Shown: positions 1-64,000 of the stretch, piece by piece | Position numbering within the stretch: position 1 is the first letter of the stretch | Layout of the letters: every line of letters begins with the position of its first letter | Assembly: GCF_015207005.2 (NCBI RefSeq) | Contig: NZ_JADEXS020000001.1 | Location: 4,030,001 to 4,094,000 of the forward strand | DNA: 64,000 nt | Origin: Desmonostoc muscorum LEGE 12446 | GTDB taxonomy: Bacteria; Cyanobacteriota; Cyanobacteriia; Cyanobacteriales; Nostocaceae | Reading direction: 5' to 3' | Position numbers and translations under genes: made by a program | Notes under the pieces: generated by a model | What the model saw: the letters and a program-made list of their open reading frames with translations, nothing else | Database searches by the model: none | What the model was told of the DNA's origin: nothing

Positions 1-131
1 GTGATTTGAGCCAACAGTGGCTCAAAGTAAATGACTACTTTTCTGACCCCAGCCACCTCAACCGCTTTGGCGGCTACGAAGTCTCCAAGAAGTTAGCTAA
101 TGATCCAATGATTCCTTGGCCAGCTAAGTAG
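1..131 (+). CDS. C-terminal end of an SGNH/DUF1574-like protein (partial)
   Basis: The window opens inside a reading frame that runs to TAG at 129-131; about 42 C-terminal residues are visible. They contain DPSHLNRFGGYEVSKKLA, which resembles block V (Asp-x-x-His) of SGNH/GDSL-type hydrolases and of AlgJ/AlgX-like or DUF1574 proteins. The next gene on the same strand is an MBOAT acyltransferase. In alginate- and cell-wall-type O-acetylation systems an SGNH protein and an MBOAT protein work together, so a partner role is likely. Family assignment rests on this short tail and on context only. Confidence 0.55.
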   Translation, partial: DLSQQWLKVNDYFSDPSHLNRFGGYEVSKKLANDPMIPWPAK

Positions 132-291
132 GGAGATGAGGGAGATGAGGGAGATGGGGAGCAGGGGAGGCAGGGGAGGCAGGGGAGGCAGGGGAGGCAG
201 GGGAGGCAGAAGGAGAATATCCCCAATCCCCAGTATCCAATCCCCAGTCCCCAATCCCCAGTCCCCAATCCCCAATCCCCAATGACAAATG
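131..291. repeat. STRR cluster (GGGAGATGA, GGGGAGGCA and CCCCAGT/CCCCAAT units)
   Basis: Directly after the stop codon come three copies of a GGGAGATGA nonamer, then about five copies of a GGGGAGGCA nonamer, then alternating CCCCAGT/CCCCAAT heptamers up to about 285. These are short tandemly repeated sequences typical of heterocystous cyanobacteria. The cluster fills the gap between two same-strand genes. The short frames across it are repeat translations, not genes. Confidence 0.85.
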
Positions 292-313
292 ACAAATGAC
301 CAATGACTAAAAA

Positions 314-1813
314 ATGAACTTTATATCAATTTTCTATGGGCTTTTCTTGTTGAGTGTACTGGGAATTTACTGGTCTTTAGCACAACAAAAATTGCGATTG
401 TGGACACTGCTAATTGCGAGTTTAGTTTTCTATGGATCTTTGCATATCCAGTACATACCATTGCTATTAGCATTGACTTTTATTAATTTTCGCTTGGGAG
501 TAGAAATTGGTAAAAATACATCACTAGGAAAACATTCTCTTGACTGGCGAATTTCTAATGAAGAATGGCGATTTATCGAAAGTGACTGGAATCTCCGCCG
601 TCTAAAGCTTTTGTGGCTAGGTATAATTCTAAATGTTTTACTTTTATTAGGCTTTAAATATATTACGCCTTTATATACGTTTGTTTTTCACCTAGAAACA
701 AACTCACCAGAGAACTCTTTTAAATTGATTGCACCCTTGGGAATTTCATTTTTCACCTTTGAGTGTATTGCCTATTTAATAGATGTTTATCGTGGTGCCC
801 CTGCTACCGATCAATTTCTGAAATTTGCCTCGTACAAATTATTTTTTGTCAAACTCATTTCTGGACCAATTACGCGCTACCACAACTTAGCAAATCAATT
901 TAATACTCTACAATTACCTACTGCGAATAGAGTGGCAGAAGGATTGTGGTTAATTGCTAGGGGTGCAGTCAAAAAAGGTATTTTGGCAGATAATCTGGGA
1001 ATTTTTGTCGATTTATGTTTTGGCAATCTACAGCGGGCGGGTAGTACCGATCTTTGGCTAGCTACATTTGCCTACGGCTTGCAGTTATATCTAGATTTCA
1101 ACGGCTATGTAGACATTGCCCGTGGTAGCGCTTTACTTTTCGGTTTGATTCTACCTGAGAATTTTGATTTTCCCTATTTCAGCACCAGTATTGCAGATTT
1201 TTGGCGGCGCTGGCACATGACTCTGGGCGATTGGCTACGTAACTATATTTATTTTCCTTTAGGTGGCTCACGTCAGGGTTTGACTCGCACATGTGTGAAC
1301 TTATTTGTTGTGATGTTAATTGCTGGTATCTGGCATGGAGCTGCTTTAGGTTACGTACTCTGGGGCATACTTCACGGATTAGCATTGGTCGTTCATCGAC
1401 TAACAGATGTTATTAGCGATCGCTTTGAAAAGCTAGAACATTTCTGGCAAAATCCTCTGGGTATATTTATAGCTTGGTTGTTGACCCAACTGATGGTTTT
1501 TATGTCTTGGATTTGGTTCCGCCTACCTAACCTCCAAGACTCTTTTTTGGTAACTCGTCATCTTTGGGGTTATCCAGCCGATGCCCAGTTTGCCCAAAAA
1601 GTCTATGTGGAAGCTTTAAATATGAGCCAATACGAACTCGCTTGGGTGTTGACAACTTTAGCTATTCTCATGGCCATAATCTATGCCTTTAACCGGATGT
1701 TGAAGTTAGAGTTTAGCTGGCCTGTAAAGCTTGTTTTCGTGCCCTTATGCTTCTGGGCAGTTTGGTTATTAGCTCCTAAAGGTAGCTTGCCTTATATATA
1801 TTTTGATTTTTAA
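314..1813 (+). CDS. MBOAT family O-acyltransferase
   Basis: A 499-residue polytopic membrane protein with an MBOAT fold, expected to move acyl (often acetyl) groups across the membrane onto a polysaccharide or other extracytoplasmic acceptor. Visible signatures are the RRWHMTLGDWLRNYIYFPLGG block at about residues 293-313 and the IAGIWHGAALGYVLWG segment at about 335-350, which carries the family's catalytic His in a WHG context. An earlier block, KLISGPITRY, fits DltB/AlgI-type members. It sits 180 bp after an SGNH/DUF1574-like gene on the same strand, as in acetylation gene pairs. The ATG at 314 follows the repeat cluster without a strong ribosome binding site. The acceptor cannot be named from sequence. 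Confidence 0.88.
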   Translation: MNFISIFYGLFLLSVLGIYWSLAQQKLRLWTLLIASLVFYGSLHIQYIPLLLALTFINFRLGVEIGKNTSLGKHSLDWRISNEEWRFIESDWNLRRLKLLWLGIILNVLLLLGFKYITPLYTFVFHLETNSPENSFKLIAPLGISFFTFECIAYLIDVYRGAPATDQFLKFASYKLFFVKLISGPITRYHNLANQFNTLQLPTANRVAEGLWLIARGAVKKGILADNLGIFVDLCFGNLQRAGSTDLWLATFAYGLQLYLDFNGYVDIARGSALLFGLILPENFDFPYFSTSIADFWRRWHMTLGDWLRNYIYFPLGGSRQGLTRTCVNLFVVMLIAGIWHGAALGYVLWGILHGLALVVHRLTDVISDRFEKLEHFWQNPLGIFIAWLLTQLMVFMSWIWFRLPNLQDSFLVTRHLWGYPADAQFAQKVYVEALNMSQYELAWVLTTLAILMAIIYAFNRMLKLEFSWPVKLVFVPLCFWAVWLLAPKGSLPYIYFDF

Positions 1814-2378
1814 TCTACCGTTGATTAACTTTCTTGCTAGGCAAGCAACTGCGATTAATAACGATTTATTAAATATACGTTAGGATAGCACAAACTGTGC
1901 TATTTAACTTTCCAAAAATCTTTGCAACAGATAAATCTTTGTATGGGCGTACAGATGTACGCCCATACGTCTGTATCAGGTATTTCGTTAAATGGCATAA
2001 CCTACAAATTCTTCGTATTCCATCTAATTGGAAACCTCTACAAATTCTGGATTATGGACTCTTGCAACATGTTTTTTATTAGAGAGTTTTAAGTCTATTT
2101 GTAAACAAATGTAAAGCTATATAATTAGGCGATCAAGCCACTGAAATTCGTTTAGTGTTGAAATCCCTTAAAATCAGACAAATCAATGCTTTTGATGCTT
2201 TTTAGTACTGCTATAAAATGCGAACAAAAACTTTACAGTTACGTAAGTTTATTCAAGATAAATGTTACAGAGTATTAAGCTAAATATCCCATCAAAGTAA
2301 ATTCATGTAGACTTAATTTCAACAGGCAAAAAAAGTTTGTCTGTCACATATTTAACAAAAAACAGCACTCATAAAACA
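1814..2378. other. Intergenic region upstream of psbA, with hairpin
   Basis: No convincing gene is present. A 61-codon frame at 1897-2082 is mostly the translation of an inverted repeat and is not called. The segment immediately before psbA (about 2180-2378) is AT-rich and should hold the light-regulated promoter and 5' leader. One possible -10 element, TATAAA, lies at 2214-2219, but no -35/-10 pair is clear enough to call. Confidence 0.6.
1941..1968. repeat. Perfect 12-bp inverted repeat (GTATGGGCGTAC-AGAT-GTACGCCCATAC)
   Basis: Two perfectly complementary 12-base arms surround a 4-base loop. There is no T-run after it, so it is not an obvious terminator for the MBOAT gene. Its style (GGGCG..CGCCC with a CAGATG-like centre) matches other short dispersed palindromes in this window, at 26577 and 42527. 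Confidence 0.8.
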
Positions 2379-3461
2379 ATGACCACAACCTTACAACGGC
2401 GCTCCAACGCTAACGTATGGGATCGGTTCTGCGAGTGGATCACCAGCACTGACAACCGCATTTATGTTGGTTGGTTTGGTGTATTGATGATTCCTACCCT
2501 GCTAGCCGCTACCGTCTGCTTCACAATCGCTTTCATCGCTGCTCCTCCAGTAGACATCGATGGAATCCGCGAACCAGTTGCAGGTTCTTTGATCTACGGA
2601 AACAACATCATCTCTGGTGCAGTTGTTCCTTCTTCAAACGCGATCGGTTTGCACTTCTACCCCATCTGGGAAGCTGCTTCCTTAGATGAGTGGTTGTACA
2701 ACGGTGGTCCTTACCAGTTGGTAGTTTTCCACTTCTTGCTCGGTTGCGCTTGCTACCTCGGCCGTCAGTGGGAACTTTCCTACCGCTTAGGTATGCGTCC
2801 TTGGATCTGCGTAGCTTACAGCGCACCTTTGGCTTCTGCTACCGCAGTATTCTTGATCTACCCAATCGGTCAAGGTTCATTCTCTGATGGTATGCCTTTG
2901 GGTATCTCTGGAACCTTCAACTTCATGATTGTGTTCCAAGCAGAACACAACATTCTGATGCACCCCTTCCACATGTTAGGTGTGGCTGGTGTATTCGGCG
3001 GTTCCTTGTTCTCCGCAATGCACGGTTCTCTAGTAACCTCTTCTTTGGTTCGTGAGACCACCGAAACCGAATCTCAAAACTACGGTTACAAGTTCGGTCA
3101 AGAAGAAGAAACCTACAACATCGTTGCAGCCCACGGCTACTTCGGTCGCTTGATCTTCCAATACGCTTCTTTCAACAACAGCCGTTCCTTGCACTTCTTC
3201 CTAGCTGCATGGCCTGTTGTCGGTATCTGGTTCACCGCTTTGGGTGTCAGCACAATGGCTTTCAACCTGAACGGTTTCAACTTCAACCAATCCATCATTG
3301 ACTCTCAAGGTCGCGTCATCAGCACTTGGGCAGACGTAATCAACCGCGCTAACCTGGGTATGGAAGTAATGCACGAGCGTAACGCTCACAACTTCCCCCT
3401 AGATTTGGCTGCTAGTGAAGTTGCTCCTGTAGCTTTGACTGCTCCTGCTATCAACGGCTAA
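2379..3461 (+). CDS. psbA: Photosystem II reaction centre protein D1
   Basis: A 360-residue D1 protein, core subunit of photosystem II in the thylakoid membrane, carrying P680, pheophytin, QB and most ligands of the Mn4CaO5 cluster. All key residues are present: Tyr161 (TyrZ), Asp170, Glu189, His190, His198, His215, Ser264, His272, His332, Glu333, His337, Asp342 and Ala344. A 16-residue C-terminal extension after Ala344 is normally removed by CtpA. Residue 130 is Gln, the feature of standard (D1:1-like) rather than high-light D1 forms. The frame is open from 2337, but MTTTLQRR at 2379 is the conserved start and gives the exact family length. A terminator follows at 3485. Cyanobacteria usually have several psbA copies; this is one of them. 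Confidence 0.98.
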
Positions 3462-3484
3462 TACTTCGGTAATAGCTGAATAAG

Positions 3485-3514
3485 AAGCGCCCTCTGAAAA
3501 GGGGGCGCTTTTTT
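3485..3514 (+). terminator. Rho-independent terminator of psbA
   Basis: AAGCGCCCTC and GGGGGCGCTT form a stem with one mismatch around a TGAAAA loop, followed by a run of six T residues. It starts 23 bases after the psbA stop codon. Confidence 0.9.
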
Positions 3515-3618
3515 AATGAAATTGTGATGTTAAAAACAAAAATTCAGAATTCTGAATGGGAAAAAACCGCTGCGCTAATTAGAATCAATTAGTGGGGGAT
3601 TTGGATAAAAGTTACTGT

Positions 3619-4599
3619 ATGCTAATTCTTCTCACCTTTTCTCAGAATCAGCTAGATTTATTCTCTAATAGAGATGTTGATACGGTACTACAAAGAATTG
3701 ATAGTTCTCAGAATATTTGGTTGCGCTGTGTTAATTTTCGCGATCGCGCTGGAACTGGTAGAATTCTCAATCACTTTCAACTCAATCCATCTCGTGTGAA
3801 CATGGTTTTCAACCATACCCCTACAGGAATGGATGAAGAGACAGAAGATTGTTTATTTGACAATTATGAAATTTTAACTCATCAACTAAAAAATCGGGAA
3901 TTTGAGGTAGCGCGTGGTAGTATTTTGCTGGGAAGCAATTTTATCATCACATTTGAAATCACTGAAGTCAAAATATTTACTGTACTAACTAACAATCTTC
4001 AAAAGCGAAATATAGACCTGCAAAAGTCAGGAATTGACTATCTTTTCTATCTAATTTTTAAAGATATTTTAAATAATTACCACACTGTCTTTGAATACAT
4101 TTCTAGAGAACTTGATGATTTAGAGGATGAAGTTTTAGGAAATTTTGGTAATGAATCAACGTACCATAAAATTGCTAGCATGAGGCAATCTACTCGTTTT
4201 GGGCGTCGTAATTTTCAAAGTATTAAGTCACTTTTAATCATGATGGATTACGAAGATTTACAATGGATTTCCCCGCCAGTGAAGACATTATTCAATCAAG
4301 AATTTGTGCATCATATCGATAATCTCTGGCAAGAGTACCAAAGTCTGAGAGTCTGGATGTCAGAATTAATGGAAATTCAACGTGATAATATTGCCAGCGA
4401 AACTAGCGACAGAATTAATCGCTTAACTATGCTATCGGCGGTATTCTTGCCAATCACTTTCATTGCTGGTGTTTATGGGATGAACTTCAAGTACATGCCA
4501 GAATTAGAGCAACCTTGGGGTTATCCTGCTGCGATCGCCGTTATGGCTTTAATTGTGATTGGTAGTATTGTCTATGCTAAAAAACAACGTTGGTTGTAG
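3619..4599 (+). CDS. corA: CorA family Mg2+/Co2+ transporter
   Basis: A CorA-type divalent cation channel of about 326 residues. The N-terminal two thirds are the cytoplasmic domain. Two C-terminal membrane segments flank the signature YGMNF (GMN selectivity loop), which is followed by KYMPELEQPWGYPAAIAVMA, a second helix and a basic tail (KKQRWL). The family forms homopentamers that import Mg2+. The start is uncertain: the frame is open from a GTG at 3592, but the ATG at 3619 begins a sensible protein (MLILLTFSQNQ) and neither has a good ribosome binding site. It converges on ureC with only a repeat-rich gap between them. The substrate could also be Co2+ or Ni2+. Confidence 0.88.
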   Translation: MLILLTFSQNQLDLFSNRDVDTVLQRIDSSQNIWLRCVNFRDRAGTGRILNHFQLNPSRVNMVFNHTPTGMDEETEDCLFDNYEILTHQLKNREFEVARGSILLGSNFIITFEITEVKIFTVLTNNLQKRNIDLQKSGIDYLFYLIFKDILNNYHTVFEYISRELDDLEDEVLGNFGNESTYHKIASMRQSTRFGRRNFQSIKSLLIMMDYEDLQWISPPVKTLFNQEFVHHIDNLWQEYQSLRVWMSELMEIQRDNIASETSDRINRLTMLSAVFLPITFIAGVYGMNFKYMPELEQPWGYPAAIAVMALIVIGSIVYAKKQRWL

Positions 4600-4604
4600 A
4601 ATTT

Positions 4605-4631
4605 GTAATTCGTAATTCGTAATTCGTAATT
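4605..4631. repeat. Heptamer repeat (GTAATTC)n
   Basis: About four tandem copies of GTAATTC lie in the gap between the convergent corA and ureC genes. It is one of the STRR classes known from Nostocales. Confidence 0.8.
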
Positions 4632-4668
4632 AAACCTATAGTGCTTTGATTAGATTGTTCGGTATGAA

Positions 4669-6384
4669 TTAAAACAAAAAGTATCTCTGAGTCATTGGTA
4701 AAACTGTTGCAGGTTCGCAAATCAACAACTCACCATCAGCCCTGACTTCGTAGGTTTCTGGATCAACTTCAATTTGGGGTAGTGCATCATTCAGCTTCAT
4801 ATCCTGCTTAGTCAATTGGCGTGTTCTGGAAACTGCAACTGCTGTTTTTCGTAAACCTAGCTGGGTAGGAATTTCCCTTTCTAAAGCCGCCTGGGAAACA
4901 AAAGTTAATGATGTGGCGTTCTTAGCACCAGCAAAACTACCAAACATCGGCCGCATATGCACTGGTTGGGGTGTGGGAATACTGGCGTTAGCATCGCCCA
5001 TTTGCGACCAGGCAATCATTCCGCCTTTGATTACTATTTCTGGCTTGACGCCGAAAAATGCGGGACGCCATAGGCACAAATCTGCTAATTTTCCCTCTTC
5101 CACTGAACCCACATATTCAGCAATTCCGTGAGCGATCGCCGGATTAATAGTATACTTAGCAACATATCTTTTTGCACGATAATTATCTGCTTGTTGCTCA
5201 GTTCCTTGTGGGTTAAGAGTTCCTCGTTGTACCTTCATTTTGTGAGATGTTTGCCAAGTGCGAATTATCACTTCGCCTACCCTTCCCATTGCTTGAGAAT
5301 CAGAAGAAATCATACTAAATGCGCCTAAATCGTGCAAAATGTCTTCAGCGGCAATGGTTTCTCGGCGGATGCGGGACTCAGCAAAGGCGACATCTTCGGC
5401 GATCGCCGGATCGAGGTGATGACATACCATCAACATATCTAGGTGTTCATCTAAGGTGTTGAGGGTGTAAGGACGTGTGGGGTTGGTAGAAGATGGTAAG
5501 ACGTTGGCTTGGCTGCAAACTTTGATGATATCTGGTGCGTGTCCCCCGCCTGCGCCTTCGGTGTGGTAAGTGTGGATCACACGATTTTTAAAAGCGGCGA
5601 TGGTATCTTCTACAAATCCGGCTTCATTCAGAGTATCAGTATGGATAGCTACTTGGACATCATATTCATCGGCAACGCTGAGGCAAGTATCAATTGCTGC
5701 GGGGGTAGTTCCCCAGTCTTCATGTAGCTTTAACCCCATTGCGCCAGCAGCTAGTTGTTCTACAAGTCCTTGGGGTTGACTGGCGTTACCTTTACCCAAA
5801 AATCCTAAATTGACAGGAAAAGCCTCAGCGGCTTGCAGCATCCGATAAATATTCCAAGGGCCTGGGGTGCAGGTAGTGGCATTTGTACCCGTAGCCGGCC
5901 CAGTACCGCCGCCAATCATGGTGGTGATACCAGAAGCGATCGCCACTTCAATTTGTTGGGGACAAATAAAATGAATATGGGCATCAATACCACCAGCAGT
6001 GAGAATCATTCCTTCTCCTGCTAAAGCTTCAGTTCCCGGCCCAATAATAATATCTACATTATTTTGAATATAAGGATTTCCAGCTTTACCAATTTTAAAA
6101 ATTTTGCCATCTTTAATCCCGATATCTGCTTTGACAATACCCCACCAATCGAGGATTAAAGCATTAGTAATTACTAAATCCACAGCGCCATCGGCATTAG
6201 AAATGGGAGATTGTCCCATTCCATCTCGAATAACTTTACCGCCGCCGAATTTCACTTCATCGCCGTAGGTAGTCAAATCTTGTTCAACTTCAATAAATAA
6301 TTCTGTGTCAGCAAGTCGGATGCGATCGCCTACTGTGGGGCCATAGGTTTCGGCGTAAGCGCGGCGGGACATTTTGTAAGGCAT
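4669..6384 (-). CDS. ureC: Urease alpha subunit
   Basis: The catalytic subunit of nickel urease (urea to ammonia and carbamate), 571 residues, normal for the family. Nickel and active-site residues are all in place: His136/His138 (AHIHF), carbamylated Lys219 (GLKLHEDWG), His248, His274 ([12 protein letters not shown]), the flap Cys321-His322-His323 (MVCHHLDP) and Asp362 (ISSDSQ). The start [21 protein letters not shown] is conventional; MSRRAY four codons later is possible. A TCCT-rich stretch just upstream (AGGAG on the coding strand) gives a good ribosome binding site. ureA and ureB, which commonly precede ureC, are absent here: the next same-strand gene upstream is an asparaginase more than 270 bp away. 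The other subunits and the UreD-G maturation proteins must be encoded elsewhere. Confidence 0.97.
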
Positions 6385-6413
6385 AATGCACTCCTAAGGA
6401 AAAGTATGATTAA

Positions 6414-6737
6414 GTGAGTCTTATAGCTGATATTTTTCCTGATACTTGCTATGTCTTTGAGGTAAACAAAATAAACAAGCGCCGCAAATCTGGTGGTGTG
6501 TACTTGAATCGGGCAGAATTAAGGGATATTCTGCAACAAGGATATCAAGTCGCCCTCAAAATAGCGGCGCTACAAGCTTTGGAAGGGCGTTATGAAGCCC
6601 AAGAATTAGCCGCAATGGGATCAGCAAAAAACTTTAGCCGAGGCGCCCAGACTAATTCAGCAATAGCCTATCAGTTCGTTGTCAGTCCATTCCAAGGTGT
6701 CACCAATTTTTTCGCCGTCGTGGTAGGCGGCGAGTAA
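6414..6737 (+). CDS. Small hypothetical protein or gene remnant
   Basis: A 107-codon frame starting with GTG, divergent from ureC and overlapping the 3' end of the asparaginase gene by about 80 bases. The first two thirds (RRKSGGVYLNRAELRDILQQ... ALEGRYEAQELAAMG) read like a real soluble helical protein with ordinary codon use. The last quarter lies antisense to the asparaginase C-terminus and looks accidental, as if the original stop has been lost. I do not recognise a family. It may be a small conserved cyanobacterial protein or a decayed gene. Confidence 0.4.
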   Translation: MSLIADIFPDTCYVFEVNKINKRRKSGGVYLNRAELRDILQQGYQVALKIAALQALEGRYEAQELAAMGSAKNFSRGAQTNSAIAYQFVVSPFQGVTNFFAVVVGGE

Positions 6738-7610
6738 GATTTCGCAAGTTTTACCCCAAGCGATCGCCCCATTAGCATCTAAAGCGATCGCCCCTAAATC
6801 CCGTTTATTCTGGTGCGCTTCTCCAAAGGATCGTTGCATAGCATCCTTGAGAGGCATCCCGTCTGTGACACGTACCACAATCCTGGCTGCTAAACACTCA
6901 TCAATAATATCTTCCCCAATGCCAGTACAACTAACTCCAGCATTATTAGTAGCATAATTCCCTGCTGGCATAGCAGAATCACTCACTCGACCAATGCGTT
7001 CAAAGCCCTTTCCACCAGTGGAAGTACCAGCGCTCAGCCGACCATAGGCATCTAAAGCTACCACGCCGATGGTACCACGTCCAGCATTACTAGTTTCTAG
7101 CAGTTCGGGTTCTGCTACTACGTTTGCCATTGTGCTTTTAAAATTATCCTGGCGTTCTTGTATCCATTCATGCAAGCGCAAATCAGTTAAAGCGTTGTAG
7201 CTGGGAATTTGCATTTCCCGCGCCAACTCAGCCGATCCGAAATCTGATAGGACTCGATCTGGGGAGTTTTGTAAAAATTCTGCCAAGTCAATGGGATTTT
7301 TTACCCGTGAAATATTAATTACACCACTAAATCGCCTTAATGCGCCATCCATCAAAGAAGCACTCATGCGGATTTGCCCATCAGATTGTAATACAGAGCC
7401 GGTACCAGCATTAAAGCGGGGGTCATCTTCGAGCATTTGGCAACCCTGCACCACCGCTTCAGAAGCAGTTGCTCCGGCTAATAGCAAAGAATAAACTTGT
7501 TCTATTACTATATGGAGCGATCGACGCACCGCTTCCAATCCTCCTTTACCGTGGAGAGAACTACCAGCCCCGCCATGAATAATTAATTTAGGTTGCACCT
7601 GTGACTTCAT
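6657..7610 (-). CDS. iaaA: Isoaspartyl peptidase / plant-type L-asparaginase
   Basis: An Ntn-hydrolase of 317 residues that hydrolyses L-asparagine and beta-aspartyl dipeptides. It is made as a precursor that self-cleaves before Thr180 in GRGTIGVVALD; the new N-terminal Thr is the nucleophile. Substrate-binding blocks GGKGFERIGRVSDS and NYATNNAGVSCTGIGE follow in the beta subunit, and the alpha subunit carries IIHGGAGS and FNAGTGSVL. Length and motif order are standard. It lies upstream of ureC on the same strand; both release ammonia from organic nitrogen, but the gap and intervening opposite-strand frame argue against a tight operon. The nearby gene start is followed upstream by an STRR cluster. 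Confidence 0.93.
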   Translation of the reverse strand: MKSQVQPKLIIHGGAGSSLHGKGGLEAVRRSLHIVIEQVYSLLLAGATASEAVVQGCQMLEDDPRFNAGTGSVLQSDGQIRMSASLMDGALRRFSGVINISRVKNPIDLAEFLQNSPDRVLSDFGSAELAREMQIPSYNALTDLRLHEWIQERQDNFKSTMANVVAEPELLETSNAGRGTIGVVALDAYGRLSAGTSTGGKGFERIGRVSDSAMPAGNYATNNAGVSCTGIGEDIIDECLAARIVVRVTDGMPLKDAMQRSFGEAHQNKRDLGAIALDANGAIAWGKTCEILLAAYHDGEKIGDTLEWTDNELIGYC

Positions 7611-7656
7611 TAATTCTTTGCCCTATTTGCGTCTGTTTTGCAGTTGATTTCGCTAG

Positions 7657-7812
7657 AGATTGGGGATTGGGGATTGGGGAGTAGGGAGTGGGGATTGGGG
7701 ACTGGGGACTGGGGACTGGGGACTGGGGATATTCTCCCTCTGCTTCCCCTGCCTCCCCTGCCTCCCCTGCCTCCCCTGCTCCCTCATCTCCCTCACCACT
7801 CCCCACTCCCTA
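7657..7812. repeat. STRR cluster (GGGGATT/GGGGACT and CCCCTGCCT units)
   Basis: Runs of GGGGATT and GGGGACT heptamers (about 7657-7730) are followed by CCCCTGCCT nonamers and CCCCACTCCCTACT units to about 7812. The cluster lies between the asparaginase gene and the DUF2256 gene. Its last bases supply the stop codon of the latter. Confidence 0.85.
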
Positions 7813-7980
7813 CTCCCCACTCAATCCTTTATTCCCTTCAGAACGGCGACGACGACAACGTTCTGAGCAGTATTTCACATCGTCCCAGCAATCTTGCCAC
7901 TTTTTACGCCATGTGAAAGGACGTTGACATACCGGACAGATTTTTGTAGGTAGGTCAGATTTAGAACGAATACGTCCCAT
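7810..7980 (-). CDS. DUF2256 family small zinc-ribbon-like protein
   Basis: A 56-residue protein: MGRIRSKSDLPTKICPVC, then QRPFTWRKKWQDCWDDVKYC, then SERCRRRRS and a short tail. The two Cys pairs (CPVC and CxxxxC in KYCSERC), the conserved WRKKW and the Arg-rich end match the DUF2256 family of cryptic Cys-rich mini-proteins. The function is unknown; a metal-binding or nucleic-acid-binding role is an inference from Cys and Arg content. The last six residues (NKGLSGE region) and the TAG stop fall at the border of the adjacent repeat cluster, so the C-terminal tail seems repeat-derived. Confidence 0.82.
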   Translation of the reverse strand: MGRIRSKSDLPTKICPVCQRPFTWRKKWQDCWDDVKYCSERCRRRRSEGNKGLSGE

Positions 7981-8171
7981 ATAAATACTGTGTGGATGAG
8001 AGTTTGATTTCTGATGGAGATGGAAAATAATTATAACCAGTTTCCTACGAAGGGGGGATACTTTGGGTAAATAAATGTGTTGTCAATCTTTCGTGAGACT
8101 TATTTTTAAATTTTCAGAGAATCAGAAGAAAGCGATCGCTCCCTTCTATTCCAACCTCTGTACAAACTAGT

Positions 8172-8296
8172 TCAGGAAGGCTTCGACACCCTTTGAACTA
8201 ACTTAATAGCCCGATTTCGCTCCTCAATTAAGTGGTTGATTTCTAAGGCAAATTTAGCATTGTGTTCTGCTAGGTGAATGATTTCTTGAGTGGGAA
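8172..8296 (-). pseudogene. Out-of-frame remnant downstream of the truncated receptor
   Basis: After the receptor frame stops at 8297, another minus-strand frame is open down to a TGA at 8172-8174 and would read AIVIPTQEIIHLAEHNAKFALEINHLIEERNRAIKLVQRVSKPS. It is helical and charged, and looks like the tail of a larger signalling protein. It is probably what is left after a deletion that joined the receptor N-terminus to another end. There is no ATG; a GTG near its start is possible, so a tiny stand-alone gene cannot be excluded. Confidence 0.4.
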
Positions 8297-9250
8297 TCAC
8301 GATCGCATTTGATAATCTGAGCCGACCAAATAAGCTTCCCCGGACTTTCCTAAACCCTGATTCAGCCAGTTTTGGTTACTGGTCATAATCCGGTTAATTT
8401 CGGTAACAGATAGTTGCACTGCTAAAATTCCCACCAGCTTAGGACCGTCATAAATAGGGCCAGCGATAAACGCCATTTGGGAACCATAAACTGGTCGATA
8501 AGCTTCAAAATCACTGATTTGAATTGCCCCAGGATCGAAGCTTTGACGTACACTTGCCACTAACTTAGCTAGGTGACTGGTGCGGTAGGGGCCAGTATTG
8601 AGACTAGTACCGTAGTCCGGTTCTTTGCGGATTGAATAGATGATATTGCCTGTATTCTGATCGATTAGTAATAAATTGTCATAGCCAATGCTCTGAACTA
8701 AATTTTGAAATAAAGGTTGATATTGAGCATGAAACCGACTGTATGCACTACCATCACCAGCATCTACAAGTTTAGCTTTTTGTTCCAAAGGATAGACATT
8801 ACCAGCAATGTAGTAATGTTGGAGATATTTAGCAGCTTGGCTTACAGGACTATAGTTCTTAAAACGGAGTTCTCCAGGAACTTTGTCAGAGATATTGGGA
8901 AAAAATTTCTTTTCATAATAATTTTGCAAAGACTTTTCCCACTCTGGCGGAATTGATTTCTGATTCAATTCTTGAAATCCTTGATGGAAATCTACCATCG
9001 CTGCAACAACCATCCGGTCTTCAGAGAGGGTTTTAATGTGGTTGCGTAGAGTTTGCAAGTAAGTTTTGATTTCGTCGGACTTAGCAGCGCGAACACTTGT
9101 AAGTTGGTTAGAAACAGACTCAGTTAGCGATCGCTTACCCATTTGCCACCCTAGATAGGCAATAACTAAAATTGAACTAATGCTGGCGAACAGGACTAAA
9201 ATAACAAGTTTGGATTTGATGGTTAACCGATTAAAGATGGGTAGCTGCAT
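8297..9250 (-). pseudogene. dCache-type sensor protein truncated before its output domain
   Basis: The 317-residue frame begins with a cytoplasmic stub and a membrane helix (LVILVLFASISSILVIAYLGW, about residues 14-35). A long extracytoplasmic region follows, with the dCache features SLIDQNTGNIIYSIRKEPDYGTSL, FIAGPIYDGPKLVGILAVQLS and a final GKSGEAYLVGSDYQMRS. In intact relatives the last motif is followed by more Cache domain, a second membrane helix, HAMP and an output domain (methyl-accepting, cyclase or kinase). Here the frame stops immediately with TGA, so no second helix or output remains. It is most likely a broken gene. The start at MQLPIF is supported by a membrane-anchored layout. 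Confidence 0.7.
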
Positions 9251-9646
9251 ATTCGGAATTGTTCTATTGTGTCCCTAAAGGAGATAGTCTTACCTGATAG
9301 TCATTTCATCCCTTTAGGAAACTTCAATCAGAGAAACTACTTAGTCTATTGAGTGTACAGGAAATTTACTAGTAATCTATAAGATTTTTGTGAGTGCGAC
9401 CAGCAAATCTGGCTCTAGCACTCTGAGTTTTGGGAGTTGTGTACAAAAAGGGCGATCGCTAAACAACAGGACTTACTTTCAGACTGATACAAATGGCAGG
9501 CAGGGGAGGCAGGGGAAGTAATTTGTATCAATAATTGAGTGAAATGGTATAAGGAAAAATCCTAGACGCTACGCATTACTGTTATGCCACCAATGTTTCT
9601 GGGAAAACTAGTCTTATTGGCAAATTATTATATTCCCTAGATTTTT
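9251..9646. other. Intergenic region with repeat-cored inverted repeat
   Basis: No gene seen. TGATACAAAT (9485-9494) and ATTTGTATCA (9521-9530) are perfect 10-base inverted arms around a GGCAGGGGAGGCAGGGG STRR core. One HIP1 site lies nearby. Confidence 0.6.
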
Positions 9647-9778
9647 ATGGAAATTCCTAAAATGTCTGCCTTGGGAAACTTAGTGGTAGGGGTGGCACAT
9701 GAAATTAATTACTCGGTTTTTTTGACTCCTGGAAATTTACAACTCACTTTAAATGAGGTGTTTCATGTCGGCAGTTAG
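9647..9778 (+). pseudogene. Ghost of a histidine-kinase H-box region
   Basis: A 43-codon frame reads MEIPKMSALGNLVVGVAHEIN followed by YSVFLTPGNLQLTLNEVFHVGS and a stop. SALGNLVVGVAHEIN is the canonical H-box of cyanobacterial HisKA kinases, where NNPVGFL(T/N)GN usually follows; here the sequence is slightly eroded. It overlaps the first codons of the next kinase gene in another frame. It is best read as the surviving DHp fragment of a lost or rearranged kinase. Confidence 0.65.
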
Positions 9779-11798
9779 CCTGAGAAAGATTCTGAACAAA
9801 CAAGAGTTGGCATCTCTGCTTCAGGACTTAGTATACCAACTGAACATCGCAATTGATGTTGAGCTGGTAGACGGCACGAAACTCATTAGTATTGGCGAGC
9901 AAATATCAGAAAATCGATATCCAATAGAGGCCTCAGGAGAAATTATCGGTTGGGTTGTTGGCAAAGAACAGGCAACTTTAGTAGCGAGTTTGCTCTCGTG
10001 TTTAGCAAAACAAGAAGCCGAGAAGAAAATACTCGCTAAAGAATTGCTGGAACGATACCAGGAAATAGATTTATTTGAAGATATTTCGACTCAATTGACA
10101 ACAAGTTTGGATCGGCGACAGATTGCCCAACTAGTGCTTCAGGAAATGAGTCAATTGATTGAATCGTCAGCAGGGATGATTTTACTGCTCAGTCCCGATG
10201 GAACTGAGTTTGAAATCATTGCTGAATTTGGAGTATTTTGTGGGCAGAATCGGCCGGAACCGGGCAGGGGAATTATTGGCAGCATTGTGCAATCACGTCG
10301 AGCAGAACTGATTAATGACGTGCAAGCAGATTCTCGATTATGGGGAGAAAAAAACGTTAACGCTTTGATTTGTGCGCCTTTAAGAGCAAAAGAGCGCGTA
10401 ATAGGAGCGATCGCCATTGGCACACAAAAAACTGACTCCTACAGAACTGAACACCTGAAACTTGTAAGTATCTTTGCTTCTCAAACAGCGATCGCCATCG
10501 AAAAAGCTTTGCTTTACGAACAAAGCACCCAAGCAGCCATCCAAGCAAAAGCCCAAACCCAAAAGCTTCAACAAGCTCTCCAAGATTTGCAACTGGCACA
10601 AACTAAGTTAATCCAAAGCGAGAAAATGTCTTCTCTGGGGCAACTAATTGCTGGAGTCGCCCACGAAATTAACAACCCGGTGAACTTCATTTGCGGGAAT
10701 TTGAGGTATGTTGCAGAGTACGCCCAAGATTTATTACACCTGCTGCAAGACTATCAAAAATTTTTACCTGTGGCTCCCCCAGAGTTGCAATCAGAGCTAG
10801 ATAATATCGATGTGGAATTTATCATGGAGGATCTTCCCAAACTGCTCGATTCCATGAAACTGGGTAGCGATCGCATCGTTGAAATTGTCCAATCCCTGAA
10901 AAATTTCTCCCGCCACGACGAAGCCCAAATCAAAGCTGTGAACATCCACGATGGCATCGACGGGACGCTGATGATTCTTCGCCATCGCCTGAAAGCCTCT
11001 GCTCACCGTCCGGCAATTGAAATCGTTAAAGACTATGGCAAACTTCCCCTGATTGAATGCTACCCCGGGCAATTAAATCAAGTGTTTATGAACATCCTGG
11101 CAAATGCCATCGATGCCCTCGAAGAGAGAATGGGGAATGGGGAATGGGGAATGGGGAAATCAGAATTAATTCACAATTTACAATTTATAACTCAACACTC
11201 CCCTACTGCCCACTCCCTACTCCCTACTCCCCAAATTACCATTCGCACCCAAGTCCTAGACAACGAGTGGGTTGTAATTCGCATTGCCGACAACGGTCCA
11301 GGTATGAAGGAAAACCTCATCCAACGCATTTACGATCCCTTCTTCACCACCAAAGAGATTGGCAAAGGAACTGGGTTAGGCATGGCAATCAGCCACCAAA
11401 TTGTTGTAGACAAACACGGGGGAATTCTCAAATGTCGTTCTCAATTGGGTGAAGGTACAGAATTCTGGATTCAAATTCCGGTGAATTATTCTGTGTTAGA
11501 AGCTGTAGCAGGGCACAGTGACACAAATTTTGTTTCACCAGCTCTCACAACCGAACTATGCTCCTCTAGCGATACCGAAGGCTTCATTCCATCAACAATA
11601 CCAATGCTCAAACCAGCCGATTTGCTCATTCGCCATACTCAACTGATCCAGCGACTTACCGAGCAAAGTCCAGACCTTGGCAGTGCATCACCGGATCAAA
11701 TTTACCAACTGTTCCAACGTCACCCAATTTCCTTAAAGCTTTACGCCACCTTATTGTCCTGGTTCTGTTGCTATAATCCCACCCACCTAAATGACTGA
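9753..11798 (+). CDS. GAF-domain sensor histidine kinase with an in-frame repeat insertion
   Basis: A 681-residue soluble kinase. The N-terminal about 95 residues resemble a small sensory domain; a GAF domain spans about 110-255, then a coiled linker and the HisKA H-box SLGQLIAGVAHEINNPVNFI (His near 303). The HATPase has its N-box at MNILANAIDAL, G1 at DNGPGM and G2 at GKGTGLGMAI. Between the N-box and the next strand about 35 residues (about 459-494) are encoded by GGGGAAT heptamers and related repeats. The insertion keeps the frame but lies inside the ATP-binding fold. The gene overlaps the next kinase by 8 bases (ATGACTGA), indicating coupled translation. ATG at 9765 with AGGTG upstream is an alternative start. 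Confidence 0.88.
   Translation: MRCFMSAVSLRKILNKQELASLLQDLVYQLNIAIDVELVDGTKLISIGEQISENRYPIEASGEIIGWVVGKEQATLVASLLSCLAKQEAEKKILAKELLERYQEIDLFEDISTQLTTSLDRRQIAQLVLQEMSQLIESSAGMILLLSPDGTEFEIIAEFGVFCGQNRPEPGRGIIGSIVQSRRAELINDVQADSRLWGEKNVNALICAPLRAKERVIGAIAIGTQKTDSYRTEHLKLVSIFASQTAIAIEKALLYEQSTQAAIQAKAQTQKLQQALQDLQLAQTKLIQSEKMSSLGQLIAGVAHEINNPVNFICGNLRYVAEYAQDLLHLLQDYQKFLPVAPPELQSELDNIDVEFIMEDLPKLLDSMKLGSDRIVEIVQSLKNFSRHDEAQIKAVNIHDGIDGTLMILRHRLKASAHRPAIEIVKDYGKLPLIECYPGQLNQVFMNILANAIDALEERMGNGEWGMGKSELIHNLQFITQHSPTAHSLLPTPQITIRTQVLDNEWVVIRIADNGPGMKENLIQRIYDPFFTTKEIGKGTGLGMAISHQIVVDKHGGILKCRSQLGEGTEFWIQIPVNYSVLEAVAGHSDTNFVSPALTTELCSSSDTEGFIPSTIPMLKPADLLIRHTQLIQRLTEQSPDLGSASPDQIYQLFQRHPISLKLYATLLSWFCCYNPTHLND
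11128..11234 (+). repeat. STRR inserted in frame inside a histidine kinase gene
   Basis: Four TGGGGAA heptamers (11131-11158), an AT-rich spacer and a run of CCCTACTCCC-type units make up about 105 bases, a multiple of three. They are translated as an extra segment (MGNGEWGMGK ... HSLLPTPQ) between the N-box and the following ATPase core. Confidence 0.85.
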
Positions 11799-14700
11799 GG
11801 AAACCTCAACCATGTCTAGCCAAGTTGATGAATACTACCGTCAGCTATTTGAACAATGTCCAGTTGGTATGGTAGTGTGCCGCATCGATGGGACACTGAT
11901 TGATATCAATCCCGCTTATGGGGCGATTGTGGGGCGCACTGTCCCAGAAACCCTGAATCTTAACTACTGGGAGATGATGCCCCAAAAGTATGCCGCCGAG
12001 TCAGCGATCCTAGAGAGCCTAGAACAGACTGGCCGCTACGCACCTTGTGAGAAAGAGTACATCCACAAAGACGGGCATTTAGTTCCAGTCAGGCTTTCTC
12101 TTGTGTTAGTTGAGAAAGATGGCGATCGCCTAATTTTATCAACTGTGGAGGACATTAGCGACCTCAAGGGTGCCCACCAAGAACGCCAAGAGTCCGAAAA
12201 AATCTTGAAACAGAGCGAAGCACGATACCGTTCTTTGGTAACAACTAACACCCAAATAGTTTGGGTCAGCACACCAGAAGGAATTTGCTTTGAACTGGAA
12301 AGCTGGATTGCCTATACAGGTCAAAGTTTAGCAGAAGCTGAGAATGGAGGCTGGATTGATGCCGTTCATCCCGACGATCGCGGCTACACCGGAGAAGTGT
12401 GGAGTGCTGCTGTAGCCAACCGCAGTCTTTATCAAATTGAATACCGAATTCGTGGCAAGGATGGTAATTATCGCTACTTCTGGGTCTGGGGTGCCCCGGT
12501 GATTGAAGAAGACGGCAGTGTTCAAGAGTGGATTGGCACCTGCACTGATATTCACGATCGCAAGTTAGCAGAAGCCGAAAATCAGTATCTGGAAAAACGT
12601 TATCGCTCTCTGGTGACAGCTACTTCCCAAATGGTTTGGATTACCAATCCTGAAGGACTGCAAAAGGCAGATATGTCGAACTGGAGAGCCTATACAGGTC
12701 AGAGTGTAGCCGAAGCCGATGGTTGGGGTTGGATTGATGCTGTTCATCCAGATGACCGCCTCCACACTGCCGAAGTTTGGAGTGCCGCTGTGGCCAATCG
12801 CAGCCTATATGAAGTTGAATATCGGGTTCGTGCCAAAGATGGCACTTATCGCTACTTTTGGGTCTGTGGTGTTCCTGTCTTAGAGGAAGACGGTAGCATC
12901 CAAGAGTGGGTAGGTACTTGCACTGATATTCACGATCGCAAGCTAGCCGAACAAACTCTGCAACAGAGCGAACAACGGTTTCGCTCTCTGATAAATACTA
13001 TTTCACAAATTGTCTGGGTGGCTACACCGGAAGGAGTGGGAATAACCAGTGAAATGCTCAGCTGGATGGCGTACACTGGTCAAACTGAAGCGGAATTTCA
13101 GGGATCGGGCTGGCTTGATGTTATTCACCCCGATGACCGTGCCCACACCGCGGAAGCTTGGAGTGTGGCTGTGGCAAACCGGAGTTTATATCAAACCGAA
13201 TTCCGATTACGTGGAAAGGATGGTACATACCGCCATTTTTCTGTTTGTGGTACTCCTATCCTGGAAGTAGACGGTAGCATTCGGGAATGGATTGGCACTT
13301 GCACCGATATTCACGATCGCAAGCTAGCAGAAGCAGAAAATCAACGGCTGATGGATATGTTAAATCATTCCAGTGATGCCATCATCGTCCGCGACATGAC
13401 CGACAAAATCTTGTACTGGAATCAAGGCGCACAAAGGCTTTACGGCTGGACGCGCGAGGAAGCAAAAGACCAATACATTTACACATTACTCAAAAAAACT
13501 TTTTCTCAACCAAAAGAAGCGATCGTCGCAGAATTATTACAGCAAGGCAATTGGGAAGGAGAAGTCCAGCACCTCGGCCGCAATGATAAGCTAATTACGG
13601 TTCAAAGCCGATGGACTCTGCAACGGAGCATTTCTGGTCAGCCTTGTGCTGTTCTAGAAATCAATACTGATATTAGTGCCCGCAAACAAGCAGAAATTGC
13701 TCTGCGGCAACTGAATCAAGAACTAGAAGCCAGAGTTGCAGAACGGACAGCTGCCCTGGAAAATACCCTAGCAGAAGCCCAGGGTTTAAACGCCATTTTA
13801 GACAACTTAGCGGATGGTTTGTTAGTCACAGACATCACCGGACAAATTACCCACTTCAATCCTGCCTTTTTAGCCATGTATGGATTGACAGCCAACACCG
13901 TCAAAGGTCACTATCATGAACTACCGATATCTGGTTTAGCAGATTTGGTTCAAAAAACTCAGTCCCATGCCAGCGAGGTGTTTGCTGCTGAAGTTATTTT
14001 GGCAAAAGAACGTATCGGTCAGGCAGTGGCCACCGCCATCTTTAAAAGGGCGGTAGCCAATGAACCTACCGCCTGCTTTGGTTCGGCATTGCTGATTCGA
14101 GATGTGACTGCGGAAAAGGAAATCGACAAGATGAAGACCGATTTCATTTCCACGGTTTCTCACGAATTGCGGACGCCACTGACTTCTGTCCTTGGTTTTG
14201 CCTCCATTATTAAAGAAAAGCTAGAAACCGATGTGTTTCCTATACTTTCTAGCGAAGACCGCAAGCTTCAGAAAACAATCAAACGGGTAGGTGACAATCT
14301 CAACATTATTGTATCTGAGGCAGAACGGCTGACATCTTTGATTAACGATGTTTTAGACATTGCCAAGATGGAAGCAGGTAAAGTGGAATGGCAAATGCAG
14401 CCCATCGATCCAACCGAGTTACTAGATTGGGCAACTACTTCCACAGCGGCATTGTTTGAAACCAACGGCTTAGAGCTAATTACCGAAATTGAAGCAGAAT
14501 TACCTCAAGTAATAGGCGATCGCAACCGTCTATTGCAAGTCCTAATCAACTTGATTTCTAATGCCATCAAGTTTACCGAATTTGGTTCTATTACTTGCCG
14601 CATCAAACAACAGAACAACGCCATTTGCATTAGTATCATTGACACAGGCGTTGGCATTACGGCTGAAGACCAGCCAAAAGTGTTCGAGAAATTCCGGCAA

Positions 14701-15558
14701 GTCGGCGACACCCTCACCGACAAACCCAAAGGTACAGGCTTAGGATTGCCCATCTGCAAACAAATCGTTGAACATCACGGCGGTAGAATCTGGGTAGAGA
14801 GTGAGCTTGGTAAAGGTAGTACGTTTTCTTTTATCATTCCCATTTACACCAGCAATCACAAAACCAGTGCCAAACTGAATCTAGATGCCCTAGTCAAACA
14901 ACTCAAAGAACACGTCATCACCACAACTGCTGTACTGCACGAAAATCGCAAAACCATTTTGGTGGTAGATGATGATGCCAACATTCGAGAACTACTGCGT
15001 CAACAACTAGAAAACGAAGGCTACAACGTTCGGGAAGCTAAAGACGGCGTGGATGCAATTCATCAAATCAAAACAGCCCGTCCGGATTTGATTCTTTTGG
15101 ACGTGATGATGCCTCAAATCAACGGTTTTGATGTAGCTGCTGTCCTCAAAAACGATCCTCATACCGCAGATATTCCCATCATCATTTTGTCAATTATTGA
15201 AAACAAAGAACGCGGTTACCATATCGGTATTGACCGCTATCTCACCAAACCCATCAACACAGAAAAACTCCTTGGCGAAATTGGCTTACTACTTTCTCAA
15301 GGCACTTCCAGTAAAAAGGTATTGGTTGTAGATAAAAATGCCTCAACTTTAAAAATCCTATCAGATGTGCTACAAACTCAGGGATACAGCGTAATTGAAG
15401 CTTCCAATCCCCAAGAATGCATCCATAAAGCTTTGTCAGCTAAACCTGACATGATCATTATAGATTCTATGTTCTCCCAAGAAGCCGATTTAGTCAAAAC
15501 CCTACGCTTTGAGAAAGGGTTGGAAAATGTATTCTTCATCATGCTGTCCGATAACTAA
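11791..15558 (+). CDS. Six-PAS hybrid histidine kinase with two receiver domains
   Basis: A 1255-residue cytoplasmic hybrid kinase. It begins with a PAS domain (about 15-125). Three highly similar PAS_3/PAC repeats follow (about 145-265, 270-390, 395-515), each with a WIDAVHPDDR-like block and an EWIGTCTDIHDRKLAE end. A fifth PAS (MLNHSSDAIIVRDM) and a sixth (LNAILDNLADGLLVTD) precede HisKA (FISTVSHELRTPLTSVLGF) and a complete HATPase (NLISNAIKF, DTGVGI, GTGLGL). The first receiver has the acidic pair, phospho-acceptor (LLDVMMP) and Lys (YLTKPIN). The second (VLVVDKNAST) keeps its Asp (IIIDSMF) but lacks the full acidic pocket and ends early. It overlaps the upstream kinase by 8 bases and is followed by a CheY-like gene. 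ATG at 11812 is an alternative start. Confidence 0.93.
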   Translation: MTEETSTMSSQVDEYYRQLFEQCPVGMVVCRIDGTLIDINPAYGAIVGRTVPETLNLNYWEMMPQKYAAESAILESLEQTGRYAPCEKEYIHKDGHLVPVRLSLVLVEKDGDRLILSTVEDISDLKGAHQERQESEKILKQSEARYRSLVTTNTQIVWVSTPEGICFELESWIAYTGQSLAEAENGGWIDAVHPDDRGYTGEVWSAAVANRSLYQIEYRIRGKDGNYRYFWVWGAPVIEEDGSVQEWIGTCTDIHDRKLAEAENQYLEKRYRSLVTATSQMVWITNPEGLQKADMSNWRAYTGQSVAEADGWGWIDAVHPDDRLHTAEVWSAAVANRSLYEVEYRVRAKDGTYRYFWVCGVPVLEEDGSIQEWVGTCTDIHDRKLAEQTLQQSEQRFRSLINTISQIVWVATPEGVGITSEMLSWMAYTGQTEAEFQGSGWLDVIHPDDRAHTAEAWSVAVANRSLYQTEFRLRGKDGTYRHFSVCGTPILEVDGSIREWIGTCTDIHDRKLAEAENQRLMDMLNHSSDAIIVRDMTDKILYWNQGAQRLYGWTREEAKDQYIYTLLKKTFSQPKEAIVAELLQQGNWEGEVQHLGRNDKLITVQSRWTLQRSISGQPCAVLEINTDISARKQAEIALRQLNQELEARVAERTAALENTLAEAQGLNAILDNLADGLLVTDITGQITHFNPAFLAMYGLTANTVKGHYHELPISGLADLVQKTQSHASEVFAAEVILAKERIGQAVATAIFKRAVANEPTACFGSALLIRDVTAEKEIDKMKTDFISTVSHELRTPLTSVLGFASIIKEKLETDVFPILSSEDRKLQKTIKRVGDNLNIIVSEAERLTSLINDVLDIAKMEAGKVEWQMQPIDPTELLDWATTSTAALFETNGLELITEIEAELPQVIGDRNRLLQVLINLISNAIKFTEFGSITCRIKQQNNAICISIIDTGVGITAEDQPKVFEKFRQVGDTLTDKPKGTGLGLPICKQIVEHHGGRIWVESELGKGSTFSFIIPIYTSNHKTSAKLNLDALVKQLKEHVITTTAVLHENRKTILVVDDDANIRELLRQQLENEGYNVREAKDGVDAIHQIKTARPDLILLDVMMPQINGFDVAAVLKNDPHTADIPIIILSIIENKERGYHIGIDRYLTKPINTEKLLGEIGLLLSQGTSSKKVLVVDKNASTLKILSDVLQTQGYSVIEASNPQECIHKALSAKPDMIIIDSMFSQEADLVKTLRFEKGLENVFFIMLSDN

Positions 15559-15564
15559 TTTAGA

Positions 15565-15725
15565 TAATGGGGAGTGGGGAGTAGGGAATAGGGAGATGAG
15601 GGAGATGAGGGAGATGAGGGGACAAATTCTAACAATTCTTTCCGCTTGTTCCCCATCGTCTTCCTTAAGAGCCTCCCCCCGTCCCCGCGTCTCCGTGTCC
15701 TCTTTCCCATACCCCACTCCCCAAT
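15565..15725. repeat. STRR cluster between hybrid kinase and response regulator
   Basis: GGGGAGTGGGGAGTAGGG runs and three GGGAGATGA nonamers (about 15590-15620), then CCCCGTCCCCGCGTCTCC and CCCCACTCCCC units. The cluster fills most of the gap before the response regulator start. Confidence 0.8.
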
Positions 15726-15728
15726 CCT

Positions 15729-16106
15729 ATGACCCAAAAAATTCTGATTGTTGACGATGAACCCAATATCTTGATTTTGATGGAACAAGCCCTAGAAAAT
15801 TTAGAAGACGAAGGGGTGGAACTTTTAACCGCTAGAAATGGTGAAGAAGCTCTCGAAATGATTAAAACTGAAAAGCCAAATCTGGTTTTTCTTGATGTGA
15901 TGATGCCTAAAATGAATGGTTTAAAAGTCTGCCAGATTGTGAAACACGAGTTACAAATGACTGACATTTACATCATAATTTTGACAGCCAAAGGACAGGA
16001 ATTTGATAAACAAAAAGGAATTGAGGTTGGTGCAGATTTATATTTGACTAAACCATTTCGCCCCAAAGAAGTACTTGAAAAATCAATGGAGGTGTTGGGA
16101 TTGTGA
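15729..16106 (+). CDS. CheY-like response regulator
   Basis: A single receiver domain of 125 residues with no output domain. It shows the acidic pair in ILIVDDEPN, the phospho-acceptor Asp56 (FLDVMMPKMNG), Thr86 (ILTAKG) and Lys109 (YLTKPFRP). Proteins of this type receive phosphate from a partner kinase and signal by protein contact or act in a phosphorelay. It is the third gene of a same-strand signalling cluster after two kinases, and the hybrid kinase just upstream is the likely donor. An STRR block separates it from that kinase. Confidence 0.93.
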   Translation: MTQKILIVDDEPNILILMEQALENLEDEGVELLTARNGEEALEMIKTEKPNLVFLDVMMPKMNGLKVCQIVKHELQMTDIYIIILTAKGQEFDKQKGIEVGADLYLTKPFRPKEVLEKSMEVLGL

Positions 16107-16706
16107 TCGAGGAAAATTCAGGAGTCAGAATTCTGAATTCTGAATTAATTAGTGATACTAAGTTAGAATGATTACTTATTATTAAAATTTCTCTGTGTCC
16201 CTGCATCAGAGCGTCCACCCGTCAATCTTAATCATAAGTCTTCAACCGAACATGACATAACCCTCTTCCATTAACATGAATTCGACGAACCTCTCCCTGC
16301 CTTGAACTAAAGTTCAAGTCTGTCCCTCTCCGAGTCGGTGAGGGACAGGTTTTGCGTAGTATAGCAAGGGACTAGGGACTCTTTACTGGGGACTGGTTAA
16401 CGAGGGAGTAGGGAAGACGGAGTAGGAAAACCCAAGTGAATCAGTTTCTGGAAAACTTTTCGGTCTACTGAAACGATTTTAACCTCTCCCACTGCTCGTT
16501 ACTTAAGTCTTCTCGGTTGATCGTGACTAGACAGCGATCGCCTTTTTTTATACGATATAACGAGTTTGAAAACACGCACTAGGAATTGCTGATTTCTACC
16601 TGAGTGACAACCCACATGGGCTTAGTAACTTGTTCTTTGTTCAATACTTATAAATTTTTCTGCCCACTTAACTTATTTTTCAAAAAAACTACGGAGTTCA
16701 AGACCC
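16107..16706. other. 600-bp intergenic region with tandem hairpins
   Basis: No credible coding frame on either strand. It holds a GAATTCTGAATTCTGAATT short repeat (about 16130-16147), two neighbouring hairpins (16301-16348), a short STRR-like stretch (GGGACTAGGGACT..GGGGACTGG, about 16369-16396) and one HIP1 site. The AT-rich end before 16707 should contain the promoter of the oxygenase gene, whose ATG is preceded by ACGGAGT. Confidence 0.6.
16301..16348. repeat. Two adjacent hairpins
   Basis: CTTGAACT-AA-AGTTCAAG (16301-16318) is directly followed by CTGTCCCTC-11 nt-GAGGGACAG (16320-16348) and then GTTTTG. They could be part of a small RNA or an imperfect terminator. The T-run is short and the nearest gene ends about 195 bp upstream. 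Confidence 0.55.
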
Positions 16707-17837
16707 ATGTTATCAAGCCGATGGACCCGCAACACCCTAGACTCGTATCGTGAAATCGGTGATCCGCAAGCCGATTCCGTCATTGAGAATATCTTTGGGC
16801 TGAATGAGGTGGACGCTGTAAATAAACTCCTAAAAGACATTCAAAACAACGATGACTTGGTGGCAGTCGAAATGCCTGACGAGCTCGAAGATTTCCTCAA
16901 TACCACAGATGACTGGCCTTCATGGGCGGATCAGGAGCAGATCCGGCTCGGCCAGCAACTGTTCTCGCGTTATGGTATGCAAATGACGATGGCGTTGTTT
17001 TGCTGGTCGTTGCCTTCGTGCTACTCCTGTGCCAAGGGAGCGCAGGTGCTGAGTTTGACACACCGGATCACCAAAAGGGTACATCAACGCCTCATCGAAA
17101 CCGCGCAGTTTGTCCTCGATGTTATGGCCGATGGTGGGTTGGAGCCAAATGGTCGTGGGGTACGCACGGCTCAAAAGATCCGTCTGCTGCACACCACAAT
17201 TCGCTACCACATGCGGCAATATCCCCGCTGGCTTGCTGAGTACGGTGTTCCCATTAACCAGGAAGACTTGGCTGGTACGATGCTATCCTTTGCACTCTTA
17301 CCCCAGGTCTTGACCAAGCTGGGACTGGACTTTACCACGGAGGAAGAGGCCGCGTTCTTTCACTGTTGGTGTGTCATTGGCTGCATAATGGGAATTCAGG
17401 AGGACATGCTACCCCGTGATGTCGAGGATGGCAAAGCGTTGTGGGATGCGATACTCGCCCATCATGCAGCTCCGTCAGATGCCGGGCGAGAACTGACTGC
17501 TGCGCTGGTTGATTATATGAAGGAACGCGTTCCCGGCAAGATGTTCGATGGTATTGTTCCCACGCTCATCCGCGATCTCTGCGACGAACGGGTGGTTGAA
17601 GCGGTTGGTATCGAACGCGCCGATTGGACTCGGCACTTTTTACGTCCGCTGCGCTGGATTTTTGGAGTCACCGACGAGATGCAGGATCGCTCGAAGGTGG
17701 CGGCGCGGATCAGCGGCGCATTCTCACGCAGGCTGATTGAGGGACTGCATTACCTCGAGCGGGAAGGACAAAAGACGGAATTCACAATTCCCAAGAGCTT
17801 GCAGGATAACTGGGGGCTGAACCTCCGTGAGAAATAA
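16707..17837 (+). CDS. MpaB/Lcp-type oxygenase (DUF2236 family)
   Basis: A 376-residue protein with the hallmarks of the ER-bound oxygenase MpaB / rubber oxygenase (latex-clearing protein) catalytic domain, a haem b fold. RGVRTAQKIRLLHTTIRYHM (about residues 151-170) carries the Arg and His expected to contact haem, and FHCWCVIGCIMGI is the later conserved helix. Characterised relatives cleave polyisoprene or act in mycophenolate biosynthesis; the substrate here is unknown. No signal peptide is apparent. Base composition from about 16900 to 17800 is clearly richer in G+C than its neighbours, with GC-ending codons, which suggests horizontal acquisition. It stands alone between two non-coding stretches. 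The start has an ACGGAG ribosome binding site. Confidence 0.82.
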   Translation: MLSSRWTRNTLDSYREIGDPQADSVIENIFGLNEVDAVNKLLKDIQNNDDLVAVEMPDELEDFLNTTDDWPSWADQEQIRLGQQLFSRYGMQMTMALFCWSLPSCYSCAKGAQVLSLTHRITKRVHQRLIETAQFVLDVMADGGLEPNGRGVRTAQKIRLLHTTIRYHMRQYPRWLAEYGVPINQEDLAGTMLSFALLPQVLTKLGLDFTTEEEAAFFHCWCVIGCIMGIQEDMLPRDVEDGKALWDAILAHHAAPSDAGRELTAALVDYMKERVPGKMFDGIVPTLIRDLCDERVVEAVGIERADWTRHFLRPLRWIFGVTDEMQDRSKVAARISGAFSRRLIEGLHYLEREGQKTEFTIPKSLQDNWGLNLREK

Positions 17838-18234
17838 TTGCACGTTTGTCAAGACTAAATGGGGGAAAAGCAGCTAGGACACTGTTGGCGAGCGTCAGGA
17901 ATAGGAGGAATTTCTTCGGGATGTAAGCACATATCGGGTAGCCGCCGAGGTATGTGCAAAATGGGACAGGTTGTAAACAAATGTTACGAAACGTCTTTTA
18001 ACAATTTACTAACTTGCCCAAAAATGGTGTTGAAGCATTCAAATTATTGCACGCTAAAATCAACTCTTCGCCCTATTAAGTCCCCCAAACTTGCCCATTA
18101 ATGACCTTTTTTGGTGATGTTTTCACAAGAGAGGAGACGCTCAAATCGGTATTGAAACAACGTAAAATCAAGGGTTTTCAAACATCTGCGTAACATAAAT
18201 TTACAACTCCTGAATTCTGAATTCTGCTGTATAT
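17838..18234. other. 397-bp intergenic region
   Basis: I see no supported gene. An 80-codon frame (17859-18101) has an odd composition rich in Cys, Lys and His and no family resemblance, so it is not called. A TCCTGAATTCTGAATTCTG short repeat lies near 18211-18229. Confidence 0.55.
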
Positions 18235-21183
18235 TTAATAATCACTACCCGCTAAGGGCAAAATCAATCGGCTAACTACGCGATTATCGGGTAATTGATA
18301 GAAATTCAACTCTCCTCCTAGTTCCTGCATGAGGTTTTGGCAAATTAGTAGGTGTAAACCTGGTGGTTGGTTGAGGTTAGAGGGGGCAAGAACATCTTTA
18401 AGTGTATTTTTATTTAACTCTGTTAGTAGCTGTGGTTCGATCGCCCCGTTGTGTGTAATCGACAGTTCTAGGAATGTCCGATGTTCAGTCCGTATTCTCA
18501 CAGCAGAATCCTGCCCAAGTTCTGATGGATTTCTTTTGGGATCTGTGGGCTGATGGTCAGTCAAACGGCGACACCAAATGTCAATTCTGCCGCCGATTGG
18601 AGAACGGTTACAGGCATTAATCAACAATTCATGGATCACTAATTCAATTTTCATGATATCGCCTGCGATCGCCATTGCAGGTTGAGGGTTGGAGCTAGGA
18701 ACACCTTTGGGTAATAAACAGCTTTTTGGTGATTCTCCATCCTCAATGGGTTGTCCCAAACCATGTACACCAATCCACAGTTTTTGCTGTTTGAGTAAAT
18801 TATCGATGCGTTCGAGCGATCGCTTTAATAAACTGGCTATGGGCATAGTTTCCCAACTCTTGTGTAGCTGCCATTGCTCTAGTTTTAGCAATCCACTCAT
18901 GGAGGTGGCTGTGTGGTCTAACTGCCTGAGTAAAAGCTGGTAGCGCATCTGAGTCAGTTCATTTGTAGGAATGCCTAAATCACGTATTTGACTCAGAGAT
19001 ACGGCTGTTATTCTTTGGATTTCCTCTAGGCGACGGTGTTTGTACCAGTTGAGTTGTCGTAATTCTTCGGTTGTGGACTCTAGAAGTTGGTTAATTTGCT
19101 TTTGACGACGCCACCAAGCTAATTGAGAAATCAGAGTTGCTGTGGTATTCAGGCTTTGTTCTGACCAGCGACGCTCTTGAGTGTCTGCCAATAAAACTAC
19201 ACCTGTGGTTTCATGGTCAGTATTAGTACGTAAGGCCATCACGAAAATTTGACCTTTGTCGGCTGTATTTAGCCATTTGCGAGTTTCCCCAGGCAAATCA
19301 TCTACCTTCAAAGTCAGGTAACTTTCTGTATCTAGTGCCCACTGAATCAGCGCCTCAGTCCGAATGGAAATTGATGCATCGGCAAAAATCCCAAATTGGC
19401 TACTGCTAGTTACTCCAGGTATAATTTCTGCCAAATCTTCACCAGGCGACCAGGAAAGTAGTACCGCTAATGGACAGCCGAGAATCGTTGCAATTTGTTC
19501 GAGTACTGTCAGTTCTAAGTGTTTTTTTCCGGCTTCGATTTTGCTGTTTTGCGGTTGTGCCAGAATGTTTAGCGATCGCTCAAATGCCTGGGAAATCTTT
19601 TGCTGGTGTTGGGTGCGGTTGTGCAATTGCCACTGACGAATAATTACACCAATTTGTTGACTGACAGTCCAAAGCAATTCTTTTTCTGAGGTTGTCCAAG
19701 AACGATGGCTTTCATGAGCGATGACTAAAAGTGCTGGTGGTATTTGACCCTGGAGGCATTTACAAATCAGTAGCGATCGCACGCCATTTTCTAACAACAA
19801 GGGACGCCAATTAAAAAAGCGTAAATCTTCGTCTAAGTTCTCAATCTCCACCGCTTGATCTGAACGTTGCAAAAGTTGCCCATCTAATTCTTTGAGAGTA
19901 TCAAAGGCAAATTTTAACGGTCGGCGATTATGGGGCTGACTTTGATAAATAAATTGATAATTATTCTGCTCGGTGTCATGCTGCAATAGCAAAAAGCGGG
20001 TAGCACCAAATCGAGCTAAAACTTTCTTAGCACAAATTTGCAAAGTTTCCTGGAGGTCATGTTCGCTATAAATACCTTGGGCTACCTGACTAGTTAGTTG
20101 AGCATCTTCTTGGATTTGTTTGATGGTGCTTTCGGTGCTTTCGCTGGGAGCAATCAGGGAAATCAACCCAGCTGCACCTTGGACAAAATTTTTGTCTGTT
20201 TCCGTCCAGATGCGGGGTTCATTACTTTCCACCGCCAGAAAACCCAGCAAGTTTTTTTGCCAGATAATTGGAGCAGCTAAGAGCGATCGCACTTTCAACC
20301 GTTGCAGCAATTTTGCTGTAAAATGACTTGCTAAGGAACTGCGAGCATCACCAACGGAAACAATTTGGTTCACTGCCAAAGCATAATAAAAATCGCTCAA
20401 TTCCTGCACCGTCATTCCCGCTGCTGGTCGAGTGTTAGAATTGGGATCGATTTTCACAAGTTGATTGCTCATGCGACACCAAAAATAGCGCCCTTCCCGC
20501 TCAAACCAGTAGACATTTGTTCGATTAGGAGAGATAAATTTATGGGTTGCTTGCACCGCTACTTCTAGTTTTTGATTTAAGTTACTGAGGTTGTGTAAAT
20601 TTTCTAGCAATTCTAATAATGGCTCGTCCGTTCGCTTGGCTTGCTTTTGCTGCAAATGGATTTCATGTTGATAAAGCAGTGCGCCCAGTTCGCCTAAAAC
20701 CATCATCAAACGTGCTTTTGCTTCCCCTGTCAGCAGGTAGCCCCAGCGTTCTGAACCCAGTAACAGCAAACCTAAACAACGGTCTTTATAGCGAATTGGT
20801 ATAATGATTGTTCCTTGGATCTGGAATTTTTCTGCAACTTTTCGCCATTCAGCGGCGCGGATTTCAGCCCGCAAATCAGCTACACCCAAGGGATGCTGTT
20901 CAATTACTACTTGCTCTAATAAATCCCCAGGACTAATAACAACTTTTTGGTGTAAAAAGCTTGTATCTTTGTGAGGAATGATACCACCTTTACCAAACAA
21001 GATGTGATTCAGGCGATCGTAAAGAGCAATCCAAATTAATTTATAGTCAAACTGTTCTTGAAGATAAGAAATAATAATTTCAATCAGAACATCAACATCA
21101 TCTTCTTCCCTGAGGCTCTGAAGGACACGCCCCAATGAAAGGATCTGCTGTTCAGCGGCTATAGGTTTTTGCGGCTGCCCCAT
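18235..21183 (-). CDS. Multi-GAF sensor protein with histidine-kinase-like C-terminus
   Basis: A cytoplasmic protein of 982 residues from MGQPQKPIAAEQQ; the frame is open to 21255 but that extra part is non-conserved-looking. At least four GAF-like domains are visible: LIWIALYDRLNHILFG.., TNVYWFEREGRYFWC.., TRFLLLQHDTEQNNYQ.. and LAVLLSWSPGEDLAE... The C-terminal part has a kinase-like core with N-box ELVIHELLINACNRSP and late block GLHLLICQNLMQELGGEL. The DHp-like helix (RRLEEIQRITAVSLSQIRDLG) has no His at the usual place, and the G1 box is poorly conserved. It may therefore be a pseudokinase or adaptor, or use a non-canonical site. It is divergent from the Rieske gene, with about 120 bp between starts. 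Confidence 0.8.
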   Translation of the reverse strand: MGQPQKPIAAEQQILSLGRVLQSLREEDDVDVLIEIIISYLQEQFDYKLIWIALYDRLNHILFGKGGIIPHKDTSFLHQKVVISPGDLLEQVVIEQHPLGVADLRAEIRAAEWRKVAEKFQIQGTIIIPIRYKDRCLGLLLLGSERWGYLLTGEAKARLMMVLGELGALLYQHEIHLQQKQAKRTDEPLLELLENLHNLSNLNQKLEVAVQATHKFISPNRTNVYWFEREGRYFWCRMSNQLVKIDPNSNTRPAAGMTVQELSDFYYALAVNQIVSVGDARSSLASHFTAKLLQRLKVRSLLAAPIIWQKNLLGFLAVESNEPRIWTETDKNFVQGAAGLISLIAPSESTESTIKQIQEDAQLTSQVAQGIYSEHDLQETLQICAKKVLARFGATRFLLLQHDTEQNNYQFIYQSQPHNRRPLKFAFDTLKELDGQLLQRSDQAVEIENLDEDLRFFNWRPLLLENGVRSLLICKCLQGQIPPALLVIAHESHRSWTTSEKELLWTVSQQIGVIIRQWQLHNRTQHQQKISQAFERSLNILAQPQNSKIEAGKKHLELTVLEQIATILGCPLAVLLSWSPGEDLAEIIPGVTSSSQFGIFADASISIRTEALIQWALDTESYLTLKVDDLPGETRKWLNTADKGQIFVMALRTNTDHETTGVVLLADTQERRWSEQSLNTTATLISQLAWWRRQKQINQLLESTTEELRQLNWYKHRRLEEIQRITAVSLSQIRDLGIPTNELTQMRYQLLLRQLDHTATSMSGLLKLEQWQLHKSWETMPIASLLKRSLERIDNLLKQQKLWIGVHGLGQPIEDGESPKSCLLPKGVPSSNPQPAMAIAGDIMKIELVIHELLINACNRSPIGGRIDIWCRRLTDHQPTDPKRNPSELGQDSAVRIRTEHRTFLELSITHNGAIEPQLLTELNKNTLKDVLAPSNLNQPPGLHLLICQNLMQELGGELNFYQLPDNRVVSRLILPLAGSDY

Positions 21184-21305
21184 CTGATTTATCGTTTTAC
21201 ATAACTTGTAATATATAAGATGCCCAGAAAAACACTCTGAATCATATCGCCACAAGTATTAAAACAGTTAACAGTAGTCATCAAACAGTTATTAACAGGT
21301 CAATA

Positions 21306-22373
21306 GTGAAATTCAATTCGATGAAAAATAACGATAACTTTTTCTTGCGTAATATTTGGTACTATGCTTTGCCTAGTAATCAGATTAAGCCAGGTATGAT
21401 GGTTAGCCGCGTTTTGTTGGGAGAACCGGTGCTGTTAATTCGCGATCGCGATGGCAAAGTCTCAGCGATGACCGACATTTGCCCCCATCGTGGTGTACCC
21501 CTTAGTTGTGGTAGATTCGATGGACAGGAAGTGGAATGTTGCTACCACGGTTGGCGCTTTAACTCTGGTGGGGGGTGTACTGTCATACCGTCTCTTGTGG
21601 AAGATCAGCAGATGGATTTGAGTCGCTTCAATGTCCAATCCTATGCAGTCAGGGAAGCCCAAGGAAATATTTGGATATATATGCCCGATGGCGATCGCCC
21701 TGAGCCTCCTGAAATGGAGATTCCGGTGATTCCGGGATTTGATGAGCGATCATCGCCACAGTTTGTACACGTTATGCGCTTCCCCTGTTTTATCGATCAT
21801 GCAGTGGTGGGTTTAATGGACCCCGCTCATTCACCTTATGTTCATCGAGCTTGGTGGTGGCGAAATGAGCAATTGCATGAAGAAGTGAAGCAATTTGATG
21901 CTTCGCCCTACGGCTTTACAATGCGGCGACACAAATTGCCAGCCAATGGGGGGCGATTATATTTGCTGATTGGTGGTGGTGTACCAGAAACAGAGATTTC
22001 TTTTCGTTTACCTGGAATCAGAGTCGAAGAAACTACAATTGGCAAGCATAGAGTCGTTAATTTAACGACAGTTACACCCATTTCAGACACAGAAACGGAA
22101 GTAACATCTGCTTTTTACTGGACACTTTCTTGGCCAGGCTTTTTTAAGCCACTGCTGCATGTTCTAGCGGAGACTTTCCTTGGTCAAGACCGAACAGTGG
22201 TGGAAAAACAGCAAATTGGACTCAAATATAATCCTGTGCTGCGATTAATTAAAGACTCAGACATGCAGGCGCAGTGGTACTACCAGTTGAAGCGAGAATA
22301 TGCTCGGTCAATTTCAGAAAAACGGGAATTTGTCAACCCTGTTAAAGGTCAGATACTTCGTTGGCGTGCCTAA
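21306..22373 (+). CDS. Rieske-type aromatic ring-hydroxylating oxygenase alpha subunit
   Basis: A 355-residue oxygenase with an N-terminal Rieske [2Fe-2S] domain: CPHRGVPLSC (Cys-x-His) and CCYHGWRF (Cys-x2-His), about residues 60-83. The mononuclear iron site follows in FIDHAVVGLMDPAHSPYVH (His, His and a nearby Asp). This layout fits the PaO/Tic55/vanillate-demethylase group, which use electrons from ferredoxin or a reductase to hydroxylate or demethylate ring substrates. No reductase lies next to it, so electrons probably come from the general ferredoxin pool. The substrate cannot be deduced. The start is GTG at 21306 with a weak AGG upstream, or ATG at 21321. It converges on an SDR gene 7 bp away. 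Confidence 0.9.
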   Translation: MKFNSMKNNDNFFLRNIWYYALPSNQIKPGMMVSRVLLGEPVLLIRDRDGKVSAMTDICPHRGVPLSCGRFDGQEVECCYHGWRFNSGGGCTVIPSLVEDQQMDLSRFNVQSYAVREAQGNIWIYMPDGDRPEPPEMEIPVIPGFDERSSPQFVHVMRFPCFIDHAVVGLMDPAHSPYVHRAWWWRNEQLHEEVKQFDASPYGFTMRRHKLPANGGRLYLLIGGGVPETEISFRLPGIRVEETTIGKHRVVNLTTVTPISDTETEVTSAFYWTLSWPGFFKPLLHVLAETFLGQDRTVVEKQQIGLKYNPVLRLIKDSDMQAQWYYQLKREYARSISEKREFVNPVKGQILRWRA

Positions 22374-22380
22374 TTGGCGA

Positions 22381-23058
22381 TTAATCCAAATTAAATTCTG
22401 CAAATTCTGTTTGCCCAAATAGCATATTTCGGTCTACTGCTGACAAGATTTTACGATCGGCGCCATTGCTATTTAAACAGCGACAAACTAACTGCGCTAC
22501 ATCTGCGCGATTGATGCTACCAATAATGCGCGGATCTTCAGTTAAAACGCCATTTCCTGTTGCTGGTTCTGACTTGAGTCCACCAGGACGGATGATGGTG
22601 TAAGTCAGTCCGCTGGCAATTAAGTGTTCTTCGGCTTTGTTTTTCTCAGCTAAAACTGTACCCAGTGCTGCTAAAACCTGAGGAGACAAAGCACTCACAC
22701 TATTTCCAGCACCAATGGAAGACACAAGAATAAACTTTTGGACTCCAGCTTTCACTGCTGCGTCAATCAGATTTTTATTCCCGGGGTAATCTGGTCTTTC
22801 TGTGTCTGTTGGTAAACCGCCAATTGTACTGATAATAGTGTCAATAGGTTCATCTGCTAATATTGCACGTTCTACATCGCCAACATTTAAGGCATCTCCC
22901 TGAACTATTTGAATACCGATTTTTTCTAGTTCACTAGCAACTGTTACTGTTCTCAGGAGTGCTTTTACCTTTAGCTGTTGCGCCCTCAAGTATTGGGCAA
23001 TTTCCCAACCAACACCGCGACTTGCGCCAGCCAGAAAAATGTAAGATGCACTTGTCAT
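22381..23058 (-). CDS. NAD(P)-binding SDR-like protein
   Basis: A 225-residue single-domain Rossmann protein of the atypical SDR (NmrA/HSCARG-like, SDR_a5) group. The nucleotide-binding motif is FLAGASRGVGWEIAQYL (about residues 8-24). Further blocks are VQGDALNVGDV, KFILVSSIGAG with the active-site-region Ser, and TIIRPGGL. The usual YxxxK is replaced by a KNKAEEHL context, normal for atypical SDRs that act as redox sensors, epimerase-like enzymes or assembly factors. It ends 7 bp from the convergent Rieske gene. The specific substrate is unknown. Confidence 0.88.
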   Translation of the reverse strand: MTSASYIFLAGASRGVGWEIAQYLRAQQLKVKALLRTVTVASELEKIGIQIVQGDALNVGDVERAILADEPIDTIISTIGGLPTDTERPDYPGNKNLIDAAVKAGVQKFILVSSIGAGNSVSALSPQVLAALGTVLAEKNKAEEHLIASGLTYTIIRPGGLKSEPATGNGVLTEDPRIIGSINRADVAQLVCRCLNSNGADRKILSAVDRNMLFGQTEFAEFNLD

Positions 23059-23309
23059 AGTATTAACTATTTATGTTCAAGGGATTTTATCACAAGATTG
23101 GCAGTAATAATTGGGGGTAGATCGCAGTTCCATAAAATCCAATACAGTTCAGTTAAGCATTTCTTTCTTCTCTTCCTTCTTTTACTTTGCGTCCTTTGCG
23201 TCCTTTGCGGTTCGTTAAAAAATTGACTTTAACAAAGAGTTTTAGCCTTAACTGAATCGTATTGCCATAAAATCTAGCTAGTTCTGCTCAAGTGTAGACC
23301 TACTAAGCG

Positions 23310-24110
23310 TTAGCCTTTAAAAATGATGTCGTACAGCGACAGCAGAATTTCCACCACAATAAGAATTACCACATACCACTCTACTCGCTGGCTACTGCTA
23401 TGCTGCATGAACTCCAGCACAATTTGTGCAGTTTGGGAAATTAGCTCTAGTTTTCGTTCTAAGGCATTGTGACGCTCACGGATTTCGTATTCATCCTCCA
23501 ACCGCAGATATAAGTTTTCTAGCTGTGGGGACTCCCACAGCAACTCTGGCTTATCAATAATCTCTACTCGACCTACAATTTTATGTTGAACTAACAGAGT
23601 AGTCCCAAGTTGACGCAATAATTCCCGACTCTTGCGTTTACTCCTGTTGTCACTCTGGAGACTAGCTGCAAACGGTTCAATTTGATCGAATACAGTTGCT
23701 AGACTCGTTTCATAATGAGACAAAACAACACTTTTAGCAAGAATATCAGCCACTATCTGTAAACGCTCTACACTAAATTCATGCAGTAAAATTTTTCCTT
23801 CCTTAACTCGCTCACTTTCGACAATATTGAGATGAACTTCTACTTCTTCTGTTTCCGGCTCAGTAAAAGAATCACTAACTTGAGGGGATAGTTTGGTCAA
23901 AAAGGCTACTTTTTCTCCAGGCTCAAGGTTAAACAGAACAACTGCACCATAGCCCAGCAGCACCGCACAGCCGTGTTCACCTACTGTAACCATGACTGGC
24001 ATAGTCGCCAAGCAAACGTAATTTTCCAATTTCTGTAGGTTAATCTTCTTACCAAGGAATAGGGCTTGCGCTCTAAAGCGATCTTTGTCATCAAAAAGAA
24101 GTTTTTGCAT
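23310..24110 (-). CDS. RMD1/DUF155 family protein
   Basis: A 266-residue protein with the DUF155 (RMD1/YagE) layout. There is a soluble N-terminal region with VEVHLN and a GCAVLLGYGAVVLF strand pair, a long helical part (YLRLEDEYEIRERHNALERKLELI), and one C-terminal membrane helix (VEWYVVILIVVEILLSLYDIIF). The conserved late motif RHNALERKLELISQTAQIVLEF..H....RVEWYVVILI is typical. Eukaryotic relatives support mitochondrial translation and meiotic division; the bacterial role is not established. It is preceded by a 540-bp non-coding gap and followed by a gap with CTTTGCGTC repeats. Confidence 0.85.
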   Translation of the reverse strand: MQKLLFDDKDRFRAQALFLGKKINLQKLENYVCLATMPVMVTVGEHGCAVLLGYGAVVLFNLEPGEKVAFLTKLSPQVSDSFTEPETEEVEVHLNIVESERVKEGKILLHEFSVERLQIVADILAKSVVLSHYETSLATVFDQIEPFAASLQSDNRSKRKSRELLRQLGTTLLVQHKIVGRVEIIDKPELLWESPQLENLYLRLEDEYEIRERHNALERKLELISQTAQIVLEFMQHSSSQRVEWYVVILIVVEILLSLYDIIFKG

Positions 24111-24650
24111 TGTCGCCCTATACTATGTTTTGTCTATTAATCTGTGGGGATAGCGATCGCTCCGGGTATGTTGGAGACGGCTGCAATCTTACAATAGCAA
24201 TAAACTTATCCGCCACTGCTGGAGCTGGGCTTGTATTCCGGCAACTACTTGCAGCCAACTACAGCTACAAACATTTGAGTATTTGCTCTTTAGAGAAAAA
24301 GTTTTTGCTTTACTGATTAATAATTGTTTGAGTATTAGTCTCTATCTCAGCACTAAAGTGTTTACTACGAACTTTTTTAACCTGGGTTCATCAGGTTTGG
24401 CTGACTGCTAGAACTGTTTCCCTAGAGACAGTATCTTGTTTTCCATGTCCGTTAGAATTAGTTGATAACATCTAAATTCTATGTAGCTCAGCTACATCTG
24501 TTCATGAAATGTCTCAGTGCTATACATATGCTCATACTTGTGTTTTATTAGACTACTAAAATTACTGAATTTTTAATTAACTCAAAATTATAGACTTGTG
24601 TAATTCAATTGGTATAGCTTACCTTAGGTATGCAATAGTGCGCCCCTCTA
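24111..24650. other. 540-bp intergenic region
   Basis: A 68-codon plus-strand frame (24110-24316) overlaps the DUF155 start and has no family features, so it is not called. The rest is AT-rich with no clear RNA, repeat or promoter, apart from a HIP1 site near 24152 and a GTGCGCCCCTCTAATG fragment near 24637 that resembles the dispersed palindrome at 26577. Confidence 0.55.
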
Positions 24651-26417
24651 ATGCAGATGGATTGGATTAGCTTACTCAAAGCTCAACAAAGTGACTTCCT
24701 TCAACGTGTGAAAAAACCCAAAACTTACGATTTGTCTTTGCTCGAAAGTCAAGTCAAAGGTTGCCACACAGAAATTATGGCATTTTGGGGCGAGGCATTG
24801 GCAAAGCTCCTAGAGCTTTCCCGCGAACAAGCGGAAGTTCTCGCCAAAAATCCGCCGCCCATGCCCCCTGAATATCCGGAACCACCGGATTGGACGATAC
24901 CTTTTCCCAAATATTTCCAGCAACAAGCCCAAGATTATCTTTTACGGGAAAAAATTGTCGATCGCATCATCACTGAACGTCTAGGCAAGTTGCTCAAAAA
25001 AATCCCCCAAGACACTTTAGAAAGCATCACTTTAGATGATGAAGGAAATTTATCTGGTCAAAGCAAATTTAGTTATGTACTCAAAGATAATCCCCAACTA
25101 GGTGTTCAAATTTACGTTGCCGATGGCGAAAGTTTTAATGGTATTAAGAAAGACAAAATTAGATGGACGGTGACTCAAGAAGATTTGAGAAATCACCAAG
25201 TATTAATTTTTCTTTGTTTGTTTTATCCATCCACAGGTAAATTAGGTTACGAAAAACAGAGTATACTAACAGGCTTTTTACCTACAAATCAACTGGAAAT
25301 CACTGAACCGAAACTATATATTACTCCCAGTAATTTGTTATATGCGGGGGGATTGAGTTGGTATTTAGAATCACTTATTGGCAAAAAAGAGACATCGCCA
25401 ATAATTAATGAGAGGACGATAGAGACAATACAAACTCTACCACCAGAGCATTCTCTGAAAAAAGTAGTAGGTGACTGGGAATGCTGGCAAACTTTGCAAG
25501 GGCATAACAGAGGAATTAATTGCTTGGCTTTTAGTTCCGGGTGTAATAATGGCAACACCTTACCCATATTGGCAAGTGGTAGTCGTGGTGAGACAAAGCT
25601 ATGGGATTTAAGCAAAGGTGAATTAATAGATACATTGTCAGAGTATCCTTGGGTGATATCTGGGCTAGTGGATGAAGTGAATTCCCTAGCTTTTAGTTCA
25701 GATGGACAGACTTTGGTGAGTTGTGGTGCAGACTCGACAATTAAACTTTGGCACGTGGGCGCTTTAGACTTAATAGATATCCTGCACAAACATCATGGCG
25801 TGGTGCGGTGCGCTGCGTTCACCCCAGATGGGAGAATGTTAGCCACTGGCGGAGATGACAGAAAAATTCTGTTTTGGGATTTGATTCACCGTCAGGTAGC
25901 GATCGCCCTTTCTTTAGATGATACAGCTGCTCATTCCCTAGTTTTGAGTCGAGACGGGCAAACAGTGGTCACAGGTAGCTATCGCAAAATCAAAGTTTGG
26001 CGCATTTCACCCCAGACAGGAATCAAAAGTTTAAAAGACACACAACCGCTGCATACCCTCATGGGTCATTCTCACATCGTTTGTTCCTTGGCAATCAGTA
26101 CAGATGGTAAACTGCTTGTGAGTGGTAGCTGGGATCAAACGATTAAAATTTGGCAATTAGAGACTGGGGAATTACTTCATACCTTAAAAGGACATAGAGA
26201 TAGAGTCTATGCGATCGCCTTAAGTCCCGATGAACAAATTATCGCCAGCGGTAGTGCCGATCAAACCATCAAATTATGGCATCTGCAAACCGGAGAATTG
26301 CTAGGTACTTTTACAGGCCATGGAAATATAGTTACAGCATTAGCCTTCACAGCTTCCGGCGAGATGTTGGTTAGCGGAAGTTTAGATAAGACAATTAAAA
26401 TTTGGCAACGCAGTTAG
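24651..26417 (+). CDS. WD40 repeat protein with unknown N-terminal domain
   Basis: A 588-residue protein. The first about 270 residues (DWISLLKAQQSDFLQRVKK ... GGLSWYLESLIGKKE) form an uncharacterised cyanobacterial domain with a Pro-rich linker (NPPPMPPEYPEPPDW). From about residue 278 there are roughly seven WD40 blades, each with GH and WD-like ends (LQGHNRGINCLAF.., GSWDQTIKIWQLETGELLHTLKGH, GSADQTIKLWHL, GSLDKTIKIWQRS), making one beta-propeller. The propeller likely mediates protein binding. Inference: a scaffold or regulatory protein, with no enzymatic motif visible. The start is ATG 24651 or ATG 24657. It converges on the ABC exporter gene. Confidence 0.88.
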   Translation: MQMDWISLLKAQQSDFLQRVKKPKTYDLSLLESQVKGCHTEIMAFWGEALAKLLELSREQAEVLAKNPPPMPPEYPEPPDWTIPFPKYFQQQAQDYLLREKIVDRIITERLGKLLKKIPQDTLESITLDDEGNLSGQSKFSYVLKDNPQLGVQIYVADGESFNGIKKDKIRWTVTQEDLRNHQVLIFLCLFYPSTGKLGYEKQSILTGFLPTNQLEITEPKLYITPSNLLYAGGLSWYLESLIGKKETSPIINERTIETIQTLPPEHSLKKVVGDWECWQTLQGHNRGINCLAFSSGCNNGNTLPILASGSRGETKLWDLSKGELIDTLSEYPWVISGLVDEVNSLAFSSDGQTLVSCGADSTIKLWHVGALDLIDILHKHHGVVRCAAFTPDGRMLATGGDDRKILFWDLIHRQVAIALSLDDTAAHSLVLSRDGQTVVTGSYRKIKVWRISPQTGIKSLKDTQPLHTLMGHSHIVCSLAISTDGKLLVSGSWDQTIKIWQLETGELLHTLKGHRDRVYAIALSPDEQIIASGSADQTIKLWHLQTGELLGTFTGHGNIVTALAFTASGEMLVSGSLDKTIKIWQRS

Positions 26418-26499
26418 TCAACTTAACCCTGGGCGAATGGAATTCGGGGCTACACAAGCAAAGTCCGCCTACCTTGTCCTAACAGAAAATTAAGGGTTT

Positions 26500-26595
26500 T
26501 GAAACCTGCGTAGGCAGGTAAAGTTTAGTGTAGACGCGGTTTCTAACCGCCCGTTGTGCGTTAAGTTGACACCAATGCACAGCTGTGCGCCCCTA
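26500..26595. repeat. Dispersed short palindromes after the WD40 gene
   Basis: GCGGTT-TCT-AACCGC (26536-26550) and GCACAGCTGTGC (26577-26588) are two short perfect inverted repeats in the gap between convergent genes. The second is related in style to the palindrome at 42527. Confidence 0.65.
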
Positions 26596-29319
26596 CTATA
26601 TATTTGCTTGCTGCCGTTGATATAGTGACCAGTACAAACCTTTTTGTTGCAATAACTGTGAGTGAGTACCACGTTCGGCAATCACGCCTTGCTCTAACAC
26701 CAAAATTAAGTCGGCACGTTTGAGGGGAGCAAAGCGGTGAGCAATGAGAAAGACGGTACGGTTAGCGGAAACTTTTTGCAGGTTTTGTAGTACTTGTTGT
26801 TCAGTTTCACTATCCAAAGCGCTGGTAGCTTCATCCAAAACTAAAATCGGTGCTTGGGAAAGAAATAACCTTGCTAGGGCAATGCGTTGTCTCTGCCCAC
26901 CGGATAAAGCGGTGCCGCGTTCACCCACATTGGTTTCGTAACCGTAGGGTAGTTGACTGATGAAGTCGTGGGCTACGGCTAGTCTTGCTGCTTCTACCAC
27001 TTGCTCTGCACTAATGTCGGGATTGCCGAGAGTGATATTTTCCAAAATAGAACCGTTAAATAAAAAGTCTTCTTGGAGAACTACACTAATTTGTTGCCGC
27101 AGTGATGCTAAGTCGGCACTTTTAATATCAAAACCATCAATCAGGATGCGTCCTGATTCAATTTGATAGAGGCGTTGCAATAGTTTAGAAAGTGTACTTT
27201 TACCGGAACCGCTGCGTCCGACAATGCCAACAAATTGTCCTGGTTCGGCATCGAAAGATATTCCTCGCAGAACTGCTTCAAAATTCGGTCGGTAGCGGAA
27301 AAATACTTGCTCGAAGGTGACTTGACCTTTCAGGGGTGGTAAAACTAACCCAGTTCCCTGTTCGGCTTCTGGAGAGACGTTGAGTATATCACCAATGCGG
27401 TCTACGGAAAGTAGGACTTGTTGGAGGGTTTGCCACAATTGTACTAGGCGCAAAAGTGGGCCTGTGACTCTACCGGACAACATCTGAAAGGCGACAAGCT
27501 GTCCGACTGTGAGCTTTTGTTCGATGACTAACTTGGCTCCAAACCAGAGAATCAGCATGGTGGAAAAATTGGTGAGAAAGTCACCAATATTGCTGCTGAT
27601 GTTGGAGGTGGTAGAGGCTTTAAAACCTGTGCGGATGAAGCGAGCAAATAAGCCTTCCCAGCGATCGCGTGCTACTGGTTCAGCTGCATGGGCTTTAACG
27701 GAGTGAATTCCGGTGATTGTCTCGACTAAAAACGATTGACTATCAGCGGAACGGTTAAAAGTTTCGTTGAGCCAGTTACGCAGAATTGGTGTTGCAACTA
27801 TGGTCAATGTAGCAAACAGGGGCAATACTGCTAACGCTACAAAGGTAAGGGGGACATTATAATAAAACATCAATGCCAGGTAAACCACAGCAAAGATGCT
27901 ATCTAGAATCACAGTTAATGCTGTGCCTGTAAGAAATTGCCGGATTTGTTCGAGTTCTTGGACTCGTGCTACTGTGTCTCCCACACGCCGTGACTCAAAA
28001 TAAGCCAAAGGCAAACGCATCAGATGGCGAAACAGCTGTGCTGATAAACTCAAATCCAGACGCCGAGCTGTGTGAGTAAAGATAAATAAGCGCAGAATGC
28101 CGAGTATGGACTCAAATACGGCGACAAAAAGCAGAGCGATCGCCATGACATCAAGAGTCGGCAAACTCTCCTGCACCATCACTTTATCAATCACAACTTG
28201 GGTAATCAGTGGTGTTGTTAACCCTAAAAGCTGCAAGGTAAAAGATGCTAGCAAGACTTCGCCTAGCAATCCCTTATATTTCCAAACTGCTGGGGTAAAC
28301 CAACTGAGGTTAAATTGTTCTTGCTGGGATACGAGTTCTACTTGCCAGAGTTGTCCATCCCAAGATGCCTCGACTACTGATTGGGGCAAACTTTCACAAG
28401 CACAATCGGGATTTAGAGGATTAGCGACGATGGCGCGATCGCCTCTAATTCCATAGACTACCACCCAGGAGGGACTCTGGGGTAAGTCGGAATTCCACAA
28501 CAATAAAGCTGGAAACGATATTTGCCGCAAGTCACCCCAACTGACTTGCAACCGCCGCAACACTAAACCCATTTTTTCTGCTGCTTCCACAACATGTTTT
28601 GGGCGTTGTCCTCGGAGTTGGCGTTGCACCCATTCCAGTTGCACAGAGTTTTCTAATTGTTGCGCCACCATCGTTAAACATGCAGCAGCAGTGTTCCAAC
28701 TCGCAACAAAAGGATAATTGGGAACGATGAGATTGGCGGCTGGGAGTCCTTTTTGGGGTTGGAGGGGAGTCCCTTCGGAAGGGGGGGGTAGTGGAGCTGT
28801 GGAAGAAAAGGAAAATGTCTCTTTTTCTGGTTCCCTCTCCACTGGTAAGGCTTGTAAAAACTCCTGAATTTGTGGGTGAGAAAATTCTGCCCACAGTGTT
28901 GTCTCCCAACACAGTACTATCACTTCTTTACTAGCAGCTACGGCTTTAAAATCCCCAGGCAGCTTTTGTAAGTCGCCAAACCAATCCCCTGCATCGAGGG
29001 CGGCTATGGGTTTGCCAACGCGTTCTTGAGATCGCCCGTTAGATGGGTTTGCCCCGCCATCTCGCAAACGCACTTTACCAGCCACAATGAAGAATTGGTA
29101 ACCACCGATATCGCTTGACCAGATTTTATCTCCCAGACGATACTGACGGGCTTGGGATTCATCTTGCAATCGGGATTGTTGTTCGGGAGTCAACCAACAT
29201 AGGGGTGGTTGATTCCAAGGTAAAGAAGCTAGCACTTCTAATCGTAGAGATTCATTATCCAGAATTTTTAACTCACTTGTAATTTGACTGTCAGTTTTTG
29301 AATTTTCTCTGCTAGCCAT
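26596..29319 (-). CDS. ABC exporter with cNMP-binding and degenerate C39 peptidase domains
   Basis: A 907-residue half-transporter for type I secretion. The N-terminal about 130 residues form a cyclic-nucleotide-binding-like domain (YRLGDKIWSSDIGGYQFFIVAGKVRL). A C39-like domain follows (about 205-330); its catalytic Cys position reads SWNTAAACLTMV, so the nucleophile is replaced by Thr and the domain is probably non-proteolytic, as in HlyB. Then come six membrane helices and the ATPase, with Walker A GRSGSGKST, signature LSGGQRQRIALARL and Walker B ILVLDEATSALD. The ORF overlaps the end of the parvulin gene by about 50 bases, implying one transcript. No HlyD-like adaptor or substrate gene is adjacent. 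The cargo is probably a peptide or an RTX-like protein. Confidence 0.92.
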   Translation of the reverse strand: MASRENSKTDSQITSELKILDNESLRLEVLASLPWNQPPLCWLTPEQQSRLQDESQARQYRLGDKIWSSDIGGYQFFIVAGKVRLRDGGANPSNGRSQERVGKPIAALDAGDWFGDLQKLPGDFKAVAASKEVIVLCWETTLWAEFSHPQIQEFLQALPVEREPEKETFSFSSTAPLPPPSEGTPLQPQKGLPAANLIVPNYPFVASWNTAAACLTMVAQQLENSVQLEWVQRQLRGQRPKHVVEAAEKMGLVLRRLQVSWGDLRQISFPALLLWNSDLPQSPSWVVVYGIRGDRAIVANPLNPDCACESLPQSVVEASWDGQLWQVELVSQQEQFNLSWFTPAVWKYKGLLGEVLLASFTLQLLGLTTPLITQVVIDKVMVQESLPTLDVMAIALLFVAVFESILGILRLFIFTHTARRLDLSLSAQLFRHLMRLPLAYFESRRVGDTVARVQELEQIRQFLTGTALTVILDSIFAVVYLALMFYYNVPLTFVALAVLPLFATLTIVATPILRNWLNETFNRSADSQSFLVETITGIHSVKAHAAEPVARDRWEGLFARFIRTGFKASTTSNISSNIGDFLTNFSTMLILWFGAKLVIEQKLTVGQLVAFQMLSGRVTGPLLRLVQLWQTLQQVLLSVDRIGDILNVSPEAEQGTGLVLPPLKGQVTFEQVFFRYRPNFEAVLRGISFDAEPGQFVGIVGRSGSGKSTLSKLLQRLYQIESGRILIDGFDIKSADLASLRQQISVVLQEDFLFNGSILENITLGNPDISAEQVVEAARLAVAHDFISQLPYGYETNVGERGTALSGGQRQRIALARLFLSQAPILVLDEATSALDSETEQQVLQNLQKVSANRTVFLIAHRFAPLKRADLILVLEQGVIAERGTHSQLLQQKGLYWSLYQRQQANI

Positions 29320-30050
29320 TTCTCAAACAATTCATTTTGTAGTGCTTGCTTTAGTTGAGTATCTTCTAAAGATGCTGGCAGAAATTGTTCTACTCGAAAC
29401 AAACCATAAGGTACTTCTCCTTGGAAGGAGGTTCCGCCAGCCATTTCTATTGGTCCTACTACTTGTCCCGGACTTGCGATATCAATAGCTGCCCGTAGTG
29501 CGTCCGGCAGACTTCCTCGGCTAATTAGTCCCATCATGCCGTTCACAACTCGGTCATCTGCAAGTGAATACTCTTTAGCTAGTTGCTCAAAGCTGCCTCC
29601 TTCTTCAATTTGGATTTGTAATTCGTCTGCCAGTTCCCGATTATCAACAACAATTCGAGAAAGTACCACCCGGTCTAAAAAAATCTTCCGTTCAATAAAA
29701 TATTCTGGAAGTTTTGGTTCTGTGACTACAGCTTTGAGTTTTTCTAGCTTGTAACCAAAAGTAACGGATGTATGAAAGGCTGTGTAATCAGTGTTATTCC
29801 TCTTTAACCATTCTTGAAAACTTTGGGGATCAGTCAATTGATTGTTTAGTCTAAAATCAATAATTGCTTGTTCAGTTATTGCTGTGCCAATCTCTATATC
29901 ATTTCGGTTTCGTATTTCTTGCTCAATTACGTACTGGCGGAGAATATCCCCAATAAATTGTCCTAATTTTCCAGAGGCTTGGAGGTATTTTACTGCTTCC
30001 TCAATAGAAATAGGTTGGTCATCGACTGTCAAAAATGATAAAGATTCCAT
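29268..30050 (-). CDS. Parvulin-type peptidylprolyl isomerase
   Basis: A 260-residue SurA/PpiC-like protein without a signal peptide. An N-terminal helical chaperone part (about 1-120) is followed by a parvulin domain: RVVLSRIVVDNRELADELQIQIEEGGSFEQLAKEYS, then GLISRGSLPDALRAAI and VVGPIEMAGG. In cyanobacteria such isomerases are commonly encoded beside C39/cNMP ABC exporters, and here the two genes overlap. A role in keeping an exported peptide or protein foldable or unfolded is inferred from that link. An imperfect copy of its start region lies about 100 bp upstream. Confidence 0.88.
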   Translation of the reverse strand: MESLSFLTVDDQPISIEEAVKYLQASGKLGQFIGDILRQYVIEQEIRNRNDIEIGTAITEQAIIDFRLNNQLTDPQSFQEWLKRNNTDYTAFHTSVTFGYKLEKLKAVVTEPKLPEYFIERKIFLDRVVLSRIVVDNRELADELQIQIEEGGSFEQLAKEYSLADDRVVNGMMGLISRGSLPDALRAAIDIASPGQVVGPIEMAGGTSFQGEVPYGLFRVEQFLPASLEDTQLKQALQNELFEKWLAEKIQKLTVKLQVS

Positions 30051-30176
30051 GAACTAATTATGTAAAAATGGTTAAGCACTGGTAGAGCTTTTAAATTAAA
30101 TCATATAGAAATCATGCTCTCATTGATGGATTATTCTGATAAAGATTTCATAAACTAATTACGTGAAAATGGTCAA
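30036..30176. repeat. 40-bp imperfect direct repeat covering the PPIase start
   Basis: 30036-30075 and 30137-30176 share about 34 of 40 bases (TGATAAAGATT(C/T)CAT(G/A)AACTAATTA(T/C)GT(A/G)AAAATGGT...). The first copy contains the PPIase start codon and upstream leader. The second would encode MKSLSE then a stop. It is therefore a duplicated 5' end of the gene. Confidence 0.7.
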
Positions 30177-30551
30177 CAAGAGGCAGAGAGGCAGAGGGGA
30201 TGGGGAGTAGAGGTGAATACCTCTTGGGTCAAAAAAATATATAACTGCTAATTGAAGAGGAGAGGCTCTGATGCTCTAACGCTCCAAGGTGAGGAATTGA
30301 TCGGAAATTCTCTTTGCCTCAGAACGCCTTCTTGATAAGATAGTTTTTCATGATTAGTTATACGCTCTTGGAAAGACAGAACAGGATTGAAAATCTCAGC
30401 GATCGCCCAGAAGCTAGCAAAAGCTAATTGCATGGAAAAATGCTGTCTGAATTTCAGCAAATAATCGGCTAACTAAGTAAAATCAACTAAAAGAGGTTAA
30501 AAATAATTCATTGCTTATTTTGTGGGCTAGTTGCTTCAATTTGCCAATGCC
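30177..30551. other. Intergenic region upstream of the exporter operon
   Basis: It contains a short GAGGCAGAGAGGCAGAGGGGATGGGGAG repeat-like stretch (about 30179-30210). A 70-codon minus-strand frame (30248-30460) has no family resemblance and odd composition, so it is not called as a gene. Confidence 0.5.
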
Positions 30552-31352
30552 CTATGCCCCATACCCTATACTCCATACCCAGGCAAATATCACAGCTGCG
30601 ATCGCACCGATTAATGTATTAAAAATATTTACCACTTCATTGGTCAGCCAGGCATATTTCGATTGCAGTGTTGCCCCAATTACACTTTCTAAGTTGGTGG
30701 CAATAAATGCTGCCAGCACACACCAAACTATGCCCAATATATCAATTAAACCAACTCCCCAACCAACGAGTGCGATCGCCACCGAACCCACAACACCAGC
30801 TAAAGTCCCCTCTAAGCTGATTGCTCCTTCGGTGCCACGGGGTACTGGTTGAAGGGTGGTAATGAGAAAGGTGCTTTTACCGTATGCTTTCCCAACTTCA
30901 CTGGCAGTGGTGTCAGCAAGTTTGGTACTGAAACTGGCTACATAGCCTAACAATAATAGGGATTGGGGGCTGGGGACTAGGGATTGGGGACTAGGTACAA
31001 GAACTCCCCAATTGAGTAGCCCTACTCCCAAGGCACACAACGCCCCAGTCAAAGCCGAACCCCAGACGTTTTCTGGGCCTCTTGCACCAGAACGCTTTTC
31101 GGCAATTCCTTCGGCTTCCTTCTGTGCCATACCGATGCGGGTAACGCCAGAACCCACTAAAAAATAGAACATTACCACTGCGTAACCTTGCCAGCCTAAA
31201 GTTCCCCAAATTAGTATGGCCAGTAACCAGGCGTGGAATAATCCAGCTGGGGTAAGCAGTTTTTTAGGAGCAATACCAGCTAAACCCAATAAAATTGTGT
31301 TTAATCCTACTCCCACCAGCCAGGGATTTACAGAATTAATTAAGGGTGACAT
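30552..31352 (-). CDS. DUF92 / TMEM19 family membrane protein (VTE6-like)
   Basis: A 266-residue polytopic membrane protein of the DUF92 family (TIGR00297). Signature blocks are PKKLLTPAGLFHAWLLA, RSGARGPENVWGSALTGAL, the conserved SFSTKLADTTASEVGKAYGK and GTEGAISLEGTLAGVVGS. The plant relative VTE6 is a phytyl-phosphate kinase for tocopherol and chlorophyll phytol salvage; that activity is plausible but unproven here. Residues about 117-131 (VPSPQSLVPSPQSL) are encoded by an STRR inserted in frame in the loop between two membrane helices. It is encoded on its own between non-coding stretches. Confidence 0.87.
   Translation of the reverse strand: MSPLINSVNPWLVGVGLNTILLGLAGIAPKKLLTPAGLFHAWLLAILIWGTLGWQGYAVVMFYFLVGSGVTRIGMAQKEAEGIAEKRSGARGPENVWGSALTGALCALGVGLLNWGVLVPSPQSLVPSPQSLLLLGYVASFSTKLADTTASEVGKAYGKSTFLITTLQPVPRGTEGAISLEGTLAGVVGSVAIALVGWGVGLIDILGIVWCVLAAFIATNLESVIGATLQSKYAWLTNEVVNIFNTLIGAIAAVIFAWVWSIGYGA
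30959..31001 (-). repeat. STRR inserted in frame inside the DUF92 gene
   Basis: GGATTGGGGGCTGGGGACTAGGGATTGGGGACTAGG, heptamers of the GGGGACT/GGGATTG class, make about 42 bases in the coding sequence and translate as two VPSPQSL units. Confidence 0.85.
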
Positions 31353-31793
31353 CAGTAATTAATCAAGAGTGATTTGATCTTAGATATCAACAGAATAACG
31401 AATTTACGACGCTTATTGCTTAATTTATGACAACTTTTCCGACAAAGTAATATGCTTGTATTATTTTATGAATAACATAGGCATCGCTCTCAAAACTCGA
31501 CGTAGAAATGCAGACAATCTTCTACACATACACTGCAAGATTGATTAAAAAACTTTTTCTTTAGCAAGATTCACTGTTTATCTTGTGGGATGAGCATCTG
31601 CCCGAATTTGGCCAAGTAAAATGCCGATGCCACAAGATAAATAATTAAATGATACTCAGTGTGCTATCTTGGCCATACTATGATCGAGGATATCGGTTAA
31701 TGTCAATTAAAACTGTGTTCTAGTTAAGCACAATTAAGACTTTACCGCATAAATTGTAGATAGCATCAACTATTAGTTTTTTGCATACAAGCT
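31353..31793. other. 441-bp intergenic region with a long hairpin
   Basis: No gene seen. Its main feature is the 63-base hairpin at 31578-31640. The segment after it (about 31690-31793) is AT-rich and probably carries the promoter of the VOC gene. Confidence 0.55.
31578..31640. repeat. Bulged long hairpin
   Basis: TTATCTTGTG (31578-31587) pairs with CACAAGATAA (31631-31640). Inside, GCATC pairs with GATGC, and after one mismatch GC pairs with GC. The arms are separated by a six-base bulge. This is a structured element of unknown class, about 150 bp upstream of the VOC gene. Confidence 0.6.
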
Positions 31794-32225
31794 ATGAGCC
31801 AAACTTTATTTCATCTTGCTTTCCCTGTGACTGACATTGCCCAGACAAAAACATATTATGTAGATGGTTTGGGCTGTATTCCCGGTCGTGAAAATCGTCA
31901 CGCCTTAATTCTTAATCTCTACGGTCATCAACTAGTAGCTCATGTGACCAAAGAACCTTTGATACCCCAACAGACTATCTATCCCAGACATTTTGGACTA
32001 ATTTTTACCCAAGAACGTGACTGGCAAGACTTACTAGAAAGGGCACAACAGCAACAGCTACTTTTTCGTGAAGAAACTAAAAATCGCTTTGTTGGTTCTC
32101 CTCTTGAACATCGTACTTTCTTTTTAGAAGATCCCTTTTATAACTTAATGGAGTTCAAGTATTATCGTTACCCAGAGGCGATTTTTGGAGGTTACGAACA
32201 TACACAAATTGGAGATAGAATTTAA
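31794..32225 (+). CDS. VOC family (glyoxalase/dioxygenase fold) protein
   Basis: A 143-residue single-chain vicinal-oxygen-chelate protein. Paired beta-alpha-beta modules are visible: FHLAFPVTDIAQTKTYYVDGLGC at the N-terminus and RHFGLIFTQERDWQDLLERA, HRTFFLEDPFYNLMEFKYY at the C-terminus. His near residue 8 and Glu in NLMEFK correspond to the metal ligands of this superfamily. The reaction cannot be told from sequence: dioxygenase, lyase or binding protein are all possible. It converges on the lipase-like gene, sharing 4 bases at the 3' ends. Confidence 0.85.
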   Translation: MSQTLFHLAFPVTDIAQTKTYYVDGLGCIPGRENRHALILNLYGHQLVAHVTKEPLIPQQTIYPRHFGLIFTQERDWQDLLERAQQQQLLFREETKNRFVGSPLEHRTFFLEDPFYNLMEFKYYRYPEAIFGGYEHTQIGDRI

Positions 32226-32848
32226 GAATTCTGAATTGAGTTAATCGGCTGTGCCAATATTTGTGATATGACTGCTAAAGTCTTGGAGTTAGTCAACATC
32301 CAAGGGTGAAGAACAACTGGCACAACCATTTCTTTTGCCGCCAGCATTTGTGAACTTTTCGCTGGTACGATCATTAAATCATAAGGCGTCCAGATAGATG
32401 TAAAGTTTAGCTGCTTTAACATATCAGCATCAGAATTCAAATCTTGGAGAAAAACGCTGTTGGGACGCATTTGTACGCAACCAGGACGCTGGGAAGCATA
32501 AGCAACCACAGTTCCATTATGCGGTGAAGAAATCGTGATAAATCGCTGTACGCGCTTAATTCCTCCCAGCCGCTGGACATAGTAACGGCTGACAATTCCT
32601 CCCATACTGAAGCCTACCAAATCTAGTGGTTGTTCTGATGCAAAGTTAGTCGTGACATAATTGGCTACCTGGTTTGCCAATTCATCAAGACCCAAATCGC
32701 CATTATTGGGCACTAAATTCAGGGCATGTACAGACCAACCTTGTTGTATTAGATAGGCCCTCATTTTTCGGAAAACTATCTCTGTGTCGCCAATGCCGTG
32801 TATTAATAAAACCGGATTGCGCTGCTGATTTTTAATATCCATTGACAA
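32222..32848 (-). CDS. Alpha/beta hydrolase, lipase-like
   Basis: A 208-residue alpha/beta-hydrolase with an oxyanion-type N-terminal motif (PVLLIHGIGDTE), the nucleophile elbow GFSMGG (LDLVGFSMGGIVSRYYVQRL) and a following SSPHNGTVVAY block typical of triacylglycerol lipases and acyltransferases (LipA/EstA-like). A late His (VVLHPWML) is a candidate catalytic His. There is no signal peptide, so it is probably cytoplasmic. The start MSMDIKNQQRNPVLL is the first in frame. Its 3' end overlaps the convergent VOC gene by 4 bases. Confidence 0.87.
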   Translation of the reverse strand: MSMDIKNQQRNPVLLIHGIGDTEIVFRKMRAYLIQQGWSVHALNLVPNNGDLGLDELANQVANYVTTNFASEQPLDLVGFSMGGIVSRYYVQRLGGIKRVQRFITISSPHNGTVVAYASQRPGCVQMRPNSVFLQDLNSDADMLKQLNFTSIWTPYDLMIVPAKSSQMLAAKEMVVPVVLHPWMLTNSKTLAVISQILAQPINSIQNS

Positions 32849-33419
32849 AATCTAGCTGAATTAAGGGTTAAGTTTCACCAAATTTTAGATTTTAAATTTT
32901 GGAAAATGGAATTGAAAATTCAAAATCTGTCCGCGCAGCGTGTCGTAGACAAGATAGGGGCTTGTACCCATATCGGTAAAATCTAAAATCCAAAATTATT
33001 TCACTTTTATAGGTACATACTGCTCTACAAACTGAAGTTGTTGATTTTCGGATTCTCGAAAAGATTTTTAGCAAAACTTAAGATGCTTAAGAATTATTTT
33101 TTGTAAAAAATTTAACTCAGTGTATAAGTGAAGCAGCTGTCCGAATCATTGAACAAAGAAATGTTAATTTTTGTGAAGCTTGCTTTCAGAATCTTGCTCT
33201 TAGTTACAGTAAAATTTAATAATTAGTTCTCGGTGTATGTAGCTGGCAAGTGCTTGCAACGAAGCATTTATCCTGTAGTTTTACTACAATGTTCATTAAA
33301 CACAAGCCTATAAAGGTTGTCACCAGGATAGGGTGACGCAAAGCAGAAAATGTAACATTTTGTCGTAATTTTTAACAATTACGGTCAAGTTTCAAATATA
33401 AAAGGCAGGAGTAATTGTA
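32849..33419. other. 571-bp intergenic region / long leader
   Basis: The first part holds AAAATCTAAAATCCAAAATT-type short repeats and a GTCCGCGCAGCGTGTCGTAGACAAG repeat fragment; a 60-codon frame there is not credible. The last 120 bases before the low-complexity gene contain three small hairpins (GTCACC/GGTGAC near 33319-33337, AAAATG/CATTTT near 33348-33362, CGTAATT/AATTACG near 33364-33384) and an AGGAG ribosome binding site. Confidence 0.55.
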
Positions 33420-33908
33420 ATGGGTTTTATCAAAAATTTGATTTCAGGTATTCTGGGTTTGCTAGGCGGTATTTTGGGTTTCGTGACTGGCTTGTTACCA
33501 GGGAAAGGGAAGAAAACAAGCAGCGGTTACTTTTTAGAACTAGAGGAAGCCGCTAGTGGTTCCAAACCAGCGCCTCAACCAGCAGCATCCAATGGTAAAA
33601 AGGCTGCAAAATCAGCAGCTAAAGAGCCAGCAGCATCCCAGCCTGCGAAAAGCTCTGAAGCTGATACTGCGAAAACCACCAAAGTTGCCCAAACAACAAA
33701 AGTAGAAGCTTCTCAAAATGGCAAAGCTGCTAAAGCTGAACCCGCTAAGGCACCAGCAGCAGCAACAAAGACACCAACTGAAACTACCTTTGCGCCGAAG
33801 TATCTAGCTCCTTCGGCTGGTGGCTCTAATGGTCGTCGGCGTCCAGGGGCGAACATGAATTCTTACCTAGAACTAGCGCGTCAGGTTAAAACCCCTGCTA
33901 ATAAGTAG
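33420..33908 (+). CDS. Hypothetical protein with hydrophobic N-terminus and Ala/Lys/Pro-rich tail
   Basis: A 162-residue protein. Residues 1-30 form a hydrophobic, Gly-rich helix (MGFIKNLISGILGLLGGILG). After GKGKKTSSGYFLELEE comes a long Ala/Lys/Pro/Thr-rich low-complexity segment (about 50-120). A conserved-looking end (FAPKYLAPSAGG..GRRRPGANMNSYLELARQV) has a second YFLEL/YLELA-like motif. This suggests a peripheral membrane protein with a disordered linker and two short binding motifs. I do not recognise a named family. A strong AGGAG lies 9 bases before the ATG. A palindrome follows the stop codon. Confidence 0.8.
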   Translation: MGFIKNLISGILGLLGGILGFVTGLLPGKGKKTSSGYFLELEEAASGSKPAPQPAASNGKKAAKSAAKEPAASQPAKSSEADTAKTTKVAQTTKVEASQNGKAAKAEPAKAPAAATKTPTETTFAPKYLAPSAGGSNGRRRPGANMNSYLELARQVKTPANK

Positions 33909-33928
33909 AGACGCCAAATTTGGCGTCT
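33909..33928. terminator. 20-bp palindrome between convergent genes
   Basis: AGACGCCAAATTTGGCGTCT is perfectly self-complementary and sits right after the stop of the plus-strand gene and before the end of the minus-strand VIT-vWA gene. No long T-run follows, so a bidirectional terminator role is a guess. Confidence 0.5.
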
Positions 33929-33935
33929 GTGCTTA

Positions 33936-36254
33936 TTAAACGTGAATACGTAAGGTTAAGATAACTTTAGCAGTTGTAGATTGGGGAACTCTCCAAGTGA
34001 GGAGCGATCGCTTAATATTCTCCACTACAGCTGCATTTTTTTGGGTTGATGCTTGTTCATCCAACATTATCCCCGTTACCCGACCTTTTTTGACGGTGAA
34101 CTCAAAAACGATTTCACCACCAAAGCCTGGGGGTAAATTTATTTGTTCTAAGTGTTGGGTTAAGTCAGCAATTGCCGCTTCATGCAAACCAGTAACGCTG
34201 ACGACTTCTAACTGGTGATTGATGGGTGCGTCTGATATTTCACCTTTTTCCATTTCTTGGAAATCAAAGGTGTTGTTCACGGAAATATCCGCTTTTTTGG
34301 CTACTGGGGATTGTGGCGATCGCCTTTGCCGGAGAAAATCTGGTGCTTCTGCTGGCGCTGCTGCCATTGGGAGTGTTATTGCACGTTCAAAGGCACCAGG
34401 CGGAGGACTGGCAAACACTGCTTCGTAGCTAACTGCTTGCGGCATTTCTACCGGGACTTGCATAGACAGATATTCGCTTCTTGGTTCAACTCGCACGTCA
34501 TCACTGACAGCAACAAAAGCGGTGTATTGAGAAAGCAGTTGATAAGTTAAAGCTGTTTCTGTAACTGCTTCGACACCAGCTTTCGTTTCAAAACTCACCA
34601 TTTGATTCATCAAATCTTTAATACAAGCACGTCCCCATAACTGCGCTACAGCAAGATTTCCTGTTTCTTCAAATATGAGGTGAAAGGTTTTTTGATATTG
34701 CTTACCGCCCGCAGCAATGCCGGAAATTTGCAGATTACCGCTAGCTTTATCCTGTTGGCGACCAAACAAAACTAATGGTTGTTCGCAAAATAAATCAGGC
34801 GTTATCTTTGGGTAAATCACAGGTGATTCTGCGTTACCTTGCCAAGAGATTTGAATATTCGTAAGTACAGGATTGTTGATTTGTTTGTAGAACTTTTCAG
34901 CAACTTCTTCTGTGGGTTCATCATGACGAATAATTCTAGATATTCCCCGGCCGATTTCGGCGATGCGATTCAGTAAAAAACGGTTGACTGAACTACCAGC
35001 ACCAAAGCTGTAAAGGCGATTTCCCACTTGGAGGTGCTGTTGTACCTCTGCCAAAATCTCATTTTCGTTGCCAATATAGCCATCGGTGAGAAGTACGACA
35101 CTGCGTAATCTGCCGATTGGTGTGGGGAAATTGATGGCTGTACGAATGCCACTGAGCATTTCTGTACTACCAGCAGCTTGTAAATTGTTAATGTAAGCGA
35201 TCGCCTTAGCACGATTTTCTGGTGTATTCGGTAGAGGTTTCTTTGATAACTGTCTGACTTTATTGGAAAAATCGAGAATTGTAAAAGTATCGTTGGGATT
35301 TAACCCATTAATAAATCGCCGCATCAATTCTTGACACTTTTGCAACGGATCTCCAGATTGGGAACCGGAAGTATCCACCAAAAATACGACATCTTTGGGG
35401 ACAATTTCATCAGTAGAATATTCCAAAGCTGGAATTAGATAAATTGCAAAATGTCCGCCGCGATCGTCTGCTTGGGTTAATACTGTGGATTGAGTTTCTG
35501 CGCCAGAAACTTGATAGCGGAGAATTAAATCTTTGTTGGGAATTGTATCTTCTCCAGCTAATTGAATCCGCACAATTTGACTTGAATGTTCAATTTTTAA
35601 TTGATGGGAAGGAGAACGCACTTGAGAAATTGGTAAACCTGCATCAATTTCCACTGTGACATGAATATCGTGACGGCTACGCATTCCTTCTGGAACTACA
35701 GGCGGTGTAATGCGAGAAGCATCAGGAACTCTATCTGTGTCACCGCTATTATCTATGGTTGTTCCGGGAATATATCTTGGCCCCACCACCATCGGGAAAA
35801 CAAACTCGTAGTTTCCCGCCTCAAATTTTAAACTTTCAGTGTAACGAATTGTGACATCAATTTGTTCGCCAGGTTTGATGTTAGCCAGAGATTGGGTAAA
35901 GATGTTGTCTCGTTCCTGTTCTAAAAGTCCTGCGGTGCGTCCCTCTTGTTTTGCCTTTTCATAGATTTGTTGCGCTTCTTCACGTTTTTTAATATTACCT
36001 TTGATAGTGCGATCGCCTATTTTGATTTCCATGTCATCCACCGCCGCCTCATCGGGTAACGGAAAGATATACACCGCTTCTAAAGGCTGTGTGAAGGGAT
36101 TTTCAAAGCTTTGAATCACCTCAACTCGTGACAAATTACCTGCAATTTTTGCTAGAACTTCCGTATGCTTGAGGGGAAAAACTAGCTGTTCTCCTTCAGG
36201 GGATTGGACGTACAAACCCCCTAACTGTTGGTTTTTAGCACTTACTGTATTCAT
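33936..36254 (-). CDS. VIT and von Willebrand A domain protein
   Basis: A 772-residue protein (inter-alpha-trypsin-inhibitor heavy-chain type). The VIT domain (about 10-140) shows PLKHTEVLAKIAGNLSRVEVIQSFENPF and VYIFPLPDEAAVDDMEIKIGDR. The vWA domain (about 290-460) has an intact MIDAS DTSGS in DVVFLVDTSGSQSGD and LTDGYIGNE. A Pro-rich linker leads to a C-terminal TonB/AgmX-like fold (LPPGFGGEIVFEFTVKKGRVTGI ... LTLRIHV). The frame is open to 36401, but ATG 36254 has AAAGGA 7 bases upstream and avoids overlap with the divergent gene. Its role is probably adhesion or metal-dependent protein binding at the cell surface, though no clear signal peptide follows the chosen start. Confidence 0.88.
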   Translation of the reverse strand: MNTVSAKNQQLGGLYVQSPEGEQLVFPLKHTEVLAKIAGNLSRVEVIQSFENPFTQPLEAVYIFPLPDEAAVDDMEIKIGDRTIKGNIKKREEAQQIYEKAKQEGRTAGLLEQERDNIFTQSLANIKPGEQIDVTIRYTESLKFEAGNYEFVFPMVVGPRYIPGTTIDNSGDTDRVPDASRITPPVVPEGMRSRHDIHVTVEIDAGLPISQVRSPSHQLKIEHSSQIVRIQLAGEDTIPNKDLILRYQVSGAETQSTVLTQADDRGGHFAIYLIPALEYSTDEIVPKDVVFLVDTSGSQSGDPLQKCQELMRRFINGLNPNDTFTILDFSNKVRQLSKKPLPNTPENRAKAIAYINNLQAAGSTEMLSGIRTAINFPTPIGRLRSVVLLTDGYIGNENEILAEVQQHLQVGNRLYSFGAGSSVNRFLLNRIAEIGRGISRIIRHDEPTEEVAEKFYKQINNPVLTNIQISWQGNAESPVIYPKITPDLFCEQPLVLFGRQQDKASGNLQISGIAAGGKQYQKTFHLIFEETGNLAVAQLWGRACIKDLMNQMVSFETKAGVEAVTETALTYQLLSQYTAFVAVSDDVRVEPRSEYLSMQVPVEMPQAVSYEAVFASPPPGAFERAITLPMAAAPAEAPDFLRQRRSPQSPVAKKADISVNNTFDFQEMEKGEISDAPINHQLEVVSVTGLHEAAIADLTQHLEQINLPPGFGGEIVFEFTVKKGRVTGIMLDEQASTQKNAAVVENIKRSLLTWRVPQSTTAKVILTLRIHV

Positions 36255-36371
36255 AGGTTTGATCCTTTGTGTGGAACATAACCCTAGAGTAGCCAAAGCA
36301 ACAAGTAACTGTAACCTAACCACTCTTAGGAGTTTTGTTAGGATATGGAGTAGAAGCTGATACATCCAACA

Positions 36372-37448
36372 ATGACACCAGTTCCCCAACCGTTTACACA
36401 AGCTGAAAATGACTGGAATTTAGCAAGCTTGTACCAAGATCTCGCCTCTGCAAAACAGCAACTTTCTGGTAAACCCAAACAACTGACACCATTGGAAATA
36501 ACTTGTCTGAAGGGATTGCTTTGTGGTTATAGTCCTAGTGAAATAGCTGCTGCAATCAATCGGGAAGTTAGAGGCTTAAGAGTTGATTTATCTAGAGGAT
36601 TGTATCGCTACATCGAAGTACTAACTAAGCGACCTTCTAATACTTTAAAAGACTGGAGAGAAGTTACTGACTGGCTAGCAAAAGCTAACTATAAAACTAG
36701 TTTTTCTCATCTGTCTTTCCAAAACAATGATTCGTTAATCAAAATTGTTGATATTTCCCTAGAAGCCTCTGTTAATTCTTGTGTCATTGATTTAAAAGTC
36801 CGTAATATTGGCAATCAGGTTGCTTTTTTGAAAAATGCTAAATTTTTATTTTATAACGTTTGGATGCTGAAAAGTTGGGTTTTACCTAGACTTGAAATAA
36901 ATTATGAGGGAGTTTATCCACCAGCACCTGCTATAGCGACGCAGCGGAGTAGAACTGTTCCACCTAGCTGTGATTACCAAGTTTATTTACCAGCAACTTT
37001 AAATTTTGACATTGCTTTACCATTGAATTTAAATACACAAGCAGAAATTGTTTATATTGAAAATTTTAAAATTTCTCAGTGCGTGAGTTCTAATGATGTA
37101 GATAGATTTACGTTCACTTTATTTTTGCCAAAAACTGAGCAAGAATTGTCTATCAATGACCAGTCAACGTATTTTATACGTACCTCATATATTTATAACT
37201 TTAAATTAGAAATTATTTATGATGAAGATAATAAGAGTATTCAATCTTCTGACTTAATTATTTTGTTGGAACAAAAATATCCTGAGAATATAGAGACACG
37301 AGAATTTATCGCAGAATCTGATTCCAAAGTTCCCACCGAGATGAAAAAATGGAGTCAGGATAATTTAGAGTTACTGACGGCAATAGCCAAAATCAAAGGT
37401 GTTATGAGTTCATCACTAAATTATTTAATAAAAATAGCAGTGCGTTAA
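36372..37448 (+). CDS. vMAP-type N-terminal HTH protein with unknown C-terminal region
   Basis: A 358-residue protein. Residues about 33-95 (LTPLEITCLKGLLCGYSPSEIAAAINREVRGLRVDLSRGLYRYIE) match the HTH-like domain found at the N-terminus of vWA-MoxR-associated proteins (vMAP) in multicellular cyanobacteria. These usually head proteins with NTPase, peptidase or WD40 parts in conflict or cell-suicide systems. The remaining about 260 residues look beta-rich and resemble no family I know. It is divergent from the VIT-vWA gene with 117 bp between starts, so the two may be co-regulated; no MoxR ATPase is nearby. Codon use is AT-rich like the surroundings. Confidence 0.75.
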   Translation: MTPVPQPFTQAENDWNLASLYQDLASAKQQLSGKPKQLTPLEITCLKGLLCGYSPSEIAAAINREVRGLRVDLSRGLYRYIEVLTKRPSNTLKDWREVTDWLAKANYKTSFSHLSFQNNDSLIKIVDISLEASVNSCVIDLKVRNIGNQVAFLKNAKFLFYNVWMLKSWVLPRLEINYEGVYPPAPAIATQRSRTVPPSCDYQVYLPATLNFDIALPLNLNTQAEIVYIENFKISQCVSSNDVDRFTFTLFLPKTEQELSINDQSTYFIRTSYIYNFKLEIIYDEDNKSIQSSDLIILLEQKYPENIETREFIAESDSKVPTEMKKWSQDNLELLTAIAKIKGVMSSSLNYLIKIAVR

Positions 37449-37669
37449 GCTAAAACCTTAATGCACCGTACTTAATATTTACTATATTTAATAATCTTTC
37501 TACAGAGATTAGAAATGATATTCATTTACAAAATTAAGATTGAGTAAAGTAATTTACTATTGATTTTACTTATGATAAATAAAAGTTACTAGTAACAGCT
37601 AAAACTAACTTATTAGCTGCAAAGGTGAGCCTCTGAAATTACATAGGTTTTAGAAAAAGGTAAACGATT

Positions 37670-37687
37670 AAAAAAGGACGCTTTTTT
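37670..37687 (+). promoter_or_regulatory. Hairpin with T-run enclosing the ribosome binding site
   Basis: AAAAAAG-GACG-CTTTTTT forms a 7-bp stem and its T-run ends two bases before the ATG at 37691. The likely Shine-Dalgarno AAGGA is inside the hairpin, so it could limit translation or act as a weak terminator of leader transcripts. Confidence 0.5.
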
Positions 37688-37690
37688 TCC

Positions 37691-38266
37691 ATGAATCAAG
37701 TTCGACCCCCCAAAGTTCGCGTCGCCCTGATTGGTTTCGTACTAGCAAGTGTATTTCATGCTACTCCCGTGTTGGGAGCTATTCTAACTAGACAAGAATT
37801 TTCGGGTGATTTTACCTTAGTCGATGCTAGCCCATTCCTTACGAACTTTTTGCCAGAGACGAGTGAATATTCGGGATTTGTGGTTTACGCAGAGAACGGG
37901 ACTTTGAGCGATTGGGAGCTTAACGTCAACAATCTAGACCTGAATTTGAATCCAGGCTCTACTTTAGGCAGCTTAACCCCAAATGTCAATTTCGACCTTT
38001 CTTCTGGGTCAAATTGGAATTTAGTGGTTGATTTTGGCATTGCTTTTGATGCTCCTAGATATAGCTTACAAAGAACCTCAGCCTCGGAAATTAGCTTCAC
38101 GGGTGAATTGGGACTAGCGGGAGGATACATTTATAAAGATCCCACTGCCAATATTACCCTGAGTTCTTCTAATACATCGATACCCGAACCCACTTCCCTA
38201 CTAGGTCTATTGTTTGGAGTCGGTGGGATTGCTGTGTCTAGAAAAGCTGGTGAGACTAAAGCTTAA
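37691..38266 (+). CDS. PEP-CTERM sorting domain protein
   Basis: A 191-residue exported protein. The N-terminal signal peptide (RVALIGFVLASVFHATPVLGA) is followed by a beta-rich middle and a C-terminal sorting signal of the PEP-CTERM type: IPEPTSLLGLLFGVGGIAVSRK (Pro-Glu-Pro motif, membrane helix, basic end). Such proteins are processed by exosortase and placed in the envelope or extracellular matrix. The mature domain has no recognisable enzyme motif. The start codon is preceded by a hairpin that encloses its ribosome binding site, and a terminator follows. Confidence 0.88.
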   Translation: MNQVRPPKVRVALIGFVLASVFHATPVLGAILTRQEFSGDFTLVDASPFLTNFLPETSEYSGFVVYAENGTLSDWELNVNNLDLNLNPGSTLGSLTPNVNFDLSSGSNWNLVVDFGIAFDAPRYSLQRTSASEISFTGELGLAGGYIYKDPTANITLSSSNTSIPEPTSLLGLLFGVGGIAVSRKAGETKA

Positions 38267-38298
38267 ATTTAGCTTAAGAAACACAAACTAAATCTGAA

Positions 38299-38336
38299 AA
38301 TAAGAACCTTGCTTGAACGAAAGCCAGGTTCTTATT
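38299..38336 (+). terminator. Rho-independent-like terminator of the PEP-CTERM gene
   Basis: AATAAGAACCT (38299-38309) and AGGTTCTTATT (38326-38336) form a perfect 11-bp stem followed by a TT-rich end, 33 bases after the stop codon. Confidence 0.8.
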
Positions 38337-38466
38337 TTATAGATAATGATGATAAATAAGGCTTAAAAAAGCGTCAATTGTTTTGATAGCAATGTCATCA
38401 ACCATTGGTATTCTAGGCTTAATTTACCTGGTCGGGAAAGTTTTTTATTTTATAGTTATCTAGGAA

Positions 38467-39531
38467 TTATTTAACAAATACTAATCCACTATATAAATGA
38501 AAAGCGGAGTCCCAATTAGTCTGCTCTCTACGAAATAGGTGAATGTGAGATTCAATTTGACCCAGCATTTCTCTTTGATCTAATGCTGTATCTGCAAAGG
38601 GTGTGAAATCTGACCAAGTTTTGACTTGGGGTAGTTGCTGGTCAATCCAATTTGATAAAGTATTCCAATTAATTCTGATTGTATTTTGGTTAGCTTGAGG
38701 AATGATTTCTAAACCTTGCTGAAATTCATAGCCGTTATCATAAAATCGCAGAATACAACGTCTACCAGGTAGGTGTAAATCACAAAAATGAGCATAGTCT
38801 TGTGTTTGAGTTTTTCGTTCCAGCTTGCGATGGGCGTCAACATCTACAACTTGTTCAAAAATAGGCAAAAGCCCCACTACTCGTGCTGTGACTTCTGACC
38901 AATCAAAGGTTAAAGAACCGAGTTGATTTACCTGGTTGCTGCAAATAATAGTAGCTTTGAGTTGAGATTCTGAAAAATATTTGACTTGAAAAACTTGAAT
39001 TTGTTGAATGGCGTTTATTGTTGTCCAAAAACAGGGAATACCAGCTTGCTGTAGCTGTTCACCGTAAAATTTTAGTTCTCCCACTTGTCCAGTGCGGTAT
39101 AATCTCCAGCCACGACTCGGTAGCATTAGCCGTGCGCTATAAGGATCTGTTTGCATAATCTGGGCAAATTTTCGAGATGCTTCTGTTTTCAGTTCGTTAT
39201 TGAGAGGTTCTAAGATTAATACGCCAAGTTCGGTGTTAGTAGGTTCCGATGTTGCTTTAGCAATAGCCCGTTGTCTTTGTTCTTGCTCAATTTCTTGCAG
39301 CCGCCGCAAACCTTGTCGTGCTAGCGTCACTATTCTAGTATTCGTCGTATCTCGCAGCAGTTGCCGATAAATTTTTTCCGCATCCTGGTACTTTCCAGAT
39401 ACTTCATGCAACCGACCGAGATAAAATTGCACCCAAGGATGTTCCGGCGATTCTTTTTGCAGCTGTTTGAGTAATTTAGCAGCTGTTTGATAGTCTTTAT
39501 TGTCAAAGGCGATCGCAACTTGCTCAATCAT
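38467..39531 (-). CDS. Tetratricopeptide repeat protein
   Basis: A 354-residue protein. TPR-type helices cover about residues 1-85 (AIAFDNKDYQTAAKLLKQLQKESPEHPWVQFYLGRLHEVSGKYQDAEKIYRQLL). A conserved cyanobacterial region without a named fold follows (YSARLMLPSRGWRLYRTGQ, CDLHLPGRRCILRFYDNGYEF), and it ends in HLFRREQTNWDSAFHLYSGLVFVK. It is the third gene after sir and rsmE on the same strand, 70 bp from rsmE. That gap holds a CGCCTCTGCGCCTCTGCG repeat. The function is unknown; TPRs suggest protein binding. Confidence 0.82.
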   Translation of the reverse strand: MIEQVAIAFDNKDYQTAAKLLKQLQKESPEHPWVQFYLGRLHEVSGKYQDAEKIYRQLLRDTTNTRIVTLARQGLRRLQEIEQEQRQRAIAKATSEPTNTELGVLILEPLNNELKTEASRKFAQIMQTDPYSARLMLPSRGWRLYRTGQVGELKFYGEQLQQAGIPCFWTTINAIQQIQVFQVKYFSESQLKATIICSNQVNQLGSLTFDWSEVTARVVGLLPIFEQVVDVDAHRKLERKTQTQDYAHFCDLHLPGRRCILRFYDNGYEFQQGLEIIPQANQNTIRINWNTLSNWIDQQLPQVKTWSDFTPFADTALDQREMLGQIESHIHLFRREQTNWDSAFHLYSGLVFVK

Positions 39532-39555
39532 GTTTCAATACACACTAGAGTAATC

Positions 39556-39588
39556 TCTCCCGCCTCTGCGCCTCTGCGCCTCTGCGTG
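39556..39588. repeat. Short tandem repeat (GCGCCTCT)n
   Basis: About three copies of CGCCTCTG/GCGCCTCT lie between rsmE and the TPR gene. This is a repeat class frequent in Nostocales. Confidence 0.75.
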
Positions 39589-39601
39589 AGCTATAACTCA
39601 T

Positions 39602-40312
39602 TTATACTTCACAAGCTGCGGTAATCAAGGATAATGCTACCACTGGCGCTGTCACTGCTCTGAGAATGCGACGACCAAGGGAAACAGGTTGAAATCCAAC
39701 TGCGATCGCATTTTCAACTTCTTGTGTTGTCCATCCGCCTTCTGGCCCAGTTGCAATGACAATTGTCTCTTGTCCTTTGTGCTGTAAGCAATCTTTTAAA
39801 TGGGGAGAATCGCCACGAGCCACACAGATATATTGCTGGCTGTTAGTCACTGATAACAAACCAGTGCTAAAAGCAACAGGTTCTAATATTGTCGGTACGA
39901 ATGAGCGCTCTGATTGCTCGGCGGCTTCCGCTGCGATGCGCCGCCAGCGTTCGAGTTTTTGAGGACTGGGATGAAGCAAAGTGCGATCGCTCAACACGGG
40001 TGCAATACAAGTTACTCCCAATTCCGTACAACTCCGCACGACTTCATCGAATCCATTGCCTTTAGGCAACGCCATCATCAGTGTAATTGATACAGGTAAT
40101 TCCGTCTCTACTGAGAGTAATTCTAAAACTTGTGCTTGTTCCCCAGCTAACTGCGCCAACCACGACTTTCCTTGACCATCCATTGCAATAAAGCGATCGC
40201 CTTCACGTAAGCGCAACACCCGCCCCAGGTAATGTTGTTGCTCTTTGGTGAGCAAAATTTGCTGTTGTTGGAGTTGAGAGGGGGCGATCGCTATTCTTTG
40301 CAGTTGAGACAT
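39602..40312 (-). CDS. rsmE: 16S rRNA (uracil1498-N3)-methyltransferase
   Basis: A 236-residue SPOUT-class enzyme that methylates N3 of U1498 in 16S rRNA using S-adenosylmethionine. The N-terminal PUA-like part (QQQILLTKEQQHYLGRVLRLREGD) is followed by the knotted SAM-binding domain with IVIATGPEGGWTTQEVENAI and SLGRRILRAVTAPVVALSLI, the standard family end. Its start codon overlaps the sir stop by one base (TAATG), so it is probably translationally coupled. Length is normal for cyanobacterial members. Confidence 0.95.
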   Translation of the reverse strand: MSQLQRIAIAPSQLQQQQILLTKEQQHYLGRVLRLREGDRFIAMDGQGKSWLAQLAGEQAQVLELLSVETELPVSITLMMALPKGNGFDEVVRSCTELGVTCIAPVLSDRTLLHPSPQKLERWRRIAAEAAEQSERSFVPTILEPVAFSTGLLSVTNSQQYICVARGDSPHLKDCLQHKGQETIVIATGPEGGWTTQEVENAIAVGFQPVSLGRRILRAVTAPVVALSLITAACEV

Positions 40313-42228
40313 TAGGAAAGATTCTGGAAGTAAGCTTCTAAGGCTTCGGTTACCAACTGAGTCATTGGCTTACCTTGGCTGTCGGATACTTCCTTCAACT
40401 TGCCATAAATATCAGCCTTCAGATTTACCCGGTGGCGTGATTTGTTCGCGCCATTAGCTGTACCAGGTTCGTAGGTGGCGCTAAATTCGCGGATGGCATC
40501 AAAACCAACGCGATCGCAAAAATCACCAAAGCTTTCTTTCGATTTCCGTGATTTCTTAAAGTAAACAAAAATTGGCTCTAGGAAGCTTTCCAAGTCATTA
40601 TGGTGCAGCTTTTCTGTGTAAGGTTGCGCCAATCGTGTTTGATTTGGTGAACCACCTAACCACAATTGGTAACTTTCTGGGGCGCTACCCACAAAGGCCA
40701 ATTCTGCCATGTAGGGACGAGCGCAGCCGTTGGGACAGCCTGTCATCCTTACCACAAAATGTTCTTTTTGTAAACCTAATTTATTCAGCAGAGCGCGAAT
40801 TCGCTCCAAAATCCCCGGTATTGCCCGTTCTGATTCGGTAATTGCCAAGCCGCAGGTAGGCAAAGCAGGGCAAGCCATTGCATAGCGTTCTAAAGGTTCA
40901 ATTTTACCAGGGTCATCTCCGACACCGTGACGGCTGAGAATTTCTTGAATGGCTTCTTTTTTATCTGCTTCGATATCGTAAAAAATCAAATTTTGGTGGG
41001 GCGTTAGGCGGATGGGCAAGTTAAATTGCTCGACAATTTCCCGTAAAGCGGTTTTCAGTTGAAACGAACCTTCGTCTTTAATGCGACCATTGTCAATTGA
41101 AATTCCTAAGAATAGCTTGCCATCGCCTTGTTCGTTCCAGCCGAGGAAATCGTGATATTTCCACTCTGGCAATGATTTCAAGGGTGTAAGTGGTTTGCCA
41201 AAGTATTCTTCAACTTGAGCGATGAATTTATCTACACCCCAATCGTTGATTAAATATTTTAATCTGGCGTGACGGCGGTCAGTGCGATCGCCATAATCTC
41301 TTTGAGTGGCTACAATCGCTTTCACTATATCGTAAACGTCTTCTTTGGCTACATAGCAAATTGGATCTGCTAACCTAGCAAAAGTTTCTTCTTTATTGTG
41401 TGTTCTGCCTAAGCCACCGCCAGCAAAAATATTAAATCCTTCTAATTCTCCCTTCTTATTGGTAATTACCACCAACGTCAGGTCTTGGGAATATAAATCA
41501 ACCGAATTATCTCCTGGTACTGTCACGCAAGCTTTGAACTTACGGGGCATATAGTGGGTGCCGTAAATCGGTTCTTCGTTGTCATGAATAATTGTGCCAT
41601 TGCCATTGCGCGATCGTGCCGCCGTCACCTCTGGATTTTCTTCGCCGCTAATTACCTTTTCCCCATCTAACCAAATTTCGTAATAAGCGCCTGTTTGTGG
41701 TGAAAGCAAATCAGCAATATTCTGGGCATAATCCCAAGCATACTGATACTCTGGGCGATTTTTAAACGGGGCTGGTGGTGCCATCACATTGCGGTTGATG
41801 TCGCCGCAAGCTCCCAAAGTCGAACCCAGGTTGTTGACAATAGTGGCAATTGCTGTTTTAAGATTCTTCTTTAAAATTCCGTGCAGTTGGAAACCTTGAC
41901 GGGTAGTGGCTCGTAAAGTGTGGTTACCATACTCATCAGCCAGTTTATCTAAAGCCAGATACAGCTGCGGCGGTACCAAACCACCGGGGTTTTTTGTCCG
42001 CAGCATAAACTGGTAATCTTTTTCCTGTCCCTTAGTGCGGTTGTCGCGGTTATCCTGTTGATAAGAGCCGTGAAACTTCAACAGCTGCACTGCATTTTCC
42101 GTAAAATGAGTAGTGTCTTCAAGAATCTCAGTTGCTACAGGTTCACGCAAAAAATTACTATTTTCCTTAATGACTTCTACTTTAGAAGGCTTACGGCTAG
42201 CGACGGGGGAAGGAGCAGATTTAACCAT
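40312..42228 (-). CDS. sir: Ferredoxin-sulfite reductase
   Basis: A 638-residue sirohaem/[4Fe-4S] enzyme that reduces sulfite to sulfide with electrons from ferredoxin, for cysteine synthesis. Two nitrite/sulfite reductase repeats are visible. The cluster-binding cysteines occur in [17 protein letters not shown] and [15 protein letters not shown]. The basic loops NRNVMAPP and [11 protein letters not shown] contact sirohaem or sulfite. After about residue 590 there is an extra C-terminal tail ([37 protein letters not shown]), which looks like a ribbon-helix-helix segment. This distinguishes it from the shorter bacterial CysI. It is the first gene of a sir-rsmE-TPR operon with a 1-base overlap to rsmE. 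Confidence 0.95.
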
Positions 42229-42657
42229 GAGAGTTGTATAGTATTCTCAATAAAGCATTTGTAGATGCCGAAGTAGCAAGATATGAGTATCCTTTCGGCT
42301 AGTTTATCCCCGGTAATCCGGCCGGAATAATGAGGAATATTCTGATTTTAACACGGCAAAAGTCGGCTTTCTCAGTGATCTAACACTTAACAAAACCAGT
42401 TCTTGAGAGTGCCTAGTACTGAGTAAAGTATAGAGTGATTGAAGACTCCTGAGTTCGATTTAACGAAAAAAGAGTTTTTTCTCGATAACTGTAGCGGTTT
42501 TCCATTGCCTGAAATACACACAATAAGTAGGGTAGCACAGCTGTGCTACCCTACTCTCAACATTTATCTTCACTCAGGTGATACTGACGACGTTTTTTTC
42601 CATTCAGCACTCAGCCAGAAATCCTAGCTCAGGCTTGCTGACTGTTTTAGTCATCTT
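42229..42657. other. 429-bp intergenic region with palindrome
   Basis: It contains the upstream region of sir and a perfect 28-bp palindrome at 42527-42554. A 62-codon frame (42439-42627) crosses the palindrome and has no family resemblance, so it is not called. Confidence 0.55.
42527..42554. repeat. 28-bp perfect palindrome
   Basis: GTAGGGTAGCACAG is joined without a loop to its exact reverse complement. It lies between divergent or unrelated genes without a T-run. Similar CACAGCTGTG centres occur elsewhere in this window. Confidence 0.8.
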
Positions 42658-43197
42658 TTATTTGAAGCTATAGCCAATACCAGCGTTGATGCTAACAGCA
42701 GGAGTATCGCTATTTTGATAAGCATTAATTCCTACTTTGGCATTAGTATAGAGGAGGAAATTGTTAGCAACTTCAGATTCAACACCAGCACCTAACACCA
42801 CTGCATCTTTGTTACCTATAGGAGTTGGGGAACCATCTTTCTCTACAAAAGAATAACCACCAGTTAAATAGGCATTAGTTCTATTAGCAATGGGCACATC
42901 CAGAGAAACTTCTGGGATAATGGCACTAGTTTTATCACTCCAGAGAACATTACCCCGTGCAGAAAACGGCGTATTTCCTAATTTCACCCGAGCTGCGACA
43001 TTACCACCAAATGTGGCATCATCGTTAATACCTTGTCCGCCGCTAGTAACGCCAGCTGCAATACCAGCACCGACGTAACTAGCATCAGTGCCCTTTTTGG
43101 TTTCCGCAGAAGCTTGACCAGGTGATAGAAGAACAGGAGCAATTACTAAAGAAGATAATGCAGAAATTGTTAGTAAAGACTTGAGCAAGCGTTTCAT
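42658..43197 (-). CDS. Small outer-membrane beta-barrel-like protein
   Basis: A protein of about 179 residues from MKRLLKSLL (the frame is open 4 codons further). A Sec signal peptide (LLTISALSSLVIAPVLLSPGQASA) leads to a mature part with alternating polar and hydrophobic strands, including YVGAGIAAGVT, NVAARVKLGNT, NAYLTGGYSFVE, AVVLGAGVESEV and VSINAGIGYSFK. The last ends in an aromatic residue-Lys, much like a barrel closing strand. About eight strands would give an OmpA/OmpW-sized barrel. Its role may be structural or a small porin; no specific family is recognised. Confidence 0.82.
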   Translation of the reverse strand: MKRLLKSLLTISALSSLVIAPVLLSPGQASAETKKGTDASYVGAGIAAGVTSGGQGINDDATFGGNVAARVKLGNTPFSARGNVLWSDKTSAIIPEVSLDVPIANRTNAYLTGGYSFVEKDGSPTPIGNKDAVVLGAGVESEVANNFLLYTNAKVGINAYQNSDTPAVSINAGIGYSFK

Positions 43198-43588
43198 AAT
43201 TGTGACCAAATTTTGTATTTTTTACTGTTATATTCCCAGTCGAAAACCCAGTAAAAATGTTCCAGATAATTCTGGAATTTTCTTAAGTAACTGTTGGTAT
43301 TGATGCACCAGACTTAAGAACAATTAGCTGAATAATTTTGAGCAAAATGCTATAATTACACTTGCTTTTTCTGAGATTCCGAATTTATTATCTTAAAAAC
43401 AGACGCTTTTAAAAGTGGCATAGTTATGGGAACTCAAAATTAACCGCAATTCAGTCGAACAACAGCCACTGAACTGACTTTCTCTGACCTTTTCACATAG
43501 GATGAAAAAGTAGCCTGTAGCATCTGTGGCAACAAACTAGAGAGTAAATCTATAAAGTTAATTTTTAGCAATTATTGGAGATTGAATA
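43198..43588. other. 391-bp intergenic region
   Basis: Non-coding, AT-rich gap between divergent genes. No RNA, repeat or clear promoter element was identified. The glycohydrolase start at 43589 is preceded by TTGGAGATTGAATA, a usable GGAG ribosome binding site. Confidence 0.55.
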
Positions 43589-44530
43589 ATGCTAACCGCT
43601 GCAAAAACGTTGTCTGGTTTGATGGGTTTATGTGTCGGTGATGCATTGGGTGTGCCAGTGGAGTTTACTAGCCGTGCAGAACGAGTCAAATCTCCAGTGA
43701 CGACAATGTTGGGTTATGGCACATGGAATCAACCGCCGGGAACTTGGTCAGATGATAGTTCGTTAAGCTTTTGCTTGGCAGAAAGTCTTTGTAGAGGGTA
43801 TTCGCTGGAGGCTATAGCTAATTCCTTCTGGCGCTGGTACAAGGAAGCTTACTGGACTCCCCGTGGCGATGTGTTTGATATTGGTCAAACGACTCATACA
43901 GCATTGATGCGGCTGAAACAGGGAGTTGTAGCCCACCAGGCGGGCGGTAAAGTTGAAAATAGTAATGGCAATGGTTCGTTAATGAGAATCTTGCCGATGG
44001 CTTATTGTCATAGAAGCTTAACTTTAGGCGAATTACTGGCGCGGGTGCATGATGTTTCAGGGATTACTCATGCCCATAGGCGATCGCAAATGGCCTGTGG
44101 CATTTATATTAGTATTGCAGTGTCCTTACTCGAAGGCGCTGACCTGCAAACCGCTTATCTCCAAGGATTACAAGATATCCAAACAATTTATTCGGTGCGG
44201 GAATTTTTGTTGGAAAAGCCGCATTTTGGCAGAGTTTTCAGTGGTGAGATTGCCAAGTTACCAGTGGAAGAGATTAATTCTGGTGGCTATGTGATTGATA
44301 CCTTAGAATCATCACTGTGGTGTTTATTAAATAGCTCATCTTATTCGGAAGCGGTACTGAAAGCTGTTAACTTAGGCGGAGATACAGATACTACTGCCGC
44401 CGTCACCGGTGGGTTAGCGGGAATTTACTACGGCGTGGAAAATATTCCCCGACAATGGATGAACCAAATTGCCCGTAAACAGGACATTATCTACTTGGCA
44501 GAACGTTTTGCCAGGGCTGTTTACAGTTAG
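43589..44530 (+). CDS. ADP-ribosylglycohydrolase family protein (copy 1)
   Basis: A 313-residue DraG/ARH-type hydrolase that removes ADP-ribose from modified proteins or nucleic acids. Metal-binding motifs are GTWSDDSSLSF (Thr52, Asp55, Asp56) near the N-terminus and GGDTDTTAAVTGGLAG near residue 262. Further family blocks are LMGLCVGDALGVPVEF and ENSNGNGSLMRILPMAY. It forms a tandem pair with the next gene, 87 bp downstream. The final about 145 residues of the two proteins differ at one position and their DNA is about 98% identical there, whereas the first halves have diverged widely. No ADP-ribosyltransferase partner lies beside it. Confidence 0.92.
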   Translation: MLTAAKTLSGLMGLCVGDALGVPVEFTSRAERVKSPVTTMLGYGTWNQPPGTWSDDSSLSFCLAESLCRGYSLEAIANSFWRWYKEAYWTPRGDVFDIGQTTHTALMRLKQGVVAHQAGGKVENSNGNGSLMRILPMAYCHRSLTLGELLARVHDVSGITHAHRRSQMACGIYISIAVSLLEGADLQTAYLQGLQDIQTIYSVREFLLEKPHFGRVFSGEIAKLPVEEINSGGYVIDTLESSLWCLLNSSSYSEAVLKAVNLGGDTDTTAAVTGGLAGIYYGVENIPRQWMNQIARKQDIIYLAERFARAVYS

Positions 44531-44617
44531 TTTGGAATTAGAAATTATACCAAGCGTTTGATAAGCGGCTTTTCGCAAGTAAAATCAGTTGTAGAAAAGT
44601 TTCATGCTGGTTGAACA

Positions 44618-45708
<1,091 letters not shown>

Positions 45709-45712
<4 letters not shown>

Positions 45713-46719
45713 ACCGTAGACAAAGAGTAGACTTGACCATCAATCAACAGTCGCGTGATTCCCTTGGCTTGGAGATGAGTACGAGCCTTATGGAGCATTT
45801 TACTATCGGGGACTTTAATCACGCGATCGCGTTTGGTAGAAAAGCGCTTAGCTACGCGATGGTTATCAAACACCGGCAGGGTTCTTTGCTGGGTTTCCAG
45901 GTTGGGAATTTGCCCCAAGTCGCCAAAATCCTTGAGAGGCCGCGTAATTAATTCCGAAGAACGGTCAATCACCAAATAGCAAGTTTTCGGCAAATGGGCT
46001 GCCGATAGTGGTAAAACTTGAACTGATGCTTCACCTGGTCTGCGTTTTGTGACTAGAGGTCTTAACTCATCAAAGTCATCTTCCTCGAAGTCATCTTCCT
46101 CCTCAAAGTCATCATCTTCTAAATCGTCATCTTCCAAATCCTCCAAATCTTCTGATTCGTCTAGCAAGTCTTCTCCCAGCATCTGTGCTATGACAGTTGC
46201 TTCTGGACGTTCATCCTTGAGTCTGGGGCTAGGGACACTTGCTATTTCCAGAGGTTTTGGTTCTGGAGTTTCTAATTTTTCTGTGATTCGTAGCTTCGGT
46301 TTTTCCGTCGCTGAGGGGCGTCGCCGCACCCGTCTGCTAGCAGCATTTAAATCATCGTCAGTATCTTCTGAGTAGGGTTCCTCCTCTACTATTATCCGAC
46401 GCACCTGCGGTTCAACCTCTACCACTTTGGGCTGGCTGTCGCTAGGTGGAACTTCGATTTCTGGCTCTGGTTGACTCAGCAGCGGTAACTGCTCATAGTT
46501 TACCTGTGCCCTACCCTCAGGAGTCCTGGCAGCCCGCTTTAAAGAGACTAAGTATTCATACTCGTCTTCTGGCAAAGTGCTTTTCAGCAGGCGACTAATT
46601 GTCGAGTTACTTACACCATAGCGGTCTGCTAAAGTTGAAGTTGTTTCGGCACTTTCTCGATATAACTTCAGAATTTCTTGTTTGTCAGAGTCTGTTAATT
46701 TTCTCACGGTAGATACCAA
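45709..46719 (-). CDS. HTH domain protein with acidic linker
   Basis: A 336-residue protein. The N-terminal helix-turn-helix (KLTDSDKQEILKLYRESAETTSTLADRYGVSNSTISRLLK, about 5-47) resembles the transposase/resolvase-type HTH. Pro/Glu-rich and basic linkers lead to a strongly acidic run (about 200-225, Asp/Glu with few other residues). A conserved C-terminal domain follows (CYLVIDRSSELITRPLKDFGDLGQIP ... KVPDSKMLHKARTHLQAKGITRLLIDGQVYSL). No transposase catalytic core is present, so it is probably a DNA-binding chromosomal protein. The membrane protein gene upstream ends 9 bp before its ATG, so they form an operon. Confidence 0.82.
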
Positions 46720-46728
46720 AAATCTTTG

Positions 46729-47583
46729 CTAAGCTCGTTTTCGTGTGCTGGTACGCCGCGTTCGTCTGAGTGATGCGTCATATTCTAGGGCGGCGCCCAT
46801 GCCAAATAACACTCCACTAAACACCCAAAACACTTCTAATATCTCTCCACTTTGATAATTAGTAAACCCGTCAGCGTATTTGAACCACATATCTGCAATG
46901 TAGAGCGAAAAGGCCGCCGCGGCAATCATTCGCCAAGACTGGGAAACTCTTCCTCCCCAAAAGGCTAACAGCAGAGTGGTAGCAATAATTAACAGAACTA
47001 CGTCGCTAACTACGTAAAACCAATTCAAAATAGCGACTAACAGTTCCGAGGGTGCTTCCTGTTGCATAGAAATCCACCATGCTAACAAACTACCGAATAA
47101 AGCAATTGCTAACACAATTAGCCACTGCCATTTTTCCAGATTGATTCGCCTGGAAGCCACAGCTAAAATCATGCCTGCGCCAAGTAACAGATAACTCAAT
47201 ACAAAAAATATATCGCCTAAAGACACATCCGGTTCTTGTTTTAAAACTATTTCGGTATACCCGAAAATTATCCCTCCAACGAAATAGGAAAGCATACCCA
47301 AGCCAATAGAGAGCCAAACGTTCCGACCACTGACGATTTGCGGACTAAGCCAGTTCCTCAAGCATAAGATACCTGCGCCCAAATAAGCTAAGGCTTCAAA
47401 AATATTTGTGCCAATCACATACCACTCGGCTCGGCTTTCTATGCCATCGGCTGCGGGAATTTTGGCACTAAACAACAAAAAGTATAACAGTGCCAGTACG
47501 CCCCAACCAACATTAGCCAAAACAATGTTCTGAGTGGTGAAAATCGATTTAGGAACCAAGGAATTGTCGTAAGAGTTATTCAT
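46729..47583 (-). CDS. Polytopic membrane protein of unknown function
   Basis: A 284-residue protein with about eight to nine hydrophobic helices, for example NIVLANVGWGVLALLYFLLF, IFEALAYLGAGILCL, LSIGLGMLSYFVGGIIFG, IFFVLSYLLLGAGMILAV and LIVLAIALFGSLLAWWI. It has a conserved-looking charged tail (EYDASLRRTRRTSTRKRA) on the presumed cytoplasmic side. It is not recognisable as a transporter family; the layout resembles the membrane sensor part found before cyclases or kinases but without an output domain. It is the first gene of a two-gene operon with the HTH/acidic protein. Confidence 0.8.
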   Translation of the reverse strand: MNNSYDNSLVPKSIFTTQNIVLANVGWGVLALLYFLLFSAKIPAADGIESRAEWYVIGTNIFEALAYLGAGILCLRNWLSPQIVSGRNVWLSIGLGMLSYFVGGIIFGYTEIVLKQEPDVSLGDIFFVLSYLLLGAGMILAVASRRINLEKWQWLIVLAIALFGSLLAWWISMQQEAPSELLVAILNWFYVVSDVVLLIIATTLLLAFWGGRVSQSWRMIAAAAFSLYIADMWFKYADGFTNYQSGEILEVFWVFSGVLFGMGAALEYDASLRRTRRTSTRKRA

Positions 47584-47723
47584 AAGGCTTGACTATGTAG
47601 ATGCACTCTGGCAGTATTTTGAGTTAAAGGATCGTATAACTAGCAGTTTGTCTGCCACACAATACACAATTGGACACAAAAAACAAGTGCCAGTAGTAGG
47701 AACTTTTGGAAAAAACTTCCAGA

Positions 47724-48386
47724 CTATTGCCATAGTTTACCCAGTGCTGATTGATTTAGCCAAGTGATAAACAGCGATCGCTCTGCTTCTGGCATATCTT
47801 CTAACTTATAAATCACTTGTTTGGTAAAGTTAGCGTTACCAAAATACGACTTGCCTAGTCGATGCAATTCTTGCAAAAGGATAACTACGTGATTTTCTTG
47901 CCAGGGAGGCAGTTTGGGTGCAATCAAAGGATTGGTAGATACCAAAGATTTAACTGTTTCTGGAGGAGATGCTTGGGGAAATTGCTTTTGCTGAAATACC
48001 TCCGCAATATCTTTCTCAAATAATGCAGCTTGCCTAGCACCCAAAAACTCTTCAATGTCGATATAAACACCTTGCAACAGTAAAATACACCCTTGGATCA
48101 AAATCCCGGTTTTACCATGACTACCACCTGTGTCATTACCCAACTGTTCTAAACGGATTTTGCCCCAAACGCTAAAGCGTTCCGGTTCCTCCAGTAAAAC
48201 ACAGGCTTTACCCCGGTTATCCGTTAATTCTCTCCATAAGGCTCTAGCTTCTTCTTCTTGACTAGCTTTAAAGACACTAATCAAGCGAAAAGTCTGCCCT
48301 TGATAATCTAGGATCGGCACCTGCTGATCCCGTTTTGGGTGCTGAATGCTTGATATTTCAACATCCTGCCGTTTGAGAATAAACAT
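47724..48386 (-). CDS. Conserved hypothetical protein
   Basis: A 220-residue soluble protein: MFILKRQDVEISSIQHPKRDQQVPILDYQGQTFRL at the start, a middle region with CVLLEEPERFSVWGKIRLEQL, and an end FTKQVIYKLEDMPEAERSLFITWLNQSALGKLW. Conserved hydrophobic and charged patches suggest a real cyanobacterial gene, and codon use is normal. I do not recognise its family. It is monocistronic, with non-coding gaps on both sides. Confidence 0.75.
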   Translation of the reverse strand: MFILKRQDVEISSIQHPKRDQQVPILDYQGQTFRLISVFKASQEEEARALWRELTDNRGKACVLLEEPERFSVWGKIRLEQLGNDTGGSHGKTGILIQGCILLLQGVYIDIEEFLGARQAALFEKDIAEVFQQKQFPQASPPETVKSLVSTNPLIAPKLPPWQENHVVILLQELHRLGKSYFGNANFTKQVIYKLEDMPEAERSLFITWLNQSALGKLWQ

Positions 48387-48745
48387 GGCACTAGCAAATA
48401 ACTCCTCACAGGGGCATTCTTAATATGGAATATATAATGGCATTTGGCAGCATCGCCAAGGCTGAAATTACCTAGCGTGCTGTAAAAATGGACTAAGCCG
48501 AGCGATCGCTAGATACTTCACCAGAGTAAGCTGCCCAGAAAGACTCGGGCTAGGGTAAACAACCCCTTGACAACACAATATATCTAACCAATACCCCATC
48601 TACTTCGTTTTTAGTGTACATTGAATAACTAGCGACTTGGATCTTAGCCTTGCTAGTGATAAATCTGCAATTTTCCATTGCTTCTTAGTCTGGTAAAGCG
48701 ATATAATAATTTAGGTGACTCTTTTGGGAGCCGCTGTATTATTTT
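48387..48745. other. 359-bp intergenic region before tRNA-Arg
   Basis: No gene seen. One HIP1 site near 48503. The last 80 bases are the likely promoter region of the tRNA gene. Confidence 0.5.
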
Positions 48746-48818
48746 GGGCGCGTAGCTCAGTGGATAGAGCAATTGCCTTCTAAGCAATCGGTCGCAGGTT
48801 CGAACCCTGCCGCGCTCG
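48746..48818 (+). tRNA. tRNA-Arg (anticodon UCU)
   Basis: A 73-base cloverleaf. The acceptor is GGGCGCG/CGCGCTC with a G discriminator. The D-arm is GCTC-AGTGGATA-GAGC and the anticodon arm ATTGC-CTTCTAA-GCAAT with anticodon TCT. The T-arm is GCAGG-TTCGAAC-CCTGC. CCA is not encoded. It reads AGA/AGG arginine codons. Confidence 0.97.
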
Positions 48819-48832
48819 TTTTAATTTGGTAT

Positions 48833-48855
48833 GAGACGCGATAAATCGGCGTCTC
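48833..48855. repeat. Hairpin repeat (GAGACGC-9 nt-GCGTCTC)
   Basis: A perfect 7-bp stem around GATAAATCG, just after the tRNA. It belongs to the dispersed GAGACGCGATAAATCGCGTCTC type of repeat frequent in Nostoc-like genomes. It might also end tRNA transcription, though no T-run follows. Confidence 0.6.
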
Positions 48856-49008
48856 TACAATAATCAATGCTTCGTCGAGATGGCGATTTATCTTGGGGAA
48901 TATTTACAGCGTATTTCAGGTAAATCAAGTACACGGGTAGGGGCACAGCCATGTTCCCTACAATTATCTGTACTCCTTTGCAATTTGCTGTAAATGTAGA
49001 AAATGGGG

Positions 49009-50769
49009 CTATGCTTCATCACTAAGTAAGTTTAAAGCAGTTTGAGGATTGTTAATGGCGATCGCGCTGAGAACTTTAGACCATTTCTGCTGCAATGAGA
49101 CGCTAAAAGCTTCTTCAAAAGAAGCTTGATTCAATAAATAAAGTGCTGTTTTAAAAGTTGTTGAATCAGCTATTAAATTTTTCGACCTTAACCCTTGAAG
49201 TGCGATATCCAACCACACAGACATAAGTTCCAGCCAGTTATTTTGCTGTATTTCTTTGAGTGCAATATTTTCCATTCCTAACGCACCCCATACACAAAGA
49301 GACTCTATAGCCAGTTTAAAATCGCGGTGTTCTACAGCATCTTGCCATAATTTTTGAGCGTGATTTTCAAAGCGATTAGCAAGAAATTTATAAGCTTCCT
49401 GGACTTGATCGGGAATTGTAACTTTATAAACTGATTCGCCTCTTGGTAGATAGTCACCGCGATAAGATAGCCAGTTATGAGAGCCGCAAAGATGGATTTT
49501 TTGATCGACTATTACTTCTTTGACATGGGAATCTCCCAACCAAAAAACCTGTACAGATGGCAATCCTTCAGGTGTTTTTACTCCCCGAAGTTTTTCCTCT
49601 ACTTCTGATGACATTGGTTTATCTTCGTCTTCTTGTCGTCGCGCAATTCCATGTCCAATTAAAATCCAAACTCCGCGATCGGCTAATTTTTGTAATCCAG
49701 TCAAAAACTTTTCATTTACAACTGCTTGGTTCACCCAAGGGGAATAGACTATAACCTGATTTTTAGCCGAATTTAAAACTTCTATAAAAGCTTGAGCAAT
49801 TTGCCCATCGCGTAACTGTATAGCTTCACCTATCGGTGTGGTATTATCTACTTTTTCACTGACTTTTATGGCACGTTCTAAAGCCTTTTGACGAATTTTT
49901 TCCAGTCTAGCTTCTACTTCAGTGTTTTTTTGTTTAAGAATCGCTTCACGTTCAAAATTGATGGCTTCATTTGACAATTTACATAATCTTTGCAAGGATA
50001 TCTTACCCTCATTATGTAGTATTTGTAACCAATTTGACGCTGCCTCTAAAATTTGCTTTCCACTTCTTATTTGAATGCTCAGCTTATCTTCAATAGCGTC
50101 AAATATAACGAAAAGCGATATTTTTTTCCAAATTTTTTGAGTGGAAGCTACTACCTTAAAGGAAGTGACAATTTTCCCCTCTTCTGGCACATGAAGTGCT
50201 AAGCCTGAAGCCTGAATATTTTTTTGTATTTCTTCAAGCGATAACACGGAAATATCACTAATTGTATTATCAATAGTTATAAAATCTGCTAAATCAGGCA
50301 GATTTATTACTGTCTCGTTTAAAGATTCAGATTGAAAAGTTATCTTCCCACTTAAAGGGTCTGTAATAGCATTAAGCTGTACAGGATATGGGGGCTGTGG
50401 TACAGACCCTTTTTCATAAAACGAGCGACCTTCAGAAGTGACTGTAATTGGCGATGTTGCTGATAGGGTTTGTAATGAACGGAGAGTTGCAGTAGTACTG
50501 CGGATAAATACAGAATCAAGCCCAAGTACAGAGGCTAATTCATCTTCTGTTGGAGGAGGTTCAAATTCAATAGCAGCCCGGATAATAAATTCTTCGAGTA
50601 CGTTAAATGGGCGGGGTTCTTTGATGTTTATTTCTACAGGAGTTTGACGCAGGCTGTAACGAAATTGACGCGCTGCTAAAACTGATAAACTAGAACTTTG
50701 CGCTTCAATTTCCTCTACCAAATTTTTGAGATTATCATCAATTGGTTTAGCAGAAGAGTCGAGAAACAT
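49009..50769 (-). CDS. PLD-family nuclease linked to an SF1 helicase
   Basis: A 586-residue protein. The start is ATG 50769, with GGAGG 8 bases upstream, inside the last codons of the decayed helicase (23-base overlap). An N-terminal winged-helix-like region (about 55-120: FNVLEEFIIRAAIEFEPPPTEDELASVLGLD) leads to a beta-rich middle and coiled coil. One PLD domain follows with QVIVYSPWVNQAVV and the HxKx4D motif (His415, Lys417, Asp422), then GSHNW. One motif per chain means it must dimerise for catalysis, as in Nuc/BfiI-type enzymes. The C-terminal about 120 residues are helical. The overlap with a COG1112-type helicase gene indicates a helicase-nuclease defence module, similar in principle to Mokosh. 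No HKD residue is missing, so it appears active. Confidence 0.88.
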   Translation of the reverse strand: MFLDSSAKPIDDNLKNLVEEIEAQSSSLSVLAARQFRYSLRQTPVEINIKEPRPFNVLEEFIIRAAIEFEPPPTEDELASVLGLDSVFIRSTTATLRSLQTLSATSPITVTSEGRSFYEKGSVPQPPYPVQLNAITDPLSGKITFQSESLNETVINLPDLADFITIDNTISDISVLSLEEIQKNIQASGLALHVPEEGKIVTSFKVVASTQKIWKKISLFVIFDAIEDKLSIQIRSGKQILEAASNWLQILHNEGKISLQRLCKLSNEAINFEREAILKQKNTEVEARLEKIRQKALERAIKVSEKVDNTTPIGEAIQLRDGQIAQAFIEVLNSAKNQVIVYSPWVNQAVVNEKFLTGLQKLADRGVWILIGHGIARRQEDEDKPMSSEVEEKLRGVKTPEGLPSVQVFWLGDSHVKEVIVDQKIHLCGSHNWLSYRGDYLPRGESVYKVTIPDQVQEAYKFLANRFENHAQKLWQDAVEHRDFKLAIESLCVWGALGMENIALKEIQQNNWLELMSVWLDIALQGLRSKNLIADSTTFKTALYLLNQASFEEAFSVSLQQKWSKVLSAIAINNPQTALNLLSDEA

Positions 50770-51895
50770 CAATGAAACCTCCATGTAGACGCACGATGTT
50801 TGAAATATTAGAGTACATACTCCCAATTTGTCCACGCTGCTGAGTAAATAGCGAATGACAACCAACAATTACTAGTAGTTCTTTAGCAGGTGAGAATGCA
50901 ACGTTAACACGTTCTGGCTTCTTGGCAAATCCCACATCTTTTTTACTATTATTGCGAACCATACTAACAATCACAACAGGCCTTTCCATACCTTGAAATC
51001 GGTCTACTGTACCAGTGGTGATTTGCAGCGATGGAAAATCTTTAGATTGTAGCCGTTCATCAATTTTTCTGAGTTGAGCGCCATAAAATGTAATCACGGC
51101 GATTTCTTTTTTTGGTTCACCATTAGCAACTCTAGAAGCCCAATTACTCTCAAATTTTTGACATAAACGTTCAATTGCGTCAATTTCCGGGATATTAAAG
51201 AATGAAGTTCCTCTAGATTCCTCTTGAAATTCATTTTCTCCAGGCATTTTTACCCATATAAGATGCTTATCTGGTTGAATTATTTCACTTGGTAAATTAT
51301 GTGCGCGATTGATGTCAGGCTCTAAGATACCACATTCTAGCTGACTGTCATAAAACTGATTGATTGCTCCCATAATTATGGGGTGCATTCGATATTGAAT
51401 ATTTAACATTCGTTTGATGCTATCATCAGCAGTTTCAAACTGAATTTTAAACAGTGACTCTTGCAATAATTGTAGTTCTGTATTTGTGCTGCCAATCTCT
51501 TGAGAAACTTCCTCTAAAGTCTTCGTGTCAAGCATGGGTGGTAATTGTCGATGGTCGCCTACCATGACCAACTTTTTGCCTTTTAAGCCGGGGATTAATA
51601 ATTCTGGAGGAGTACATTTACTAACTTCATCGATAATGACGACATCAAAGTATTTGAATTCTTGTGAAAAATCGGAATTTGCGGCTTGAACGCAAGTGAT
51701 ACCAACGACGTTGGCATTATCTAGATAAATGCGCCTTAAATCTGTGCTATCGCGCTCTGTTGGCTGTCTTAATTTTCCAATCCAATCTTGCACAAAGTGT
51801 TGATATTTATTGAGGTAAATTTCTTCTTCTTGGAGCTGCTGCTGCCAGAATTTAAACTTAATATTTATGGTATGTAAAAACTCTACATTCCACAA
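50747..51895 (-). pseudogene. Helicase pseudogene fragment, C-terminal motor half
   Basis: The 382-residue frame carries [14 protein letters not shown] (motif II), GDHRQLPP (III), [25 protein letters not shown] (V) and RVNVAFSPAKEL, where the motif VI Arg is Pro. Open frame continues upstream to the 184-bp element at 52013 (reading NERTWWQLIWKTIPSKFKPEN, which matches the intact copy). It could be annotated as a separate CDS but is only the end of the broken gene. Confidence 0.85.
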
Positions 51896-52012
51896 GTCTG
51901 TATAATAATTTTCCGGCTTAAATTTACTAGGAATTGTTTTCCAAATTAACTGCCACCAAGTTCGTTCATTTGATATATATTCTAATTGTTGCTGTAAAAT
52001 CTCAATTATTTT

Positions 52013-52196
52013 GGCTCTTCAGTACTTAATATGCTAAATTAATCTACTAAAAAGCTGAAAATATTGCTGCACAACAAAAGCAGGCATTGTTTTTAACATT
52101 TTAGTCCATTCTTGGGACTTAAGCGTTATAAACTTGATTTTAAGGTCTAGCTTTGATATTTAACTAATAATTTGGCATAACAGGTACTGAAGAACC
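52013..52196. mobile_element. 184-bp ISL3-like miniature element (MITE)
   Basis: The ends are imperfect 28-bp inverted repeats: GGCTCTTCAGTACTTAATATGC.. on one side and GGTTCTTCAGTACCTGTTATGC.. read from the other, about 23 of 28 matching. Eight-bp direct repeats ATTATTTT flank it (52005-52012 and 52197-52204). GGCTCTTC ends and 8-bp duplications are typical of the ISL3 family. The element has no transposase frame and would need one in trans. It sits in the helicase pseudogene, and its removal fuses the flanking codons in frame. Confidence 0.88.
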
Positions 52197-53260
52197 ATTA
52201 TTTTCTCTATTTTAGTTTGGGTTTCTGTCAATTGTATTTTGTAAATTTCAGTTGTCTTATGTAAGCTAAAAATGTAAGCTACGAGCAGATTATTGGCAGT
52301 CGAGAGTGTAGCAAAAGGATCGACTAAACCAATCAAAGTATCAAGTTGTTTGGTGCGATTTTCCCAGTTTTGTACTTGTGCTATAAATTCTGCTGTCTCA
52401 GTCAGAATATTTGAGGAATTATCAAGGTATTGTTGCACTAAAAGCCTTAATTCATCGGGCAAGTATGGGAAAGATAAAAGTTCTTGTAAGAGTGCGATCG
52501 CTTTTTTAAACTTGAAGTCAGCTTCACTGCAAAAAGTTCCTACCTGCTCTTGATTGGCAGATATTTGCTTCTCAGCATTAGCCACCAACTTAATTTGTTC
52601 ATTTAATTGTTTTTCAAGTACCTTTTGCTCTTGTTCTGTCTGAACCTGTAGTTGGTTTAGCCATGTACGCGCACTTGTAACAATGCCTTCAACCACCTCT
52701 GCTGTAATCTGAGAAATTGCCAATTCCTTGTCAACAGGTTGGACTCTCTGACGTATAGCTTGGGCTTCTCTCCTAATAGCTTCAAGCCTTATTGCAGCAG
52801 TATAACGGCGGCTATATGGACGTAACTTTTGAGCTATGGAATCCAAGCTTTTCTGCTTGAGAGCGATCGCAAGCACCCATTCAATAATCCAACCCCAAAC
52901 CCCCAGTGGTTTCTCAATCTCATCAATGCTATTTTGTGCTAATCGCTTAAGCTTTATTAGAGATTCCACAGGGTCTAACTCTTTACTCCCACTTACCTTG
53001 GTAATGTCAGCTTCACTAATTGAGCGATTACCTAGTAAATTCCGCCCCCGCACGAGTAAATCTTTGATTTCACAAACCTGACTACAAACTCTATCCCATT
53101 GTCGATATTTTTGAATTAATTCATTGACTTTTAACCGACACTGCTCAAGATTCTCTTGCCAGGGTAGAGTCTGATTTACCATCGCCAAGTTTGGTAATCT
53201 TGAAGGTAAATAGATTAAGTCATCTGTAAAATTTTGCCGGTCTTGTAAGCATCGCGCCAA
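52160..53260 (-). pseudogene. Helicase pseudogene fragment, central coiled-coil part
   Basis: A 366-residue frame corresponding to the long helical insertion between motifs Ia and II of the intact helicase (heptad-rich, many Gln/Glu/Leu). It is in the same frame as the fragment upstream, separated only by the TGA at 53294-53296. Its 3' end (after TKIEKIM) runs into the 184-bp element. Confidence 0.82.
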
Positions 53261-53293
53261 TATATTAGTGATTTCTAGATGAGCTTTAGGTAA

Positions 53294-55000
53294 TCATTTA
53301 TCAAGTTCACTTCTTATCAAATTATCTTCAGATGTAAGGTTTTGTAGATTCCTAATTCTTTGCTGTAAACTTTGCTGACTGGCAAGCAATTGTTGGTGAT
53401 TTGATTTCAAGCGAACAAAAGAATCCGAATTTTGTTTGTAAGTCTGTGCTGCTGACTTAGCTTCGGTCATAGCTGTAGCTGTATCACTGGCATAAGCTAA
53501 TGCTGTCCGAATTTTAGTAATCGAAGAAGTTACATTATTTTGCAACCAGGCGGCTAAACCAAATGAGTCGTAATTTGGGCGAATTAGACCAAGTTCAGAA
53601 GCCAGATCAATTGCTAACCGAAGATTTACACCAAAGTTTCGTAATGAAGGGTCTGTAGACGCGTATTTCTTCAAACCTGCCCACAAATTAAGAAGTGCTG
53701 GATCTTGCCAGTCTACTGAAGGTGCTTGATTCAGCAACTCCTCCAAAGCAATTTTCAGAGATTCGACCTCGGCCAGTTGAGATGCGGCTTGATTATATTC
53801 ATTTGTTTGGTTTGTACAAACTGACTCTAAATTGGCTTTGCGTGTCTGTAATAAATTCTGTTCTTCCTTGAATGTCTCTTCTACTTTTAGGTATGCTGTG
53901 AATCGTTGTGATGCTGCTAACAATTGACGCAAAATGTTTACATCATCAAGGTGTTGAACAAGATTTTTTTCGCAGTCACTAGCAGTATTTTCTAACCATG
54001 TACCAATCACTCGGTCTTCTAGAAATGGCTGTCCTTCTTCCCCAACTCTTTCGGCGTTTCCCTTTCGCAGAGGCCGGATTACAGGGTTATGAACTAATCG
54101 GCTGAGGGCATTATCTACTGCTAAATTGGCTTGAGAAGTAATTAGAGTGCGCCCACCCCGTAGAGCAACTTGATAGCAAATCTCCGCAATTACGGTAGTT
54201 TTACCAGTACCTGGTGGACCTTGAATGAGAACTAAATCCTCAGCAGCAAGCACGGTTTCTACTGCTGCTTTCTGACTAGGATTAGCTGAGGATAACAACA
54301 AATCCTCTGTTTGCAATTCGACAGTTTTTTGGATAGATCTTGCTTGGGAAGCGTCAAATAAAAAGTTTCCTAAATAGGGATTTTGGGTGCGTCCCTGTCT
54401 TAATTGTGTCAAGGCTGCTTTTTTATACCGAATCTGTTGCATACTACCAACAGCCTCGAAAAACAAAAATCCGGTGGCTGGTAGCTGATAACGTCCTGCT
54501 GCCATATAGTCAGCTAAATCGCGTTCTAGCCTCACGCGGATAATACAACGGTTCGGGTCAACTTCTTCAATATTTCCTAATTGCCGACTGTTGCGCCAGT
54601 TTTGTCCTGTGGGAGTAGTCTCAAACAGCTTAATCTCTTCGTTTCTTGCTCGTTTTACCCGTTCCCAGAAGTTTTCCACAGCCAAGGAATTTTCATCAGA
54701 ACCGTCAAGAGTAGCTGAGGTTACGTCAATCTCAAAAGCGATCGCTCTTCCGAAGCCATTATGGCTGAAAAAAGGCACACAAAATTGTCGTGTTTCGGCG
54801 ATTTTTTCCTCAATCTGTAAAAAGACTTCCCAAAATCGCAAATTATCTTCTGTCGGCAGATGGTCACCACATATAGGCATGGCTGCCATCCGTGCCAATG
54901 CTGTTGGCGGAATATCGATACGATACTGATGATTAGGCAGCAGCCGTAAACGATAAGGTAGAGCATAGCCATCAGCATTTCCCTGTGAAAGTTGTACCAA
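53294..55000 (-). pseudogene. Helicase pseudogene fragment, N-terminal motor half
   Basis: A 568-residue frame with the N-terminal domain ([25 protein letters not shown]), ANPSQKAAVETVL (Q-motif-like), Walker [18 protein letters not shown] and the Ia block [19 protein letters not shown]. The reading frame is open further upstream to the 206-bp element ([17 protein letters not shown]), so the ATG at 55000 is not the original start. Confidence 0.85.
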
Positions 55001-55170
55001 CTTAGCAGATAGTATTTTTAAACCGCCCCTTCCATCTTGTTGTGCAACTGCTCTGAATTCTAGTGTTTGTCCTAGCTTCTCAAGTCTTGTAGGTAATTGA
55101 AAATCATCCTGATCTGTTGCTATGGTTAGATCCCAAATTTCTTCTCTAGGATTTTGCCCCCCGCCCTTCC

Positions 55171-55376
55171 CAGGGCTGTTTCATTCCATTTCAAACAGGA
55201 TTTGTCAAGATGGTTAGCGAGAAAATTGTAAGTCAGGGTGACGATGAGATGAACATTTAAACATTGAAATATCAGTAAAATAGTTCATTTTCTGGGCACG
55301 CTGGTAACAAAATAACTAATTTTTAATTGCTAGAACCCTTGATTTTTAAAGCTCTTTGGGGAATGAAACAGCCCTG
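55171..55376. mobile_element. 206-bp miniature inverted-repeat element (MITE)
   Basis: Perfect 17-bp terminal inverted repeats, CAGGGCTGTTTCATTCC (55171-55187) and its complement (55360-55376), are flanked by 10-bp direct repeats CCGCCCTTCC (55161-55170 and 55377-55386). The interior is AT-rich without a coding frame. The 10-bp duplication suggests mobilisation by an IS4-type transposase in trans (inference). It interrupts the helicase pseudogene near its 5' end. Confidence 0.92.
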
Positions 55377-55576
55377 CCGCCCTTCCGGCGTATATAAACT
55401 AGGCGAGGCTCTTGGCCCAGTAAATCAAATATTAACTCGTTAGCACGCTCTCGTCGCTGTTCAAATTCAGGATATGATTCAAGATCTGCTTGACTTTCAA
55501 AATTGCTGATTAAACTATTAATTGCCGAGCCTATTAAGGTATAGCCCCAATCTTCTGAATCTGTTTTTATTTTCAC
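55346..55576 (-). pseudogene. Helicase pseudogene fragment, 5' end
   Basis: A 76-codon frame from a GTG: KIKTDSEDWGYTLIGSAINSLISNFES ... RANELIFDLLGQEPRLVYIRRKGG, matching residues about 62-125 of the intact helicase. The last 11 codons (RAVSFPKEL) are read from the terminal repeat of the 206-bp element and end in its TAA. Confidence 0.85.
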
Positions 55577-55693
55577 AAATAAAATACGATTTTTATATAG
55601 TTTGTACTGTCAATACTATACCGTGATTCAAAACCGAAATTTTACGACGAAGAATCTCAGTTTGAATGATGGCTAATTCGCCTAGTACATCAC

Positions 55694-55745
55694 CTCAATT
55701 TTGCCTACCAAATTCTTGAGATTATCATCAATAGGTGAGCAGAAA
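55694..55745 (-). pseudogene. Ghost of a second PLD gene 5' end
   Basis: About 44 of 52 bases match the beginning of the PLD gene (compare 50704-50756). Read on the minus strand it still encodes PIDDNLKNLVGKIE, against PIDDNLKNLVEEIE in the intact gene. It lies just after the stop codon of the Uma2 gene and upstream of the helicase pseudogene. It marks a deleted PLD copy that would have followed the intact helicase. Confidence 0.8.
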
Positions 55746-55752
55746 TCGTCAG

Positions 55753-56349
55753 CTATTTCTGAAGCGCTTGCTGAAAAGTTTTAATGGCATCAACATGATT
55801 GACCATATTAATGCAGCGCAACAACAAATCCAAATCGATTCCTTTGACCTCTTCACTACTGGAAACCTTTTCATAGTGAAGCGCGTTGCCTTCTTGACGC
55901 AGGTGATAAACTTCTAACACGCCATCTTCCCAAAACCACACTTCGGGAATCAACAGCCGCTTGTATGCCTCCAGTTTGTTGATACCGCCACTGGTAAACA
56001 CCACCTCTACTGCCAAATCTGGACGCACTCGGCCAGGGGCAAGTTTGTAGGATTCATCCGCCTCTCGCTTCACAGCACCTGCTTCACTTTCCAAGGTCAT
56101 TGAGCCAGTTGGAGTAAAGTCAAACCCTGCCAAAAGCAAATACAGTTCGACCAATGCGGCAATTCTTTTCTTAACGGTTTCGTGGGGTTCTCCAGGCATT
56201 CTTCGGATCTCCAAAACACCATCCAGGAAAGACAGGCGATATCCTGGACGGTCTAATAATTGCTCAACGGCTTTGAATTCTCTCCAAGTCAGTCCCTCAA
56301 ATAGAAGGGGTGACTCTTTTGTGAGTGTAGGGATGGCTGTTGTAGTCAT
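55753..56349 (-). CDS. Uma2 family (DUF820) putative endonuclease
   Basis: A 198-residue protein of the PD-(D/E)xK-like Uma2 family, which is greatly expanded in filamentous cyanobacteria. Core residues are visible: Glu in LSFLDGVLEIRRM, the Asp in RPDLAVEVVFTSGG, and KLEAYKRLLIPEVWFWED with Lys near residue 127. Nuclease activity is predicted from the fold; the biological role of the family is unsettled. It lies between the intact helicase and the decayed copy, together with a transporter gene, and its stop codon abuts the PLD ghost, so it may have arrived with a rearrangement. Confidence 0.88.
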   Translation of the reverse strand: MTTTAIPTLTKESPLLFEGLTWREFKAVEQLLDRPGYRLSFLDGVLEIRRMPGEPHETVKKRIAALVELYLLLAGFDFTPTGSMTLESEAGAVKREADESYKLAPGRVRPDLAVEVVFTSGGINKLEAYKRLLIPEVWFWEDGVLEVYHLRQEGNALHYEKVSSSEEVKGIDLDLLLRCINMVNHVDAIKTFQQALQK

Positions 56350-56506
56350 AAAAGTCTCCAGTCTGTTTCTAAATGAGAAATAATCAGCTTTGGAGGTCAG
56401 TTTGTTAATTCTAAATTTTTTGTTGCATTTTCGGAGAAATAAATCTTTTTTTGTTTCTCCATACCGGATGTAGTTGCTGTCAAATACTCGTTAGCAAGCA
56501 TCTATA

Positions 56507-57385
56507 TTATGCTTTCAACAAGCCTTGGCGACGATTAGCCCACCAAGCAAATCCAGCACCAGTCACAAACATTAGCAGACCATAAATCGCCCCAGGAATG
56601 GCCATTGTGGGACTATTTAGCAATGTAGGCGTAGAAGCGATCGCGATCGCTAGAGTCCCATTTTGAATTCCTACTTCTATTGTAATTGCTGTAACACGTT
56701 TTTCTCCTAATCGGGCTAAGGTAGCGATCGCAAAACCTAAAGCCATTGCAACCACATTCAAAACCAGAGTTGCCCAGCCGACATCTATTACATAAGAAAT
56801 AAAATTATTCCGTTCTCGCAGCAGCACTCCAGTGATTACCACCGCTAGGAAAAATAAAGACAGCCACTTCACAGGTTTATCTGCCTTATCTGCTAGTCCG
56901 GGTGCATACCGCTTGGCTATCATCCCAATTGCTATAGGTAGAAGTGTAATCACCCCAATCTGCAAAACAGTACTTAAGAAAGGTAACTGTAGGGTTGTTC
57001 CTTGTCCTAAAAATGTCTGCATTGACAAATTGATTACCAAAGGAATCGTAAAAACCGTAATAAAACTACTAATAGCTGTTAGCGTCACAGAAAGAGCAAC
57101 ATCGCCCCCAGCCAAAAACGTAATCATATTAGAGGTAGCGCCACCGGGACAGGCTGCTAAAATCATCACACCTACTGCTAATTGTGGGTCAAGGGGAAAC
57201 ACTGATGCAATGCCAAAGCCCACAATCGGCAACACGATTAGCTGCGCCGCTAAGCCAATCACCACCGCTTTCGGATAGATTACAACTCGCTTGAAGTCCT
57301 CTAGGGTCAAGGTTAATCCCATGCCTAACATGATAATAAATAGAGCCAGGGGCAGAAAAACAGCCGTCAGAAAATTTGCTTCCAT
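56507..57385 (-). CDS. Bile acid:sodium symporter (BASS) family protein
   Basis: A 292-residue membrane protein with about nine to ten helices. Family blocks include FIIMLGMGLTLTLEDFKRVVIYPKAV, GVMILAACPGGATSNMITFLAGGDVALSVTLTAISS (the unwound helix crossover with the Na+ site) and VEVGIQNGTLAIAIA. In cyanobacteria and plastids, BASS proteins carry bicarbonate, pyruvate or other carboxylates with Na+; the substrate here is not predictable. It is located after the intact helicase on the same strand, 157 bp from the Uma2 gene. It has no evident functional link to the helicase. Confidence 0.93.
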   Translation of the reverse strand: MEANFLTAVFLPLALFIIMLGMGLTLTLEDFKRVVIYPKAVVIGLAAQLIVLPIVGFGIASVFPLDPQLAVGVMILAACPGGATSNMITFLAGGDVALSVTLTAISSFITVFTIPLVINLSMQTFLGQGTTLQLPFLSTVLQIGVITLLPIAIGMIAKRYAPGLADKADKPVKWLSLFFLAVVITGVLLRERNNFISYVIDVGWATLVLNVVAMALGFAIATLARLGEKRVTAITIEVGIQNGTLAIAIASTPTLLNSPTMAIPGAIYGLLMFVTGAGFAWWANRRQGLLKA

Positions 57386-57545
57386 ACTTAACCTGCGTTG
57401 GTAACAATAAAAGTGCCTCTGGATTGTACCGTGTTTGGATTGACGACTGTTGCAAATTAAGCCCTTGGAATGGTTCAGAAAACTAAAATCTAGGGTTTTT
57501 GTTGTGTCAATAAAAGCAAGTTCTTAATTTTGGATAAAGTCGAGT

Positions 57546-60500
57546 TTAGCAGAAGATGCGAGAAACATCAACGAAACCTTCATGAAGGCTAACAATATTT
57601 GAAACTTCCGAATACATACTTCCAACTTTCCCTGGTTGATGTGTAAATAAATCATGACAACCGACAATTATCAGCAATTCTTGAGCGCGAGAAAATGCAA
57701 CATTCACCCGTTCTGGTTTCTTAGCAAATCCCACGTCTCCTTTATTATTGTTGCGAACCATACTCACAATTACAACAGGTCTTTCCATCCCTTGAAATCT
57801 GTCTACTGTACCAGTACGAATTTCTAGGGAAGGGAAAAGTTCAGATTGCAGACGTTCGTCAATTTTTCTTAATTGAGCGCCATAAAATGTAATTACGGCG
57901 ATTTCTTTTTTTGCTTCCCCATTAGCAACTTTATCAGCCCAAGTATTCTCGAACTGCTGACAAAGGCGTTCAATTATATCAATTTCTGGAGTATTAAAAT
58001 AAGAAGTCCCGTTACGTTCTTCTAAAAATTTCTTTTCTATGGGCGTTTTTACCCACAGAATATGGTGAGATTCTTGGATGATTTCCCCTGCTAAATTATG
58101 TGCGCGTTTTGTATCAGGTTCCAAAATCCCAGATTCTAGTTTACCGTCGTAAAATTGATTGATTGCGCCCATAATATAGGGGTGCATTCGATATTGTGTA
58201 GTTAGCATTTGTTTTATGCTTTCATCAGCAGATTCAAATTGACTTTTAAAGAGTGAATCTTCTAAAAATTGTAGTTCTTCTCGTGTATTGCCAATTGCTT
58301 GAGCAACTTCTTCTAAAGTGCTAGTATCAAGCATGGGTGGTAATTGTCGATGGTCGCCTACCATGACTAACTTTTTACCTTTCAATGCTGGAATTAGTAA
58401 TTCTGGGGGAGTACACTTACTAACTTCGTCAATGATGACGACATCAAAGGATTTAAATTCTTCAGAGAAACCCCTATTTGCAGCTTGCACGCAGGTGATA
58501 CCAACGACGTTGGCATTATCTAAATATATGCGCCTTAAATCGTCGCGATCGCCTTCCGTTGGCTTTCTTAATTTTTCTATCCAATCTTGCACAAAATTCT
58601 GATATTTGTTAAGATAAGCTTCTTCTTTTTGAAGTTCTTTTTGCCAAGATTCAAACTGACTATTTAAACTCTGTAAAAACTCTATATTAAAAACATCACC
58701 ACTAGAATTTTCTGGCTTAAATTTATCTGGTATTGTTCCCCATTCTGTCAACCACCAGTTTCTTTGGGCGATTAAACTTTCCGATGGCTGTGGTTGTAGT
58801 TGTTGTTCTAATTCATCTAGATTAATTTGCAATTTTTGAAGCTGCTGTAGACAAGCTTCGGTTTCTTGTTTGAGTTTTGCTAAATGCTCATCTAGAGAAT
58901 TTTTAATTACCTCCAGCACAGCAAAAGGTTCTAATAATGAAATCAAAGTTTCAAGCTGAGTTATGCAATTTACCCAAGAATGCACTTGTTGGGTAAATTC
59001 TTGGGGGTGTTCCCAAATATTTGATTGTGTTGTGAGATATTGCTCAGCTAAAATGCGTAGTTTATTAGGTGTGTTTGGCTGTTGGCTAAGTTCTTGCAAG
59101 ATATTAATAACTTGTTGAAGTTGCAAATTAGCATCTTGTTGCGTTTTTTCTAGCTGATATTGGATGGTTAAGATTTGCTGTTGGCTGATTTCATTTGTAT
59201 TAAGTTCATTTAGTTGTCGGCGTAGATGATGAAGCTGTTGTTCAGTTTCCGTTTTGACTTTTAAAACGCATTGACGTGCATTTGCAAGGATAGTCTCTAG
59301 CAATTCTTGTGTAATTCGGGTGAGAGTAGAGTCGATGTTATTCCATTCCCATGATGCACCATAGGTTTTCTGCATTCTGATTAAGAAAAACTGGGTATTT
59401 TCAACCAGTAATTTTCGCTGTTTTGGGTTAAGTAGTTGATAGTTATTAAACTGTTTATAAGTCTCTTGCCATTGGGTGCGATCGCTTTGTGAAAACACCA
59501 TTGGAATTTGACTAAAATTTTGTTGTAAAAAATAACTAAAATTATGCTGTTTGCCTTGTCTATCAGTAAAATTGCCATCTGTCTCATAAGCGATCGCTTT
59601 TGTCAATAACTCCCACTCCGGCAGGTTAATTTTGTAGTTTTTTGGTACTAGTGGTAACTTTAATGTATTAGCAAACATCAACAAACCTAGCGGTAAATCC
59701 ACCAGATTATCTGTTAAAGGTAAACCCGATCGCTGACAATCTTTTAAAGTTTGATAGAGATGAGAATGTGCTGTTGACTTCCATTCTTTCACTGCTGAGA
59801 TAATATAATCGATTTCCCGTTGGCGGTTTTCCCATATCTGGATTGTTTGCTGTAGGTTTTGCTGCTTGGCAAGAAATTTTTGATCATCTGCTTGTAACTG
59901 ATTTAACGAGTCAAAATTCTGTTTAACAGTCTGCGCTAATGCTGCAACTGCTGACATGGCTTCACTCACATTTTGAGCAGAATTCAAAGCAGTTTTAAAT
60001 TCCAAAATTTCTGTTGCTATGGTTTCACGCAACCAAATCGCTAAACCAAAAGCACCAAATTCTGGGCGAACAAAGGCAAGTTCATCAGTATATTTAAGAG
60101 ATTGACGAACATTTGCTAAAAATTCTTCTACTAAACTATTACCTTCTGTGTAGGGCTTAAGAAGTGGCAAAAAATTTGTAACTTCTGGAGATTCCCAGTT
60201 GATATTAGCAGCATTATTTAGTAAAATATCCAAGTCAAAATTTAGAGATTTAACTTCATTTTGCTCTGCTAATATTTCTTTGTAAAAATTTTCTTGATTT
60301 TTAAAGTTTTCCTCTAATACTAATTTATTTTGATGAAACTTACTTTGTTGTTCTTGGAATTTTTTCTCTTTTTTTAAATAGGCTGTAAATCTTGGCAATA
60401 ATGGCAGTAATTGACTCAAAAGTTTAATATTTCCTAGTCGTTGAGTAAGATTATTTTCGCAGTCATTTGCAGTATTTTCCAGCCATCTGCCAATCACTTG

Positions 60501-62027
60501 ATCTTCTAAAAATGGCTGTCCTTCCTCCCCAACTTTTTCGGCTTTTCCCTTACGTACAGCCCGAATCACTGGGTTGTGAACTAATCGACTCAAGGCGTTA
60601 TCTACTGCTAAATTGGCTTGAGAAGCGATTAAAGTGCGCCCGCCACGAAGGGCAATTTGATAGCAAATTTCAGCAATTACGGTAGTTTTTCCAGTACCTG
60701 GTGGCCCTTGAATCAAAACAAGATCCTTGGCAGCAAGTACCTTTTCTACTGCTGCTTTTTGTCCAGGATTAGCAGCAGATAATAATAATTCCTCTGGTTT
60801 AAGTTCAATGGTTGTTTTAATTTGTCTAGCTTGGGAAGCATCGAATAAAAAGTTACCCAAATATTGATTCTGAGTGTAACCATTATTCAAATCGTCTAAG
60901 GCTTTTTTCTTGCGCTGAATCTGCTGAATATCACCAACTGCTTCAAAACACAAAAATCCGGTTGCTGGCAACTTATAACGATCTGTTGCGATATATTCAG
61001 CTAAGTCACGTTCTAATCTCACGCTGATAATACAACGGTTGGGATCGACTTCTTCAACAGTTCCTAATTGGCGGCCGCTAAGCCAATTTTTACCAATGGG
61101 AGCAGTTTCAAACAGTTTTAAATCTTCGTTTTTTGCTCGTCTTGCGCGTTCCCAAAAGTTTTCTAGTTCAAGGGAATTTTGATAAAAGCCGTCAAGGGTG
61201 GCTGAGGTGACATCAATTTCAAAATTAATCCGTCTTTTGAAGTTATGGTTGTTACTGATGTAACGCACACAAAATTGACGTGCTTTAGCGATTTTTTCTT
61301 CAATTTGTAAAAACGCTTTCCAAGCTTTCAACTGTTCTTCTGTAGGCACATAATCGCCACAAGCTGGCGCGGCTTTTATACGCGTCAATGTCGCCGATGG
61401 AATGTCGAGATGATGCTGGTGATTAGGTAACAAACGCAAGCGAAAAGCTACAGAATAGCTATCAGCATTTCCCCGTGATAGGTGTAATAACTGAGCCGAA
61501 AGTATCTTTAAACCGCCCTTCCCATCTTTTTGTACAGCTACTGTAAATCCTAATGTTTTTTTTAGTTTTTCCAGTCTTGGAGGTAATTGAAATTCATCGG
61601 AGTCTGTTGCTATTGTTAAATCCCAAATTTCTTCTCCTACGTCTTTACCTGCACCTTTGCGACGCACATAAAATAAACAAGGCTTTTTCCCGACGCATTC
61701 AAACATTAACTCGTTGGCGTGTTCGCGTCGTTGGCGAAATTCGGGATATGATTCTAGGGCGCTTTCTCCTTCAAGATTGCGGATTAATCTATCAATTGTT
61801 GAACCTACGAATGTATAACCCCACTCTTGGGAGGATGTTTTAATTTTTGAGGATTTAGCTGTTAGTTTATTTACTGCTAGACGAATGCGTTCTGCTTCGG
61901 ATTCCGAGATTGAACTTGTATGGCTTTTGACTGTAATTTTGAGGCGATCGCAAATTTCTAATAGTTTTTTACTATCTAAATTCAATTCTTTTGAAAGTTC
62001 GTAGATTCTGAGTTTGATTTTGTTCAT
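57546..62027 (-). CDS. Very large SF1 (UPF1/DNA2-like) helicase with IF2-type N-terminal domain
   Basis: A 1493-residue protein. Residues 1-52 ([44 protein letters not shown]) match the N-terminal domain of bacterial initiation factor IF2. A conserved domain follows (65-400), then the motor: [12 protein letters not shown], Walker A GPPGTGKT (441-448) and [17 protein letters not shown]. About 650 residues of coiled coil separate it from motif II DEVS (about 1200), [21 protein letters not shown] and AFSRAQ with its Arg finger. Helicases of this COG1112 type translocate on RNA or DNA; with PLD proteins they form phage-defence modules. The decayed copy at 50747-55576 is its paralogue. Its 3' end still contains the in-frame start of a lost PLD gene (ATG 57568, MFLASSAK). 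It starts 54 bp after the HDAC-like gene. Confidence 0.93.
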
Positions 62028-62081
62028 CCACTATTGCCTTTGCACACCAAGTTTTTATATTTTAGAATTCAAAAGACTATA

Positions 62082-62999
62082 TCAAAGTTTGTACTGCCGA
62101 TAAATTTGACTGGCGGCGCGATGCAATAGGGAGTGTCGCCAAACGAGGGATTTCATATCATCAGCATAACCGCCACCAATGACGCAGGCGACAGGATAAC
62201 CAGCACTCATACAAGTACTTAAAACCTGCATTTCCCGACGGAAAATGCCAGTGTCTGTTAAGGCTAATTTTCCCAAGCGATCGCCTATATGAGGATCTAC
62301 ACCTGCATCATAAAATACTATATCTGGCTTGACTTTAGATAATAAATCTGGTAAGTAATTCGCCAATGTTTGTAAATAAGCATCATCTTCCATTCCCACG
62401 GCTAAAGGAACATCCAAATCGCTGTTTTGTTTGGTACCGGGGAAATTGACTTCGCAGTGCATGGAGAAGGTAAAAACACTCTCATCGTCTTGGAAGATAA
62501 AAGCGGTGCCGTCTCCTTGATGAACGTCCAAATCTACAATGAGGATTTTTTGCACAAGTCCGAGTTTTTGTAAAACGCGACAGGCGATCGCTAAATCGTT
62601 GAAAATACAAAAACCAGATCCATAACTGGGAAAAGCATGATGAGTCCCACCAGCCGTATTACAAGCTAAACCCTGACTCAGTGCCAACTTAGCAGTGAGT
62701 ATTGTACCACCAACCGCTACACAGGTACGATTTGCCAGCGCTGGACTCCAAGGTAACCCAATGCGACGCTGTGCTTTGGGTTCTAGAGTTCCTTCACAAT
62801 AAGCTTGAACGTAGTTTGGGGTGTGGACTAACTCGATCAATTCTGTCGGCGGACGTTCAGGTGTATAAAATTGTTCTTGATTTGCCACACCATCAGCTAA
62901 TAGCAATTCGTAGAGTTGTCGGAATTTGGACATTGGGAAGCGATGTCCTTCAGGTAATGGTGCAACGTAATCTGGATGGTAAATAATTGGCAAGTCCAT
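62082..62999 (-). CDS. Histone deacetylase / AcuC-like family hydrolase
   Basis: A 305-residue arginase-fold amidohydrolase from MDLPIIYHPDYVAPLPEGHRFPM, the usual start of cyanobacterial members; the frame is open 20 codons further. Active-site motifs are GGTHHAFPSYGSGFCIFND (tandem His), VDLDVHQGDGTAFIF (Asp and His zinc ligands) and YDAGVDPHIGDRLG (second Asp). Related enzymes deacetylate lysines, acetoin-linked substrates or acetylpolyamines; the substrate is unknown. It is the upstream same-strand neighbour of the helicase, with a 54-bp gap and no clear terminator, so they may be co-transcribed. Confidence 0.93.
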   Translation of the reverse strand: MDLPIIYHPDYVAPLPEGHRFPMSKFRQLYELLLADGVANQEQFYTPERPPTELIELVHTPNYVQAYCEGTLEPKAQRRIGLPWSPALANRTCVAVGGTILTAKLALSQGLACNTAGGTHHAFPSYGSGFCIFNDLAIACRVLQKLGLVQKILIVDLDVHQGDGTAFIFQDDESVFTFSMHCEVNFPGTKQNSDLDVPLAVGMEDDAYLQTLANYLPDLLSKVKPDIVFYDAGVDPHIGDRLGKLALTDTGIFRREMQVLSTCMSAGYPVACVIGGGYADDMKSLVWRHSLLHRAASQIYRQYKL

Positions 63000-63360
63000 G
63001 TTATTAATTTTGAACCATAGTTTGGTGCCAAATATATCTAGAGATTGTCTGGTAATCATTCATCAGACTGTTTTTAGATGTTCGCATTCATGCAAAAGTT
63101 ATTTAGACTGGAACCAAACAGCACTTATGAAAATTGTCTAACAACAGGGTAACAATAATCTACAAAATCCCAATCACTTAACTACCATCCCCCAATGGTG
63201 GACAAACCTTAATCGCCAAAAAATTATTTGGCAACAACGAATAATTAGCCAAGTCGAACAACTTGGCTGGAAACTCCGACAACTAACAAGGTAAAATTTA
63301 GCCATAATCACAACAACACTGTTAACTATTTTAATCTCAAACTCAAACTTGAAAATTGAT
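63000..63360. other. Intergenic region with a possible gene remnant
   Basis: Around 63140-63294 a plus-strand frame without a start reads NPNHLTTIPQWWTNLNRQ, then KIIWQQRIISQVEQLGWKLR and ends in a TAA. It is Trp- and Gln-rich and could be the tail of a lost gene; I cannot assign a family. Nothing else was seen. Confidence 0.4.
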
Positions 63361-64000
63361 ATGATGCAATGGATTCCGCCGATCGCCTTTATTTTAGCTG
63401 GTTTACTGGCTGGAATAATTGCTGAAAAAGTTATCTTCAAAAAACTCGAAATATTCGTTAAAAATAAACGGATTGCCGGAGGAAATATTATATTTCACTC
63501 CCTGCATCGCATGACCTTTATTTGGTTTATGATTGGCGGTTTTTTTTGGGCGGTTCTCAGTTCTCCCCTGAGACCAGATATTGTCACTGTGCTGCAAAAA
63601 ATTCTCACCATCGCATTTTTGTATTCAGTGACTTTAGTTTTGGCCAGACTGACTGCTGGTTTTGTTAATTTATTTATTCAAAGGGCAGAAGGAGTTCCCA
63701 CTTCACTCGTTTCTAATCTTGCTAAGGCTACTGTTTTACTTTTGGGAACATTAATCTTATTACAAACTGTCGGTGTTGAAATTACGCCAATCGTCACGAC
63801 TTTAGGTATTGGTGGTCTAGCAGTTGGTTTGGCGCTTCAAGACACCCTAGCAAATTTATTTTCTGGTTTTTACTTAATTATTTCTAAGCAAGTTAGAACC
63901 GGAGACTATGTGAAATTAGATGCTGGACAGGAAGGCTATGTTACGGACATCACATGGCGCAATACGACAATTAAAGAAGTTTCCAATAACGTAGTAATTG
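63361..64000 (+). CDS. MscS-type mechanosensitive ion channel (partial, runs off the window)
   Basis: About 213 N-terminal residues of a small-conductance mechanosensitive channel. Three hydrophobic helices are visible (IAFILAGLLAGIIAE, TFIWFMIGGFFWAVL, TIAFLYSVTLVLARLT), followed by a pore-lining TM3: LGTLILLQTVGVEITPIVTT and LGIGGLAVGLALQDTLANLFSG. The beta domain then starts with GDYVKLDAGQEGYVTDITWRNTTI. The family releases solutes on hypo-osmotic shock. The frame begins with two adjacent ATG codons (63361, 63364) and is still open at position 64000. Confidence 0.92.
   Translation, partial: MMQWIPPIAFILAGLLAGIIAEKVIFKKLEIFVKNKRIAGGNIIFHSLHRMTFIWFMIGGFFWAVLSSPLRPDIVTVLQKILTIAFLYSVTLVLARLTAGFVNLFIQRAEGVPTSLVSNLAKATVLLLGTLILLQTVGVEITPIVTTLGIGGLAVGLALQDTLANLFSGFYLIISKQVRTGDYVKLDAGQEGYVTDITWRNTTIKEVSNNVVI

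Follow-up and report, generated by a model that had tools for sequence, protein, structure and literature searches.

A candidate kinase-less, Mokosh-like helicase and adaptor-effector pair in Desmonostoc muscorum, with one helicase copy decayed

The window, a stretch of 64,000 nucleotides from Desmonostoc muscorum LEGE 12446, contains an intact helicase gene (helicase A), a decayed helicase paralogue (helicase B) and a gene for a PLD nuclease, mkoB. This raises the question whether the intact helicase works with the nuclease, and whether the two constitute a defence system. The reading that we favour, and hold to be fairly probable, is a kinase-less, Mokosh-like two-gene conflict system in which helicase A uses the distant mkoB in trans.

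Structure of the locus

The SF1 helicase of 1493 residues described in the initial annotation is recovered: the Pfam profile search finds a UPF1-like core (AAA_11/AAA_12), the best PADLOC match is the MkoA model PDLC03920 (E=4e-117), and dN/dS is 0.14-0.22 in the pairs computed. The IF2-type N-terminus is also confirmed, residues 1-60 being 68% identical to IF2 of the same genome. The coiled coil of about 650 residues noted earlier retains its length and is helical in the structure model, with two helices of 108-109 residues; however, residues 799-894 inside it rather resemble the RecG N-terminus (NF008170, E=7e-14, far under that model's own cut-off), and their match in the same genome is RecG (36%). 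The structure model is usable for this insert only, where pLDDT is mostly 70-90, the RecA parts being poor. Pkinase is absent from the best 25 of the 26 Pfam families listed for helicase A, and a Pfam scan likewise found no kinase in five other members of its family.

The start of mkoB is placed at the ATG at 50769 by homologues and the Shine-Dalgarno box (the open-frame listing began at the TTG at 50868). MkoB has PDLC03922 as its best PADLOC match (E=1.2e-30), and both a PLD fold and a MarR-like wing were found. The PLD domain scores under the Pfam cut-off, and a sequence search of PDB gave no match. The HKD pattern occurs in 91 of the 98 distinct PLD-type MkoBs; some of the seven without it are fragments. 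The dN/dS of MkoB is 0.20-0.27 in the pairs computed.

As initially described, the end of the decayed paralogue overlaps the start of mkoB, here by 23 nt, with the GGAGG box inside the helicase B frame. Such overlaps are common: of the 109 distinct MkoBs that lie close to the end of a helicase gene, 90 overlap it by 17-23 nt (75 of the 109 by exactly 23 nt), and 86 of these 90 have the Shine-Dalgarno motif. A first count of 125 pairs included repeats. The two genes may thus normally be coupled in translation.

All matches between helicase B and helicase A share one frame, with 56% identity over the N-terminal half. IF2_N was not found in helicase B, and its motif VI has proline in place of arginine. 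Five of its nine in-frame stops fall within an inserted MITE-like element, whose terminus has 24+26 copies genome-wide versus none for a reversed-pattern control. Two relatives have open B-type frames of 1530 and 1444 aa (L242, L248). Relaxed selection is not seen in the C-terminal part (dN/dS 0.20-0.24), and therefore the decay may be recent.

Helicase A retains traces of a partner of its own. Its 3' end overlaps the codons of MFLASSAK, codons 1-8 of the lost protein, and the ghost of a second PLD start reported earlier is indeed present further downstream; two relatives (L067, L068) also have a PLD-start ghost after helicase A. The duplication of the module is supported. We infer the following order of events. 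The ancestral module would have been doubled in this Nostoc; the stretch with the transporter and Uma2 genes would then have come between helicase A and its original mkoB partner, and this mkoB would have died; the decay of helicase B would have followed, and helicase A would now work in trans with the mkoB left by the second module.

Table 1. Features of the helicase-mkoB locus (window coordinates)
Feature	Position	Strand	Basis
mkoB, adaptor + PLD nuclease, 586 aa	49009..50769	-	PADLOC, motif, fold; dN/dS
PLD domain, MkoB residues 313-471	49357..49833	-	
HxKxxxxD catalytic motif, MkoB residues 415-422	49504..49527	-	pattern
MarR-like winged helix, MkoB residues 52-122	50404..50616	-	
Shine-Dalgarno GGAGG for mkoB, within helicase B frame	50778..50782	-	sequence
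mkoA-like helicase B, decayed	about 50747..55580	-	9 in-frame stops, different middle module
MITE-like element, 206 bp, inside helicase B	55171..55376	.	perfect 17-nt terminal inverted repeats
Ghost of about mkoB (PLD) codons 9-22	55695..55736	-	88% over 42 nt
Uma2 gene, same stretch as SBF/BASS gene	55753..56349	-	Pfam; relatives' loci
SBF/BASS transporter gene, between helicase A and lost partner	56507..57385	-	Pfam; relatives' loci
mkoA-like helicase A, 1493 aa, intact	57546..62027	-	frame without stop; profile matches; dN/dS
Fossil start of lost overlapping mkoB, in helicase A 3' end	57546..57568	-	read from sequence
Helical insert, residues about 507-1155, between Walker A and motif II	58563..60509	-	structure model
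RecG-N-terminus-like domain, residues 799-894, within insert	59346..59633	-	profile + own-genome match
IF2_N domain PF04760, helicase A residues 5-51	61875..62015	-	Pfam E=7.7e-10

Relation to known systems

According to a passage in PMC11672841, the definition of Mokosh type I includes a serine-threonine kinase domain. Excerpts from the literature describe Mokosh as degrading phage transcripts or RNA, with no worked mechanism given there. Like type I, the window pair has a COG1112/UPF1-like helicase gene and, after it, the PLD nuclease in a gene of its own. It differs in lacking the kinase, and it adds the long insert with the RecG-N-like domain, the IF2_N head and the 23-nt overlap; moreover, the effector of window-type MkoBs is exchangeable or absent across relatives. 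Mokosh type II (MkoC) has both activities, but in one fused protein rather than two genes. With no kinase and two genes, the pair is therefore, by its sequence, a Mokosh-like variant and neither type I nor type II proper. The Mokosh-like pairing of a helicase with a PLD protein, without a kinase, in the initial annotation is supported.

It is highly improbable that the pair is an ordinary type I member that has lost its kinase domain. MkoA and MkoB models are indeed the best PADLOC matches of the two proteins. However, besides the Pfam scans of helicase A and its five relatives, the best stretch of helicase A on the 1112-position MkoA profile is 690-1082, and in its family the stretch never starts before 449, whereas two MkoA from within the order that do carry the kinase align over 6-1105 and 6-1108 (712 and 920 bits vs 391) and match Pkinase. 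Kinase-bearing pairs are present separately within the order.

The initial annotation also proposed a distinct subtype marked by the IF2-like domain. The kinase-less variant stands; the mark does not. Of the 79 helicase rows that were scored, only 15 have IF2_N, and these belong without exception to the window's own family, and the kinase-less clade is wider; hence IF2_N as the defining feature was rejected.

Outside Mokosh, a close resemblance is to CoCoNuT systems. As described in PMC11090510, CnuH of types II and III is, like helicase A, UPF1-like and has, past Walker A, an insert that is helical and in part a coiled coil; its translation-related N-terminal head is SmpB-like, where helicase A has IF2_N; and CnuE, like MkoB, combines a winged helix with an exchangeable nuclease (HEPN; PLD in III-C). 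The McrB-like GTPase CnuB and CnuC were not among the four neighbour genes scanned at 47.7-63.1 kb of the window (HDAC, SBF, Uma2, DUF7469). From the PLD restriction enzymes SauUSI, BfiI and NgoAVII the pair differs by its separate adaptor gene and another helicase class. MkoB is not a DrmC-type PLD protein of DISARM: the model NF038319 gives it 23.8 bits against a cut-off of 133.

Distribution and co-retention

Homologues were collected by scans of genomes, plasmids and phages and of cyanobacterial genus, family, order and phylum sets. The phage collection yielded no phage-encoded copies. In the order, 291 genomes were surveyed and 68 contain the helicase clade. A tally by eye gives 66 of these 68 with the MkoB N-domain, and the two exceptions (G254, G175) end near contig edges. 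In the phylum this domain occurs in 40 of 386 genomes. Among 18 genomes of the family picked from the phylum survey, the helicase was found in all six with an MkoB match and in none of the twelve without one. These counts (68/291, 40/386 and 0/12) reject the possibility of a single housekeeping gene in all cyanobacteria.

Among 53 Nostoc genomes, counted by eye, 48 have an intact helicase A, and each of these has an open MkoB frame (40 PLD, 8 short). The short MkoBs of G291, G302 and G312 have stops in the aligned stretch, but each retains an open frame of 285-293 aa, and thus they were counted as open. In both genomes where helicase A is broken or lost (G168, G293), MkoB is broken. The probability of this co-retention by chance is 1/1225 (Fisher test by hand, within one genus, kinship ignored, and leaving out G330, G333 and G296 for contig splits or incompleteness). 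G296, which is 72% complete, has a full MkoB, and the helicase was not found in it. In another genus, the helicase and MkoB of one genome (G632) have decayed jointly. The distance between helicase A and mkoB within the genus ranges from overlapping to megabases; in G321, judging by coordinates, the 23-nt overlap is between mkoB and helicase A itself. The helicase B frame is open in G332 and G318, and there helicase B might be what MkoB serves.

The genus-wide co-retention supports a partnership in trans: wherever helicase A is intact (48 genomes), MkoB has an open frame, and MkoB is broken in the two genomes in which helicase A is broken or lost. One could argue instead that helicase A is an orphan and MkoB a free-standing remnant of a dead module, their co-retention reflecting chance or common descent; the distances between the two genes and the death of helicase B, the cis partner of MkoB, agree with this. 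However, the genus counts speak against it, as do the MkoB dN/dS values of the window against L067 and L069 (0.20 and 0.24), two relatives with no helicase B or only a remnant of it, and we consider it improbable. The earlier suggestion that the intact helicase acts with the PLD protein encoded 7 kb away is thus probably correct.

Exchange of effectors and possible role

MkoB consists of a constant N-domain of about 285 aa, which includes the MarR-like winged helix, and an exchangeable effector: PLD, DarT, an unknown domain (G136, G309, G639, G673), or nothing. DarT-type MkoBs were found in G008, G303 and G315 (PF14487, E down to 2e-18) and, by phmmer only, in G706. The same domain that makes up DarT-type toxins is here fused to the MkoB adaptor as its C-terminus. 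The usual partner of DarT is the DarG macrodomain; the neighbour of DarT-type MkoBs is instead an ADP-ribosylglycohydrolase. It accompanies the form of G008; on plasmid pC052_C of G315 it accompanies the form located between pglX and pglZ of BREX; and in G303 the form adjoins pglZ, and a nearby frame starts almost like this enzyme. DarT-type MkoB thus adjoins BREX genes in two Nostoc genomes. A DarT- or MkoB-swapped Mokosh has no prior description among the matches listed from the open-access literature.

The helicase tree has 80 rows, of which two have no label and 17 were relabelled manually because the partner is not adjacent, because a contig ends there or, in one case each, because of a frameshifted DarT or a broken MkoB. 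In 34 of the 78 labelled rows, a non-random sample, the MkoB partner has no PLD, so whatever selection maintains in these pairs does not require the nuclease. At least 6-7 switches between PLD and short forms are seen on the tree, and alleles were seen to replace each other among strains of a single species. Short MkoBs from seven Nostoc loci are under purifying selection (dN/dS 0.20-0.29), and two short forms of relatives match the MkoB model in the N part only. Fresh nonsense truncation was rejected as the origin of the short forms, as no PLD relic was found at any of 29 loci (L070, a frameshifted full gene, was left out). Delivery of the nuclease by a neighbour gene was also rejected: the downstream frames listed, mostly known by length and in a few cases by their start, show no evident common extra effector.

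In much of the family the pair occupies a fixed place, HDAC (histone-deacetylase) - mkoA - mkoB - GCS2 - SpoU - M23. The neighbours were identified by Pfam in L071 and elsewhere by length and sequence start, with HDAC also confirmed separately. Unlike most defence genes, this chromosomal locus is stable and lies among housekeeping genes. Given this setting and the PLD-less MkoBs, which are common and in Nostoc under purifying selection, defence is only one of the possible roles of the pair. The initial annotation had contrasted its reading with a gene that is housekeeping everywhere, has no PLD partner and lies outside islands. Half of this picture holds, namely the fixed place and the many PLD-less partners; the other half fails on the patchy distribution, the near-constant MkoB N-domain and the plasmid copies adjoining hsdR (in HL-69) or within BREX.

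The same evidence bears on the idea that the pair is a domesticated housekeeping helicase and adaptor, engaged in RNA or fork surveillance, with PLD as a dispensable residue of defence ancestry that is being lost. The conserved gene order, the selection on short MkoBs, the missing PLD relics and the repeated PLD/short changes speak for it, and the IF2_N and RecG-N heads belong to translation and fork-repair proteins. The patchy occurrence of the pair (68/291 genomes in the order, 0/12 in a set from the family), the BREX and hsdR surroundings on plasmids, the swap for DarT and the replacement of alleles argue against it. We regard domestication as unlikely, though not negligible.

In the favoured conflict system, MkoA would act as an SF1 translocase of the UPF1 kind, with a long arm of helices and with heads (IF2_N, RecG-N-like) that can be exchanged; MkoB would be an adaptor. 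We infer that the winged-helix N-domain docks on MkoA and that the C-terminal effector does the damage. When the helicase meets abnormal nucleic acid, possibly phage RNA or DNA, the effector would be delivered or un-inhibited; in the window this would be the PLD nuclease, cutting nucleic acid. More tentatively, at somewhat less than even chances, there may be a distinct "kinase-less Mokosh" class: a helicase and winged-helix chassis with a plug-in effector, which may be PLD, DarT together with an antidote hydrolase, a domain without a description so far, or missing altogether; heads borrowed from IF2 and RecG would serve as sensors or baits. This chassis would be split in Nostoc, one helicase serving a remote effector, and PLD-bearing and PLD-less alleles would be swapping by recombination within species.

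That the effector changes on an otherwise constant helicase and MkoB N-domain hints at how the roles of sensor, coupler and warhead are divided. DarT acts on single-stranded DNA, and the DarT form offers a handle on whether DNA or RNA is the helicase substrate. Finally, the abundance of PLD-less pairs raises the question of domestication.

Anatomy and identity of the module

The window contains an intact UPF1-like SF1 helicase (helicase A) and a decayed paralogue (helicase B). The gene mkoB starts 23 nt within helicase B, with GGAGG ahead, and encodes an adaptor N-domain (~285 aa, MarR-like winged helix) followed by a PLD nuclease. Helicase B has nine in-frame stops, five of them within a MITE-like element whose 17-nt terminus occurs in 24+26 copies genome-wide, and Pro in place of Arg in motif VI. 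In its middle, helicase A has a domain resembling the N-terminus of RecG, and the protein matched by this domain in the genome is RecG; helicase B has other sequence there. An overlapping mkoB, now lost, has left its codons 1-8 in the 3' end of helicase A, and about codons 9-22 remain at 55695-55736. An SBF transporter gene and an Uma2 gene separate these two remnants and may have been inserted at the junction of helicase A and mkoB. The duplication with a decayed paralogue, the GGAGG and the ghost of a second PLD start, all noted in the initial annotation, are confirmed. The genome is 9.6 Mb, and its nearest relatives by MkoB carry the name Nostoc.

Features of the window and of loci (L) extracted from relatives, the latter in their own coordinates
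Feature	Position	Strand	Remark
mkoB, PLD protein	49009-50769	-	
Helicase B, decayed paralogue of A	about 50747-55580	-	
MITE-like element, 206 bp	55171-55376		inside helicase B; perfect 17-nt terminal inverted repeats
Helicase A, intact, 1493 aa	57546-62027	-	
tRNA-Arg(TCT)	48745-48819		directly past mkoB region
MkoB with undescribed ~200-aa domain	L110 5971-7362; L230 5224-6645; L295 5856-7225; L296 6366-7835		

PADLOC identifies helicase A as MkoA (4e-117) and the PLD protein as MkoB (1.2e-30), as expected from the proposed Mokosh-like pairing. However, a serine-threonine kinase belongs to Mokosh type I as described in PMC11672841, and, in agreement with the initial annotation, no Pkinase is among the 25 Pfam families listed of the 26 that match helicase A. 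Thus the pair resembles Mokosh without a defining part. The MkoA proteins of G210 and G065 (same order) match Pkinase and cover MkoA profile positions 6-1105 and 6-1108 (712 and 920 bits); helicase A scores 391 bits, its best stretch being 690-1082. In architecture the nearest parallel comes from CoCoNuT, where the helicase CnuH has a winged-helix partner, CnuE (PMC11090510); no CoCoNuT GTPase was found among the scanned neighbours. The initial reading is partly supported.

Kinase-like N-termini were observed on helicase-PLD pairs of the same order (L139-L143, L145), confirmed by Pfam in L139 and L141 only, the other pairs being judged by sequence start. Such pairs also occur in genomes with the kinase-less clade (G094, L143; G281, L142).

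Gene overlap, distribution and context

A helicase end lies close to 109 distinct MkoBs. Of these, 90 begin 17-23 nt within the helicase (exactly 23 nt in 75), and 86 of the 90 have a Shine-Dalgarno motif. The helicase clade was found in 68 of 291 genomes of the order and the MkoB N-domain in 66 of these 68 (listings counted by eye); in the remaining two, G254 and G175, the loci end near contig ends. MkoB pieces without a helicase occur in G193 (a 4.3-kb contig) and G244 (fragments). In a phylum sample, 40 of 386 genomes have the N-domain, all from the window's order.

The common gene order is HDAC - mkoA - mkoB - GCS2 - SpoU methylase - M23 peptidase (named from Pfam matches in L071 and assigned elsewhere by length and sequence start, HDAC also being checked separately). 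Its fixation in much of the family argues against a classical island. Neighbours differ in genus g5, and in the window the gene after mkoB encodes a DUF7469 protein. Oscillatoria sp. PCC 10802 and O. princeps carry double modules in tandem whose frames are open (L220, L224; L089, L090), and hsdR adjoins one plasmid copy.

Co-retention and allele exchange

Helicase A is intact in 48 of 53 genomes of the genus, and MkoB is open in all 48 (40 full, 8 short, the latter lacking PLD). Over all 53, 42 genomes carry a full MkoB and 8 a short one; in G168 and G293 the gene is broken, and in G333 it is split between contigs. Helicase A is lost or broken in the same G168 and G293. Leaving out G333, G330 (full MkoB, helicase A divided between two contigs) and G296 (72% complete, full MkoB, no helicase found), co-retention has a Fisher probability of 1/1225, descent not being corrected for. 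The pattern supports a partnership in trans, in which helicase A would act with an MkoB encoded elsewhere. By coordinates, the 23-nt overlap with mkoB belongs to helicase A itself in G321, whereas helicase A lies 80 kb away from mkoB in G292, 285 kb in G335, 1.3 Mb in G240 and 1.4 Mb in G338. In G632, from another genus, both genes are decayed.

B-like second matches (E 1e-30) occur in 12 of the 53 genomes, mostly broken or fragments. Two B frames, of 1530 aa in L242 and of 1444 aa in L248, are open, the latter with IF2_N; in these cases MkoB may be the partner of B. In the pairs computed, dN/dS is 0.14-0.22 for helicase A, 0.20-0.27 for full and 0.20-0.29 for short MkoB, and 0.20-0.24 for the C-terminal part of helicase B.

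In G304, of the same species, MkoB is of the short form and the intervening helicase B is absent. Its flanks are 96.5-98% identical to the window, against 86% in the mkoB N-domain. The downstream identity block starts at 48826, next to the tRNA-Arg gene, a position reminiscent of sites of integration or recombination. Two 313-aa ORFs lie in tandem on the plus strand at 43589-45559; they are probably a recent duplication, because a single G304 stretch aligns to both.

Effector exchange and proposed mechanism

On plasmid pC052_C (L228 4277-11025), a DarT-type MkoA/MkoB pair lies between pglX and pglZ of a BREX operon, accompanied by an ADP-ribosylglycohydrolase. Another DarT-type pair lies near pglZ in L231, the DarT part in its own separate frame. 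In four genomes PLD is replaced by an undescribed C-terminal domain of ~200 aa with a common SHIPGG-DVVVEYH stretch; in L295 this MkoB is split into two frames. In G591, an in-frame loss has removed the PLD core of MkoB (L280 6385-7602) but left the C-terminal tail; the intact helicase is about 7 kb upstream.

Module anatomy, overlap, co-retention and effector exchange are computational observations. As a possible mechanism, the winged helix of MkoB would dock on the helicase, abnormal nucleic acid would activate the pair, and the activated PLD would attack. Where a phage interferes with translation or with forks, the IF2_N and RecG-N heads could serve as sensors of this or as baits. The target may be RNA or DNA: Mokosh is described as degrading phage transcripts or RNA; DarT, which modifies single-stranded DNA, and the RecG-N likeness speak for DNA.
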